From: Spiroplasma clarkii
GTDB lineage: Bacteria > Bacillota_I > Bacilli_A > Mycoplasmatales > Mycoplasmataceae
Reading direction: 5' to 3'
Length of the DNA stretch: 64,000 bases
NCBI RefSeq assembly: GCF_002795265.1
Contig: NZ_CP024870.1
Span: 744,001-808,000, forward strand
The notes beneath the pieces were generated by a model. That model had not been told where the DNA came from and did not search any database. It saw only the letters and a list, made by a program, of their open reading frames with translations. Made by a program: the position numbers and the translations under genes. This document shows, in pieces, positions 1-64,000 of this stretch (within the stretch, counting starts at the first letter, position 1; the number at the start of each line of letters is the position of its first letter).

Positions 1-1
1 A

Positions 2-49
2 GACTTTTATGAAAGCAAAAATAACCCAAAAGAATCAGATGAAAAATAG
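2..49 (+). CDS. C-terminal end of a gene entering from the left (partial)
   Basis: An open frame enters from the window edge and ends at TAG (47-49), immediately before a terminator. The 15 visible residues are charged and hydrophilic (ending KESDEK), as expected of a protein tail. A second frame ends at TAA 22-24 but is less protein-like. No function can be inferred from so short a piece. Confidence 0.4.
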   Translation, partial: DFYESKNNPKESDEK

Positions 50-70
50 AGTAGGAGACTCTATTTTTTT
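42..70 (+). terminator. Rho-independent terminator
   Basis: A perfect 11-bp stem (42-52 with 58-68) has a 5-nt AGGAG loop and runs into a T tract. It ends the gene entering from the left. Confidence 0.75.
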
Positions 71-89
71 TAAAAAAAATATGGTTTAA

Positions 90-95
90 TATAAT
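90..95 (+). promoter_or_regulatory. Probable -10 box for the 125-1473 gene pair
   Basis: TATAAT lies 30 nt before the first gene and just after the terminator. The -35 region falls in an A/T run and is not distinctive. Confidence 0.45.
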
Positions 96-124
96 TATAA
101 AAATAGGGTAAATGAGGTTATTAA

Positions 125-406
125 ATGGGATATTACTATCGTCATGAATTTAAATTTTCAGACCACTCAATTCAGAGAATAAAACAACGTTTGAATCTTG
201 GAAATAGTGAAGAGTATCTTTTAAAAGAAAAGGTACTTGATATGATTGAAAAATCAACTAAATGTTTTGAAACCTCAACACATTTGTATATCCACACCAA
301 AAAACAAGACATTTATTTTGTGATAAAATTACCTGAGAAGTTAATTATTACAGCGACCCCAATTTCAATTGCCAAGCAGTTACAACTAATCGAAAGTGAT
401 GGATAG
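125..406 (+). CDS. Unrecognised small protein, 93 aa
   Basis: I do not recognise this protein. It starts at ATG 125 after a weak GAGG-type site and ends 11 nt before the next gene, whose ribosome site (AGGAGG) overlaps its stop region; the two are probably cotranscribed. The N-terminus has a basic helix with the pattern H-S-I-Q-R-I-K-Q-R (near residues 14-22), followed by alternating beta-like stretches. That layout loosely recalls the small DUF4258-type fold (a H-x-x-x-R-x-x-x-R helix before beta strands), but the resemblance is weak and unverified. There is no signal peptide or membrane segment. Confidence 0.75.
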   Translation: MGYYYRHEFKFSDHSIQRIKQRLNLGNSEEYLLKEKVLDMIEKSTKCFETSTHLYIHTKKQDIYFVIKLPEKLIITATPISIAKQLQLIESDG

Positions 407-417
407 GAGGATTAAGT

Positions 418-1473
418 ATGAGTGATTTTAATATGAAAAAAAATATTAAAAGGAATTTACTTTTGCCAGCTGAGTTCTTAAACCGTTGAATTACAGTAGA
501 TGATAATGGTAAAAGAACTTTTAAATACATAGATTTTGCCTCAGACCAAGTAGTTGAAGTAGAAGTTGAAAATGATCCTTTAATTAAAGTCCTTTTTGAG
601 TGAGATACAAGTTTTGACATTGAGTTAATCCAAAGACAATATAGTCAAATCGCTAAAATTGCACGTACTATTTTTGATCGCCGAATTGGAAAAAAAGGGT
701 CTGAAATTACAATGACAGGTAAAGAGGTCTTATTCATTAAGTATTTTTATTTTTTAGTATCTTTGTTGAATGGAGATTATCGATACAATTTTAATGAATT
801 GGGTAGTTACAGAGTTTTTGATGTTTTAAATCCTGAAATTTCTTTAGACATTCGTCGCACAATTTTATCAATTATAAGTTATGTGTTGTTTGAGATGTAT
901 GATTATATCTTTACACCAAGGATTTTTGAAAGTTTATTCAAGTACATTGAAGATTCTGGGGTCAATTTTGTGCACCAAGAGTTTAAAAAACAAATTTTTG
1001 TCCCATATAATGCCTTAGAAAATCAAAATTATAAATTCTTAGATGCTTATTTTCACAACATTGTGAACAATACCTTTATTAAAGTTTATCGAGTTTCAGA
1101 ATTAGATGAAAAATCACTAATTTTAACTAATAAAACTATTGCTAACTTCATGGATGAAAGAACTAAAATCTCAGTTTTAAGCATGTTTGTGGTTGACCCA
1201 ATGTTTGCAATTGGTTTAATCAATTTAGGACCAGGAAGAGGTGAATATCGCCCCTTATTTAAGTTTATTACTAATAAGCAGGTGGATACAGGAATGATTC
1301 CTGCATGTTTAAAACCTGAACATTCAATTGAAGCTGATGGTATTTATTTAAGTGAAGAACAAAGATTTAATTTTAGAAGCTTTGAATTAACAAGTAAACA
1401 AGTTCGTTTAATTAATGAGTGTCTTACAATTAGAGATCTAAGAACAGATTTAGACTTTTTTGTCCAAGGTTAA
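418..1473 (+). CDS. Unrecognised soluble protein, 351 aa
   Basis: Starts at ATG 418 behind a strong AGGAGG. In-frame TGA codons near 487 and 601 are read as Trp, extending the frame upstream of the ATG at 712. No signal peptide or clear transmembrane helix is seen. The middle contains the stretch LTNKTIANFMDERTK and then LINLGPGRGEYRP, which look like conserved loops. The overall order (N-terminal strand region, helical middle, a later segment ending in a Gly/Pro-rich loop) is faintly like DUF4238 proteins, but I cannot confirm this. It is second in a two-gene unit and is followed by a terminator. Confidence 0.8.
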
Positions 1474-1483
1474 TTTTTAAATT

Positions 1484-1508
1484 TAAAGAGATTATTGTCT
1501 CTTTTTTA
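1484..1508 (+). terminator. Rho-independent terminator
   Basis: The stem AAAGAGA (1485-1491) pairs with TCTCTTT (1498-1504) and is followed by Ts, directly after the 418-1473 gene. Confidence 0.7.
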
Positions 1509-1572
1509 TTTGATAAATAACTATCTAAAAATGTCTTTACAGTTATTGAAATTTAACACTTAAAAACAAGGT

Positions 1573-1603
1573 TTGCTCTATATTTTATGGTACAATGTAT
1601 AAT
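1573..1603 (+). promoter_or_regulatory. Candidate promoter for the 1660 gene
   Basis: TTGCTC (1573-1578) and TATAAT (1598-1603) are separated by 19 nt. A second TATAAT-like box lies near 1620. Spacing is slightly long, so the exact start is uncertain. Confidence 0.45.
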
Positions 1604-1659
1604 TTAATGTAAAAATAGTGTATAATTATTACAATTATTATTATGAAGGAGGGCTCTTC

Positions 1660-3237
1660 GTGCAAAAGGTTAAAATAATTAAAAAGAACCGCAAGGCTCA
1701 ATATATGATTGTGGCGACTGTTTTATTTGGTTTGGCTTTTTTAAGTTTTGGGGTTTGTATGCTGTTATCTCCAATTGTGAATTACTCAGTTGATGGTTAT
1801 TCATCTGAAATTTGACTAAGAAACTTCTTCACAAGAGAACTGACTGATGAGTTAATTGTTGAAGAAAAAGGATTGCAGGTTTGAAATTTACTTAAGTGAT
1901 TGCCTTTTATTGCAACAGAATCAGTTTCTGGGAATGCAGTGGTTTTCTTACCAAGTAAAATTGCAATCATTTGAATTCCTCTTGCAGTTGGAGGTCTAGC
2001 AGTTTTGGTGATGACAGTTAGAGCAATCACTCATGCAATTGGTTACAGTCCTTTAAGTAAAAAAGGTATTGCTAGAGTTGTTAAACCAATTAGAAGTTAT
2101 CAATACACTTTGACATTGTCATGATTTTTTTTAGTGTTAATTTTTATTACTGGATTTATTTCATTGGCATCAGTTTACCCATATTCAGCAGGAGGGTTTA
2201 TTACTTTTAATCTTAAAGGAAGCATTATTATTGAAGCTGGAGATTCTGAAATCTATGAAAATAACATTGAAGCTTGATTAGTAGGCACTGGACTTAGCAA
2301 AAAATTTTATTGATTATCATTAGTTCATTTTAACAATGCTTGAGTAAAAGAGACAGGAATTCAATACATTGGATCTTCAGTTGTAAAAGATAGTACTTTC
2401 TTAAAAGCAATGTGAGCAATTGTCCCAACTTTACCATTATTAGTATTTTTACTTAATAATTTAATTGGAACAACATGTGGTGCTTGCTCATGGGGAACAA
2501 TTAATGCAGTTGTTTTAGCTTCAATTAGTAGTGTCTTGGCAACAAATACTGAAGTAATTAGAGAAGTTATTGTACCTGGAACTGAAAAAACTTCAGATCT
2601 AGCTGTGACAAGAACAACTGAACTGGGACCGCAAAAATTGACTTCAAACTTAAAACCAAAATGTCTTGATTTTTACACAAGTTTAGCAGATATTTTATCA
2701 AAAGCTGCACTAACAAGTTCGCCATTATACAAAAAAGCTAAAAGTAAAATTGATGATTATAAAAGTAAGTCGGCTAAATTTGACTGAAATAATGAAGTTT
2801 CTGAGGTTGAAAGTGTACTGCGTTCAGTTGTTGGAAAAGATCCAAAATTTGTCTTGTTACTTGAAAAAATGATTGATAATCCTAGAATTGAAATTTTTGG
2901 ATCTGACAAATATAATCTTGACAAATTGATTGACAAATATAACTTTGCATACAGCAAGTGAAATTTGATTGAGATGGAGCAAGTAATTGAACAAATCTAT
3001 GTCCTAACTTTTAAACACAAAGAACTATATGGGAAAATAGGATATTGTATTAGAACTAAAGTTGATACAAACTTTAGTGAAATTAACAATAAACTAAATA
3101 TTCTAAGTAGATTAGAAAGTGCTAAAGAAAGTGAAAATTATGATGGTTATCGTGAAATTTGTTTAGAAGCAATATTGGCCATGTCTCCAAATAAAGCTGA
3201 AATTAAAACAGCAATTAGTAGACATTTTCACAGTTAA
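1660..3237 (+). CDS. Four-helix membrane protein with large C-terminal cytosolic part, 525 aa
   Basis: I chose GTG 1660 because AAGGAGGG (1646-1653) lies six bases upstream; the in-frame TTG at 1618 has no ribosome site. Several TGA codons are read as Trp. Four hydrophobic segments are visible, near residues 16-38, 105-130, 155-180 and 248-300; the last is long and contains a C-G-A-C motif. The C-terminal third (about residues 340-525) is hydrophilic and helical. I do not recognise a family. The gene stands alone between a candidate promoter and a terminator, so it is probably monocistronic. A surface or envelope role is possible but not shown. Confidence 0.85.
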
Positions 3238-3239
3238 TT

Positions 3240-3268
3240 AAAATCATTTCTTCGAGAAATGATTTTTT
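3240..3268 (+). terminator. Rho-independent terminator
   Basis: An 11-bp perfect stem (3241-3251 with 3255-3265) has a TCG loop followed by Ts. It ends the membrane protein gene just before coaE. Confidence 0.8.
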
Positions 3269-3289
3269 ATAAAGGGAGTTGATTTTGTT

Positions 3290-3883
3290 ATGTTTGTTAT
3301 TGGTGTGAGTGGTTTTATTGGAGCAGGGAAGTCAACCTTGTTAAATTATTTAAAAAAGACCTATGAAGTAGTTGTAATTGAAGCTGATTTAATTTCAAAA
3401 GAAGTTATTAAAGATGCAAGAGTGTTAGAGTTTTTAAAAGTAAATATCCCCCAAGTTATTACAAATGAGGGAAAAATTGATAGAAAAAAATTAAGAAGTA
3501 TTGTTTTTTTGGATGCTAAATTAAATGATAAATTTACAGAAATTATGTGACCCTTAATTTCAGATAAAATTAACTATTTGATAAGTCATGATTATAAAAA
3601 TGAAAGGGTTGTTGTAATTGAAGCTGCAATTATAGCAGGCTTGAATGTTAAATTTGATATAACTATTTTATTGCAAAAAGATGAGTTGCAAAGAATTGAT
3701 GATGTGGTTGCTCGTGATGAAAGGGAAGTTCAGGAAATAAAATCAGTTTCAAGTTACCAAAGAAATAACTTAAATAATTTTAAATTTGATTATGTTCTTG
3801 AAAATAATGATAACATTGAAGTTTTTTATGAAAATATTGATAAATTGGTGAAACAAATTTCCTCCACTCATCATAATAAGTAA
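3290..3883 (+). CDS. coaE: Dephospho-CoA kinase
   Basis: Catalyses ATP-dependent phosphorylation of the 3'-hydroxyl of dephospho-CoA, the last step of CoA synthesis in the cytosol. The P-loop GFIGAGKS is at residues 8-15, the base motif E-A-D follows near residue 32, and the segment GKIDRKKLRSIVF is typical of the family's lid/CoA region. The length (197 aa) matches the family. One TGA (3548-3550) is read as Trp at the usual H/W-P-L position. The start ATG 3290 follows AAAGGGAG. CoaBC is encoded elsewhere in this window, so two CoA-pathway steps are present here but unlinked. Confidence 0.92.
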
Positions 3884-3912
3884 AAAATCTTTGTAAACTA
3901 AGTTAGTTTTGT

Positions 3913-3944
3913 ACTTTTTTTAGATTTGTTGATCTAAAAAAAGT
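3913..3944. terminator. Palindromic hairpin, possible terminator
   Basis: A perfect 13-bp inverted repeat (3913-3925 with 3932-3944) contains A7/T7 blocks and a 6-nt loop. It lies in the convergent gap between coaE and the basic-protein gene, next to a stronger terminator. Confidence 0.45.
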
Positions 3945-3965
3945 TAATGTTAATGATAGTCGAAT

Positions 3966-3998
3966 AAAAAGCCCCAATATCATATTGGGGCTTTTTTT
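3966..3998. terminator. Bidirectional rho-independent terminator
   Basis: AAAAAGCCCCAAT pairs with ATTGGGGCTTTTT, giving a GC-rich core with A tract before and T tract after. It can therefore stop transcription from both sides, between coaE (+) and the 4025 gene (-). Confidence 0.88.
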
Positions 3999-4024
3999 AA
4001 TTTAGTTATTTTTTGCTAGTATTA

Positions 4025-4936
4025 TTACTTTGCTGTTTTACTTACTGCTGTTTTTTTGGGAACTACTTTTGAATTGTTAGTTTTTGCTTTTTTTACATCT
4101 GTTTTCTTATTGTTATTTACTGCAGTTTTTTTAACAGCAGTTGTTTTGGTATCAATACCCACTTGTTTTAAGGTTTCTTTAACGGTTTTTTTAACAGCTG
4201 CATTAACAGCTTTTTTAATTAATTCTTGAGTTTCTTCAATAGTAAAGATTTTATCCTCATCAATTTTAGCTTCTTTTTGAATTTTTGTTCCAGTCTTTTT
4301 ACTTGTTACTTCAGTCGCAGTTGTTTTTACCTTACTTGCTTTCACTGGTTTGGCAACTTCAATTTTATCCATATCTAACTCAGAAATATCCAAATTTGTC
4401 TCATTTAATGCATCTATTCGAGTTGTTTTTTCTGATGTGAGTTTCTTTTCAACTTGGCCTTTAACGGAGCGCACAGGGACTTTAAATTGAGCATTAGGGT
4501 TATCTGCTTGGTGTTCTTTGGCTTTTTTTATAATTTCTCCAAGTCCTGTAGTAGGGGTTGATAGGGGAATGTCTTGATTTGTGGGAGAAGGTGAACCACC
4601 TTGCATTTTTGCTCTTAAAGCAGCCATACGACTACTTACTTCCTCTTCACTAACAACCTTTCCTTCCTCAGCATTATTTCCTTGCTGACTTAATTCTTGT
4701 TTTTGTTTGGCCGCCTTTGCTTTTGCTTCAGCAAGAATTGCTCCAAAAGTTCCTGGTGCATCTTGTTTTTTGGCAAGTTCTGCAGCAATCTCTTCTTCTG
4801 TTTGAACTCCATGTAGTCTTCTGACTTTGGCACTTAGATCATTTTCAATATTGCTAAGTTTTTTTGAAACTTGCTGTTCATCACAAACATGAATTTTTAG
4901 GTGAATTGAACAAAATTTTGGCGCAAATGCTCCCAT
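4025..4936 (-). CDS. Basic Lys/Ala/Thr-rich protein with histone-H1-like tail, 303 aa
   Basis: The start ATG at 4936 follows CGGAGGAAAGC, a strong ribosome site. The first ~60 residues are a mixed-composition segment (two Cys, then a charged helix). The middle is acidic/helical. The last ~80 residues are dominated by K-K-T, K-T-A-V and A-V-K-K repeats and end VSKTAK, much like histone H1 or Hc1-type nucleoid tails. The composition suggests nucleic-acid binding; that is inference, not homology. No membrane segment is present. It is monocistronic between a terminator and its own upstream region. Confidence 0.8.
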   Translation of the reverse strand: MGAFAPKFCSIHLKIHVCDEQQVSKKLSNIENDLSAKVRRLHGVQTEEEIAAELAKKQDAPGTFGAILAEAKAKAAKQKQELSQQGNNAEEGKVVSEEEVSSRMAALRAKMQGGSPSPTNQDIPLSTPTTGLGEIIKKAKEHQADNPNAQFKVPVRSVKGQVEKKLTSEKTTRIDALNETNLDISELDMDKIEVAKPVKASKVKTTATEVTSKKTGTKIQKEAKIDEDKIFTIEETQELIKKAVNAAVKKTVKETLKQVGIDTKTTAVKKTAVNNNKKTDVKKAKTNNSKVVPKKTAVSKTAK

Positions 4937-5037
4937 ATATGCTTTCCTCCGATTATGTTAAGTAGTGTAGGGTATTTTGACTACACACCAATTTAATTTT
5001 ATCATAGATATAATACAATGTTTAGACATTTATTTGT

Positions 5038-5067
5038 ATAAAGTGTATTTTACAATATACACTTTAC
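5038..5067 (-). terminator. Hairpin overlapping the protease stop codon
   Basis: A perfect 10-bp stem (5039-5048 with 5057-5066) overlaps the stop codon of the SprT-like gene. The T run on the minus strand is short, so termination is likely but not certain. Confidence 0.5.
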
Positions 5068-5729
5068 TCGGGTAACTTATATTGATCATCAGTCTTAATT
5101 ATTAGTGTACAACAATTTAAACACAATAAACTTAAGTCAGATCTACTACTAGTAATTACCAGTTTACACCCACTACAAGTATATTTATTTCGCTTTTCAT
5201 ACCCTCTTTGGTCACCAACAATAGCATATTTATGTTTGATTTGTAAGGCAGCTTTGTTAAAATCCAACTGCTTATCAATGATTTGTCGCAATTCTTTTGA
5301 AGTTTTAGTATAGGCATAACCCTTACCATGAGCATTTGTTTTTGAACCCCTAATTGTTGGTTCTATGTACAATTTTCCAATTGAAATTGCTGCAGTTTTG
5401 AACTTTTTATTGTGTCTCTGGTTGTTTTCAACATCTTTGATGCCATTTTGATAATTATATTGGTGAATCATTTCATGAACTAAAATTCCAATTAATTCAT
5501 AATAATCACCATTTAAAGCTAATGTTCAAATTGAAATTTGCATCTTGTTACCATCTAGTCAACCATCATTGGGATTAAAATGACCTAACATCAAGGATTT
5601 ACTTTGACGTTTATTGTTTTCAACAGCAATTTTTACTTGAACTAATTTGTTGTCAAATAAAATTTCATTTAATTGTCGATGGATTGAAGATAATTCAGTA
5701 ATAACATCTTCAAGCAATATTTGATTCAC
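5064..5729 (-). CDS. SprT-like zinc metalloprotease, 221 aa
   Basis: The family contains SprT/Spartan-type proteins, some of which degrade DNA-crosslinked proteins. The active-site motif HEMIH is at residues 85-89 and is preceded by GILV, as in the family. A C-terminal zinc ribbon has Cys at about 185, 188, 203 and 206. I chose GTG 5729 because AGGGGTGA lies just upstream and the first 86 residues are needed for the fold; two TGA-Trp codons lie in this part. It sits 24 nt downstream of dinB in the same cluster, consistent with a DNA-damage role, though its substrate is unknown. Confidence 0.85.
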
Positions 5730-5753
5730 TTTAAATCACCCCTATTTTTTATT

Positions 5754-7049
5754 TCATTTTTTAATAATGCTGTCATTTGAAAGATGTACATCATCATTTT
5801 TCAAATATTTACTTTGTGCTCTGTTTTTCTTATTATACTTCAAAAGTTTGTCACCTGTAAAAATTGTTTTGGCACCAAATTTTGCTTCTAATTCTTTGAC
5901 AAGCATATCGATTTCATTGTTATTATTGTATTTATCATTAACAATGTCTGAAATTGAAATTTGCATCATTCGTTTGATGTCATCGCTTAAATGTCAGAGT
6001 CTTACCCCAATTAAATTAATTTCAGAACCATTTCACAGTTCATAAAAACTTTTTCTTGCAGAAGCAAAAATTACATTTGGGTTATCTGTTGGTGTGGCAA
6101 TTGTTTCTTGTTTTGTTGTTATTTTTTTATGAATTTGTCAATTATACACAACTCCTTGTTGACGACGGTATTTAATAACAACAGTTATGGTTCTTCCTTT
6201 TAAATATCTTTTTTTTGATCTATCACTTACTTTTAAAGATAATTCATATAAAATATCTTCAATTTCTTTATTATTGTTTGTTGGAAAATTTAAAGTTAAT
6301 TCATTTCCAATTGATTTTAATTCATTGCTTTCAACATGAACCTCATCAATACCTATGCCATTAGCTCAGTTCCATAATAGAAAACCTTTTTTGCCAAGCA
6401 ATAATTGAATATCTTCAAGTTTTGCATGTGCTAAATCATAAATTGTAAAAATATTGTTAATGTTTAAAGTTTTTTCAGTTGCAGGACCAATCATATGCAT
6501 TTTTTTAACTGGCATTGGTCATAAAAGTTTTGGAACATCTTCAATTAGCAATTGTGATATTCCATATGGTTTGTTAAAGTTAACACAAGTTTTTGCAAGA
6601 AATTTGTTGGTACTAATACCAATTGAGCAAGATAAATTTAGCTCTTTCAAGATTTTTTCTTGAATTTGTTGTGCTAATTTTTTAACTGTGCCATATTTTT
6701 TTCAAATATTTGTCACATCAATATAACATTCATCAACTGATGCAACTTCAATTTGATCTGTGAAGTTTTCTGAGATCAAATCAAAAACTAGATGTGAAAA
6801 TTTTATGTAAAGAGAAAAATCTGAATTTACAATTGTTAAGTTTGGACAAAGTTCTCTAGCTTTAAAAACAGGCATCCCTGCTCTGACTCCAAATTTACGA
6901 GCATTATAACTAGCAGTTGAAATTATTGATTTGTTATTTGGAGTTGCCACAATTACATTTTTATCTGCTAATGATTGGTCGGTCGCGATGTGACATGCTG
7001 CAAAAAATGCATCCATGTCCAACAAAAAAATTACTTTATTTGTTTTCAT
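5754..7049 (-). CDS. dinB: DNA polymerase IV (Y-family translesion polymerase)
   Basis: Copies damaged templates. The N-terminal LLDMDAFFA (residues 9-17) carries the first catalytic aspartates, SVDECYID (104-111) carries the second Asp-Glu pair, and SIGISTNKFLAK is the family's conserved downstream motif. At 431 aa it is slightly longer than bacterial DinB. The start ATG 7049 lies inside the end of tlyA (14-nt overlap). Several TGA-Trp codons split the frame if the standard code is used. It lies in the cluster (392-aa protein)-tlyA-dinB-SprT, with the protease next downstream. Confidence 0.93.
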
Positions 7050-7863
7050 CTTCAATATCCTTAAAATAATCTCAACACTCATTAACAATTTGTTCAATTC
7101 TTGCAGCAGAGATATTTAAAATTGGATTGAGGCATTTTTTTATTCAACATAAGTATTCAATATTTTTTTTCTTATTTCCTAAAATTGGTGATCAACTAAT
7201 GTCATTTACTGAGAAATTATTTTCTTGACAGTATTGCAAAACCCTTTCAATACTTTTTCTATGTCCAGATTTTTGATTTATTTTACCATTCTTGACATCC
7301 TCACGATCAGATTCAAATTGAGGTTTGATTAAAATGATACCATCAATATCATTTTCAACAATATTTTTTAATGGTATTAAAATTTTTTCAACAGAGATAA
7401 AACTAACATCACAACAGAAAAAATCTATTTTTTTTTCAAAAAAATCTTTTGTCACATTGCGAAAATTTGTTTTCTCCATTGCTTTTACTTTTGGATTAGA
7501 TCTCAACTTTCAATCAAGTTGATTGGTACCAACATCAACTGCATAGACATAACTTGCACCAAAAAATAAACAACAATCTGTAAAACCACCTGTTGAACTT
7601 CCGATGTCTAAACAAACTTTATTTGCTAAATCTATTTTTCAAAACTGAATTGCTTTTTCAAGTTTTGCACCAGCACGACTAACAAATTCTTTTTCATCAG
7701 TTAAAATTTTAATTTGTAAATTTTCAGGATGAAACATTGTTCCTGGTTTTATAATTTTTTCATTATTAATAATTACTTTACCAGCAATTATAAAACCTCT
7801 AGCTTTATTTCTATTATCAAATAAATTTTTCTCAAGTAAAATTTGATCTAAACGTTGTTTCAT
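7036..7863 (-). CDS. tlyA: TlyA family rRNA 2'-O-methyltransferase
   Basis: An S4 RNA-binding domain occupies residues 1-65 (RLDQILLEKNLFDNRNKARG is its typical opening), followed by FVSRAGAKLEKAIQFW and a FtsJ-like SAM-dependent methyltransferase domain with CCDVSFIS and ILIKPQFE. Family members methylate 16S/23S rRNA riboses. At 275 aa it has the usual length. The start ATG follows AGGGGTGATT. It begins 23 nt after the upstream gene and overlaps dinB by 14 nt, so the cluster is translationally linked. Confidence 0.92.
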
Positions 7864-7886
7864 ATAATCACCCCTATTCTTAAAAA

Positions 7887-9065
7887 TTATTTAAATTTTT
7901 TAACTGACTTAACTTTAAGTTTATCTCTTTTTTTATTTAACTCTTGTAAATTTCTTTTGCTATCCAGACTTGCATAAAGTGCATTTTCCATTTTAACTCA
8001 TTCAGTAACTTTCTTTAAGAGTTCAGAACCATAAGTTTTTTCGAATCCTTTTTTTAAATTTTCAAGTCTGCGCATATACCTTGCACAAGTTAGTGACATT
8101 GGACGTGATAAATTTAAGCGTCCATATTTGCCATTATCTAAATGATCTTTAATAATTTCTAGTTCATGTTGTTTTTCAGATTCAGATTCAACCTCAATCT
8201 CGTTCTCCAAATTTATAATTGGTTTTTTATTTAAACCAGAATTAATTATATCCTCTAAATCTGAGTGCCTTGAAGTTACTTGACGAGTTGGAGTAAAAAG
8301 TTTATCAATATTTAATGGTGCTAGCTCTTGCGCTACTTTTAAACTAGAATCTGTTTTTTCTTTTGCTTGTGCTTTTTTAAGTTGCTTTGCATATTTTTTG
8401 CTAAGTTTTTTGTTTGGTTTATCCTCATCATCAACCATATCAATTGTGTAAAGTTCATCATCAACTAATCCTTTATCAATTACTTGATTTGATTTTTTAA
8501 CATCAATATTTAAATCAGCTTGAGTAATTTCAACTGTGTTAAAATTACCTTGTGAATTTGAGTCAATCATGTTTTCTAAAGTTAAAGAAGTTTGATCATT
8601 GATTGAACTTTGTTGTTTTTCAAAGAAAGAACCATTCAAATCAATTGTTTGGTCATCATCAATACTAAATTTTTTGGTGTTTAAAGCTTGGTTTGATTGT
8701 TGTAAAGTTTTTTCATTGTAGTTTTGATAAAAGTTATTATAATCAGAATTAATCTCAACACTATCTGAATCAAAATTTAAAATATAATGTTCTGGAAGTT
8801 TATCTTCATAAAAATCCCGATTGAATTGGTGTAGCTCCCGAATTAAAGTTTGTTCAGTCCCCTCAGGAATTACAAATAATCTTTCATATTCATTTAAAAT
8901 GATTCGGTCATTGTTATTTTTGATATGCAAGACATTTCTGATTTGGTTAATGTCATTTAAAAAAGCATCAACCTGTTCAGGAGGGACATTTCTTAAGAGA
9001 TTTTTTACATCTTTGTCTTTTAATAATTTATCAATAAAAAATTGTTTTTCTTCTTGAATATTCAT
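7887..9065 (-). CDS. Unrecognised acidic protein, 392 aa
   Basis: The start ATG 9065 follows AAAGGAGGGG. A TGA-Trp codon near 7997 extends the frame to TAA at 7887. Residues ~1-100 are helical and charged; the middle (~100-230) is Asp/Ser/Gln-rich and probably disordered, with the short motif Q-T-I-D-L and a related T-I-D-M; the C-terminus is basic. No membrane segment or known motif is seen. It is first in the cluster leading to tlyA, dinB and the SprT-like gene. Its low-complexity T-I-D motifs resemble those in the 684-aa protein of the neighbouring nusB cluster. Confidence 0.8.
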
Positions 9066-9151
9066 TAAAACCCCTCCTTTACTTGTTCTTATTATACCAA
9101 AAAATAAATTGTGATTAATTACTTAGAACCAAATACTTAGTTTAAAACCTA

Positions 9152-9180
9152 TTAAAAAATAAGCAAAAAATGCTTATTTA
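9152..9180 (-). terminator. Terminator of the nusB-xseB cluster
   Basis: The stem 9157-9165 with 9171-9179 overlaps the xseB stop codon and is followed, on the minus strand, by a T tract. Confidence 0.75.
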
Positions 9181-9380
9181 AAATCTTCAATGTCTAGTTC
9201 ACTAATTACTTTTTTGACTTCCCCTTCAATTGTTTCAAGTTCTGTTTTAGCAGATTTAATTAAGCTTGAAGCCTGTTTGAAAAGTTCTATTGAATCTTCC
9301 ATACTAGTTGAACTGTCATTAAGTTTGTTTGTAAGATCTTTTAATAGTGCGATTGTGTCAGTAAAATTTTTATTACTCAT
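9174..9380 (-). CDS. xseB: Exodeoxyribonuclease VII small subunit
   Basis: Partner of XseA in the enzyme that degrades single-stranded DNA. The 68-aa helical protein shows the family pattern [18 protein letters not shown]-like in its middle (here [19 protein letters not shown]). I chose ATG 9380, which follows GAAAGGAAAA, rather than an in-frame ATG further upstream. It overlaps the end of xseA by 8 nt (ATGAGTAA), typical of translational coupling, and it ends at a terminator. Confidence 0.9.
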
Positions 9381-10659
9381 TTGTTTTTTCCTTTCTGATG
9401 TTAACAACATCTAAGTCAATTACACCATCATGCAATTGAGCTGTTAATTTAGAATTTGCATTTAACTCTGTAACACTTCTTACAATTTTATTGTTATGCT
9501 TTAATATAGCAAATCCTTTTTCAAGTGGCTTAATTGGATTTAGCAAATCCAATTTCTCAATTTGATTGTTAATATTTTGTTGTGCTTCATTAAATTTTAA
9601 TTTTAATTGGCTAACTTGATTTTGTAACATTGTTGTTAGCGATGATTTAATGTTACCAAGTCTTGCTTGAACAATTTGATTTAATAACAAAAATAAGTTT
9701 TTGATATTATTTTTTAAAGCAATTAATTTATTTTCTAACTGAGCTTGCAGATTATTTTTTAAATTTATAATTTCTGTTCTCAGTAGAGTTAACTTGTTTT
9801 GTAAAATATTTGCTAACTGAGTTTGGGTATTATCCAAACTTTTATAAATTGCATTAATATCAGGTGTTGCATATTCTCCAGCAGCAGTTGGAGTTGAGGC
9901 ACGTTTGTCAGCAAGATAATCTGCAATGGTGACATCAGGTTCATGGCCAATCCCAGTTATGATAGGTATTTTTGATTCATGAATTGCATTAAGAACTGGT
10001 CATTCATTAAATGCTCAAAGATCTTCATAACTTCCTCCACCTCTTCCGACTATCAATACATCAAGCTTGTGAGAAAAATTATTTGCCATAATTATTTTAC
10101 TTGCAATATCTTTTGCTGCACCATCACCTTGAACTAAGGTTGGAAACAAATAAATATTTGCAACTTTGTAACGACGACGCATATTACTAATCAAATCTCT
10201 AACTGCATCACCAGTGGCTGCAGTGACAATCCCAATGTTGTTTGGAATTTTTGGGATTTGTTTTTTGTTGACTTCATCACATCAACCTTTTTCTTGAACT
10301 TCTCTTAATCTATTGTCATATTCAATTGCTAATGCTCCAACCCCATCAATTTGAAGATTGTTAACTACAAAAGTTATTTTACCTGATGGTTTATAATAAC
10401 TTATGTTTCCAATTGCAATGACTTCTGTTCCTTCACTGACATTTAAATTCATTATGATTGATGCTCGACTTTTTCAAATAGCACAATCAACTTTTGCTTC
10501 AGCATCCTTCAAAGAAAAATAAACATGACCTGACTTGTTGAAAGTTAGGTTAGCAACTTCACCTTTGACTGCTACATCTTTTAATGACCTTTCATTTTCT
10601 AAAACTTCTTTAATAAGATCACTAAATTCTGAAATTTTTATAAATTCTGTTACTTGCAA
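9373..10659 (-). CDS. xseA: Exodeoxyribonuclease VII large subunit
   Basis: An N-terminal OB fold (with [13 protein letters not shown]) is followed by the catalytic region with [15 protein letters not shown] and [16 protein letters not shown], and a long C-terminal coiled coil (~residues 280-390). At 428 aa it matches the family. I prefer TTG 10659, which sits 9 nt after AAGAAAGG; the alternative GTG 10668 touches that site directly. Third in the cluster nusB-(684-aa)-xseA-xseB. Confidence 0.92.
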
Positions 10660-10676
10660 ATTGATCACCTTTCTTG

Positions 10677-12731
10677 CTAGTAGACTAATTCAATATACTC
10701 AATTTTACTTATAGATAATTTTACTTTTAGATACACCAAGTAGTAAATCATAAATTCTTCTTTTGTAATTATTCCTGAATTTAATTTTTTTTCATAGGTT
10801 GAATAATTTTTTGAAATAAATTCACTTAACTCTTTAAAATCAGCTTGCGATATTTCAAACTTTGTTTCATTAATAATTTTGTCATCAACATCTGTTGAAC
10901 TGAATTTAATTTTTTTTGTATTAACAATAAACAGATGTTCAAATTTTTTAAAAACATTTTTATAGTCATCAAGTTTATAAACATAATCATCAATTTTTTC
11001 AATGTTATCATTATTTAAAACTGTTAACAAAAGTTCTGAATATTTTTGTTTGGAAAATAAATTTGTCTGAGTAATATTTTCAAAGTCAGTATCTGTATCA
11101 AGTTTATCAAGATCAAGTGTCTTGGTGATGGTTTGAGTTTCCTTTAAATTATCATTTTCAAAATTAATTGTTTTGGTTTTTTTTGTTGAAACCTCATCAA
11201 AGATACTATTAATTTTTTGAACAATCTCTGTATCATTTTTTTCATCATTGTTAAAATTATTTTCACTTGAAAATGTTTTGGTTTCAAAATTTTCATCACT
11301 ATTAATTTCAAAATCCTCAGAGTTATCAATTTCCTCATCATCAATTCCTTTGTTGAAGTCAATTGTTTTTGAGTATTGTTCTGCTAAGTTGTCATCAATT
11401 AATGAATTGGCATTATTGTATTTAGCTTCATTTCTTTTCAACACTTCATCAAAGTCCACAGTTTTTGATTCAAGGTCTGTAACTTCGCTATTTAACTGGA
11501 CAGTTTTGGTTGAAACTGTTTTTGAATTTTTAAGTTTGAACATTGTTTCAACAACCTCAGGTTCATCAAGGTCTGTGGTTCTCATTAAATCATTTTCAGT
11601 TGCCGGACTGTCATTGGCAATTTCATCTCAAAACATATTCAATGTATTTGTAGTATTGATTGGAATTTGTTGAGTTACTTCTGGTTTCTCTTCAACTTTT
11701 GGTTTTATTTTTTTCTTAACTTTTTCTTTTTGAACTGTTTTTTTATTTTCAAGAGGTTTGTTATTAATTAGTGAACGAGAAGTGTTGATTGAAGTTGGAG
11801 CTTCAATAACTTCTAATAAGTTATGAGGATCACCTTGAAAAACAACTGCTGTCTCAGTAAGAGTTCTAAAGTTTTTTTGAGAAATAAGATTAATCAAACT
11901 CAGGTCTTCATATTTTCCCACACTAATAACTGGAACATCATGAACTAAAAGATTGTTAAATATTTTGATGTCATTTAAAAAAGCTGTTTTATAATTTTTT
12001 TGAACATCAACATTGTTGTAATAAATTACCAAAGTTGTTGGATCTAATGACTTTAAAACTTTATTTTGAGTTTCTTCAGTTTGTCCTTTGACATAATTTG
12101 TTGGCATAATGTCAAAGCGTCCAAATGAATTTAAAATTATTCTTGAAAAATAATCATTTCACAAGATTTTGTAGTCTAATTTTAGCTTTAAAACTTCTTC
12201 ATTGGCTATTTCTGTAAAAATATTTTTATCAAATTTACTAAAATGTTTTGATAAGTTACTTTGTAAACGATACATTGAATCATAGTGTAGAATATTATCT
12301 TTAAAGAAATCAATGTAATACCAGTTAGTGTTACGAACCTTAACACCAACTTTGAATTTACGGTTAATTTGATTAACAAAATCCATGAATTGAGTGTCGG
12401 TTTTCTCAACCCTGGCTGCAGTAATTATTACAACATTTTTAATTTGTCTGTTTTTGATTTTTTGCTGAGCATAGTATAAATATTCATTAATTACTCCAAA
12501 ACTTTTTTCACTTAAAGATTTTTTGGCAAAGTCTATCATAAAACTTAGTAAATAAAAGTCACAAAAAGCTTCAGTTAATAGAGTTTTATAATCATACATT
12601 TCAATCCCGAGTTTAGTTCTTTCCAAATAGACATTAAATTCTTTCATTAGCAAATTATAAATTGTTTGAGAAACTTTAGCTTTATAATCATTTAATTGTT
12701 CTCTTAATATCTTTGTGTTTCTTACACTCAT
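10677..12731 (-). CDS. Unrecognised large acidic protein with repeated K-T-(I/V)-D-F motif, 684 aa
   Basis: Reading TGA as Trp joins three apparent fragments into one 684-aa protein starting at ATG 12731 (AAAGGTGGTGG upstream). Residues ~1-310 look folded: a helical N-terminus, then alternating strands and helices with VVIITAARVEK and TTLVIYYNNVDVQKN, reminiscent of a nucleotide-binding or Rossmann-like region, but I recognise no motif. Residues ~315-380 are Lys/Pro-rich; ~385-545 are acidic and contain repeats such as SKTVDFDE, SKTIDFNK and TKTINFEN; the C-terminal ~130 residues look folded again. It lies between nusB (13-nt gap) and xseA (17-nt gap), so it is probably cotranscribed with both. 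Confidence 0.82.
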
Positions 12732-12744
12732 TTTTCCACCACCT

Positions 12745-13146
12745 TTATTCAATTTTATCTAAAACAGCATTTAAAAATGCAGTATCTCAACTTGGCAAGA
12801 ATTCTCGCACCATGTCAATACTTTCATTAACTACAATTGCTTTACTTGTGATCTTTTGAGTTATTTCATAGCTACCATTAATCAAAATTGCTTTGATAAT
12901 ATTGGGGAGACGTTCCCAAGTTCAATTTTCACTAATTAAAGGTTTCACTGCTTCTTGAATTTCAACAAAATGATCTAGTACCTTCATGATGAAGTTACTC
13001 ATATCATCACTGTTTTCTTCAAATTGTGTTCCATCTAATACCTCTTGTTTTAACTTGGTTAAATCCTCATCAACAATGTATAACTTATACAAGATTTGTA
13101 CACAATACCTTCTTCTAGTTTTTAAATAGCTAACTGTTTTTTCCAT
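12745..13146 (-). CDS. nusB: Transcription antitermination factor NusB
   Basis: A small all-helical RNA-binding protein that helps antitermination on rRNA operons. The 133-aa length fits. The C-terminal signature reads VVNESIDMVREF followed by AFLNAVLDKI, as in the family. The start ATG 13146 follows AAAAAAGGAA. TGA-Trp codons near 12919 join the two halves. It is first in the nusB-xseB cluster. Confidence 0.9.
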
Positions 13147-13225
13147 AAGTAAATTCCTTTTTTTGAAGTTATCCTTCTTATTATAACAAAATATTTACAA
13201 TCACCAAGAAACAACCCTTGTAAAT

Positions 13226-13258
13226 TAAAAAATTCTCATATATTTATGAGAATTTTTG
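13226..13258 (-). terminator. Terminator of the 13271 lipoprotein gene
   Basis: AAAAATTCTCAT (13228-13239) pairs with ATGAGAATTTTT (13246-13257) around a 6-nt loop. It sits just past the lipoprotein stop and also separates it from nusB. Confidence 0.8.
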
Positions 13259-13270
13259 CTTAACTATAAT

Positions 13271-14269
13271 TTATTGATTACTAGCTTCTTCTGGAGTTCC
13301 TGGATTTTCTGGTGGAGTTGGGGTTGGTGTAACTCCATCTGTGATTTTAATTTTTGTTAAACTTCTTAAAGTAACGTTAACTCCAAACAGTTTAAAGTCT
13401 TTAATAGTTGATGAACCACCCTCAATTTTTTCAAGTTTTCCTTCATTACCAGTAACAAAAGTTAATTTTTCATCCTTATTTTTAAAGGGATTCATCAAGT
13501 AACTAATAAGGTTTGAGATATTAAGTGCTTGATAGTTTAAAACAAAGTTTGATGCTGACACTTGTGAGTAAATTTGATTAACATAAACTGAGTAGTTAGA
13601 ATTTTTGATTTGTGTTAATAGTGATTGATATGCAATTGCTTGAAGTTCTGCAGTTGTCATTTCTGTTTTATTTACTTTGCTTTGATCTAACCATAATGTG
13701 TCACTAGCTAATTCTACAAATTTAGTTAGAGGTGTATCAACTTCAATTGTTTTATTATCAACGTTTAGTTTTGTTGAAAATGCTTCTTGAGCAGTTAAGT
13801 TAAATTCTAAATCATTTGTTGAGTTGCTGCCACTTGTAATTTTAAATGTTCCTGAAATTCTAGCAGCACCCTTATGTTTGGCAATTAAATTGTCAAAAAA
13901 ACTATTCATTTCTGCCTCATCACTAGGAACTTCAATTCCTTCAAATTTATATGAAAAACTTAAATCTCCTGAATTAAACACTTCTTCTCATTTTTCAAAA
14001 TTGCTAAGTCTAAAACTAATTAAGTTACTTAATTGGTGTTCTAACTTAGTTTTACTACTTAATCCGCCATCAGAGTCAGTACCAAAGTAATTCCCATTTA
14101 GTATCAAGTTTAATGGTACATTATTGATTAATGAATTTGTCCAAATACTATTAAGTGACGAAATATTTGAATATTCAGAACCCAATGTTCTGGTATTACA
14201 TGCAACAACTGTGGTTGTTGAAGTTGCAATTAAACTAGCTCCTGCTAATAATCCTAATAATTTTTTCAT
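13271..14269 (-). CDS. Lipoprotein, 332 aa
   Basis: The signal sequence (MKKLLGLLAGASL) ends in lipobox VVAC with Cys24, so the mature protein should be lipid-anchored and face outward. The mature part is Ser/Thr/Asn-rich and beta-prone and ends in a Pro/Thr-rich tail (TPTPTPPENPG). No family is recognised. The start ATG 14269 follows AAAGGGGAAA; an upstream in-frame ATG would spoil the signal peptide. A TGA-Trp at 13985 joins both halves. It is monocistronic and divergent from the 14336 gene. Confidence 0.88.
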
Positions 14270-14335
14270 TTTTATATTTCCCCTTTGCAGTTCCCTCTGC
14301 ACTAATATATACTAATTATATAGGAGATTTTGTAT

Positions 14336-14758
14336 ATGAGCGCAGCTTTTTTTGATAATTCTGATGAATTAAATACCCTATTTCACTTACTTGGTGATGC
14401 TGAAAAGCCCAAATATAGTTCAAAAGAAATAGATGGATTTTGTGAAGATATTTTAATAAACTTCAATAATTTATTAGAAATTTCAACCTGCTTTGAGATT
14501 TTACAAGCAGATTGCCTAAATAGATACAAGCTAAATTTTTCTCAGGTTTTTGAGGCTGAGGACATTAATTTAAATGAAATGCCAAATTATCAAACAAATT
14601 CAGTTTTGTGACATAACTTCATTAAAACAAGTTTTTTAATGGTTAGCGCCAATCAAGATTCATTAAATTTAATCTCACCCAAACTTGTAACAAATTTTTT
14701 AAATATTGCAAAGAAACTTGATGAAGCTTTGCAACTTAAGTTGCATTTGTACAAATAA
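14336..14758 (+). CDS. Unrecognised small helical protein, 140 aa
   Basis: The start ATG 14336 lies 8 nt after AGGAGA. One TGA-Trp occurs near 14609. The sequence is mostly helical and soluble with no signal peptide. It contains FHLLGDAEKPKYSS near the start and no motif I know. It is convergent with nfo; only a weak hairpin (ATAAAAG/CTTTTAT, 14754-14780) lies between the stops. Confidence 0.75.
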
Positions 14759-14769
14759 AAGTAAGGTAA

Positions 14770-15669
14770 TTATCTTTTATCTTTAAAAACATCTGCAAAT
14801 TTTTTAGCTTTTAGCATAGTAATTTCTGCAGCATATGGAGTTGAATTATCATTTAATCATGGTGTTTCTAAAATTATTGGTATCTCACTAAAAATAGGAT
14901 TATGAACAATTTCACAAAGTGCATCAAAACCAATATAACCATAACCAATGTTTTCATGTCTATCTTTATGAGCATTAATGGGGTTTTTTGAATCATTTAA
15001 GTGAATGGCAAATAGTTTATCCAAACCTATTAACTTATCAAACTCGACTACCACTTGGTTGAAATTGTTTTTAATATCATAACCTGCATCATGTAAGTGG
15101 CATGTGTCAAAGCACACTCCCACCATTTCTTTTTTTTCAACCTGATCTAAAACAATTTTTAATTCTTCAAAACTAATACAAACTTCAGTACCTTTACCAC
15201 TCATAGTTTCTAAGGCAATTTTTACTTTAGAGTTTGGTAAAGCTTGGTAAACTTGGTTAATTCCTTTGGCTACTGAATTTAGTGCTAAAGTACGGTCTCC
15301 ACCAACTGCAGCTCCTGGATGTAAAACTACTGTGTGAACACCAATTTCTTCAAGTCTAATTAACTCTTCTTTTAATAATCTAACCCCCAACTCAAAAGTT
15401 TCAGGCTTAATTGTGTTGGCTAAATTAATAATGTAAGGACCATGACAAATTACTTTGTTGATATCAAGTTCATTTTCAATTAAAATTTGTTGGAATTTTT
15501 CAATATTTAGTTTTGAAGTGGCTGCTCTAATTGAGTTTTGTGGTGCTCCTGTATAAAACATTAAAGTATTTGCACCATTTTTTATTGCAGTTAGAGCACT
15601 TCCAACCAAATAATCTTCTTTCGCACTCATACTAACATGACTACCTAAATAAAAATTAGTTTTTTTCAT
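14770..15669 (-). CDS. nfo: Endonuclease IV (AP endonuclease)
   Basis: Cleaves DNA at abasic sites in base excision repair, using a cluster of three metal ions. Visible family motifs are GSHVSMS near the N-terminus, ICHGPYIINLA, VLHPGAAVGG, CFDTCHLHDAGYD, AIHLNDSKNP with HKDRHENIGYGYIG, and IILETP. The length of 299 aa is normal. The start ATG 15669 overlaps the end of ribF by 14 nt; the ribosome site (AAAGG) lies inside ribF. Last gene of a five-gene cluster. Confidence 0.95.
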
Positions 15670-16552
15670 AATTATTAAATACCTTTCTGACCTGGTGAAC
15701 ATCTTCACATAAGGTTTTTTTTAAATCTTCTAGCTGAGTAAATTTGATTGGTTCTCTAATTTTTGCAATGACTTTCACATCAACTTTTCTATCATACACT
15801 TCTTGATCAAAATCTAATAAGTTAATTTCAAAAACCTCTTGGTCAAGTTCGTTTTTTCAATAAAATCCTGCCCCCTTCAATAAGGAGTCAACCCCAGTAA
15901 TTTTGACTTGACAAGCATAAACTCCATCATTTAATGGTAGTCTTTGAGGAGTTAATAAGTTTATTGTAGGAAAACCAAGTTGTCTACCTAGTTTTTTACC
16001 ATGACTTACTAGAGCACTAAAACAAAAATCTAATCCAGAATGTTCTTTAAATTCTTTAAATTGTGCTTGTGCTAATAGGTCTATTAATAATATTGGAGTT
16101 GGTTTTGTTTGAAAATCCCCAACAATTTGACAAGACTCTTTTCAAAAGGATTTGCAAAAAAGTGTATTTAATCTCTGACAAACTCTGTCTTGAAAATTAT
16201 CTGCTACCATAATTTTTTTTAAATTTAAAGAATTTGCTAGATCTTGATAAATTTCATTATCTTCTAACTTTGCAAACATTGGGTTTATAGCATAAAAAAT
16301 TACTAAATCTACTTGAACTTTACTAGCAAGTATTTTGATATTTTCTTGATTTCACAGACCAGGATTGTAATATGAGTCAAAAGGCACCAATAAAGTTGTT
16401 TGCAAATTATTTTTTTTAGCAAATTCCTTTAGTGTTCTAATTTGTTCATCTTCAAAAGCAGTTCAATTTTCAAAATCTGCAAGTAATGCTACACTTGGTT
16501 GAAATTCAACATTAATTGTCGTTGAATTGTTATAAGTAAAAAAAGTAGTCAT
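15656..16552 (-). CDS. ribF: RibF-type riboflavin kinase with degenerate FAD-synthetase half
   Basis: The C-terminal half is a riboflavin kinase (riboflavin to FMN): LGRQLGFPT (188-196) and LNDGVYACQV (208-217) are the flavokinase motifs. The N-terminal half aligns in length with the FAD-synthetase (adenylyltransferase) domain but lacks its hallmarks: where GxFDGxHxGH is expected the protein has ADFENWTAFEDEQ (25-37), and the S-S-T-R-I-R motif is replaced near 151-157 (PTPILLI). So FMN synthesis is likely, FAD synthesis doubtful. Total 298 aa; many TGA-Trp codons. It overlaps nfo and follows a 91-aa gene. Confidence 0.85.
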
Positions 16553-16595
16553 CAATTTACCCCTATTCTATGCAAGCAATGCTAAAAAATGATAA

Positions 16596-16871
16596 TTAAT
16601 AGTTTTCATTGAATGTTGCTTTATAATCTAGTTCTGCTTTTCTAAAGTCAAATTTTGGTTGGACTCTGTGACGAAATATCTTATATTGTTCTGTTGATTC
16701 AAACCAAAATTGTCTTCAACACCCAGGTTTAATGCATTTGTAAATGTTATCTCTAAGATCTAATGCAATTTTATTGTGTGCACAATTCATAAATGGAATG
16801 TCAAAGTAAATACGGTTCAGTGTTACCTCTAAATCTTTACCTATTTTAAATATTTTTTTATTGTTGTTCAT
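16596..16871 (-). CDS. Small Cys/His-containing protein, 91 aa
   Basis: The start ATG 16871 follows AAGGGGGAAA. Residues ~30-51 hold Cys and His in the order C-x-H, then C-x4-C, possibly a small zinc site. The rest is basic and aromatic (RQFWFESTEQYKIF). A TGA-Trp follows the second Cys pair. I do not recognise the family. It is the third gene in a - strand cluster with two small genes upstream and ribF downstream. Confidence 0.7.
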
Positions 16872-16900
16872 TGTTATTTCCCCCTTGATCTTGATTTGGT

Positions 16901-17200
16901 TTATTTTTTTAATTCTTCAATTTTTTGTTCAATAAACTTAATTTCAAGTTCTAAATATAATTCATTTGATTTAAGCTCGATTAACTCATCACCTAAACCA
17001 GTGCTGATTTTCCTTTTATTAACCATTCCATTAAAGATAAATAAACCAAATAATGGAATGACCAAAACTCATCAACATGGTTTTTTGATTTTGCGTTCAA
17101 TTTTTTTGATGTCCTCTCTAAAAGTTTTTAATCTTGCAGTTAGATTTGCTTTTTCAGAGTTTAATTGTGTTGCATCCATTTTTAAATATTTTTTAAACAT
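16901..17200 (-). CDS. Small coiled-coil protein with one hydrophobic segment, 99 aa
   Basis: The start ATG 17200 follows a perfect AGGAG. A charged helix (residues ~10-40) leads into a short hydrophobic stretch WWVLVIPLFGLFIF (~43-56), then a second charged helix to the end. The pattern is of a membrane-tethered coiled coil. It starts 9 nt after the preceding gene's stop, so the two are coupled. Function unknown. Confidence 0.75.
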
Positions 17201-17209
17201 AATTAACTC

Positions 17210-17890
17210 CTACTTTCTTAAATCTAACAAAATTTGGTTAATCAAATTGTCCATTGACTGAAAGACAATTTTAACTTCATTTGAATGTGCTAGAAATTCT
17301 TTTTTGCGTTCTTCAATTCCCACACCTTCAAGTGAAGCATAAATATTTTTTGTATCTTGTAAGAAAATAACTAGTTGTTCCATTGCTTCTAATTTTATAA
17401 CAAAATCTTCTGCTAGTTCAATTTCAAGAACAAGATTTTTTAATGAAAGATAAAATTTTTCATTTCAGTCATTTACTTCATAGGTTTGTAAAATTTCTAA
17501 ATAATTTTTAACATATAAATCAATTTGCTTGGTAAAAAAATGTGCCACATAATCAATATATAAACCTAAATCATCTTGTAAAGCTAAATCTTTAACTTCT
17601 AAGCAATATTTTAGTCACTCTTGTTCAGTAATGTAAAAATAGTTGTAGCGTTGAATTAGTAAAGTTAGCATAATACTTAAATCAAATTGCTCAGCACTAA
17701 GATTATTTTCAAAAATTGTCTTAATACCTTCATATAATACTTTAATGTCTTGAGATTTTGCTAAATTTAGTAATTGATTTTTGTCAGAATCAGAAATATT
17801 GAATTCACCTGCTCCTAGCAATTTTTTAACATCAGCCTTATAAAATTCGAATACCAAGTTTTTAAGATCTATTTTTTCTTGTAATTTCAT
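17210..17890 (-). CDS. Unrecognised helical protein, 226 aa
   Basis: First gene of the - strand cluster that ends in ribF-nfo. The start ATG 17890 follows AAAGGGGG. The protein is soluble, helical and Leu/Glu/Asp-rich, with no motif I recognise; one TGA-Trp near 17614 and another later extend it to TAG 17210. Its promoter should lie in the divergent gap shared with plsY. Confidence 0.78.
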
Positions 17891-18008
17891 ATTTGGACCC
17901 CCTTTATTTTTTTGATGCTTTTACATTATTTTACACCATTTTTTCTTGCATAGGGACAACTAAATGTAGTATTATTAAAAATGAACAGGCAATGAAAGGC
18001 GTGGAATT

Positions 18009-18851
18009 ATGTGAATAATTGGAACAATACTAACCTCTATTTTAGGTTATTTTTTAGGAAGTGTTTCATTTTCAATTGTGGTTGTTAGATGAAAATCGCA
18101 ACAAGATATTAGAGAATTTGGTAGCAAAAATGCAGGAGCTACTAATGCTAGTCGAATGATTGGCAAAAAATGAGGATTGGCAATAATGTTTATGGATGCA
18201 GGAAAAATTCTGCTCACAGTTTTAATTGCATTTTTAATTTCGTTAATCCCTCACCAAGCATTTAATCAAACAAGTTATTTTATACCATGTCTTTTTACAT
18301 TAATTGGACATTGCTACCCAATTTATTATAAATTTAGAGGCGGAAAAGCAGTAAGTTGTTTAATTGGTCTTTTATTTGTAACAAACTGAATTTTATTTTT
18401 AGCATTCACCTTGGTGTGATTTAGTTTAATTTTTATTTTCCGTCGTGTTAGTGTTTCAAGTATTTTTGGAGCCATTGTGGTTATGATTTTGATTTGACTA
18501 CCCCCATTATCATTATTAACTTTTGCAGATTTAAATTCAAAAACTTATTTTGACTATAATGGGTTTGAATTCTTTACAACTTTAAAATCCACTGCTAATT
18601 GAGAAATTGCTATGCCATTTAATGCTCTCCACAAGATTCCCAATAAATCATCAAATGCTAATTTTTTTGATAGTTTCTTTGTAATTCAAATTATAATGAC
18701 CATAAGTGTTGTGATTTTAATTTTTAAACACAGACAAAACATTGTGAGACTTATTAAAAAAACTGAGCCCCCTTTCTTTGAATTTAAAAAGCAAAAATCC
18801 ACAACAAATGATCTTGAGCAAAAAATTAGTCCAACTAAGAAAACCAATTAG
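18009..18851 (+). CDS. plsY: Acyl-phosphate glycerol-3-phosphate acyltransferase
   Basis: Membrane enzyme that transfers acyl groups from acyl-phosphate to glycerol-3-phosphate, the first step of phospholipid synthesis. Motifs: FLGSVSFS, FGSKNAGATNASR and GHCYPIYYKFRGGKAV, corresponding to the family's three conserved loops. Multiple transmembrane helices are visible. At 280 aa it is longer than the ~200-aa bacterial norm because of a middle loop and a charged C-terminal tail. The start ATG 18009 is followed at once by TGA-Trp. A terminator follows. Confidence 0.92.
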
Positions 18852-18888
18852 GTTTTATGCATATTTTAAGAAATTTGATAAATATATT

Positions 18889-18911
18889 TCAAGAAGATTT
18901 CTTGATTTTTT
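18889..18911 (+). terminator. Terminator of plsY
   Basis: TCAAGAA pairs with TTCTTGA around a GAT loop and is followed by six Ts. Confidence 0.65.
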
Positions 18912-18942
18912 ATTTTGCAAAAAAATATTAATTTTTTTATTG

Positions 18943-18948
18943 TATAAT
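18943..18948 (+). promoter_or_regulatory. Probable -10 box of guaC
   Basis: TATAAT preceded by TTG lies 22 nt before the guaC start. A TTGCAA lies upstream at 18915 but the 22-nt spacing is long. The leader is too short to hold a riboswitch. Confidence 0.45.
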
Positions 18949-18970
18949 TTCAAAGGATTGGAGAAGTATT

Positions 18971-19933
18971 ATGTACGCATTTGATTATGAAGACATTCAA
19001 TTAGTACCAAGTATGTGTATTGTGAATTCAAGAACTGAGTGTAACACAACTGTTAAGTTAGGTAATCACACCTTTTTGATGCCAGTAGTTCCCGCAAATA
19101 TGGCATCAGTTATTAATGAAGAATTATGTGAAAAATTAGCTAAAGAAAATTACTTTTATGTTATGCACAGATTTAATGTAGATAATATTAAATTTGTTAA
19201 AAAAATGAAAGCCCAAGGTTTAATAGCCTCAATTTCAGTTGGAGTTAAAGCTGCTGATTTTAAGTTAATTGAAGACTTAACTCAACAAAACTTAATTCCT
19301 GAATACATCACAATTGATATAGCTCATGGTCATTCACTGAATGTCAAAAATATGATAGAACACATCAAAAAACATATGCAATACAAAACTTTTGTTATTG
19401 CAGGAAATGTTGGAACCCCTTATGCAGTAAGAGATTTAGAATATTGAGGTGCAGATGCCACAAAAGTTGGAGTTGGTCCTGGTAAAGTTTGCATTACTAA
19501 ATTAAAAACTGGTTTTGGAACTGGAGGTTGACAATTAGGAGCAATAAAATGATGTAGTGCTGCCGCTAATAAACCAATTATTGCAGATGGTGGATTAAGA
19601 GTTAATGGAGACATTGCCAAATCAATTCGTTTTGGAGCTACTATGTGTATGATTGGTAGTTTATTTGCAGCCCATGAAGAATCACCAGGTAAAAATGTGC
19701 TAGTTGATGATGTTATGTTTAAAGAGTACTATGGAAGTGCTAGTGAATATAACAAGGGTGAAAAACGTTATGTTGAAGGAAAAAAAGAACTAATCAAAGT
19801 TAGAGGTAAACTAATGGATACTTATAAAGAAATGAGAGAGGATTTACAATCATCAATCTCATATTCAGGTGGTAAAAAAGTTAGTGATATCAAAAAAGTT
19901 GATTATGTAATTTTAAAAACAAGTAACTTCTAA
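18971..19933 (+). CDS. guaC: GMP reductase
   Basis: Converts GMP to IMP with NADPH in purine salvage. The IMPDH/GMPR barrel is visible: [12 protein letters not shown] at the start, [18 protein letters not shown], then [19 protein letters not shown], whose Cys174 is the expected catalytic cysteine, and [17 protein letters not shown]. The 320-aa length and absence of CBS domains favour GMP reductase over IMP dehydrogenase. The start ATG follows GGATTGGAGAAG. Monocistronic between two terminators. Confidence 0.92.
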
Positions 19934-19941
19934 GAATCATT

Positions 19942-19973
19942 AAAAAAACTCCCTAAATTGTTGGAGTTTTTTT
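19942..19973 (+). terminator. Terminator of guaC
   Basis: AAAAAACTCC pairs with GGAGTTTTTT (19943-19952 with 19963-19972). Confidence 0.85.
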
Positions 19974-20018
19974 GTATTTGAATAATGTTTGTAAATAATA
20001 ACAGTTGACAAGTCATTG

Positions 20019-20708
20019 TTATTTTTTGTCTTTTGTTGGGGTGTTAATTTGACACTCTTTTTTTATTCAATCATTTTCAATAATAATGCGATCAAGTTCA
20101 AAACCACAATCAAAATGACCTGGAAACAATGAGTAACCTGGATAAAAGTTTTCAATTAGATAAATAAAGTTATTTAGAAGTTTTTCTTCATCATAAGCTG
20201 TTGTTGAAATTGTTAAGGGATTTTTATTTAAAAAGATACTATCACCATTAAAAATACATTTTAAGTCAGGGAAAATAATGGCGATTGAACCTTCTGTGTG
20301 TCCTGGACAAGTAATAATTTTAAGATCATAACCATTAATTTTCATTTCACAATTTTCTGAAATTACTTTGAGATTCTTAAATGGATCAGCAACCCAACCT
20401 TCATTTTCAATATTATAATAAGCACTAGTGTTTTTATTTGGGTCAAATAGCATTAATAAATCTGCTTTACCAATGTAAACACTTTTAGGATTATGTTGTT
20501 TTACTATATCATTAATTCCATAACAGTGAGAAAAGTGACCATGAGTTATAAAAATATCAGTAATGATAATATTTTTTTCACTTGTAAAAGTTAAAATATC
20601 ATTATACTGGCCATTTGCAGTATCAATTAAAATACCTTCATTGTTATTGTTGTACAACAAATATGCATTCGTATCTCTAAAGTTTTTATCAGTAAATACT
20701 TGTATCAT
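20019..20708 (-). CDS. Metallo-beta-lactamase-fold hydrolase (glyoxalase II-like), 229 aa
   Basis: The fold is marked by ITHGHFSH (residues 54-61), CPGHTEGS, FNGDSIF and LFPGHF, matching the order of metal ligands in glyoxalase-II/YcbL-type enzymes. The first motif should read T-H-x-H-x-D-H; here the Asp is Ser60 (TCT codon at 20529-20531), so one ligand of the second metal is missing. Substrate unknown. The start ATG follows AAAGGAGTAG. A TGA-Trp near the end extends the C-terminus to 20019. Confidence 0.85.
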
Positions 20709-20757
20709 TTGTACTACTCCTTTTTCTCAAACCCTTACAATTATACATATAAAATGT

Positions 20758-20796
20758 AAAAAATAATTATTTTTTTTAAAAAAAATAATTATTTTT
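20758..20796. repeat. Perfect A/T palindrome between MBL and MATE genes
   Basis: An almost purely A/T inverted repeat (arms of about 19 bp, 20758-20777 and 20778-20796) forms a long hairpin. It lies downstream of the MATE-like gene and upstream of the MBL gene. A second, shorter hairpin (AAACTAAAT/ATTTAGTTT, 20835-20854) is closer to the MATE stop. Together they may terminate the MATE transcript. Confidence 0.6.
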
Positions 20797-20867
20797 CTGA
20801 ATTAGGAAGCGATATTATCTCTTAGTGTCATCAAAAACTAAATAAATTTAGTTTCTAACAGTATTGT

Positions 20868-22199
20868 TTAACCTATTTGTTTTGTAGTCAGCCATAGTTT
20901 CTTATTATAATAAATAAGATAACAACAATTTATGAATAATGCTGCTAAAAAATTACAACCAAAAATTATGATTACAAGAGATAAATTTGTTTTCATTAAA
21001 CCTAGTGAGGCTAAAATTAAACCAGGAACATAAAGAATTAGCACCATGATTAAACTTCTTAGCAGAGCTAATTTTTTGAAATCTCCAATTTTTGTAATTC
21101 CTCCAATGAGTTCATTTAAAATCTGAGAAAAGTAAAAACCACTTAGTATCACAAAAAAAGACATTGCTTTTTTTGTGAAATGCTGATCGGGTCAAGTAAA
21201 TCAATTGATTATTTGGTTGCCTGCAAAAAGCATTATTAATGTTAAAAGCAAAAAATAAAAAATGGGTACAAGACTCAACATAACAAATTTTCTTTTAATT
21301 AAACCATGATTAGTTTGATAGTATTTTTCAAATTTATAAAAATTAACTGTTGGAATCAAGATTAGATTTCAAAAGATGGTATTTATAATTCATAAGGTTG
21401 TGGTCTGACTAAACATTGAGATGTAATATGATATTAAAAATAAAAAAAACATATTTCTCAAGCATGACTCAATAAAAACCATTGTCATATTTTTAAGAGC
21501 AGTTTTGTTGAATTTAATTTTTTCAATTTTAAAGATATTTTTATCAGTTAGATTTAAAATTACAAAGATAAAACTTATTGATAAACAAATTAAAGATGAT
21601 AAAAATAAACTTAACCCAAGTCCAGCATAGGTTTGATTTTCAATTTTAACATTAATAAAAACTAAGTCCAGAGCAATAATAAGAACTATTCTCAATAATA
21701 AGTTTCAATAAATTGCTTTATAACTTTTGGTGGCAACTAGAAGAGCTAGATTTAAAATTAAAACTGCAGTAATTACTTTATTCCAGATCATTAATTCAAA
21801 ATAGATTGGTTCTTCTGAAGCAATTTTGGTAAAGAAAAAACCTAAATAATCTTTAATACTAAAAGTTAAGATTAGTGCTATCAAAGAATAACAAAAAAAA
21901 GTAAATCAAAACCCAATTTTATAAGTGCTTTCTGATTTCTTTTGATTTAAACTAAGACAAATCATTGAAAATAATACTAAAACAATTCCCTCATTTAATG
22001 GTTCAGTCAAAATTTCTACCTTGTTTCATTGACTTAGAATGTCTCATTTAATGCTATTTTGGTCAATAAGGTTTCCAATCAACTTAGTTCTAAAAATTAA
22101 GATAAACAATTGGAGTAAAGCAATTAAAAAGATGATTAAAATGCAGTTTAAATTTTTATTTAAACTTTTTTTGCTTAATATCTCAACTCCATTTTTCAT
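20868..22199 (-). CDS. Multidrug/MATE-like integral membrane protein, 443 aa
   Basis: Reading TGA as Trp gives one 443-aa protein with about twelve hydrophobic helices. The length, helix count and NQTYAGLGLSLFLSS in the middle fit the MATE/polysaccharide-flippase superfamily; I see no decisive signature, so the assignment is by architecture. Such proteins export drugs or lipid-linked molecules using ion gradients. The start ATG 22199 follows AGGGTGAA. It has its own 3' hairpins and appears monocistronic. Confidence 0.65.
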
Positions 22200-22308
22200 A
22201 AATTCACCCTAATCTCAAAGTTTTATTAAATTACATACCTTTTTATTATAAATTATTTTTAGTAAGAAACTTTTAAAAATAATAAGTGAAAGATTTTATC
22301 AGGCAAAA

Positions 22309-22336
22309 TAAAAAGAGGTTATTTACCTCTTTTTAC
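22309..22336 (-). terminator. Terminator of the tkt-yneF unit
   Basis: AAAAAGAGGT pairs with ACCTCTTTTT and overlaps the yneF stop codon; a T run follows on the minus strand. Confidence 0.8.
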
Positions 22337-22537
22337 AGCATTCATAGTTTTTTTGATGTCTGCTTCACTGGGTTTTCTCCCCATACTTCTATACATTGCT
22401 CTGATTTGATTTTCATTAATTGGTGGATTGTCTTTTAATTGTTTTTGAATTATTTTTCTAGTAATAATAAAACCAATAATTCCCCCAACAATTAGGCAAG
22501 CAATTCCAATTAAAAGAACCCCTCATCATGTCATCAT
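22319..22537 (-). CDS. YneF/UPF0154 family small membrane protein, 72 aa
   Basis: A single N-terminal helix (WWGVLLIGIACLIVGGIIGFII) is followed by the family's conserved tail: NPPINENQIRAMYRSMGRKP and then a basic end. The function of this Firmicutes/Mollicutes family is unknown. The start at the first of two adjacent ATGs (22537) has AGGAG 8 nt upstream. It lies 43 nt after tkt and shares its terminator. Confidence 0.9.
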
Positions 22538-22580
22538 AATAATCTCTCCTTTTGATAATCTATGTTATCATAACACACTT

Positions 22581-24545
22581 TTACTTAAGTAATTTAATGA
22601 TTTTATTAGAAATTTCATCAGCTGTAAATTTAATGTGTTTAATTACATCTCCAAATGGAGCAGAGTAACCATAAGTATCAATTCCAAAGGCATGACCACT
22701 GTCTCCTAAGAAACGATGTCATCCAAAAGTTGACCCAAGCTCAATTGAAAATCTTTGAGTTTTTTTATCAACCACTGTATCTATGTAACTTTGATCTTGT
22801 TTCATAAATTCATTCATATTTAGCATTGAAACTACATTCACTTTGTGTCCTTGAGCTTTTAATTTTTCTTTAACATCAAGAGCCACAGCAACTTCACTTC
22901 CAGCTGCTAATAGTGTAATATTTGCTCCAACTTCTTTACTGATTAAATAACCACCTTTTTTTGCATTGTCAATCAAATCTTGGTGAGTTAACTCTTTTAA
23001 ATTTTGACGTGTTGCCACAATTACACTTGGTTTATTCTTATCATTTAAAGCAGTTCAATAACTGGCAATTGTTTCTTGCATATCACAAGGTCTAAAAACA
23101 TTGATATTTGGCATACTTCTTAACATTGCCAACTGTTCAATTGGTTGGTGGGTTGGCCCATCTTCTCCTACTGCAATTGAGTCATGTGTAAAAATGTACA
23201 ATGCTTGTAATCCCATGATTGAACTTAATCTAATTGCTGGTTTCATATAATCTGCAAAAACAAAGAAACCAGAAGCAAATGGTAGTAAACCTTGGTGTAA
23301 AGCAATTCCATTATTAATTGACCCCATTGCAAATTCTCTTACACCATACATAATGTTTCGCCCAGTTTTATTTTCAATGTCATAATTTCCATCAGCACCT
23401 TTGGCTTTAGTAGATTCAGTTAAGTCTGCACTTCCACCAATAAAACCACTAACAGTTTTGTTTAAGTAGTTAATAACACTTCCTGATGATACTCTGGTTG
23501 CTTGTTCAGCATTAGTGTTTAATTTCAACAATTCATCAAGATTAACATTTCAGTCCTTGTTAATTGCTGCAGTTAATTGTGCCATTTGTTGGGCATTGTT
23601 TTTTTGGTATTCAGCAAATAATTTGTCTCATTTTTCATTAGCTTCTTGTCCTCTAATTAGCACAGTTTTTTTGTAAAATTCATAAATATCTGCACTAATT
23701 TCAAAGGGAGCAGCAGATCAGTTAAAGTATTTTTTAACTGTATCAATATCATTACCTAGTGGAGCTCCATGAACTTTTTGAGTTCCCTCATTTGTTGCTC
23801 CAATTCCAATTACTGTTTTAACTTCAATGTAAGATGGTTTTTTTGATTTTTTAGCTTTTTCAATAGCTTTTTCAATAGCATCAACATCTTCACCATTATA
23901 AACAATTTGCACATCTCAATTAGCTGCTATAAATTTTTCTTGCATATTTTCAGCTTGAGCTACTGCTACAGGTGCATCCAATTGGATGTCATTTGAATCA
24001 TGTAAAACAATTAATTTATTTAATTGATACCTTCCTGCAAAAGACATTGCTTCTTGACAAACACCTTCTTGTAAATCTCCATCCCCACATAAAACATAAG
24101 TATAGTGATCAATTAGTTCTTTACCTTTTTGATTGTATTTTGCTGCTAAATGACTCTCTGCCAATGCCATACCAACTCCCATAGCAAATCCTTGTCCTAG
24201 TGGACCTGTGGTAGCATCAACACCCTTTGTGTGACCATATTCTGGGTGTCCAGGAGTTAATGAATTTAATTGTCTAAATTTTTTTACCTCTTCAATTGGT
24301 AAATCATAGCCTGCTAAATGCAAAGCAGAATATAAAAGACCACTCCCATGTCCTGCACTTAAGACAAATCTATCACGATTAAATCATTGTGGATTTTGGG
24401 GGTTTATGTTCATTACTCTAGTAAATAGTGTATAAACAATTGGTGCAGCTCCAAGAATGATTCCTGGGTGCCCTGAGTTTGCTTGATTGACAGCATCAAC
24501 TCCCAAAATTCTCATGGCATTTAAATTTTTGTTATTTTTATTCAT
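22581..24545 (-). CDS. tkt: Transketolase
   Basis: Thiamine-diphosphate enzyme of the pentose phosphate pathway, moving two-carbon units between sugar phosphates. The N-terminal half shows [26 protein letters not shown] and [15 protein letters not shown]; the ThDP motif begins [15 protein letters not shown]. The pyrimidine half shows [20 protein letters not shown] and the C-terminal domain ends normally. 654 aa, full length. The start ATG follows TTAGGAA. TGA-Trp codons split the frame at several places. Confidence 0.96.
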
Positions 24546-24593
24546 GTTAAAATTCCTAACCTTTCAAAATAAATTATATAATTTTATTTGCAC

Positions 24594-24666
24594 AAAAAAA
24601 AGGTCAAAATTAGAATTAATCTAAATTTACCTTTAAATTTGAAAAAAATTCAATTAATTTGACCTT
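24594..24666 (-). terminator. Terminator of the yqeG-DUF896 operon
   Basis: A long hairpin with arms 24600-24616 and 24649-24666 (AAGGTCAAA...TTTGACCTT, some mismatches) and a nested AAATTT stem is followed on the minus strand by eight Ts. Confidence 0.8.
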
Positions 24667-24670
24667 ATTT

Positions 24671-24700
24671 ATTTTTTAACTTTTTTTAACTTTTTTTAAC
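24671..24700. repeat. Three tandem copies of a 10-bp unit at the end of the DUF896 gene
   Basis: The unit TTTTTTTAAC (first copy one base different) repeats three times across the last codons and stop of the DUF896 gene, encoding the Lys/Val tail. It is a plausible slippage site. Confidence 0.8.
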
Positions 24701-24891
24701 TTTTCTGGGGTAATATCAGTTCCCTGCTCATCAACAACTTTAATGGTTTTTAAATGACCAAGGAAATTGCCGCGAAACTTATTTAAATACTCTTCTCTTA
24801 AAGTTTTTTGTTCTGCTTGTTCGTCAACAGTTAAAGTTCCTGCTTTTTGTTTGGCTGCAAGTTCATTGATTCTTTTTATTAATTGCTCCAT
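24676..24891 (-). CDS. DUF896 (YnzC-like) small protein, 71 aa
   Basis: The N-terminal signature reads [21 protein letters not shown] followed by [17 protein letters not shown], characteristic of DUF896/YnzC, a small helical-hairpin family of unknown function. The C-terminus runs into a short tandem DNA repeat that encodes lysines. The start ATG follows AAAAGGAGC. Last gene of the yqeG-yqeH-ROK operon. Confidence 0.9.
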
Positions 24892-24905
24892 TTATATTGC
24901 TCCTT

Positions 24906-25874
24906 TTAATATAGTTTTCAGTCATTAATTGCAAAATTTGCACTACCAATTAGATCTGAATCTTCACCCAATTTATCTGTTAAAATTGCTAAGTCATCTA
25001 AGAAAATTTCATTAACATAATTTGGCAGCGCTTTTGTCATTGAATCCATTAAAATTTTTAATAAATCTTTATTATCACAAGATATCATAATAGCTTCGAC
25101 ATCTAGACTTTGGATTAATGATCCTGCTTTGACAGCTAGACAATCACCAAGTTCATCAAAGATTGCTTTGATAGCTTTTGGTCGACCTGTTTCTAAATAA
25201 ATTTCAACAATCTTTCCCACAGTTAATTCTTCTGGATCACTAACCTCTTCAAACCACATAGCAATTTGAGAATCTGGGGCATTGATGTCATCCACAAATC
25301 TTCTTTTAATGGCAGGAAACGACAAGATTTGGTTTGAACATCCTTTTAAACCACAGTTACATTCATAACGAGTTGGAAAACCACCACCATGTCCATTGAT
25401 TCCAGCAAAACCTCTATCTCCAGTTAGTAGTTTTCCATCTAAAATTATTGACCCTCCAAGTTCTTCTCCAATTGAGATGAAAATTAATGAGTAAATAGTT
25501 TTAGCATTTCCTACTCAAAATTCTCCTAGTGCTTTGGCATTGTTATTGTTTAAAACATGACAAGATTTTTTAAATTCTTGTTCGGCCATATCTTTTAAAT
25601 AATAATTTTCTCAACCATTATCTTCATTTTTTCTAACAATCCCAATTTCATGATCAATAAATCCTTGCACAGCAATCCCAATTTTTTCAACACTATTTTC
25701 AAAGTCAATACCAATTGACTCTAAACCTTCAACTACTTTTTCTCGTAAGTTTTTTAATAGTCCTGCTTGAAAATCATGAACTACATAAAATTTTAACTGA
25801 ATGTCCCCATAGTTATTTACTAAGGCAATTTTTGATGAAATTGTTCCGATAACAATAACAAGAATTTGCTTCAT
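24906..25874 (-). CDS. ROK-family protein lacking kinase signature residues, 322 aa
   Basis: ROK proteins are sugar kinases or sugar-responsive repressors. The zinc-binding ROK motif is present (GHGGGFPTRYECNCGLKGC), as are ALGE and the overall length. However, the N-terminal D-x-G-G-T phosphate loop is VIGTISS (8-14), without the Asp, and the catalytic N-D-x-N is NNNN (109-112), Asp replaced by Asn. No DNA-binding helix-turn-helix precedes the domain. So it may be an inactive kinase with a sugar-sensing or binding role. Third in the yqeG operon. Confidence 0.82.
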
Positions 25875-25907
25875 AATAGTTCTCCTTTTTTAATTCAAAT
25901 AATGATT

Positions 25908-27191
25908 TTAGATCATTGCTGGTAAACAAATAACCTTTACTCCTTTTGTTGTAATGGGAACAGTTACACTAACTTGCATCCCTGGGTGAGTTTTAAAATT
26001 GATTCAACCCAATCCTGAAATATGTAAATCAACATTATCTGATTTATCAAACTCAAAATCAATGGTTGTGAATTTTTGATTAACATCTCCAACTCTTGGT
26101 ACTAAACTCACACGATTTTTTTTATAGTAGTTATAAGCATTGTCTGCTTTAGTACGATGTAAAGGCATTTGTTTATTAACATAAAAATGAAAATTTGTTT
26201 TCTTCAATTTATTATTTTGTGGGTCAAGTTGGTTTGAGGTTTTAAAAGTAAATCAAGCAAGTCCCCCATAAAAAATTGATTGCATTGGGTGTAATTGGTA
26301 GGTAATTTGTTTGATTTCTTTTTGAAAGAAGAAAAAATCTCAATAATTTGGTGCAGTAGCAGTAGCAATGTGATGATGTTTTACCAAACCTGGTGTATCA
26401 AAAACATAGTTTTTGGCAGTAAAATTAATTTTAATTTTATCCAAAGTTGTATTAACATATTTTGAGGTTACAATTGAAGGTACTTGTAAATTTTCTTTCA
26501 AACAAGCATTAATTAAGCTTGATTTTCCAGCATTTGAAATTCCAATGATGTATTGATCATAACTAATTGATTTTAGTTCTTTTAAAAGAGCATAAACATA
26601 ATCTAACTTTACTGAACTTGTAAGAATATATTTAGGATTTTTAATTGGTGAGTCTGCAAAAAAGTTTTTAACATACTTGATGATTTTTAACTTGTTAACA
26701 GATTTTGGAATTAAATCAATTTTATTAACCACAATAACTACTTCTTTTTCAGCAATTAATTGTTCTAATCATTCAACTCTGCTTCCAGGTAAATCAAAAA
26801 TATCAACTACATAGTAGTAGCGAATTTTTTCAAGTGATTTGTTAATCTCTTTTAAAATTGCCACAAAATCATCATCATTAATTTCTTGTTCAACTAAACG
26901 ATTGTAATGTTTGATGCGAAAGCATCTAAAACAATAATCTTGTTGAACAATATCTTTGACATAACCTGGTTGAGTTTCATCATCAATTTGTAAAGTTTTA
27001 CCGCAACCAATACATTTCTTGGGTCCATCACCAATAATGTTGGTTGTATTACCAATGCCTCGATCCAATTCTTGTGAACTTATTTTTTGATTTTGTTTGA
27101 TTTTTTTTGCATCAACTCCATGAACTTCCTCTAAGGTAATGTCCTCATCTAAGTTTTCATTAACTGCATTATTATTTTTAAAGAATTTCAT
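25908..27191 (-). CDS. yqeH: Ribosome biogenesis GTPase YqeH
   Basis: Circularly permuted GTPase required for 30S subunit maturation in Firmicutes. An N-terminal zinc finger (KKCIGCGKTL ... YCFRCFRIKHYN) precedes the G4 motif VNKIDLIPK, G1 GISNAGKSS, and G3 DTPG, in the permuted order G4-G5-G1-G2-G3. 427 aa. Start ATG 27191 behind AGGAGGGAATT, overlapping yqeG by 14 nt. TGA-Trp codons join three parts. Confidence 0.94.
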
Positions 27192-27759
27192 AATTCCCTC
27201 CTAATTCTCCTTCATTATAAAAACCTTCATGTAAGATATTTTTTTGAGCCAATCGCTTAAAGACTATGTTTTCTAAAAACCCCACAAGCTTTGAACCCCC
27301 ATCATTCCTACTTAAAGGTGTTATTAAAATACTTTTGATGTGACTGCGATTTGCCACTAAAACATCTGTGATTAATTGATCACCAATTAAAACAATTTCG
27401 CTTTCTTTATATGGTAAAAGTTTTCTGACAAATTTCATTTTACCTAATAGTGGTTTTTTACAATCTCAAAAGTAATTTTTAATCCCAGCTTTTTTGGCAA
27501 AGTTTTCAACTCGACTACGAACATTGTTTGAAAATAAAACAAATTCCATATTTTGTGCATAAACTGATTTTACAAAGTTAATTACATTTGGACTGGGAAT
27601 GCGTTCATTTCATCCAATTAAGGTGTTGTCCATATCACACATAACTAATTTAATTCCACTATTTCGCAATGAATCTAAGTTGATTTTTTTATAGCTTTCT
27701 AAATAAATTGAAGGTTTAAAGTAGTTCAACATTAAAAAACCTTTTTTCTTTTTAGACAT
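27178..27759 (-). CDS. yqeG: YqeG-family HAD phosphatase
   Basis: HAD-IIIA type phosphatase, usually encoded next to yqeH as here. Motif I is CDMDNTLI, motif II includes LFSNN, and motif IV is GDQLITDV. 193 aa. Start ATG 27759 follows GGGGGTGCC. It overlaps the yqeH start, indicating translational coupling. Substrate is not known from sequence. Confidence 0.92.
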
Positions 27760-27843
27760 ATGGCACCCCCAATATTATTACTAATATTATACATTTTTTT
27801 GCTTTTAAATTACTGGTTTGCAATAAAATAAGTTGTAAAAGTG

Positions 27844-27882
27844 AAAAAAAGAACACCTTTCAGTAAAGAAATAGTGTTCCTT
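27844..27882 (-). terminator. Terminator of the amino acid permease gene
   Basis: GAACAC (27851-27856) pairs with GTGTTC (27874-27879); a T run follows on the minus strand. Confidence 0.6.
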
Positions 27883-27890
27883 AATTAAAG

Positions 27891-29495
27891 TTATTTTGTA
27901 ACTTTAGCAGTTTTTGGTTTTGTTTTGGCAATTTTTGCAGTTCCTTGTGAACCATCAGTACCATTTAACTTAGCTTTTCTTTCTACATTTAAATATCAAA
28001 CTAAAACACCAACACCCATAAAGAAGATAAATCCTCCAAAAATTAATAAGAAATCAATTAAAGCATTAGACCAATCGGCTTTTCAAGTTACTGGACTTGG
28101 AACAGTTCCAAAGAAAAAGGCAATTGATAAAAGTATTAGTGAAATGATTGAGATTGTAATTGGAATTCATTTATTTTTGAAGAAAACAATTGATCTTTCT
28201 TCATCATCCATTTTTAATCTTAATCTAATGTAGGCAAAAAAGTAGAAGAACATCTGCACCGTTGCTAGTGAAGTGGCGGCCTGAGTGATTCTTTCAAAAA
28301 AGTCATTTTGCTTAATTGTATTTTTAACAAAATTATAGTGACCTGCTGTTGTTAAACCAAATGCTAACAAAATTACTGTTACTACAATTGCTTGTACTAG
28401 TAAGGCATTTGTAGGCATACCATTTTTATCAGTTTTTGATAAGTATTTTCCCATTACTCCACTTGGAACTTCTGAGAAGAAAACTTTTGCAGGTCCAGCT
28501 GTTCAAAAGAACATTGAACCAAATCCACTAACTGCAGTGATGAACCCAACAATGTGAATAACAACTTTTCCAGCAGTTGAATCAAGTTCTAATCCTAAAA
28601 TTTGGGGAAAGACAAAGTAATATGAATTAACTATACCTCATCTACTAATATTTTCTTGTGTGATTGTAGCACTTAAAACAATGACTCCAATAACCATTAC
28701 AAAGATAACAACCCCCATTCCAATTAATGAAGCAAATTTGAATGATTTTGCTCCACCTTTAACATCTTTGATAAATGCTGACATGGTTTCAATCCCATTA
28801 TATGCAAAGATCAATCATGGAAATGCTGATAAGAAACTTCATCAATCTTCACTTGAAACTGGGTTTCAAGCTGCTGAGTTTCCAAAACCAGCAACTACTT
28901 TTCCAGTTGGAATAGTATAACATAAAGCAATAATGATAAATAGTAATCCTAATGTAATACTAGCCATTCCTCCAATTGTTGTTATTTTTCCAATTCATTT
29001 TGGACCTTGTTTTGAGATGTAAGTTCCAGCTCAAAAGATTAAGATAGCACAACAAGCTAGTACTGTGGTACTCATTCTTGCTGAATTATCTCCTCAACCT
29101 TCTTTTGTTAATAATTCTGTTATTTTGTCAAAGCCATTAGCTCCGTAAACACAATAACTGGTAGCAACTACTGTAAATGGAGCAATTGTTGCAAAGAAGA
29201 ATAAGTTACCAAAATAACTTGCTCAACTTGCTAAGAACCCACCTTTGCCCCCTAAGGCAAAATTACAAAAGCTTCCTAAACCTGACTCTTGATTTTCTAA
29301 TTTTTTAATACTTCCAAATTCTGAAGTAATTAAGACCATTGGAATGGCATAAATAGCCCCCCCAATTAAGAATAGCACTGATGCTAGTAAACCAAATTGA
29401 AAACCATTGTTAATGATATTTCTAAAACCAAAAATGGTTACAAAACTCATAAAGACAACAGCAAATTTGGTTAACGTCTTTGCTCTTTGTGACAT
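27891..29495 (-). CDS. APC-superfamily amino acid permease, 534 aa
   Basis: About twelve to fourteen hydrophobic helices, with the APC-type opening FVTIFGFRNIINNGFQFG and ITSEFGS after helix 2, typical of amino acid/polyamine exchangers (the glutamate/GABA antiporter branch looks closest). Probably imports amino acids. The C-terminus is short and basic. Many TGA-Trp codons. Start ATG 29495 follows AGGAGAAAAA. A ~400-nt non-coding leader precedes it (see separate entry), which suggests regulation at the 5' end. Confidence 0.88.
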
Positions 29496-29906
29496 AATTT
29501 TTTCTCCTATGTTTATTCTATTGTTTTCTTGCTGCTATTTTAAAAGCTAACTCAAAAACATAGTTTCCCTATAAGAATAGTTTTTAATATTAAGTTGTTA
29601 TTAAAATTATTATAATGAAACATTTCTTGAGTGTGTTGTATAATGCACATTCCAAACACATAGATAGCAGGTAACTAGTGTGTTTTAGTGCATAAGTTTT
29701 CGATCAATCACAACAATCTTGCTAATGTGAAGATTTCTTGCTTTTAAATTAATAGTTTTCATAATAACTTCTTGATTTGTCTTAATTATTATATACAAAA
29801 AATCAAAAAAACATATAAAAAAGTAAAAAAAATGTACTTTTTTTGTCACAAATAAGAGTAAATGTACTTGTTTAGTTACTATTTGTAAATCCCATATAAA
29901 TTTAGT
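29496..29906 (-). promoter_or_regulatory. 410-bp gene-poor region: long leader of the permease gene
   Basis: Only long gap of the window. On the minus strand it holds a TATAAT box (29788-29793), a 25-codon ORF (29685-29762), a hairpin with arms AAACACA/TGTGTTT plus TAG/CTA (about 29654-29685) directly after that ORF, and a second TATAAT (29607-29612). No known riboswitch class or T-box motif is recognisable to me. The hairpin has no T run, so it is not a simple terminator. Confidence 0.4.
29685..29762 (-). CDS. Possible 25-aa leader peptide upstream of the permease
   Basis: ATG 29762 opens a frame starting MKTINLKARNLHISK and ending in LMH before TAA. The ribosome site (AAGAAG) is weak and there is no residue run typical of attenuation peptides. 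It could be a leader peptide, a gene remnant or chance. Confidence 0.25.
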   Translation of the reverse strand: MKTINLKARNLHISKIVVIDRKLMH

Positions 29907-30842
29907 TTATTTTTTTATGTATGAGTTTTTAGTATAAGAAAGATAAGAAAATTCATAAATAAATTCTAAAAATACTAAAACTCTTAAAACATCATTGTAG
30001 CAATGATCTATAACTTGTTTGATTGCTTTATTAAGAACTTTATATTCATCAAAATTCATCTTTTTTTGTAAGGGATAAGCATAGAGTTTATAGGCTTTTT
30101 TACACAAGTCATGAATTTCTTCATTTTCAGATTTTAAAATATTATTGCTTCCAACCCCTTCAAATCAATCAAAGAATTTTTTACTACTAGTTAAAGCAAT
30201 CATATCATCTGCTTGTTTTCCCTTGGGAAGATTGTTGGCATTATAAAATTCACTTCCATCACTGCAAGTGTTTGAAAAACTAAATGAGTTTTCTAAAACA
30301 TGATAAATGTCAAAGTAACTAGCATTTAGTTCCTTGGTATCTTTGTTGTAAAAAGCCATATTTAAGGTTTTTCGAGCAAATAATTTTTTATTTTCATTAA
30401 TTCACTGGTTAATGATTTTGATATCATTAACTCCTCCAGCACAGACTATGGTTTTTATTTCCTTATTGCGACACATATTTAAAAAACTCTTAATCATTTT
30501 TGAATATTGGTCATAAAAATCATAGTCTGAGTCATTAAAGGCTCTTTTAATGGTTATTGACTTAATTGCTTTTTTGTTATTTCTACTAGAAATTTCTTTT
30601 AAAGATTTTGCAAAACTATATTGAATGACATAAACTAAATCCCTATTTTTTTTATCATAGAGTTTGCTTGTAAATTCCCCAGTATCATGGGAGTAGTTAA
30701 CAAATTCAGTATCTAGTACAATAATTGGAAATTGAATATTTTCAATTGCACTTCGTGCCATTTTCCGATCAAACCTAAAGGTTTGATGTTCATTAATTAA
30801 AAAAAACCCATCACCAATTATACTTATTGAATTCTTTTTCAT
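29907..30842 (-). CDS. Unrecognised protein with DEDD-exonuclease-like pattern, 311 aa
   Basis: Start ATG 30842 follows TAAGGTGG; two TGA-Trp codons join three parts. IIVLDTEFVNY (residues 40-50, D44 and E46) resembles exonuclease motif I, VCAGGVNDIKIIN (D140) resembles motif II, and GKQADDMIAL (D212/D213) resembles motif III of the RNase-T/KapD type 3'-5' exonucleases. The His or Tyr of the last motif is not evident. So an exonuclease fold is plausible; activity is unproven. Monocistronic; divergent from the 30942 gene. Confidence 0.72.
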
Positions 30843-30912
30843 TATAAGTCCACCTTACTTAATGACATTATTATAACAATTTTTTAACTTATAATAAAAT
30901 TTAATGATATAT

Positions 30913-30918
30913 TATAAT
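30913..30918 (+). promoter_or_regulatory. Probable -10 box for the 30942 gene
   Basis: TATAAT 23 nt before the start codon in a short divergent gap; -35 is not clear. Confidence 0.4.
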
Positions 30919-30941
30919 AGTATGTAAGGTGGAATTAGACA

Positions 30942-31742
30942 ATGAAGACAGGCAATAACTTAAAAGAATTTTTAGATATAGTTTCAATCAAGTGATTCAA
31001 AGAGAATTTTGATGATAAATTAACAGATTTAAAGAAAAGCATTTTAGAGATTCCTAATGAAAATGCAGATGCAATGGCAATGCAAATTTTTGATGTTCAG
31101 ACATTAAATAGTTATGTCTCTGAAATCAAAGCCAATGTTGATTCATTAGAAAATTACAGTGAAATTGTAATTTTTATGAATAAATATACATTAAATCATA
31201 AAAAATTTCAAGATATTTTTACCAATAAAGAATTAGCAAAAACTGTTGAAAATTTTCAACAAAATAAAGATAAATTAACTGAAATATTATTACAGTCTCA
31301 CATTTCTAATTCACTTGTTATGTTTCAAAATGCCTTAAGTGCTAACCTTGATTTAACAAATAAACTTGGAGCTGATTCGAGTTTGACTGAAATTGATATT
31401 GAAGATTTAGAATATATTTTGATTAAGTTGTTGGAAAACCAAATTTTTGAATTAAATGAATGAAGTTCAAGATTTCCTAAATTTTCAAATAAACTCTCTC
31501 AAGAATTAAAAAATTTAAATGAAAGTAAAAGCATTTTAGAAGTTGCAGACATTAGTCACACAATTGAGCATGTTTTTATGAATACTATTTCAGAATTTTT
31601 AAATGATACTGAAAATACACAAACAATCAGCTCTAGTGCTGAAGAAATTGTTGAAGTAAATAAAGGTGTTGAAATCTCTGAATTTATTTTAATTAAGTCA
31701 TCATTCTGTGCTGAGATTTACAATAAATTCAAAGAGAAATAA
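30942..31742 (+). CDS. Unrecognised helical acidic protein, 266 aa
   Basis: Start ATG 30942 follows TAAGGTGG. Two TGA-Trp codons (near 30992 and 31462) extend the frame both ways. The protein is almost entirely helical, rich in Asn, Glu, Ser and Leu, without signal peptide, membrane helix or known motif. Ribosome-site sequence and spacing mirror those of the divergent exonuclease-like gene. Ends at a bidirectional terminator. Confidence 0.75.
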
Positions 31743-31768
31743 AAGCTTATTTTCATAAGTTTTTTTTT
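31741..31768. terminator. Bidirectional terminator between convergent genes
   Basis: AAAAGCTTAT pairs (one G-T) with ATAAGTTTTT around a TTTC loop; T run on the plus strand. Confidence 0.75.
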
Positions 31769-32534
31769 ATTTATTTTTTAAAAGATATTCATAACCATTA
31801 AAAGAAAAACCAGTCTCATCTTCATTAATTTTGAAATTTTCACTTGTCAAGTTTAAACCTTTAATTTGATTATTTCGGTTTGTAAATGCTTCAATTAAGT
31901 TTGGAATACTAGAGTTAGTTTCAATTTCAAAATTATCTTCATCAAGGTTTGGTGTAATTTTCAAATTTGCAAGAGACCTCATTCAAGCATTTAAAAATAA
32001 ATTTATTTGTCAACTATCAAATGGTCCAGTACTTGACACAGTTAAAAGTAATTTACCAACTGTTTTTCAACCTTTCATAACTGTCACAGCCATTGTGGTA
32101 CTTAAATTTACATTAATAATTGAAGTTTGTGAGAAGTTGAATTCATCAATAAAAATATTTTCAATGATGTAAGTTAAACCTGTAAAGTTAATTTGATCAT
32201 TAACTACTAATGGGTTATAAATTTCTGCAAGTGAGTTATAGTAATTTTGTTTTTCAATATTCCAATCATCACTAATATTGATTATTGGTGAAGTGGTTTT
32301 ACTGATTGATAAACTACCTTCAAAATCTAAGTGTTCAAAAAAACCATTTATATAACTTAAATATTCAAAATAAACTAAGGGAATTTTATTGTTTTGAAAC
32401 AACTCATTGATAGTCTCATCAGTAACAATTGCACTTTTTGAGGGAAATTGCTCAATTGGTTGACATGCCACAGCCAAGGAACTAATTGGGGCACTGAACA
32501 TTATTCCAATCAATGAAAGTAAAGTTTTTTTCAT
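31767..32534 (-). CDS. Lipoprotein, 255 aa
   Basis: Signal sequence MKKTLLSLIGIMFSAPISS ends at lipobox LAVAC, Cys24. The mature protein is Asn/Ile/Ser-rich with no family recognised. The start codon overlaps the stop of the upstream lipoprotein in the sequence TAATG, so its translation probably depends on the first gene. A TGA-Trp near 32066 joins the two parts. Confidence 0.87.
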
Positions 32535-33613
32535 TATGCTGCCTCCTCTTGACTAGGATCTGGAATCACTTCAATGTGAACTTTTGCTACTAATTTGTTT
32601 TGAATTGAGAAATTTTTAACAAACTTAGCTGTAAAATGTTTATTTGGCTCAATAACTTCAGGTTCCTCTTCATCTTCTCCGTCTTCCCCATTGTTTTCAT
32701 CAGCAAATGTTGTTGGGGTTACTTCAGGATCAACTATGATTTCTGTATATTCTAATCCAGTTTGATCATTGGCAAAGTAAAATAATTTATCAATAATTGT
32801 TTTAAGTTCATTATAATCAGCATTATAAACACTAAATTTTAAGGCATAAGTTGCTGGTAGATTAACAACATCAGGTTCCTCACCCTCATCAACTGCATTT
32901 AATTCTAAAGTTGGCATGTTTCCTGTATAGAAACTTATCATAGCAAGATTTAAGGGATTTTTTAGATCAAAAAAGTTATATGTTTCAGCTATGGTGTTAT
33001 CATTTTGCAAATTTTTTATAACTAATGGTTGGATTGATTGTAAATAAAGTTTTTGACTTTCATCAAGTTGAGCATAATAATATTTTAAATTAGCTGTTGA
33101 GGTTGTTAGGTTGACTTGTGAAAAATCATAAATTATTTCTTCTGACTCACTAAAAGGAACTATGTTCATAATCTTTGCTAAGTTATCAATTGAAAATTGA
33201 GAACTTTCTAAGTTTTTATAATAGTTATTGTCAAAAGGTAAACCAGTCAAATTATTATACTCATCAATACCTAACTCTTTACCTTCAAATTCAATGTCAC
33301 CACAAACAAAATTTTGACAATCATTTACTAAGTAGTTTGAATCAGCTTCAAAGATTACTTGATTAGTAGTACTAGTCTCTTTTGTTGTTAATTTTGTTGG
33401 GTCAGAACTTGATTTATCACTAATTTGTTCTAAGGTGTAGTTCATTGTAAATTGTTGACCATCTTTAGATGTAAAAATATTTGTTAGGGCAACAAAATCA
33501 TTTAAATCAACTTTTACTTCTAAACCTGTATTTGTAGTACATGAAACTACTAGTAAAACAGTAGCTAAAGCACCAAAAACTGAGTTGGCTTTTAAGTATT
33601 TTTTCATTGACAT
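32534..33613 (-). CDS. Lipoprotein, 359 aa
   Basis: Signal sequence (KKYLKANSVFGALATVLLVVSC) has its lipobox Cys near residue 24. The start ATG 33613 follows GAGGTGAAAAA; a longer in-frame start upstream lacks a ribosome site. The mature part has an acidic linker (NGEDGEDEEEPEVIEP) near the C-terminus. First gene of a two-lipoprotein unit; no family is recognised. Confidence 0.87.
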   Translation of the reverse strand: MSMKKYLKANSVFGALATVLLVVSCTTNTGLEVKVDLNDFVALTNIFTSKDGQQFTMNYTLEQISDKSSSDPTKLTTKETSTTNQVIFEADSNYLVNDCQNFVCGDIEFEGKELGIDEYNNLTGLPFDNNYYKNLESSQFSIDNLAKIMNIVPFSESEEIIYDFSQVNLTTSTANLKYYYAQLDESQKLYLQSIQPLVIKNLQNDNTIAETYNFFDLKNPLNLAMISFYTGNMPTLELNAVDEGEEPDVVNLPATYALKFSVYNADYNELKTIIDKLFYFANDQTGLEYTEIIVDPEVTPTTFADENNGEDGEDEEEPEVIEPNKHFTAKFVKNFSIQNKLVAKVHIEVIPDPSQEEAA

Positions 33614-33634
33614 TTTTTCACCTCTATTGCTATG

Positions 33635-33664
33635 ATTATAACAATAAAAAAACAAGAATTGCAA
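33635..33664 (-). promoter_or_regulatory. Promoter of the lipoprotein pair
   Basis: On the minus strand TTGCAA (33659-33664) and TATAAT (33635-33640) are 18 nt apart, 21 nt before the ATG. The -35 box lies in the centre of the upstream gene's terminator palindrome. Confidence 0.6.
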
Positions 33665-33672
33665 TTCTTGTC
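33645..33672 (-). terminator. Terminator of the 33693 gene
   Basis: A perfect 20-bp palindrome (33652-33671; ACAAGAATT/AATTCTTGT arms) is followed on the minus strand by seven Ts. Confidence 0.75.
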
Positions 33673-33692
33673 AACTATAATTCGAATTATAT

Positions 33693-34214
33693 CTACTTGA
33701 TTGGTTCACTTGATTTGGGATTACCTTCTTCTCAAAAATTAACTGCAAGAATGTTTTTAATAAATTTGACAGTAATTTCAACATCATTAAGTTCTGAGGG
33801 TAATTTCAAAAAACCATTTGTATATCTTGAAGCAATGTGGACTAAGGTTAAACCAACCATTTCAGGTTCTGCTTTAATTCACTCAATTGGATCTTGATTT
33901 AAAAAGTCTTTAAATCCATATTTTTCAGCCAACTCAGTTTTGAAACTAACAATCCCTTTTTCAAGTCAGTTTTCAATTAACCAATTGATAACTTTATTAT
34001 GAAAAACTAATGGTTCACTTATGTGTTGGTTAGTTAATTTAAAAGCGATTTTTGGGAAAACTTTTAAACCATCTTCAATTGAAGGCATAATGACAATTTC
34101 ATTAATTTTTTCACCATTATCTGCTCTAAAATTCATACCAATAAAACAGGTACCACTTAGGAAGGTAATTTTACCTAGACTAGATTGTTTCAAATTATAA
34201 ACTTTCTTTTCCAT
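33693..34214 (-). CDS. Unrecognised small soluble protein, 173 aa
   Basis: Start ATG 34214 follows AGGAGCGAC. The N-terminal part is beta-rich (GKITFLSGTCFIGMNF), the rest mixed. No signal peptide or known motif. TGA-Trp codons near 33965 and 33737 extend it. Lies between ruvB and the lipoprotein pair with its own terminator. Confidence 0.75.
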
Positions 34215-34352
34215 ATTATGTCGCTCCTATAAATATTTTTATTATTATACACTTAATTGCTATGAATTACTAGATATTTTTGGTTATTCTCAATTGTAGC
34301 CTTTGTTAGTGGGATAAATTTACAAAGAGACCAAATTTGTTAATGTAGTTTA

Positions 34353-35319
34353 CTAGTAAGTTTGAGATTTATCATTAAACTCTTCTAAGAGGAGAACTCC
34401 CCTATCGGTAATTTGTCTCCCCTTTTGAGTCTTGATGATTAACCCATTAACTAATAAGTTGGGTTCAATACTATTTAGGATATACCCATATTGCAGATTT
34501 AAAATTTGTTTAAGTGATTCAAGACCCAAAGATTGATTTTCTTTTAAGATTTTTAAGTAAGCTAAATCCAGTGATGAAAGACCATATTTATAAATATCTA
34601 AACGTCTTAAAACAGTCTTTAAGTACTCTAAATTCAGTGAAACTGGTTTTTCAATAATTAAAAAGTCATGAACCCTTTTTAATAGATTAACTGCAATTCT
34701 AGGATTATTTTTGCAGTGAGTTGCAAGAAACTCAAAGAGTTGAGCATCTAAATTCAGGTTCATTTTTTGACTTTGAATTGCTAAAATTTTACTAATTTCA
34801 GGAATTGAATAACTGGCAAAAATAAAATTAATTGGAAACCGATTAATAAAGGGTGCAGTTAATTTGTTAATTTCAGTAGTTGCAACAATTAGAGTAAATT
34901 GAGGCAGATTAACATTAATAATTTTTGCATTGTACTCTTTGCCAATAATTAGATTGATCTTATTGTCTTCTAAAACAGGATACAGAACTTCTAAAACTTC
35001 TTTTGAAACTGCATGAACCTCATCAATAAAAATGATTTCTCCTTCTTTAATTGATGTTAGAGGAGAAATTATGTCACTCGGTTTTTGTAAGGCAGTTCCA
35101 TTAAGAATATAGATTTTTTTACTTAACTCATAAGCAATTAGGTATGCCAGTGAAGTTTTTCCTGAGACCACTACCTCCATGTAAGATCATGTGGTCCAGA
35201 CGGGTATTTCTTAGTTTGCTTGACTGGATATAAATTTTTAGATTGCCAATAATTTTTTCTTGACCAATGTAAGTTTTAAATGAACTGGGACGTTCAACAT
35301 TATTAAGATTGTATTTCAT
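34353..35319 (-). pseudogene. ruvB: RuvB Holliday junction helicase, frameshifted in the Walker A loop
   Basis: RuvB is the AAA+ motor of branch migration. The N-terminal frame runs from ATG 35319 through HMILHGGSGL and then leaves the family; the next frame resumes at GKTSLAYLIAYEL (35162 down) with Walker B IIFIDEVHA, sensor I ATTEINKL, and a complete C-terminal winged helix. One extra base around 35163-35165 (CTC-A-GGA) explains the break exactly; total length is 3n+1. Without it the P-loop reads GGSGLGKTS. Either a sequencing error or a real inactivating mutation. The start overlaps ruvA. Confidence 0.85.
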
Positions 35320-35854
35320 TAAGCTTAACTAAAGCCTCCTTAATGATTATTTCAGGGTCTTGTCTTTCACTTGTTAATGCTAACACTTTATAAATGTCTG
35401 AAATTTTATATCCCAATTTATGCAATGAATTAATAACCAGCATTTGTTTTTTACTATATTTAATATCAAATACTTTTGATTTAGTTACAGCTACAATTTC
35501 CTTACAAATATTTAGACTCAAGCCTGTGATTTGACAAATTTTGTCCAACTCATTTTCTTTACATAAAGCGATTAATTCTTTGTAACTTAACTTATCAAAT
35601 AATTCGAGCAATGATTTAATACCTAAGTTTTTAATGTCTAACAAGATTTTGCTTAGGTTTCGAGTGGCTAAATCTGAGAAGAAAATATATTCATCCACAT
35701 AGTCATTTCTTACTCGAATTAAGTATAATTGGACTTGTTCTAAATTGACAAAGTCTTTAGTGCCAATAAAGTAACCCAAGTATCCAATTTGATTATTTTC
35801 GATCATTATTTTATGACCTTTTTGTTCAATGATTTTTACTATCATATACAACAT
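35303..35854 (-). CDS. ruvA: Holliday junction branch-migration protein RuvA
   Basis: Binds Holliday junctions and loads RuvB. 183 aa; the OB-fold start (IGYLGYFIGTKDFV), helix-hairpin-helix region (LGIKSLLELFDKLSYKEL) and C-terminal domain III (INSLHKLGYKISDI) follow in the right order, though diverged. Start ATG follows TTGGAGGTAATAAA. Intact, unlike ruvB, which it overlaps by 17 nt. Confidence 0.88.
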   Translation of the reverse strand: MLYMIVKIIEQKGHKIMIENNQIGYLGYFIGTKDFVNLEQVQLYLIRVRNDYVDEYIFFSDLATRNLSKILLDIKNLGIKSLLELFDKLSYKELIALCKENELDKICQITGLSLNICKEIVAVTKSKVFDIKYSKKQMLVINSLHKLGYKISDIYKVLALTSERQDPEIIIKEALVKLNEIQS

Positions 35855-35957
35855 TTTATTACCTCCAAGTATTTAATCGTATGATTTTTTTAAAATTCGC
35901 CTACAAATTTTATTTTTTTATGATGCCCATAATTTTATAACAAAGAAATTTATTGAA

Positions 35958-35998
35958 AATAAAAACCCCACCCTAAATTGAGTGAAGGTTTTTGTTCC
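35958..35998 (-). terminator. Terminator of the 36019 gene
   Basis: AAAAACC pairs with GGTTTTT across an imperfect inner stem, with Ts following on the minus strand. Confidence 0.6.
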
Positions 35999-36018
35999 CC
36001 TTGTATAAATAAAATTTG

Positions 36019-36447
36019 TTATTTTTTTGTTTTAGTTTTTTTAGCTGCTGTTAATTTTGATTTTTTTGCAATAGGTTCTTCGGGATCATTAACCCATTTC
36101 TGTCTATTTTCAGCAAAGAATTCATTTCTTTGTTGAGTAATAACTCTTGCAGTTTTAATTGTAAGAGGTTTACCTGGGTTATACTTACTTTGTAATTCAG
36201 AAATAGCTACACTTTCAGCACCTGTATTTAAAACTTTTTGGATTCTCGCTTTGTTTTTAATTGATTCTTGCACACCTGGTGGTAGACTCTCTAAATTTGA
36301 AACCCCATTTTTTGTCATTCCAGTTCTTTGTGCCCTAGTAATTTGATATGAGCGGTTTGTGCTAGCACTCAATACCTTTGGTCTTGCTGACAATGTTTTT
36401 TCTTCAATAGGTGTTGAAACCTTTTTAGTTGCCTTTTGTACTGCCAT
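36019..36447 (-). CDS. Unrecognised basic protein, 142 aa
   Basis: Start ATG 36447 follows AAAGGAGAGAA. Highly basic throughout, with lysine-rich ends (VQKATKKV at the start, KKTKTKK at the end), so nucleic-acid or ribosome association is possible. No cysteines, membrane helix or known motif seen. Lies downstream of rpsU on the same strand, separated by a terminator. Confidence 0.75.
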   Translation of the reverse strand: MAVQKATKKVSTPIEEKTLSARPKVLSASTNRSYQITRAQRTGMTKNGVSNLESLPPGVQESIKNKARIQKVLNTGAESVAISELQSKYNPGKPLTIKTARVITQQRNEFFAENRQKWVNDPEEPIAKKSKLTAAKKTKTKK

Positions 36448-36522
36448 GTAAATTCTCTCCTTTATAAATTGATATTAATATTATACATTAAAGCCAGTTA
36501 TTTTAAAGAACAATTCTATAAA

Positions 36523-36550
36523 AATAAAAAATTCAGCCTAGCCGAATTTT
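36523..36550 (-). terminator. Terminator of rpsU
   Basis: AAAATTC/GAATTTT stem plus an inner G-T, GC pair closes over TAG, which is also the rpsU stop; a T run follows on the minus strand. Confidence 0.7.
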
Positions 36551-36702
36551 CTATTTTGTTTTTGTTTGTAAATTCTTTTTTCTTTTTTGCTAAGGTGATA
36601 TTCACGTTTTCTTGCTTCAGCTTTTGATGATGCCGCTACTTTTTGAAAACGTTTAAGAGCCTTTTCAATAGGTTCTCCATCACGTATTACAACACTTGCC
36701 AT
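36538..36702 (-). CDS. rpsU: 30S ribosomal protein bS21
   Basis: 54-aa basic protein of the small subunit, near the mRNA start site. Sequence features SVVIRDGEPIEKALKRFQK and KAEARKREYHLSKKEKR are diagnostic. It ends KFG, and the start ATG 36702 lacks a very strong ribosome site (TAGGAG-type sequence lies nearby). Its terminator overlaps the stop codon. Confidence 0.93.
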   Translation of the reverse strand: MASVVIRDGEPIEKALKRFQKVAASSKAEARKREYHLSKKEKRIYKQKQNRKFG

Positions 36703-36893
36703 TTAGTATTCAACTCCTAGTACAATATTAATTATATATATTAATTTTTAATATGCAATTGGTTTTACAAATTTTTTATTTTTTTTCAAACTTATATGTG
36801 GAAAAAATCACCTAAATTTAAAAAAGTTCTGCATTTTACTACCCAACTTTCTTAAAATAATAGATAATATGATTAGTTTAAGGAGAATACAAA

Positions 36894-38069
36894 ATGAAAA
36901 ACATTAATTTGATAATTACTGCTGGGATTGCAGCCTCAAAAGCATTAGCATTATATGAGTTATTGGCAAAAAAATATAATATTAGATTAGTTTTAACAAA
37001 AAATGCTGCAAAATTTGTTGATAAAACTGGGTTAGAAATCTATGATGAAATTTTTGATCAAGAATTTTATTCAGATAATCACACTTTTGGAGACCACCTA
37101 CAACTGGCCTTCACAACTGATTTAAATATTGTTTATCCTGCAACCTACAATTATGTTGGAAAGATAGCTGCTGGGATTAGTGATGATATGCCTTCATTGC
37201 TTTTTGCTGCTAGCAAGGCTCCTTGCTTTTTATTTCCTAGTATGAATTTTAACATGTATGAAAATCCGATCTTTAAAAAAAACCAAGAAATTCTAAATCA
37301 ATTAAATAATTTTCATTGATTTGAAGCAAAAGTTGGTAAAATGGCAAGTGGCCATATTGGAATTGGACGAGCATGAGAACCAAATGAAGTTGTAGAAATT
37401 GTTGACCAACATTTTTTAAAATTTAAAAAATTTAGTGAATTAAAGCTGCTTTTAAATTTAGGTAAAACTAGAAGTTGAATTGATGCAGTTCGTTATATTA
37501 CAAATGCAAGTACAGGCAAAATGGGTTTAGCAATTCGAGATCAAGCAAGTTTTCATTTTCAAAAAGTAACTACAGTTTTTGGTGATAATGATTTCAATCT
37601 TGTGGCTAATGAAAATAACTTTTATGCTCAAACAAATGAGGCAATGTTGATTGAAATGAAAAAGCATTTTGAAAAAGCAGATGTTGTAATTTGTTCAGCT
37701 GCACTTTATGATTTTGAAGTTACTGAAAAAGAAAATAAAAAAATTGAGAAACGCAGTATTACTAATGCAGATCTACAACTTAATTTAAAAGCAGCTGTTG
37801 ATGTTTTATATGAGCTTGGAAAAATTAAAACTCATCAATTCTTAGTTGGGTTTAGTTTGGCAAATGATTTTGATTTAGATAAAGCTTGAACAAAAATCAA
37901 AGAAAAAAATTTAGATATGTTAGTTGTAAATTTAACTTCAGCAATTGCTTCTCACAATAATAAAATTAAAATACTATTAGCAAAAAATAAATCAGTAATT
38001 GATTTCCCTGTATCACAAAAAAATCAAGTTGCACTTGAAATTTTAAAAGCTATACATGACAATATGTAA
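36894..38069 (+). CDS. coaBC: CoaBC: phosphopantothenoylcysteine synthetase/decarboxylase
   Basis: Bifunctional CoA-pathway enzyme. The CoaC flavoprotein half shows TAGIAASKALALYELL, GDHLQLAFTTD, ATYNYVGKIAAGI and the substrate-clamp PSMNFNMYENP. The CoaB half shows DAVRYITNASTGKMG. The decarboxylase's reducing Cys, expected in the motif A-C-G-x-x-G-x-G-R, is Ser152 here (MASGHIGIGR, 150-159). 391 aa. Start ATG follows AAGGAG. Ends at a terminator overlapping its stop. TGA-Trp codons occur several times. Confidence 0.9.
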
Positions 38070-38092
38070 ATTATTTTTTTGAAATAATTTAC
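38067..38092. terminator. Bidirectional terminator between coaBC and the PTS gene
   Basis: TAAATTATTT pairs with AAATAATTTA; the stem spans both stop codons. Confidence 0.65.
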
Positions 38093-40017
38093 ATTTTTTT
38101 TGCATCATTTCTTATCTTAAATATTTTTTTAAAATTCGCTAATGAAATTTGATGCTTATGTTTCAGATAAATTTTTTTATCAGCCTTATAAATTTTTAAA
38201 TCATTTTGTTTCACCTCAAGAATTTTTTTCTTGGACATAATTGATTCAAAAAAAGTTTCAACAATTATTTTTTGGTCAGCTTTAATTTTAAAACAATACT
38301 GATTATTTTTTTGACTTTCAATATTATCAAATCATTTATTGAAATCATTAATATTAATTGGTTTTTTTAATTCTACTTCTAATAATTCATGATTTAATTT
38401 AATAGAACTGATATTTTTATATTTACCAAATCATTCTGTCATTTCAGAAATGTTTGCTTTTAATTGTGCTTGATTATTTAAATTAAGTTTAATTGGTGAA
38501 AAATTAATTTTTCTAAATCAAAAATATGCAATAACTCCTAAAAGTCCTGCAGCAACTACCCCAATTATGGGTACTAAGTAAAATCTTGTATCATTACCAG
38601 TAAACCATGGAATAATTCCGCTAAAAGTAAAATCAATTAGACCTGTCGAAAAAGCAGTTCCAGCCTTAATTTCAAATATTGAAGTGAACAATCCTATCAA
38701 ACCATTTAATGGACTATAAATTAAAAAGAAAAATACGGGTGCAGTATAACAAAATAATAATTCAATTGGTTCAGTAACACCAAGTAACATTGTAGTAAGT
38801 GTTGCATTGATAAACATTCCTAGGTGATTTTTTCGCTCAGCTTTAGGAATTCTAAAGTACATAATTGTTGCCATGGTTGGTAAAACAAATATTGAATTTG
38901 AAAACCCTGGCGCTACAAATCTTGAGGCACGAATATTTAATGTTCATAAATCTTGGATTAATAAACCACCACTTGTGTTTAAAACTTTAAGAGCTAAAAA
39001 TTGATCTCCAACTGCATTAAAAACATCTGATACTTTTGCACCTTCAACTCATGAAGTAATTTTTGTAGCATATTCAAATAAGTAACCTTCAGTTGCTTTG
39101 TTAACACTTTCTAAAAAACTATCAAGATTTGAAATATTAAGATTGTAAAAATAATTATAAGCTGCTTGGGAAAAATCGATCTCACCATTGTAAGCTAATC
39201 TTTGCAAGTAAGTGGCCAATAATGGTCCCTCTAGACCAACAATACTTCCACCAATGTTTGTGTATCAAATTGGTGCCTGTCACAACATTCCAGTTCCAAA
39301 AGGAATAAACATTCTTTGTACCATTCTAAAAATAAAAGCATCTAAACCTTGAGGTGATTTTGCAACTACCTCTCCAATTGCTAGTAACCCTTTTCCTAAT
39401 AGTGGTCAAACGATTGCGAAACAAATTGCTAATGCAACAGCAAAAAGAGGAATAATAATTAATACAAATCTTTCTCCACCAAAAAATTCTAAACCACGAG
39501 GAAGTTTAGTATTTTTTAAATGATTATAAACTAAAATCATAATTGTCCCACAAACTAATCCACCAAAAACTCCTGAGTTAAAAGTAGTAAAACCAAAAGC
39601 TTTGGTTGTAAAAATAGCTAACTGTAAATCTTTTCAAAATAAAATATTAAATTTTGTTGTTGTGATGTCTACTTGGATCAAAGCTGAATTTGTAATTGTA
39701 AAAATTAAATAAAAAATAATTGTTCCATAAATAGCAACTCCCTTATTGTTGGCAAAACCAATTACAATTGCCAAAGCAAATCACATTCCAATATTTGAGA
39801 ATAATAAATTACCAATATCTTTAAAATATTTTGCAACCATTGTCCCTGTTTGATTAAGATCAATAATATTTGCTACAACTAAAAATAGCCCAAAGATTGG
39901 CATTAAAACAATTACAAAACCAAAACTCTGAGATAATTTTTTAAAAAAAGTTTTACTACTGTTCTTTGTATATGCAGATAATTCAAAATCTGCGATCGAT
40001 AGTAATGACTTGTTCAT
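38089..40017 (-). CDS. PTS glucose-family permease (EIIC) with degenerate IIB-like tail, 642 aa
   Basis: The EIIC domain (residues ~25-500) has about ten helices and the conserved GVTEPIELLFCYTAPVFF, placing it in the glucose/GlcNAc family; the sugar is not clear. The ~140-residue C-terminal part has the position and length of a IIB domain: NISSIKLNHELLEVELK (535-551) aligns with N-I-x-x-V-x-x-C-x-T-R-L-R, but the phosphorylated Cys is Asn542 and the T-R-L-R is E-L-L-E. So this IIB cannot carry phosphate as known. It follows the coiled-coil gene by 13 nt. Confidence 0.83.
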
Positions 40018-40030
40018 AATCTAATTCTTT

Positions 40031-42553
40031 CTATTTATGTTTAATTACCAATGAATATTTTTTTAGAATTACTTTACTATTTATATTTCTATTTTTTTGT
40101 TTCACAAAATGTTTTTCTAATTCTTCTTCTTCATCTTTGGTAATTATATTTAATTTTCTTTTACGTTCTAAAAAGTCAATGCGTTTACGTTCTTCATCTT
40201 TTTCATCACTTGTTTTAGAAACATGAACTGATTTTTTACTGATAAATTTTTCAACATTAAAATCATTCCCCATGTCTGGAGTTAACAATAATTCATCAGA
40301 CTCATAACTTGAAATTTGAGTATCTGTTTCAGAATCATAATGTGATTCTGAAACACTAGAACTTGCTAGGATTTTAAATTTATCACCTTCAAGTTTATGT
40401 GCTTCTGCTTTTAAATTATCAACTGCATGAACTGCTTTATCTTTTGCAAGTAAAGTAGTTTTTGCAATATGTCCATGAGATTTTTCTTTTAACAATTCAG
40501 TTGATGAATGTCCTTTGATTTTATCATGTTTGTCTAGTTCTTTAACATCAACTGCTTCATAATCGTCAATTTGATCAAAGTCTCCATTTTCAAAATCTTC
40601 TGCCGAATTAGCAATATTTTTTAAATTTTCAACAGCATGATTTGCTTTATCTTTTGAAATTAATGATGAAGTTGCAATGTGTCCAACAACTTTTTCTTTC
40701 AATAAATCTCTTGTGGTTGACCCCTTAAGTTTTTCTTGTTTTTCAACATTTTCAATATTCTCAATTGCTTTTAATTTTTGAATTTCAATTTTTCTAAGTT
40801 CTTCAACTTTTTGTTGTAATTTTAATTCTACTAATTCTTTTTCAAAAAGATCTCTTTCACGTCTAATTCTTTCAATTTTTTTATCTTTAGCTTTTGAATT
40901 TTTTTTGATTTTTTTAATAATTAAATCTTTATCATCACTTGCTTCAATTTTAACTTCAGCTTCACTAATTGAATCAAGTAACTCTTCATCTCTTTGTAAT
41001 CATTTTTTTTCTTTTCTTGCTCAAAGTTCATTGACTTCTTTTTCATTTTGTTTTGCAATTTTTTTTGCTTGTTTTAATTTTTCTAAATACTCTTGCATTA
41101 TTTTTTGCTTCTCTTCAACTGCTGAAAGCTCAGCAACTTTTTGAGATTGCTCTGAGATTTTTTCATCAAGATTTTTATCAAACTGAAGCGATGCCTCTAA
41201 ATTATTTTTAACAATTTTTTTAGCACTGTTTAATTTTTCAAAGTAAAGATTTAATTCTTTCTCTTTTTCATTTAACTTAGCAAGCTCTTTTTCATTTTCT
41301 TTAATAATTTTTTCATCACTTGCTAACCAAATTTCAGAAGTTTTAGTTCACAAATCAGCTTCAGGTTGATCATAATCAAGATCATATTCTTCAATATTGT
41401 TTTTAAAAACTTGCATTGGTGCAGTTGTTTTTGTATCTGGTTGCACTAAATCATCAAAAGGATTTTCAATGGTTTGGTTATCTTTAACATCTGCAATTGC
41501 TTCAGTTGTGTTAACCTGATTAATTTCAGGTTCATCAGCTAAAATTGAATCCATTTGTTTTTTTAAATAATCTTCTTCAGTGTCACTTGCAAGAATCTTT
41601 TCAATGTTTTCACTTTCTTCTTGTTGATGTAATTGTTGGTGTTCTACATCATCTAAATCTTTATGTTCATGATAGTGACATTCATAATTACCTTCAACAT
41701 AAAAGAAATCATCTAAATCCAACGACTCATCAGCAAGCCCATTTTGATTTAATTTTTTAGCTTGTTCTTGTAAATCCTTAATAGAATCATTTTGTTTTTC
41801 TGCTAAATATTTTCTTAATTTTTCTTCATCATGTTCAAAATCGACAGTTTCATCTGGTTCCATTAAAATTTCTAAAGGAAAATCACTGATGTTGTCATAT
41901 TCATCAACTTTATCTTTAATTCTTTTAATTTTGTTTTTACTATCACTAATAACTTGTAATTTAATTTCTTGAGTTTTGGTGTCATTATTTTCTTTGGCTA
42001 GAGTTAATTGTCTTTGTGCTAATTTTTGTTTTTGTTCTTCTTCAAAAATTGCAAGCTCAATTAGCCTTTTTTTGTTAGCTAACTCTTTTAATTTTTCTTT
42101 TTGTTGTTCTTGTTCGCTTGGCTCATCAATTCCTTTTGTAACCATTAAATTTCTAACATTTAATGCTGAATTTCGCAAACTAGTACTTGTTTCATTAATA
42201 TTTTTTTGCACATCTTTTTGTGAGTTAACTACCCCAGTTGAAAATGCTCTTTGAATTCTTAAAAGATTTGATTTTCTTTGTTTTAAAATAATTTCTTGTT
42301 TTGAAGTACTACCTGCATTTTTGGCTTTAGCTTTTTTCAGGTGTTCTTCTAGTCCATCATTTTGAATTTCTAACAATTTGGCAATGTATCTGCCAATGCC
42401 ATCACGAGTTTTTGTGTCAATTTTTGAAAATTCTCTTGTAAAAATATTAATTGTGGTTGGACTTAAATTTAAATCAATTAATTCATCAATTCGACGACGA
42501 ATTGTACTGCTTAATCCAAAATCTGGAACCTCAATACCATGTTTTTTTGCCAT
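40031..42553 (-). CDS. Large coiled-coil protein with two 38-residue repeats, 840 aa
   Basis: Start ATG 42553 follows GGAGGGG. Long Lys/Glu/Gln-rich coiled coils span ~70-270 and 405-600. A His/acid cluster (CHYHEHKD, then HQQLHQQ) lies near residues 288-309. Two copies of a repeat start at residues 614 and 684 (LLKEK-x2-GHIA-x4-L-x2-KDKA-x-HAV-x-NLK). No membrane segment. A structural or cytoskeleton-like role is a guess. Upstream partner of the PTS gene (13-nt gap); the 5' IS copy begins ~100 bp before its start. Confidence 0.8.
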
Positions 42554-42590
42554 ACTAAACCCCTCCAAATATGTTACATAAGTTGAATAT

Positions 42591-42596
42591 ATTATA
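42591..42596 (-). promoter_or_regulatory. -10 box for the coiled-coil gene
   Basis: TATAAT on the minus strand, 37 nt before the ATG and about 60 bp from the IS end, so the insertion left it intact. Confidence 0.4.
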
Positions 42597-42641
42597 TCAA
42601 AATATCAGACTTATTTATATAGGTCTATCAAGAAAATGATG

Positions 42642-42654
42642 CTTTTTACACCAT
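42642..42654. repeat. Left target-site duplication of IS copy 1
   Basis: CTTTTTACACCAT, identical to 43916-43928. Thirteen bases, directly abutting the IS end. Confidence 0.85.
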
Positions 42655-42686
42655 TGACAGGTAACCTTTTTCCGGACACACATATT

Positions 42687-43544
42687 TTACAACTTTATTC
42701 TCACATAATTGTAAAATTTTTGATATAAACTTGCATTTAGCTGATACTCAGCAAGTCCTTTATAACAGTAATTTTCTTTTAAGCATTCTCTTTTAAAAAC
42801 TGATCAAAACCCTTCAATCCAACCATTATCTGTAGACTTGGCTATTCTTGACATGCTTGGAATCAAATTAAAGTACATTAGCATCAACTTATAATTATAT
42901 GCTTTAAATTCAGAACCATTATCTGAGTGTATTACACTGTTTGGCAAGAAGACACCAAATTCATCAGTCATTTTTAGAAATGATTTTTCTACAAGTTGAT
43001 TCCCTTTATTTTTTTCTGTTACTAAACCAAATATTTTTTTCATTTTAATATGATAAAAACCACAGGTATAGTATCTTTCACCATTGAATTCCTTTTCTGT
43101 TATGTCTACTGAAAAAACATCACCATACTTATCAAAATTTTCAGGATCAGTTAACAAGTTTGGGTATTTACCAACCTTTTCAGGTTTTGCTACCTTATTT
43201 TTTCATTTCACATGATTATTGGTGGAGATGCTTCTCATTTTAAAGTATCTCAATATTTTTTTATGTGATGACTTAGCTATCCCCTTAGTGAGCAAATCTA
43301 TTGCAATTCTTTTACAACCATAGGTTTTTCCTGAATCAATAAAGCTCTGCTCAATATTTAAATAAAAATCATGATCATAATATCTTACCCTAGGTTTCCC
43401 TTGCTTCACTCATTCATAGTATGTACTTTTTGGAAGTTGAGCAATTTTTAATAAGCCATTTTTAGGTATTTTGAATTCATTGTAGATAAATTCCTCAACA
43501 ACTAAGCATTTAATTATATTAAGCTCCCATTTAACTACTTTTTT
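42687..43544 (-). CDS. IS transposase OrfB (DDE domain), made by -1 frameshift, copy 1
   Basis: Frame starts at the slippery site, has no start codon of its own, and ends at TAA 42687. Contains the HTH_21-like region and the DDE catalytic triad: VFSVDITEKEF (first Asp), VIHSDNGSEFKAY (second Asp) and STDNGWIEGFWSVFKRE (Glu). Fused with OrfA it gives a ~381-aa transposase. Contains TGA-Trp codons, so it is adapted to code 4. Confidence 0.92.
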
Positions 43545-43831
43545 TTACTTATCAGGGCCTCAATTCTTTTTCACATTTCATTTCTAGTTTCTAATTCGGC
43601 ATTTTTCTTCTTCAGTTCTTTAACTTCATTTCTTAAAATTATTAGTTCTTCTTTATCAGCTGAATTTGGTGCCCCAAGACCATCAATTCCAGATTGATCA
43701 TACTTTTTACACCAATTTAAAAGTGTTTGATCTGAGATGCCATAACTTTTAACAAAATTCTTGGCCTTTGTCTTGCTCTCTCTAAATTTTAAAATTATTT
43801 TTTCTTTTTGCTTTGCTGAGTAATGTCCCAT
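43535..43831 (-). CDS. IS transposase OrfA (helix-turn-helix), copy 1
   Basis: 98 aa. Helix-turn-helix of the IS3 OrfA type (KAKNFVKSYGISDQTLLNWCKKY, shortened here: FVKSYGISDQTLLNW) followed by a leucine-zipper-like coiled coil (EELIILRNEVKELKKKNAEL). Its 3' end contains A8-G; a -1 slip at 43538-43544 enters OrfB. Confidence 0.92.
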
Positions 43832-43915
43832 AAAAAAACCTCTTTCCTAACAATATTATTTTACATTCAATATAAATGTAATTTAATTTTTTGTCCGGAA
43901 AAAGGTGGAAGTACA

Positions 43916-43928
43916 CTTTTTACACCAT
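43916..43928. repeat. Right target-site duplication of IS copy 1
   Basis: CTTTTTACACCAT, matching 42642-42654. Confidence 0.85.
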
Positions 43929-43952
43929 TGAGAGCTAAATTTGACAAAATAT

Positions 43953-43979
43953 GAAAAAAACCCTCAAATTAGGGTTTTA
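43953..43979 (-). terminator. Terminator of deoC
   Basis: AAAACCCT (43957-43964) pairs with AGGGTTTT (43971-43978); a long T run follows on the minus strand. Confidence 0.85.
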
Positions 43980-43985
43980 CTAAGC

Positions 43986-44648
43986 TTAATAGCTTGAATT
44001 GTTATCTTGTTTTTGAACGATTGCCACTCCACCACTTGTTCCTAAGCGAGTAGCACCATTTTCAATCATTTTCATGGCATCATCATAAGTTCTGACTCCA
44101 CCTGCTGCCTTAACTTGGGCTTTACCATTAACTGTTTGAGACATCAATTTAACATCCTCAAAAGTGGCCCCACCAGTTGAAAAACCAGTTGAAGTTTTAA
44201 CAAAGTCTAAACCTGCTTGAACAGCAAGTTCACAAGCTTTGACAATTTCTGGTTTTTCTAACAAACAGTTTTCCATAATGCATTTTACTATGGTTTTTCC
44301 TGCTGCAGTTTTAACAGCCTTCATATCATTTAAAACATAGTCTCAATCTTGATCTTTGATAGCTCCAATATTAACTACCATGTCAATTTCAGTAGCACCC
44401 TTTTTAATGGCATCACTTGTTTCAAAAGCTTTAACTGCACTAGTGGTGGCTCCTAATGGAAAACCAATTACAGTGGTGATTCCAACATCACTTCCCTTTA
44501 GTAATGAGGCTGCATATTCAATCTGACAAGGATTGACACAAACTGTGGCAAAGTCAAATTTTAATGCTTCTTCACATAGAGTTTTAATTTCTGACTTAGT
44601 AGCAGTTGGTTTTAATAAAGTGTGATCAATATATTTATTTAATTTCAT
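43986..44648 (-). CDS. deoC: Deoxyribose-phosphate aldolase
   Basis: Cleaves 2-deoxyribose-5-phosphate to glyceraldehyde-3-phosphate and acetaldehyde in nucleoside breakdown. [16 protein letters not shown] at the N-terminus, [20 protein letters not shown], and [14 protein letters not shown] with the Schiff-base Lys are all present. 220 aa. One TGA-Trp joins the halves. It starts 3 nt after the stop of the upstream oxidoreductase; its ribosome site (GGAGAAAATTAGG) lies inside that gene's end. Confidence 0.95.
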
Positions 44649-44651
44649 GTC

Positions 44652-45638
44652 CTAATTTTCTCCAATTTCTTGTTGATTTTTCTCAACTAAATTTAATACT
44701 CGCATAGTTTCACAACACATACCTAGTAAATAGTCACGCAAATTGTTATTATTGCTTAATATCATTTTAACAAATACTCTTAATAAATACACAAAAGAAT
44801 TTAATTCATCTTTATTTTCTGGTTCAATTAGTTCTTTAATTTCAGAACTATTTTTTTCAAAAAGCATAATGCTTTCAATATTGGTGATGTCTTCTAAACC
44901 AATTGTTAGGTTTTGAGCTACAATTTCACTAAATAACTTGCTTTGGTATGAGGCAGAACAAGTGATATTGACTAAAACATCACTTTCATGTCTTAAATTG
45001 ACTAAATTTGTTAAAGAAGTGCCATTACTTAACTTAGAACTCATAGCTTTAACATCTTTAACCTTACCAAATAAAAATATGCAAAGTAAAATTGGGTAAA
45101 TTAATAAGTCATAAGTTGTACCCTTACCATTAATTTCATCAAATGGTGGTAAAAAATCACCATGAACTAAATCATTTAAATAAGGGAATTTTTTAGTGAC
45201 ATTTAAATTGGCAAAAAATGGTTGGCAGTCGTTTACAAGATCAAATAACTTAGATAAAATTGGAGTTTGTAAAAAACGGTGTGCTTCTAGCAAAACAACA
45301 TTGTTAATTTGAGCAATTTGGCATAATTCTAAGGTTTGTTCAAACTCAAGAGTCAGTGGTTTTTCAATCAGCACATGCTTTTGTTGTTGCAAGAAATATT
45401 TTGCTTGTTGGTAGTGTTGCCCAACAGCAGAACAAATATAAACTGCATCCACCTCATCAACTAGTACTTCAAAACTATTTGTGGGCTTAGCAATTAAATT
45501 ATGTTTGTTTATAAATGCTTTGGCTTCACTTGTTGATGCTGCATAAACACAGCTGATTTTTAGATCAACCACTGTAGCAAGGGCTGCTAAAAAATCATTT
45601 TCAACTTGATTATCACCAATAATCCCTATTCTTATCAT
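44652..45638 (-). CDS. Gfo/Idh/MocA-family NAD(P)-dependent oxidoreductase, 328 aa
   Basis: N-terminal Rossmann fold (RIGIIGDNQVENDFLAAL) and the family's LIEKPLTLE motif; LEAHRFLQTP is near the active-site region. Substrate, likely a sugar or inositol derivative, is unknown. Start ATG 45638 follows GGAGGAATAAAA inside the end of the upstream gene. Tightly linked to deoC downstream. Confidence 0.88.
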   Translation of the reverse strand: MIRIGIIGDNQVENDFLAALATVVDLKISCVYAASTSEAKAFINKHNLIAKPTNSFEVLVDEVDAVYICSAVGQHYQQAKYFLQQQKHVLIEKPLTLEFEQTLELCQIAQINNVVLLEAHRFLQTPILSKLFDLVNDCQPFFANLNVTKKFPYLNDLVHGDFLPPFDEINGKGTTYDLLIYPILLCIFLFGKVKDVKAMSSKLSNGTSLTNLVNLRHESDVLVNITCSASYQSKLFSEIVAQNLTIGLEDITNIESIMLFEKNSSEIKELIEPENKDELNSFVYLLRVFVKMILSNNNNLRDYLLGMCCETMRVLNLVEKNQQEIGEN

Positions 45639-45641
45639 GTT

Positions 45642-46214
45642 TTATTCCTCCATAAAGGGGTTAGTTTTGTCCTTTTTCTCTAGTTTAACTTGATTTTCTT
45701 CAACACCATTTGGTGTTTCAAGATCTGCTGGATCTTTTTCATTTCAGGCTTGAACCACAAGCACTTGTTCACCCGCAATACTTAGTGTATCGAGCATCGA
45801 AATTACAATTCCTAGTAAAATTAAAATTATACAAAGAGCTATGGCTAGACCATAAAATACGACCACTGACATTAATGAACCACAAATTAGCACAATTGCA
45901 AGGCCCATAACCAATAAATAAAGACAGATATTAATAATTATCTTTTGTTTTTCTTTGGGTTTTAAAGTATAGCTTGATTTTTTATGTAAATAAATTCTAA
46001 GCATCAGGTAAACCACTCCTGCAACTAAGGCTAGTCCTAAAAATACTAAGTTTAGTTTTAAATGATTGAGATTAATCCACTCATCAAAAACTCCATTTTG
46101 CTGCTTAATTGCAACAGCTAAACTTACAAAACCAATTAAGTATCACAAAAGCATAGAAAATGTGAAAGTATATTTAACAAAAACATATGATTTTGGGTTA
46201 ATTTTTGAGTTCAT
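45642..46214 (-). CDS. Unrecognised membrane protein, 190 aa
   Basis: Four hydrophobic segments (about residues 12-38, 52-72, 88-108, 112-135) and an acidic, soluble C-terminus. Start ATG 46214 follows AGGGAGAGA. It ends 3 nt before the oxidoreductase gene, whose ribosome site lies in its last codons, so the two and deoC form one unit. No family recognised. Confidence 0.8.
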
Positions 46215-46270
46215 AAATTATCTCTCCCTACTATAAAATATTTTAACAAGAAATTTATAAATATTAGTAA

Positions 46271-46299
46271 AATTAAAAAAACACTTCAAAAAGTGTAAA
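46271..46299 (-). terminator. Terminator of the 46303 gene
   Basis: ACACTT pairs with AAGTGT around a CAAA loop; seven Ts follow on the minus strand. Confidence 0.7.
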
Positions 46300-46302
46300 G
46301 TT

Positions 46303-47538
46303 TTAAGATTTTCATTTAATGAATCCAAAAGTACATAAGATCGAAGTAATTATAGTTAGTAATGGGAAACCAATCATTAATCAAGCCGGACCCATAATTT
46401 GTTCACCAAATAGTGCTCAAATAATAACTTGTAGTGAAGTTGTGGTGATACTTAAACAAAGAATTTGAGCAAACATCATTTTGTTATAATTAAACATCCT
46501 AATTTTAAAGATTTTATAAATAGCTATAAACAATGGAATAAAACAAACTGGTAGTAAGACTAATGAAACCACTGCTATTGTGATTTGAGTTCCAGTTTGA
46601 TAATCATGAACTAGTCCTGGATAAATTATTGTTACTAAAAAGCAAGCTGCTAAAATTCAAAATCATCAGTTTCTTAAGATAACTCCAGCAAATTCTCTCC
46701 TAGAATCAATTCTAACATTACCAAGTCAACGGCTGAATTTTGATAAACCATTATTACGGTTAGAAATAAAAGTGGCAATTCAAATTGAGCTAAAACTAAT
46801 TGTGCAAATTAATGAAATTGGTATGAGAACTGCTAGAAAGATATTTGTAGTTATCAACATATTTGTGTTGATGATGGTTGAATCAATGATACGACTATCA
46901 ACATGAATTAAACCATTGCCAAACATTGTAGCTAAAGTACCATTTAAAAAGAAGTTAAATGAATTAATTCTAGTGTGATCAGTTTGGTACTCAGCACTAC
47001 CAAAACTTTTAGAACCCTGATCTAATAATGATACCTTGTCAAATTGTTTTTCTAAAAAAGCTATCAAAATAATGAAAGTGATTGCACAAACTGCAAAAAC
47101 TAGAAATGAAGAATACATCCCTCACTTACCTACTGCTTTTAAAGTTTTGTATTGATATTCTTTTCGAATTCTTTCTACAAAAATTAATGAAATCATTGTT
47201 ACAAGGTTAATTCCAAATGCCACTGCCACAATTGGTAAGACAAAACTTCAAAAAAAGATGAAGGTTGCTGCAGCAAACGAGTGGATTTGATAAGTTGTAA
47301 TAAATCCTTCAGTTCAAAAAGAAAATGTTGCTAATTGAAAGGGATTTTTTATTTGTCCACCATCAATTAATAGGTTAATATATCTGTCAAATTCTGCATT
47401 GCTTTGACCAAATTCTGCAATCTTTTTTAATTCATCACTAACATTGATTGTGCTCGCCAAAACACATGTTGTGATAAGTATTGATATGAATGCAAGTCCT
47501 GTGGCCAAAGAAGTTGCATAGAGAAATTTATGCCTCAT
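46303..47538 (-). CDS. Unrecognised polytopic membrane protein, 411 aa
   Basis: Start ATG 47538 follows GGAGACAG. The first hydrophobic segment (residues 9-31) may be a signal anchor; about seven more helices follow, with a long hydrophilic loop after the fourth (residues ~150-205). TGA-Trp codons join three parts. No transport motif recognised. 28 nt downstream of recD2. Confidence 0.8.
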
Positions 47539-47566
47539 ATTACTGTCTCCTTGATTGTTTCTATAA

Positions 47567-49798
47567 TTATATAACTATTTCACTAAAAGTTTCAATAATT
47601 CTCATTGTTAATGTTGTTTCTCTTCGTTTCATCTCTTTACCACAAGCATTGATGAAGAGTTGTCTATCTGAAAAGATGTAAAGTTTTTGCTTAGCCCTAG
47701 TGATGGCAGTATAAATCATTTTTTTATTTAAAAATCACCTTGATGCTGGATTATCATGATCTAAAACTAAAATTACTGTTTCATACTCACTCCCTTGGGT
47801 TTTGTGGATTGTGCAAGCATAACTCAAAACTACATTAGCAAATTGCTTTGCTTTTAGTTCTTTATCTTGTTCAGAAAAACTCAATAAAGCTAAATTTAAA
47901 GAATTTTTAGTAATTTTTAAATCTTTAATGTAACCAATATCACCATTGTATAATTCTAATTGAGCATTGTTTTCAGTATACATAACTTTATCATTAATTC
48001 GATAACTTAAACCACCCTTTTTATATTCAGTACTTTTTGCAGAGTTAACTAAATTTTTAATCTGAACATTTAAATTAGCTACTCCTAAATCATTTTTATA
48101 CATGGGGGCAATTACTTGAATATCAGTTAGTTGATCGGTTAGTTTTGCAGGATTATTTTCAGAATAAACTTTTTTTATTTTTTTGAGCATTTCTTTTGCA
48201 TCATTTTCAAAAGAAAAATCTACATTGTTTAAATTCTCAAAATCAAAAGCTTTAATTGTATTACTTTGAATTGCAGTTGCCAGATCAATAATTGAATTCT
48301 TTCCAGCTGTTGTTGTTTGACGATTGTTTTGCAATAATTCAGTTGTCAAAAATTTTTGTGAATCAATCAAGTCCTCATATAGATTACCATAGCCAACACT
48401 TGGCAATTGGTTCTTATCTCCAACCAAAATTATTTTCTCAACATCAACCACTCCAACAAGTAGTGAAGCAAACAAATGGTTGTCTATCATTGAACATTCA
48501 TCAATGATTAACATTTTTTTTGAAGTTGGATTGTTAAGATTGTATTCAAACTCACCATCTCCCCTGGCTTTTAAAAAACGGTGAATTGTCACTGCTTTAT
48601 TTTCTTGTTCAATATCATTAATCCGACTAGCAGCTCTCCCAGTTGGAGCTAAAATTGCATAACGTTTACTGTGATAAATTTTTTGGTATAACTTGACTAT
48701 GCCCATGATCACTGTGGTTTTTCCTGTCCCAGGACCTCCAGTAATAATTGAGACATTTGCTGTTAAAAAATTTCGAATTGCTTGGAGTTGTTCAAGATTA
48801 TATTTGAAGTCTTGAATTTGTAAAGCTGTTCCAATTTCAGTTTCAACTTCTTGGATCAAGGTTTCAAAATCTGTATCAATAGTTTTATTGGGTGAGTCTT
48901 CAATTGCCTTGAGCTGTGTGGCAATTGTAATTTCATCTTGATAGCTTTCAGTTGTGTAAATTTTTTTAATGTTATCTTTTTTTCCAGCATCAAAAACAAA
49001 AAGTTTTAATTGCTTATTCATTAGTGCAATTGCTCTATCGATTTCTTCATAACTTAAATCAAAGAACTTTTCTTGAATTTTTTTGCGCAAATCAGCTAGT
49101 TTTAATCATGTGTTTCCTGTAGTAAACAAAATGTCTTTACTATATTTATAAGCTCATCAATAGATTCTTTTTTCTAATAGATTGTTTGTGGTGTCAAATG
49201 ACAAAACAACTTTGTCCACCTCTTCAAAACTTGAAAGATTGTTTTCATCAGCATATTCAAAAAAATAATTTGTTAAAATTCTTCAGACCTCTTCATCATC
49301 AAGACAATCTTTGACTAAAAAATCATAGAACTCTTCTTTTAAATTGTTTTCTAAAAATTTTTCACTAATTGAGTCAGTGTTGTATAATTGCTTTAAAGTG
49401 TCAGTGAGAGTGTTAATTTTTTCTAACTCCAAGTCTGGAACTGTTTTTAATAACTCAGGAGTTGTGATTATTTTACTTAAAGTATCTACTGGAATTTGTT
49501 CAACAATCATTGTGGCTGATTTTTCACCAATAGTATCAAAAACACTAGATTTTAAATAATTAATTGTTTGTTGGTTATCTAACTGAGTTGTTGGTTGATA
49601 AGAAACAGTTTCAAAAATTTTGTGATAGCTTTTATGACCAGCAAATTCACCTTTAAATTCATAAGGGATGTTGATTTTTAAAGTTTTAATATCACCTCTA
49701 ATAAAGGTGTTTTCCACTTGATCAAGTCTTTCGATTCTAGCAACGGCTTTAACTCCAGTTCTAGTTTTAAACTCCTTGATTATACCCACAATTTTCAT
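47567..49798 (-). CDS. recD2: RecD2-type ATP-dependent DNA helicase
   Basis: Superfamily 1B 5'-3' helicase of the RecD2/YrrC type, not part of a RecBCD complex. N-terminal HhH region followed by Walker A GGPGTGKT (residues 354-361), APTGRAASR, IIDECSMID (motif II), GDKNQLPSVGYG (motif III), and the C-terminal TIHKTQGSEY and YTAITRAKQKL. 743 aa, normal length. Start ATG 49798 lies after AGGAGGT. Several TGA-Trp codons. Confidence 0.94.
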
Positions 49799-49946
49799 AC
49801 ATACCTCCTTGGTCTTATAGTTTTTTAATTAATAGCCTGATTTTAAATTTGCAAAAGTCTATAAATAGACTTTTATACTTGTGTCATAAATAATTTTAGC
49901 ATAAATTATTTTTCAAATAAAAAATGAATACATTTTGGTATTCATT

Positions 49947-52565
49947 TTAAAAAATATCATCAAGGTCTAAATCAATGTCATTTTTTTGTTTGGCTGCCTT
50001 AGCCTTGACATCTTTACTTGGATTTTTTTTAACTACACCGCCACTTGGTTTTGGTTTGACAATAGGTTTAACTTTATTAACAGGTTTAGTTTTTTCAGGT
50101 TCACCAATACCACCTTCATCATCTCCAGATTTTGATGATGGAGGAATATCTCCATTTTTAATAATATAAGATTTTTCTAATGAAGTTGTAATAATTTCAT
50201 TTTGCATATCTAAGTCTGCAGGAACATCTTCTAACTCTTCATATTTAAAACTTTCAACATTAATTTGGATTAAATTATCTTCTTCATCTAGAATGTTTAA
50301 GATATCCTTACTTTGGATGTTGTACAAGAAAGTTGCAAACTCATCACGCTTTTTGTTTCATGGATACAAGCGTACTCCCTTTTTAGGACGGCTCATTAAT
50401 GGTACTAGGTCTTGTTTAATTTTTTTAACATTACCTTTGTTAGTTAAAATTAAAATATCTCCACTGTCAAATGCTTTACCAGCAATGATGTCATCATCTT
50501 TAACAACTGTTGACTTAACTCCCTTAGCACTAGCACTAGCACTTGGAATTTCACCAATATCATAACGAACTGCATAACCATTTTTTGTTAACATTGTAAC
50601 AGTTTTGGTTTTTGAAGTTACTAGTGAAGCAGAGACAATTTCATCATTTTCTTGTAATTTCATAATTCTAAATGATTTTGAAAATAGACGAGTTTCTAAA
50701 TCTTCAACTGGAGTTCTTTTAATCATTCCTTTTTTAGTTGCCAACAAGATTTCTTGTTTGGCATTAACATATTCATGAACTACAAAGGCTGCTAAAATTC
50801 TTTCATTTTGTCCAGTCAAAGTGGCTATTTTGTTTAAGTGCATTCCAGTATCTTTTCATTTACTTGGAGTAATTTTATAAACTGGAATTGAGTAGTAAGT
50901 TCCAGCACTTGAAACTAATAGTAAGAAATCTAAACTTGAAGCTGGAACTGTTGAAATTCAAATATCATTAGGTTTTCTTTTAAAGTCTGCCATTGAATTT
51001 TTCCCAAGTTGAGAATCCTCAATTGCCTTTAAATATCCATCCTGAGAAATTCAAATTGTAAAGTTATGTTCAACAATAGTTTTTTTAATTTCAACATCAA
51101 TATTTTCAATTTCTTTGATAATGGTACTTCTTCTTGGAATTCCAAACTCAGTTCTAGTTTGAGTTAATTGATCAACAATTTCTTGGTTTAAAATATTTTT
51201 ATCAGCTAAAATTGCTTCAAATTTTTTAATTTGTAAAGCTAATTCTGCTTTTTCTTCTTCTAATTTTAAAATATCAGTTGAAGTTAAACGGTACAATCTT
51301 AAATCAACAATTGCAGTGGCTTGAACTTCACTAAAAGCAAATTTATTAACTAAATTTTCAATAGCATCAGTACGGTTTTTTGATTCACGAATAACTTGAA
51401 TGATCTCATCAAGAATTGAAATTGCTTTGATTAGTCCATCAATTATTTCTAAGCGTTTTTTTGCTTTTTCTAAATCAAAAGTTGTTTTACGAGTTAAAAC
51501 TTCTTGGTAATGTGCAATGTAAGCTTGTAAAATTGCAATTAACCCAAGTTGTTTTGGTTGTTTATCAACAATTACCACATTATTGTAATTGTATGAAACT
51601 TGTAATGGTGTATTTTTTAATAAAAATTTTCTGGTTAATTCATAATCTGCTTTATTTGAAAGTTCAATCACAATTCTTAGACCAGTACGGTCAGTTTCAT
51701 CGCGAACTTCTTTAACTTCAATTTGTGGATTTGCATCAACTACATCACCAATTTTTTTAACTAAATCTTGTTTGACAATTTCATAAGGAATTTCATCAAT
51801 GATAATGTTGTTTTCTTCACGATGCATTTTTGACTGAATAATTACTCGACCTTTTCCAGTCTCAAAAGCAGACTCAATTCCTTCTTGCCCCATTACAATA
51901 GCTCCTGTTGGAAAGTCAGGACCTTGCACAATTTTTAATAAGTCTTTAAGTTTGAGATTGGGATTTTTAATTAAAGCCACTGTGGCATCAATAATTTCAC
52001 AAATATTGTGTGGAGGCATGTTGGTAGCATAACCTGCAGCAATCCCAGTAGCTCCATTAACTAAGATATTTGGAAAGTAACCAGGTAAAACTGTAGGTTC
52101 ACGTTCTGAATCATCAAAGTTTGGAGCAAATAAAACAGTGTTTTTTTGTAAGTCATCAAGCAATAAACTAGTAATTTTTGCTAAACGAGACTCTGTATAC
52201 CTCATCGCTGCAGCACTATCGCCATCAATTGATCCATTGTTACCATGCATATCCACAAGTGGAATGTTAAGTTTTCAATGTTGACTCATTCTCACTAATG
52301 CATCATATACTGAAGTATCTCCATGAGGGTGGTATTTACCAATAACATCCCCAACAATACGAGCTGATTTTTTATAGGGTTTATCATGGGTTAAATTAAT
52401 TTCATTCATCGCATATAAGACTCTTCGTTGGACAGGTTTTAACCCATCACGAACATCAGGTAAAGCTCTTTCTTGGATAATGTATTTTGCATATCTCCCA
52501 AAACGATCACCCATTAATTCTTCAACTGAGTATCCCAAAATTCCCATTTCTTTTTTATCTGCCAT
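49947..52565 (-). CDS. parC: Topoisomerase IV subunit A
   Basis: DNA cleavage subunit of topoisomerase [21 protein letters not shown] (residues ~76-94) with [19 protein letters not shown] favours ParC over GyrA; the catalytic Tyr lies in [10 protein letters not shown]-terminal beta-propeller blades follow, then a Pro/Lys-rich tail ending in acidic DLDLDDIF. 872 aa. At the quinolone-region position usually Ser, this protein has Thr84 and Asp88. Third gene of the parE-(317 aa)-parC unit. Confidence 0.95.
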
Positions 52566-52582
52566 ACTAATTTATTCCTTTC

Positions 52583-53536
52583 TTATATTTCAAACACTGT
52601 TTCAGTTACATCTTTATTTAAAAATTCTAATAAATTAAGTCTATCATAAATTTTTTGACCAACTTCAGTTGCAATATATTGACCTGCTTGGTTTTTTGTA
52701 AAAATTTGTGGTTTGTTTTCTGCCACTAACCTAGCTTTTAATTCAGCTAAATGGTTTGCAATTGTTTGACCACGACGAACATTATTGTATAAATCAATTA
52801 ATTGTTCTTTGTTATCATAACTTGCATAAAACTTATTTTCAAAGGCTACACTTTCTTGTAAATTTTGGTCTAAAATTTCTTTAATTGAAGCTTTTAACTC
52901 AACTTCATCACCAAGACAATTTGTTTCAAGTAGATAACTTGGTATAAATTGTAACACAGTTTCATTCTTAGCCATAGTTTGAGTTTCAACAATTGCAGTT
53001 TGGGTTTTTGTAATAATTTCTTCAAGCGACAAACCAGCAATTTCCTTGGCAAAATCTAAGTTAAACAATATTTCATGTAAGTTAATGAAGATGCCAAACA
53101 TTTCAAGTCTTGTTCAAATAATAGTTTTTTTGATTTGTTTTGATTTTAAAATAGCACTAGCTGTATTGGGGTTTAAAAAGTAAGCATCAGTCTGACTATC
53201 ATAAATTAAAATTCCATTTTGTGGCCTTGCCAATTGCTTGGCTTCATCTAATTTTTGTTTAGCATTATTCATCAAAATTTTAATAATTGATTTAAGTCAT
53301 TCAATTTTTGACTGATCTGTCAAATCAAGAACTAGTGGGTTTCTGAACAAAGCATCTCAATCACCTTTGACCTCTTCACTGGGATACATATCTAAAATGA
53401 TTTTATTGTCAGTTTCTTTTCAAATAACCATAAAGTCATTAAAAATTACATAGCGACTTAGTTCTTTGTTGATACTATTGTATTCATCAATACACTTTAT
53501 TATGTATTCTTTATTTGTTGCTATTATTTTTTCCAT
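52583..53536 (-). CDS. Unrecognised protein encoded between parE and parC, 317 aa
   Basis: Start ATG 53536 follows a GGGG-type site in the parE 3' end (23-nt gap). It ends 17 nt before parC. Reading TGA as Trp restores its N-terminal 145 residues. The N-terminus is mixed alpha/beta, the C-terminal half strongly helical (ETQTMAKNETVLQF onward) with a small basic end. No motif or signal peptide. Placement between the two topoisomerase subunits suggests a related role, but that is inference. Confidence 0.82.
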
Positions 53537-53559
53537 TATAATACCCCAATCTCATTGAA

Positions 53560-55500
53560 TTATTTTGCTTCAATGTATTCTATGTTGTCTTCAAGTGTAA
53601 ATTTAACATTTTCTTCAATTCATTCTTTTCTTTTTTCAGCATTATCTCCCATTAAAGTTCTAAAAGCAGTTTCAGCAGATAAGGCATCTTCAATTCGCAC
53701 CTGAATCAACTTTCTTTGTTCAGGATCCATTGTGGTTTCTCACAATTGGTCTGCATTCATCTCACCCAAACCTTTATAACGTTGGATTTCAACTTTACCT
53801 TTAACTTTTTTCATATGGTTTGCCAATTCATCTTCAGTTCACAAGTAAATAAAGTCTTTTTTACTACCTTGTGTTACTTTGAATAAGGGAGGCATAGCAA
53901 TATAAACATTTTTATTTGAAATTAAATCCTTCATATAACGATAAAAGAAAGTTAATAGCAAAGTTTGAATGTGAGCTCCATCTGTATCCGCATCAGTCAT
54001 AATGATGATTTTGCCATAATTTATATCATCAACATCAAAGTCACTACCAATTCCAGCTCCAATTGCATTAATAATGGTAGTGATTTCTTCATTTTTCAAT
54101 AAATCAATTAACTTTGTTTTCTCTGCATTTATTACTTTACCACGTAATGGCAAGATTGCTTGAAATTTTCGATCTCTTCCTGATTTAGCACTACCACCAG
54201 CTGAATCCCCTTCAACTAAAAATAATTCATTTTGGGTTTTATCTTTACCTTGGGCTGGAGTTAATTTACCCAGCATTGTTTTACCTCTGGTTTTATTTTT
54301 TTGGTCTCGAACTGCTTGGCGAGCTTTACGAGCTTCGTCTCGAGCTCGTCTTGCTAACAGAGCTTTTTCAATGATGTTAACAGCAATAGTTTTGTTTTCT
54401 TGTAATCAAAAACCAAAAATTTCTTCAGTAATTTTTTCACAAGCACTACGTGCTTCACTGGTTCCTAATTTTCCTTTGGTTTGACCTTCATATTGAATTA
54501 AATTTTCAGGAATTTTTACAGTTACAACTGCAATTAAACCTTCTTTAATATCTGCTTGGTCTAATTTTTTATCTTTTTCTTTGATAATTGCTTGGGCACG
54601 TCCATATTCATTAAGTGCTTTTAATAAACCAGTACGATAACCTGTAATGTGGGTTCCCCCATCACTAGTTTTAACATTATTGGCAAATCCCATAATGTTA
54701 TCTGCAAAGTCATCTGTGTAAGTCATAGCAATTTCTACATCAATTTCATTCTCGTTCCCTTTAATCATAATTGGGTTACACAATTGTTTGGCACTACCTC
54801 TTAACTCATTGACAAATTCAATTAACCCATTTTCAAAACGATATTCAACATATTTATCACTACGTTCATCTTTTAAAGTTATTTTTAAACCTGAATTTAG
54901 TAAAGCAGACTCTTTTAAACGTTCTGAAATTGTTGAAAATGAAAATTTTGTGGTACTAAAAATAGTTTCATCAGGAGTGAAGTTAACTACTGTTCCTGTT
55001 AATTTTGAAGTTCCAGTTTCTTTTAGTGGAGCAGTTAACTGTCCGCCTTTGGCAAATTTAATTTGAGAAATTAAACCATCTCGATAAATTACTACTTTAA
55101 ATTTACTTGAAAGAGCATTAACAACTGAAGAACCAACTCCATGTAAGCCTCCTGATGTTTTATAACCATCACCACCAAATTTTCCCCCAGCATGTAAAAC
55201 TGAAAAAATAATTTCAGGTGTTGATTGGCTTGTACCTTTGTACATTCCAATTGGAACTCCTCGACCATTATCCTTTACGGTGACTGAACCATCTTTTTCC
55301 AAGACAACATTAATTTCAGTACAATAGCCTGCTAAGGCCTCATCAATTGAGTTATCAACAATTTCTCAAACTAAATGGTGTAAACCGCGAACATCGGTTG
55401 AACCTATGTACATTCCTGGTCTCTTTCGAACTGCTTCTAAACCTTCTAAAATCTGGATACTGTCTTCAGTATAATTTAGATCTTTTTTTGTATCTGACAT
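53560..55500 (-). CDS. parE: Topoisomerase IV subunit B
   Basis: ATPase subunit of topoisomerase IV. GHKL motifs: [37 protein letters not shown]; the Toprim motifs are LVEGDSAGG and [23 protein letters not shown] and MDPEQRKL near the end favour ParE over GyrB. 646 aa. Start ATG 55500 follows AAGGGG. First gene of the unit with a 317-aa protein and parC. Confidence 0.95.
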
Positions 55501-55596
55501 TTTCTTACAACCCCTTATCAATTACATTTTAGATTATCAATAAATTTAATATAACACATTTTTACCAAAATTGACATTTTTCTAGTTTAAGACAAA

Positions 55597-55625
55597 GAAA
55601 AAACTAGCCAGAGCTTAGTTTTTCC
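55597..55625 (-). terminator. Terminator of udk
   Basis: AAAAACTA/TAGTTTTT stem overlaps the udk stop; Ts follow on the minus strand. Confidence 0.7.
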
Positions 55626-56241
55626 TTAATAAACTCTTAATTTTTGTAGCAATCATGTCAACAGCAATGGTATTATACTCTGAATAAGGCACAATAATGT
55701 CAGCATGATCAATTGAAGTTTCCACAAAATACTTATAACTTGGACGAACTGTTGTTAGATATTGTTCAATAATGTCTGCCACTGAGCGACCTCTTTCAAC
55801 TGTATCTCTTTGGAGGTGACGAATAAAACGAATATCATCATCTGTTCTAATAAAGATTCTAATGTCTCCCCTTTTTCTTATTTCTTCAATGTGAAGTGAT
55901 AAAATTCCATCCAAAATCACAACATCACTTGGTTCAACTCGGGTGCTGGTACCAGTTTGTGAATGAGTGGTAAAGTCATAAATTGGGATATCAATTGGTT
56001 TTCTTTGTTTTAACAGGTCTAAATGCTGACACAATAAATCAATATCTAAAGTACTTGGATGATCAAAATTTAATTTTTGCTTTTCTTCAAAGGACAAGTT
56101 GGCAAAAGATTTATAATAATGGTCCATAGAAACATGTACCACAGGTTCTCCTTCTAAAATTTCATTAGCTATTTTTAAAGCAACATTAGTTTTACCACTA
56201 GCACTACCTCCGGCAATAATTATAATAGTTACATTTTTCAT
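55615..56241 (-). CDS. udk: Uridine kinase
   Basis: Phosphorylates uridine/cytidine in pyrimidine salvage. P-loop GGSASGKT (residues 11-18), the MDHYYK substrate loop, NFDHPSTLDIDLL, PIYDFTTHSQTG and DVVILDGIL are all typical. 208 aa, normal. Start ATG follows GGAGAAAG. Located between parE and IS copy 2, reading away from neither; monocistronic. Confidence 0.95.
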   Translation of the reverse strand: MKNVTIIIIAGGSASGKTNVALKIANEILEGEPVVHVSMDHYYKSFANLSFEEKQKLNFDHPSTLDIDLLCQHLDLLKQRKPIDIPIYDFTTHSQTGTSTRVEPSDVVILDGILSLHIEEIRKRGDIRIFIRTDDDIRFIRHLQRDTVERGRSVADIIEQYLTTVRPSYKYFVETSIDHADIIVPYSEYNTIAVDMIATKIKSLLRKN

Positions 56242-56302
56242 TGCTTTCTCCTATTTCATATTAATTATAAATTATTTAAACCATATTTGTTTGTTTGAAT
56301 TA

Positions 56303-56316
56303 ATTTTTTTTAAAAC
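56303..56316. repeat. Left target-site duplication of IS copy 2
   Basis: ATTTTTTTTAAAAC, 14 bp, identical to 57578-57591. The base before it also matches the IS end by chance. Confidence 0.85.
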
Positions 56317-56348
56317 TGACAGGTAACCTTTTTCCGGACACACATATT

Positions 56349-57206
56349 TTACAACTTTATTCTCACATAATTGTAAAATTTTTGATATAAACTTGCATTT
56401 AGCTGATACTCAGCAAGTCCTTTATAACAGTAATTTTCTTTTAAGCATTCTCTTTTAAAAACTGATCAAAACCCTTCAATCCAACCATTATCTGTAGACT
56501 TGGCTATTCTTGACATGCTTGGAATCAAATTAAAGTACATTAGCATCAACTTATAATTATATGCTTTAAATTCAGAACCATTATCTGAGTGTATTACACT
56601 GTTTGGCAAGAAGACACCAAATTCATCAGTCATTTTTAGAAATGATTTTTCTACAAGTTGATTCCCTTTATTTTTTTCTGTTACTAAACCAAATATTTTT
56701 TTCATTTTAATATGATAAAAACCACAGGTATAGTATCTTTCACCATTGAATTCCTTTTCTGTTATGTCTACTGAAAAAACATCACCATACTTATCAAAAT
56801 TTTCAGGATCAGTTAACAAGTTTGGGTATTTACCAACCTTTTCAGGTTTTGCTACCTTATTTTTTCATTTCACATGATTATTGGTGGAGATGCTTCTCAT
56901 TTTAAAGTATCTCAATATTTTTTTATGTGATGACTTAGCTATCCCCTTAGTGAGCAAATCTATTGCAATTCTTTTACAACCATAGGTTTTTCCTGAATCA
57001 ATAAAGCTCTGCTCAATATTTAAATAAAAATCATGATCATAATATCTTACCCTAGGTTTCCCTTGCTTCACTCATTCATAGTATGTACTTTTTGGAAGTT
57101 GAGCAATTTTTAATAAGCCATTTTTAGGTATTTTGAATTCATTGTAGATAAATTCCTCAACAACTAAGCATTTAATTATATTAAGCTCCCATTTAACTAC
57201 TTTTTT
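56349..57206 (-). CDS. IS transposase OrfB, copy 2
   Basis: Same protein as in copy 1, including the D-D-E residues; reached by a -1 slip at 57200-57206. The encoded protein sequence is identical to copy 1. Confidence 0.92.
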
Positions 57207-57493
57207 TTACTTATCAGGGCCTCAATTCTTTTTCACATTTCATTTCTAGTTTCTAATTCGGCATTTTTCTTCTTCAGCTCTTTAACTTCATTTCTTAAAA
57301 TTATTAGTTCTTCTTTATCAGCTGAATTTGGTGCCCCAAGACCATCAATTCCAGATTGATCATACTTTTTACACCAATTTAAAAGTGTTTGATCTGAGAT
57401 GCCATAACTTTTAACAAAATTCTTGGCCTTTGTCTTGCTCTCTCTAAATTTTAAAATTATTTTTTCTTTTTGCTTTGCTGAGTAATGTCCCAT
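57197..57493 (-). CDS. IS transposase OrfA, copy 2
   Basis: 98 aa, identical to copy 1 at the protein level; one Glu codon differs (GAG instead of GAA). Confidence 0.92.
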
Positions 57494-57577
57494 AAAAAAA
57501 CCTCTTTCCTAACAATATTATTTTACATTCAATATAAATGTAATTTAATTTTTTGTCCGGAAAAAGGTGGAAGTACA

Positions 57578-57591
57578 ATTTTTTTTAAAAC
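57578..57591. repeat. Right target-site duplication of IS copy 2
   Basis: ATTTTTTTTAAAAC, matching 56303-56316. Confidence 0.85.
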
Positions 57592-57674
57592 ATTCACTTG
57601 TCATTGCCAACTAAATTTTTTAAATACTTTTACAAGTTATTGAGTAAAATTTTTTTTCATTGTTTTTATTGCTC

Positions 57675-57701
57675 TTATCTTTAATAAAAAAAGAGTAAAA
57701 T
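57675..57701 (+). promoter_or_regulatory. Promoter-like block of azoR, shared with the next gene
   Basis: TTATCT, then 15 nt, then TAAAAT, with AAAAAAGAG immediately before TAAAAT. The same arrangement, same spacing, occurs at 58354-58380. A TTGCTC also lies at 57669-57674. Confidence 0.5.
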
Positions 57702-57723
57702 ATGAATAAGGAGATGGAAAAAA

Positions 57724-58323
57724 ATGGCAAAAGTTTTAGTAATAACAGGGACAGTTAGTCCAATCGAAAAATCATATTCAATTGCTTTAACAAAAAGTTT
57801 TGTTAAAGCTTACATAGCAAGTCACCCAGATGACGAACTAATTGAGTTAGACTTAAATACAGCCCCAATGGCTAGCAAAACTTTAACTCGTACAAACCAA
57901 ACTGAATATTGAAATGAACAAGATGCTATGGAATATATTAACCAATTAAAAGAAGTTCAAAAAGTAATTATCTCAAGTCCAATGAATAACTTTAATGTGA
58001 GTGGTTTAATTAAAAACTACTTAGACCATATTCTTTTAGCAAATCAAACCTTTTCATACAAATACTCTAAAAAAGGAGATGCAATTGGGCTTTTAGATCA
58101 CTTAAAAGTGCAAATTTTAACTACCCAAGGAGCACCATTTGGTTGATATCCCTTTGGAGACCACACAGCCTTTTTAAAAGGTACTTGAGAATTTGTGGGG
58201 GCAAAAGTTTGTGAACCAATTTTATTTGCTGGTACTAAAGTTGCTCCAATTATGCAAATGAGTCCAGATGAAGCAGTAGCTACAATTGCTGATAAAATCA
58301 CAAAAGCTGCAAAAGATTTTTAA
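57724..58323 (+). CDS. azoR: FMN-dependent NADH-azoreductase
   Basis: Flavodoxin-fold quinone/azo reductase. [21 protein letters not shown] is the family's conserved stretch ([20 protein letters not shown] within it), preceded by [17 protein letters not shown] and followed by [17 protein letters not shown]. 199 aa. Start ATG follows AAGGAGATGG. Likely a detoxification enzyme using FMN. Ends in a terminator that overlaps the last codons. Confidence 0.92.
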
Positions 58324-58343
58324 GAGATTAAAAATCTTTTTTT
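58311..58343 (+). terminator. Terminator of azoR
   Basis: AAAAGATTTTTA pairs with TAAAAATCTTTT (58311-58322 with 58329-58340), overlapping the stop codon. Confidence 0.8.
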
Positions 58344-58353
58344 GTTTACCCTT

Positions 58354-58380
58354 TTATCTGGATTTAAAAAAGAGTAAAAT
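58354..58380 (+). promoter_or_regulatory. Promoter-like block of the 58405 gene
   Basis: TTATCT-15 nt-TAAAAT with AAAAAAGAG before the -10-like box, as in front of azoR. Confidence 0.5.
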
Positions 58381-58404
58381 TAATATGTGTAAAGGAGTGG
58401 TTTT

Positions 58405-58599
58405 ATGAAAAACTGTGAAATAAAAGATTGTAAACAAACTTTAAATCCTCAAGATCCAAAAAGAATTTATGTTTATGATGAAAATTTACAAGAAGAAATT
58501 GCGATGAGAGTGTGTGACCAACACTACAAGGAACACATTGATGAAGAAAATGATGTTGATTGACAACAAGCAATTGATTCAATTGAGGATACAGAGTAA
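58405..58599 (+). CDS. Small Cys/His protein, 64 aa
   Basis: Start ATG 58405 follows AAAGGAG. CEIKDC at residues 4-9 and VCDQHYKEH (37-45) give four ligands (C-x4-C ... C-x2-H), a possible zinc site. The rest is acidic. Family not recognised. Follows azoR with a similar promoter block; convergent with the SEC-C gene. Confidence 0.75.
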
Positions 58600-58600
58600 A

Positions 58601-58631
58601 AAAAGCAACTCATTTTGTGAGTTATTTTTTT
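58601..58631. terminator. Bidirectional terminator
   Basis: AACTCA pairs with TGAGTT around TTTTG, with A and T tracts on both sides, between convergent genes. Confidence 0.75.
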
Positions 58632-59934
58632 ATTTAAAAAAGTCATTTCCCTTAGTAAAGCCAGCAAAAAACTGCATTTTAACATATTCATGTCCAGCTG
58701 TGGGGTTTTCATAGCGGAATTTATTAAGTGCTGAAAGAAAAACTTTATCATCAAGACTTAGTTTTTCAAAGTATTTAGCAGAAAATAAGATATTATCTGC
58801 TAGGATTAAGGCACAATTTGATACAAAATACTCTTTGGCCTTGCTTTTTTCATCAATTATTAATAAATATTGGTTGATAAAATTCTGCAATTTTTTGTTG
58901 GTTTTGTCAAAAACAATGGTTACTAGTGTATTTTTACAAACATCATTCACACAAAAACTTATGGGATTTTCAGCAACAAAAACGTTATTTACTGAATTGA
59001 TTACTTGAAAATCACTTGGACTAATTTGTGGATAGATTAGGTCCAAGATTTGAAAGTTTTTTTGACGCCCCAATTCCCAAGTAATTACTTTTAAATCTGT
59101 GTTTTTTTCATAACTTTTCAAATATTTTAACAAAATATTTTGTAAAGATTGAACCTGGTTTGCTAGTTTTTTTAAACGATAAACAAAAATTGCTTGAAAA
59201 CCTGTTTCTGCGATTGAGTTAAAATTACTTAAAAAGTCCTCTTGACTGGCAGTCAAACAAACTTGAGCAATAAATAGTTTGAATAAAATTGCACAAGTAT
59301 GCATCTGAATGATTTCTATTTCACTACTTTCTTTTGACAAAACGTTTTTTTGGTTAGTTTGCTCATGATCTGCACACCAACCAAAATATTTGAAATTATT
59401 GGCTTCAACAGTATTAAAGAAAACTTCCCCCATTTTAAAATTAGAATCTAAAGGGTTAATTTTATTGGTTGAATATCATTTTTCATTTGCAAAATCAATT
59501 TGGTATAAATTTGATTCCACTGCTTGTTTTTGACAAGTTGGAATTGCACAAACTTGTTTAGCACCTAAATTTTGGTAGTGTTTTAAAAAAAGTTCTGTCA
59601 TTTTTGTTTGAAACACTTTAAATTCATCAGGATTTAGTAAACTTTTTTCATATGAAGTATAAGGTTCACTACGTTTTGGTTGCATCTTTGTTTGACAACA
59701 TTCTGCAAAAACTTTACCACTCAAGCAAAAACACTGGTCTTGGTTTTGAAATTTAAAAAAACTATACCCATTATCTTCTAAAAAATTAATATTATCATTG
59801 TCAAGATAATAATTTTCCATAATTGATTCTAAGAATTGGTTTTTATCTTTATTTGATAGAGTGTTATTGCACATTTCTTTCATAACATCAGCCTCACTGA
59901 CTGTGTTAATTTCTTTAATTTTGTCTTTATCCAT
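58630..59934 (-). CDS. SEC-C-motif protein, 434 aa
   Basis: One TGA-Trp joins two parts. Start ATG 59934 follows GTGGAGGTAAAG. An SEC-C-type zinc motif occurs at residues ~68-80: CFCLSGKVFAECC (C-x-C-x-S-G-K-x4-C-C). Further Cys pairs (e.g. CAIPTCQ, CADHE) may add metal sites. The remainder is helical and unrecognised. It lies 34 nt downstream of the MarR gene and is probably cotranscribed with it. Confidence 0.78.
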
Positions 59935-59968
59935 TTTCTTTACCTCCACATAATTGATTTTGGATTAA

Positions 59969-60411
59969 CTATTGCTCTCATTTTAAAAATTTGTTAACAA
60001 AACTCGAAACAACCTGAGTGATACGGTCATTATTTTCTAATTGTAAATTAGTTTCAATTCTTGCTTCTTCAATTCAAGTTTCAATCTCACCAGCAACTAA
60101 CTCACCTTTTTTAGATAAATATAGTTCATTTTCATTAGCTCGGGCTGCTGTTTTTTAATCACTAGTTCATTATCTAACAAAATTTTTATATTTCTTGATA
60201 AAGTTGATTTATTAGTATTGCTTAATTCTCCAAGTTCAAATTGGCTAATGCCAACAGCATGTTTTATAAACATTAAATGAACAAAGGCATCAGCATAAAG
60301 TTTTGGGAATGCCTTAGTGAACCTTTGACGAAATTCCCTCATTAAGAAGTTTACTAATAAATAAAGTTTAACATGAATATTTAAATCATCAATATTGTAT
60401 TTTTTTGGCAT
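59969..60411 (-). pseudogene. MarR-family regulator, frameshifted
   Basis: A winged-helix MarR protein: start ATG 60411 follows GAGGAATT. The recognition region ISQFELGELSNTNKSTLSRNI is intact (ISQFELGELSNTNKSTLSRN). After ELVIKK the frame breaks at a run of six As (T6 at 60151-60156 on the plus strand); with seven, it reads TAARANENELYLSKKGEL, exactly the MarR wing and C-terminal dimer helix, ending at TAG 59969. In the current frame translation stops near 60097. Either a homopolymer error or a real knockout. Divergent from the ABC exporter. Confidence 0.8.
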
Positions 60412-60433
60412 TTCTAATTCCTCATTATGATAA

Positions 60434-60465
60434 AATAATATTGTTTCATATAAAACAACATTATT
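60434..60465. promoter_or_regulatory. Inverted repeat, candidate MarR operator 1
   Basis: Arms AATAATATTGTTT and its near-exact complement lie around a ~6-nt centre, 23 bp upstream of the regulator start. Confidence 0.45.
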
Positions 60466-60493
60466 ACAAACCTTACAAAATATCAATCAAATA

Positions 60494-60509
60494 TTAGGCA
60501 CTTGCCTAA
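60494..60509. promoter_or_regulatory. Palindrome, candidate MarR operator 2
   Basis: Perfect 16-bp palindrome TTAGGCACTTGCCTAA just upstream of a TATTATAAC -10-like sequence for the ABC exporter gene; typical size and symmetry for a MarR site. Confidence 0.5.
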
Positions 60510-60540
60510 GTATTATAACACTAAATTAAGGAGACTAGAA

Positions 60541-62505
60541 ATGAAAAATCAGAAAAAGCAGGTCTTCATTCTTAAGAATAATTTGTACAAACAAATCTGA
60601 CAGTCTTTAAAAGATAGATGGTTTTTGGCAAGTTTAATGTTGACCTTGACAATTTTTATGTCATTATTATTAATTACAAATATAAAAATTATTGAATACA
60701 TTACTGCTCTATTAGTATCAAAAAGTGTTATTGATGCTGCAAATAATGTGGAAAAAGCCAATGGTTTTTTTAGTCGTTGAGTAACTGATCCAAATTTGCA
60801 AAAAATAATTTTAGAAAATCTCAATAACACTATTAAAGACCGTGAAGCTTTTTTACAAGATGTAATCGAAACATTTTTTTATAGCAATGTTAATTATACA
60901 AATCACACAGTTTACTTAGTTCTTTGGGGTTTAAACTTAAATCTTTATAACCTTGTTGAAATTATGATTGTGGATATTGCTTTGGTTATTTTAGTGGTTT
61001 ACATAGTTTACATCATTAGTGGCTACATTGCTGGAAGCTATGAGGCAAAAATTAGAAAAGCTTTAATTGACAAGTTAATTGATCAAGATTTAGATTATTT
61101 TAGTCAAAATAAAACTGGTGAACTAATTGGTACCTTGGTTAAAGAAAGTAGTATTCTAGCAAAACACATTAAAGAAGCACCAGCCAACTACACCCTATCT
61201 AGTGTCACAATTTTGATTTCATCAATTATGATGTTTAAAATTAATTGAAAACTAGCTTCGAGTGTTTTTGGATTATTAGCAATCTTTTTAATCTTAGTTT
61301 TTATCTTTATTTTGATAACCAATAGTAGCACTAAAAAAATTCACCAAGCAAGTCAGAAATTAGATAATAATTTAACTGAAAAAGTTTATAGCATTCGTTT
61401 GATTAAATCAAGTGGAACCTTTAATAAAGAGAAAACAGAATTTCAAGAGTCAATAAATTTTGTTGATAAAAAAAATAAAGGTAAATTATTTTTAGCTGAG
61501 ATTCCCAATGCTTTAATTGTTGGAGGCATTGGAAGTTTCTCAATGGCTAGTATTATCTTTGGTGTCTTTTTATATTATGAACAAACTCAAGCACTTGTTA
61601 GTGTAATGACTGCTTTTACTGCTGGAGTTATTGTAATGACTCTTCCAATTTTGCAATTGCGACAAGTAATTGCTGATGAACCAGCAGCACATGTTGCTGC
61701 AGCATCTGTTGTAAGAATTTTAGATTCAACTATTTGCATTGATAAACACAAAACCCAAATTATTTCTGAGCCATTAACAGAAATCTGTTTTGAAAATGTT
61801 GAATTTAAATATCCAAGTAGTGATGAAATCATTTTAAAAAATTTAGACATTGAACTCAAAAAAAATTATAAATATGCTTTTGTAGGACCAACTGGAAGTG
61901 GAAAATCAACAATTGCTAAATTGATTTTAAGATTTTATGATCCATCAAGTGGACTTATAAAAATTAATCAAAAATATAATTTACAAGACCTAAATCTAAA
62001 GTCATGATTGGACAAGATTGGTTATGTTGATCAAGAACCACAAATATTAAGTGGAACAATTTATGCAAACATTGCTTATGGACTTGACAATGTTTCAAAT
62101 GAAGACATAGTAATTGCTGCAAAAAAGGCAAAATTGCATGACTTAATTATGAGTTGATCTGATGGTTATGACACAATTTTATTTGAGTGTGGAAGTCAAT
62201 TGTCAGGTGGACAAAAACAAAGATTAGTTATTGCTCGTTTGATTTTAAAAGACCCTGAGATTTTAATTTTAGATGAAGCTACTAGTGCTCTTGACAATAT
62301 TGTGGAAGCGGAAATTCAAGCAGAACTTGAAAAACTTATGGTTGGTAGAACCACAATTGCAATTGCTCATCGTTTAAGTACAATAAAAAGTTTTGATAAA
62401 ATTTTTGTACTTGAACCAAGAATGGGAATTGTTCAGATTGGAACCTTTGATGACTTAATTAGTAAACCAGGTTTATTTAAAAAATTATATGACATCTCAA
62501 GTTAA
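60541..62505 (+). CDS. ABC exporter with fused membrane and ATPase domains, 654 aa
   Basis: N-terminal domain with about six helices (residues ~30-370) and a C-terminal ATPase: Walker A GPTGSGKS (449-456), signature LSGGQ (554-558), Walker B ILILDEATS with D578/E579, and H-loop His611. The type is the ABCB/MsbA-like half-transporter, which must dimerise. Start ATG 60541 follows AAGGAGACTAG. Several TGA-Trp codons. Divergent from the MarR gene, hence probably under its control. Substrate unknown; multidrug export is likely but unproven. Confidence 0.93.
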
Positions 62506-62516
62506 AAATTTTAAAA

Positions 62517-62553
62517 CTAAAAATGCTTCCAAATATTTTAGAAGCATTTTTTC
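62517..62553 (+). terminator. Terminator of the ABC exporter gene
   Basis: AAAAATGCTTC (62519-62529) pairs with GAAGCATTTTT (62541-62551). Confidence 0.85.
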
Positions 62554-62577
62554 TAATTATTTTTAATTGATGTGATC

Positions 62578-63483
62578 TTAATTGTCTAAGAAAGTTAATG
62601 CTCCCTTATACTCAATACTTTTTTTAGCAAATTCGTTTGCTCCATTAATAATTCTACTTAATTCACTAGTCCAATCATTTGGATTTTCAAATTTTGCAAT
62701 CTCATTAATAATGTAAGCAATGAAAGCATCACCAGCTCCAGTTGAGTCAACAGGATTTTGAGATTTTTTAATTTCAAAATGTTGTAAAATATTTTTATTT
62801 GCAACAACACTTCCAAGGCTACCTAAAGTAATTAAGAAAGTTGCTTGTGGATAAAGTTCAATCATTTTTTTTAAACTGCTTTGATAATCTTTGACTTCTG
62901 AAACTATCATAAGTTCTTCTTCATTCATTTTAATTAGATTGGCACTTTTTAAAAATGGTTTTACTTTTTCACAAAATTGTTTAACATCATTTTTTCATAA
63001 TAAGTTTCTTCAGTTTGGATCAAAGCAAATAAATTTTTTTGCAGCAATAGTAGCTTCAAGAATTTGATTATAATTTTCACATGGTTCTGCTGCTAAAAGT
63101 GATGTGGCACTACCAAAATGAAAGATATCAAAATCATTGATAGAATCTTTGATTGCAGCAAAACTTATTTTTTGATCTGCATCAAGAGCAAACTCAAAGT
63201 TTCTTTCACCTTCTCCTCAGATTGTTACAAATGCTAATGTTGTTTTGTTATTCTCAAGAACTTGCATTTTGTCATAACCAACATTATGCTTTTTTAAAAG
63301 ATTAATAATTTTTTGACCATTATCATCCTTACCTATTGCTCCATAAAATGAAGCACTCCCTTTTAAATGTCCAATTGAACAAGCTACATTAAGTGGAGCT
63401 CCCCCAACATTTTCTTCAATAACAGCATCACCTTGCTTGATTACATCAATTAAGGCTTCACCAATGCATAAAGTTTTTTTCAT
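62578..63483 (-). CDS. scrK: Fructokinase (PfkB family)
   Basis: Phosphorylates fructose released from sucrose-6-phosphate. PfkB features: IGEALIDVIKQGD, ENVGGAPLNVACSIGHLKG near the start, and NPVDSTGAGDAFIAYI near the end. 301 aa. Start ATG 63483 follows GGAGAATTA. It lies 24 nt downstream of the GH32 gene, a typical sucrose operon order. Confidence 0.9.
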
Positions 63484-63507
63484 ATTAATTCTCCTATTTT
63501 TTAAATT

Positions 63508-64000
63508 TTAACGGTTTACATCTGAAATTTCAACATTAATTTCTTTTGAGAATTCAATTTTATTTCAATCTCTAATGAAGAATCTTGATGTGAAGATGGT
63601 TTGATAATCATCTGCAAACATTTCAATTGAAGATCTGTCAATAAACATTTCAACAAATTGTTTGTCAATTTTTCTAATGGCATATCTTGGTGCTTCACAA
63701 GTTGAGTCAACAGGTTCAGATTGGTGAGTTCTGTCCATTGAAATTTCTTTACTGTCAAATTTTATATTCATAAATTCATTTTTATCATTTGAAATTTTTA
63801 TCTCTAAATCTCCAACTAGTTCAAATTTTAAATGCATAACTTGTTTGTCTTTAATTTCTGTAACTGTTTTTTTAGTTTTATTAGTTAAAATGTTTTTACA
63901 ATACTCAGCTAGAGGTTTTTGTACTAAAACATTTTTGTTTCAGCTCAATTCTCTTGGTATGGTCATAATTGAATGTCAAGCAAATTGGTCAGTTGGATAT
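63508..64000 (-). CDS. scrB: Sucrose-6-phosphate hydrolase (GH32), 3' part only
   Basis: The gene runs off the right edge. The visible part contains the end of the GH32 propeller (TIPRELSWNKNV) and the beta-sandwich domain with VEMFIDRSSIEMFADD, diagnostic of GH32 beta-fructosidases. The neighbouring fructokinase supports a sucrose-6-phosphate hydrolase, though sucrose versus another fructoside cannot be decided. TGA-Trp codons occur. Stop at 63508. Confidence 0.88.

Follow-up and report, generated by a model that had tools for sequence, protein, structure and literature searches.

A MarR-family regulator gene, divergent from an ABC exporter gene, is interrupted here at a run of six adenines, and the rest of its coding sequence lies in another frame. 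Is the gene broken in the cell, so that the exporter would have lost its repressor, or does the interruption reflect an error in the record, a reversible switch, or a shorter protein with a use of its own? We consider it probable that the break is genuine and of recent date, a null allele of a MarR repressor that controls both itself and the exporter. The window, by which we mean the whole 64,000-nucleotide stretch analysed, covers positions 744001–808000 of a single contig of 1,560,007 bases, which carries a pair of 16S genes, one at 0.46 and one at 0.56 Mb. Several genes of the window, including the ABC exporter, need TGA to be read as tryptophan (code 4) for continuity, and the off-frame C-terminus of the MarR gene likewise depends on this reading.

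The frame break and its intact relatives

From an ATG at 60411 the translation keeps in register with the MarR family through ELVIKK, and the frame is then left at the A6 run, where the zero-frame context is ATT AAA AAA CAG; under code 4 the zero frame ends at a TAG (60097–60099). Beyond that point, translation in the –1 frame gives TAARANENELYLSKKGEL...KFLKWEQ and meets its own stop at 59969–59971. With the intact MarR protein of a congener (G009) as the tblastn query, residues 1–99 aligned with 60411–60112 and residues 87–143 with 60154–59984 in a different frame (E 1.1e-9). The preliminary description had placed the exit from the frame after ELVIKK at the A6 run, with a stop near 60097, and this is confirmed by the sequence, its translation and tblastn; its further claim of a complete C-terminus, reaching 59969 in the other frame, agrees with the G009 alignment, with codon usage and with homology.

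Features of the MarR–exporter locus (window coordinates)
Feature	Position	Strand	Description
C-terminal part of MarR: wing, RANENELYL, dimerisation helices	59969–60150	–	–1 frame; stop near the family's usual end
MarR-family regulator, open frame	60097–60411	–	87 in-register residues (through the recognition helix) plus 17 off-frame
A6 run, frame-break site	60151–60156	–	Lys-Lys/Gln/Arg codons of relatives fall here
Putative extended –10 of ABC exporter	60428–60436	+	TGATAAAAT; abuts the putative operator; read from sequence
Putative MarR operator, 32-bp palindrome	60434–60465	.	16-nt arms, 88% complementary; core TTGTTTCATATAAAACAA at 60441–60458
Second, perfect palindrome, TTAGGCA-CT-TGCCTAA	60494–60509	.	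Also listed as terminator-like, minus strand
ABC exporter, permease + ATPase	60541–62505	+	654 aa from ATG 60541; TTG 60502 start possible; open throughout

Homologues of the N-terminal part of the regulator, used as the query in a search of 20 genomes of the genus (this one and 19 congeners), were found in ten of the 19 congeners at 38–50% identity, and under code 4 all ten genes are single open frames. A profile search over 60 genomes of the family gave matches in 15 and added one intact orthologue from another genus (G022, E 1.6e-51), bringing the intact orthologues to 11. Distant paralogues were left out: from the N-part search, G003 and a further G005 match (E about 3e-4); from the profile search, G003, G021 and G025 (E 1e-9 to 1e-14). 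At the site of the run the congeners encode Lys, followed by Lys, Gln or Arg and then by Thr, Ile, Val or Leu. Four of the ten have an in-frame A7 (G005, G016, G017, G008), three an in-frame A8 (G007, G018, G015), and three a shorter run, also in frame (G009, G014, G002); the run in the window is one base too short for its frame.

The short product passes the Pfam cut-off for the MarR winged helix-turn-helix (PF01047; 27.6 bits versus 24.6), matching positions 5–54 of 59. All 11 orthologues encode the wing and the C-terminal helices for dimerisation in a single frame with the rest of the protein; this copy does not, and alignment to solved MarR proteins, together with general knowledge of the fold, puts the RANENE-bearing wing and those helices in the part taken away. 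We found no second MarR match above the Pfam cut-off in the genome (one reached 23.2 bits, below it), and replacement of the regulator by a paralogue was rejected on this ground.

The tail beyond the break is homologous to the C-termini of the relatives, and its openness off frame is more than chance. Among off-frame stretches of 57 codons taken from real genes of the sampled genome, 72 of 3,478 are free of stops. The codon-usage log-odds of the tail is 0.334 per codon, compared with a median of 0.276 for in-frame windows of 60 codons and gene means of –0.38 and –0.48 off frame. Identity to the relatives is 39–49% for the N-part and 29–38% for the C-part, and the intact G005 gene falls off alike when set against the other relatives (47–55% and 36–44%). 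Because the tail keeps normal codon usage and an operator-like motif is retained upstream (see below), the break is either recent or an error. Nothing in the trees clearly points to a long relaxation of selection, with end branches for MarR and ABC of 1.6 and 0.59 here and 1.14 and 0.45 in G005. The MarR branch of this genome is the longest of 11 rows in a weakly supported tree where its placement is unsure, so some earlier relaxation is possible.

A conserved repressor–exporter pair and its candidate operator

In all 11 genomes with an intact MarR orthologue, the gene is divergent from an orthologue of the ABC exporter, whose products are 54–61% identical to that of the window. The exporter is a complete MsbA-like fusion of permease and ATPase; it matched 184 NCBIfam families, the best 25 of which (HepA, MsbA and others) all scored under their curated cut-offs. 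One member of the set, G015, carries an exporter orthologue with an internal stop and a lost C-terminus (L024, 4801–6576) beside an open MarR gene, and the module thus decays from either side.

The promoter region shared by the two genes holds a palindrome that we propose, from the letters, as the operator (see table). Just after the putative –10 of the exporter, the motif TTTYAWATRAAAY is found in the window and in all ten congeners; in G022 there is a near, palindrome-like form that the strict motif misses, and G015 shows the operator-like site most clearly, as a palindrome that is perfect over 34 bp. The putative –10 was not listed by a consensus promoter scan, and a TTGAC sequence resembling a –35, present in nine of ten congeners, is absent in the window. 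As a loose pattern the operator motif alone is not rare (13 matches on both strands of 474 kb of the genome), whereas the core consensus had zero further matches elsewhere in the genome at up to two mismatches, which suggests a one-site regulon in which the repressor would control its own gene and the exporter. The TTAGGCA palindrome, also in the shared region, occurs in this genome only among the 20; it was rejected as the ancestral operator, having an exact match in none of the 19 congeners.

Further along the minus strand, just downstream of MarR, lies a gene for a 439-aa protein (58630–59949) with no NCBIfam match at E 0.01 and no counterpart at E 1e-5 in ten 9-kb loci of the relatives. 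Its Cys-rich stretch, CFCLSGKVFAECC, presumably resembles a SEC-C motif. An IS3-like transposase at 56349–57493 (minus strand) looks degraded, consisting of two separate ORFs and a gap, both under the family cut-off. A tRNA scan and an Rfam search at gathering score found nothing in the window.

MarR proteins bind as dimers through their N- and C-terminal helices. We propose a conserved two-gene module in which a MarR-type autorepressor is encoded divergently from an ABC exporter, both under a common palindromic operator, and in which a one-base contraction in a lysine-coding A run, at the edge of the wing, has recently thrown the wing and the dimerisation helices of this copy into another frame. 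Its product would keep the recognition helix and lack the wing and the C-terminal dimer helices; it would be expected not to bind as a dimer, and the exporter to be constitutively expressed. The conserved pairing (11/11) and the retained operator-like motif make derepression plausible. The preliminary description had argued that loss of the dimerisation helix would derepress the divergent exporter: the exporter and its divergence stand, derepression goes as far as plausibility, and the loss itself is larger than supposed, since the wing with RANENE goes too. If the mutation is real, it is a natural regulator knockout in a conserved repressor–exporter module of Spiroplasma-like bacteria, and with the operator-like site still present both the operator and the one-site regulon become testable.

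Rival readings: error, slippage or a short functional protein

An error of sequencing or assembly would mean that the organism has an intact gene and that a base of its A run is missing from the record alone. We judge this, the main rival reading, possible, if on balance unlikely. Consistent with it, both halves of the gene, the operator-like motif and the codon usage all look maintained, and the genome has two other frame breaks with conserved halves. One is in ruvB (window 34380–35319, minus strand), broken near 35160, just before the GKTS of Walker A, with halves 55–67% identical to the relatives; the other is in a citC-like citrate lyase ligase gene (L045, near 12781), broken at an A8, with halves about 41% identical to G009. 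Our survey of such breaks, which used the ORFs of two relatives as references, gave three at 165 loci of this genome (MarR, ruvB and the citC-like gene) and none at 296 loci of G009 or 292 of G005 (0/588 in the two relatives sampled alike; Fisher p 0.010). The window holds 35 of the 165 loci tested and two of the three breaks. This count leaves out rows with internal stops (three in this genome, seven in G009, six in G005), those of this genome having targets in L042, L037 and L034 and reference ORFs of 104–136 aa; with such rows included, the proportions are 6/165 versus 13/588 and the difference is not significant (p 0.28). An earlier survey (104 genes of this genome, 103 of G009), superseded by the wider one, had seven internal-stop rows, six of which were differences at ends; the seventh, an ORF of this genome at L034 10212–10949, compared with L066, was taken by eye for a spurious ORF.

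The excess of frame breaks, if real, fits gene decay and indel errors alike. Against the error reading, the ruvB break lies outside any homopolymer, and the spectra of A/T runs in this genome and in its relatives are similar up to a length of 8, arguing against a general collapse of homopolymers. S. clarkii CN-5 was sequenced, according to PMC6007557, by MiSeq to 430x, with a further 60x of mate pairs and with gaps closed by Sanger reads; if the strain is CN-5, such data would rarely miscall an A6. The record as it stands carries at least three frame breaks among the 165 loci tested, and these should be checked before the genes are called pseudogenes.

The preliminary description also raised phase variation or transcriptional slippage at the run, and this idea is not supported. 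Phase variation of the run, or slippage in transcription or translation yielding some full-length repressor, is in our view very unlikely, even though the site is an A run and the tail has been maintained, open to its natural stop. The 271 ORFs that reach 200 aa in a sample of 474 kb contain 836 runs of A6, 403 of A7, 117 of A8 and two of A9, so that an A6 is ordinary in this genome and not the unusually long run expected of a phase-variable gene. Shuffling of synonymous codons predicts about 29 A9 and 17 longer runs; two coding runs of 9 or more were observed against about 46, and it appears that runs of this length are avoided and runs of 6 are not. Outside ORFs, the sample of this genome has few A9 (three); counted over all sequence (800 kb each), there are 46 runs of 9 in G009 and four in G005. 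None of the ten congeners is off frame at the site, and seven of them read through an A7 or A8 in frame.

As to programmed –1 frameshifting, the zero-frame codons at the run differ from the canonical X_XXY_YYZ heptamer, the relatives are read in a single frame, and no Shine-Dalgarno-like stimulator can be read just upstream. The next 71 bases have a marginally stronger fold than their shuffled versions (z –1.79, matched by 7 of 200 shuffles). Its outer stem opens directly at the base following the run, without the short spacer usual after a slip site, and a longer inner stem begins some 24 nt downstream. We think it very doubtful indeed that the run serves as a low-frequency reversible switch (A6 off, in-frame length on) or that slippage at a low level still provides a little full-length repressor; were the switch true, exporter expression would differ between cells of the population.

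That the short product has a function of its own, such as that of a competitor or of a regulator with changed behaviour, is exceedingly improbable: it retains the recognition helix and scores above the MarR cut-off, but codon usage in the tail still fits the other frame, leaving little time for a new role, and dimers of MarR proteins form through both the N- and the C-terminal helices.

Known systems and long A/T runs in a relative

In all likelihood the frame-broken gene is a knockout of an ordinary kind and of recent date; a sequencing slip is possible, and a special switch is improbable. Its nearest counterparts are the MarR/SlyA autorepressors divergent from an efflux pump (PF01047; 3s2w, 4mnu), with which it shares the winged-helix N-part, the divergent exporter and the promoter palindrome (a profile of the relatives matched the solved structure 3s2w at E 1.4e-7); it differs in that the frame break cuts off its wing and its C-terminal dimerisation helices. 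Rv0678 of Mycobacterium tuberculosis is a regulator of the MarR type. A passage of PMC10353445 describes loss-of-function mutations in this repressor of MmpL5-MmpS5, and the likeness is that of a small regulator whose mutation is expected to derepress an exporter. The bacterium here, an insect symbiont if it is S. clarkii, differs in having no known selection for derepression. A passage of the review PMC5009743 names genes of Buchnera and Blochmannia with poly(A) slippage. There too, in AT-rich bacteria that live with a host, an A run interrupts the frame; the runs on which that passage reports slippage are of 9, whereas ours is of 6. Searches of the literature on Spiroplasma MarR/ABC transporters and on S. 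clarkii pseudogenes gave no title that mentions such a module. Beyond the knockout and the warning about the record, we regard the finding as ordinary.

Long A/T runs form a distinct class in one of the relatives. Runs longer than 9 are absent from the sample of this genome, and G009 has two of 10, one of 14 and one of 15. In G005 (L087–L126, 800 kb sampled) the A/T runs end at 9, with none at 10–14, and are followed by a separate class of 35 runs of 15–20, 28 of them 16 or 17 long. Of these 35 long runs, 27 have a called ORF starting no more than 250 bases downstream, and several of those ORFs are lipoprotein-like; TTGC directly precedes 12, and a loose –10-like match, counted without a shuffle control, follows 19 within 12 bases. 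Among the papers listed by a literature search, no title has Spiroplasma in it. In Mycoplasma hyorhinis, the vlp genes have phase-variable promoter spacers, and by analogy the long runs of G005 look like spacers of this kind.
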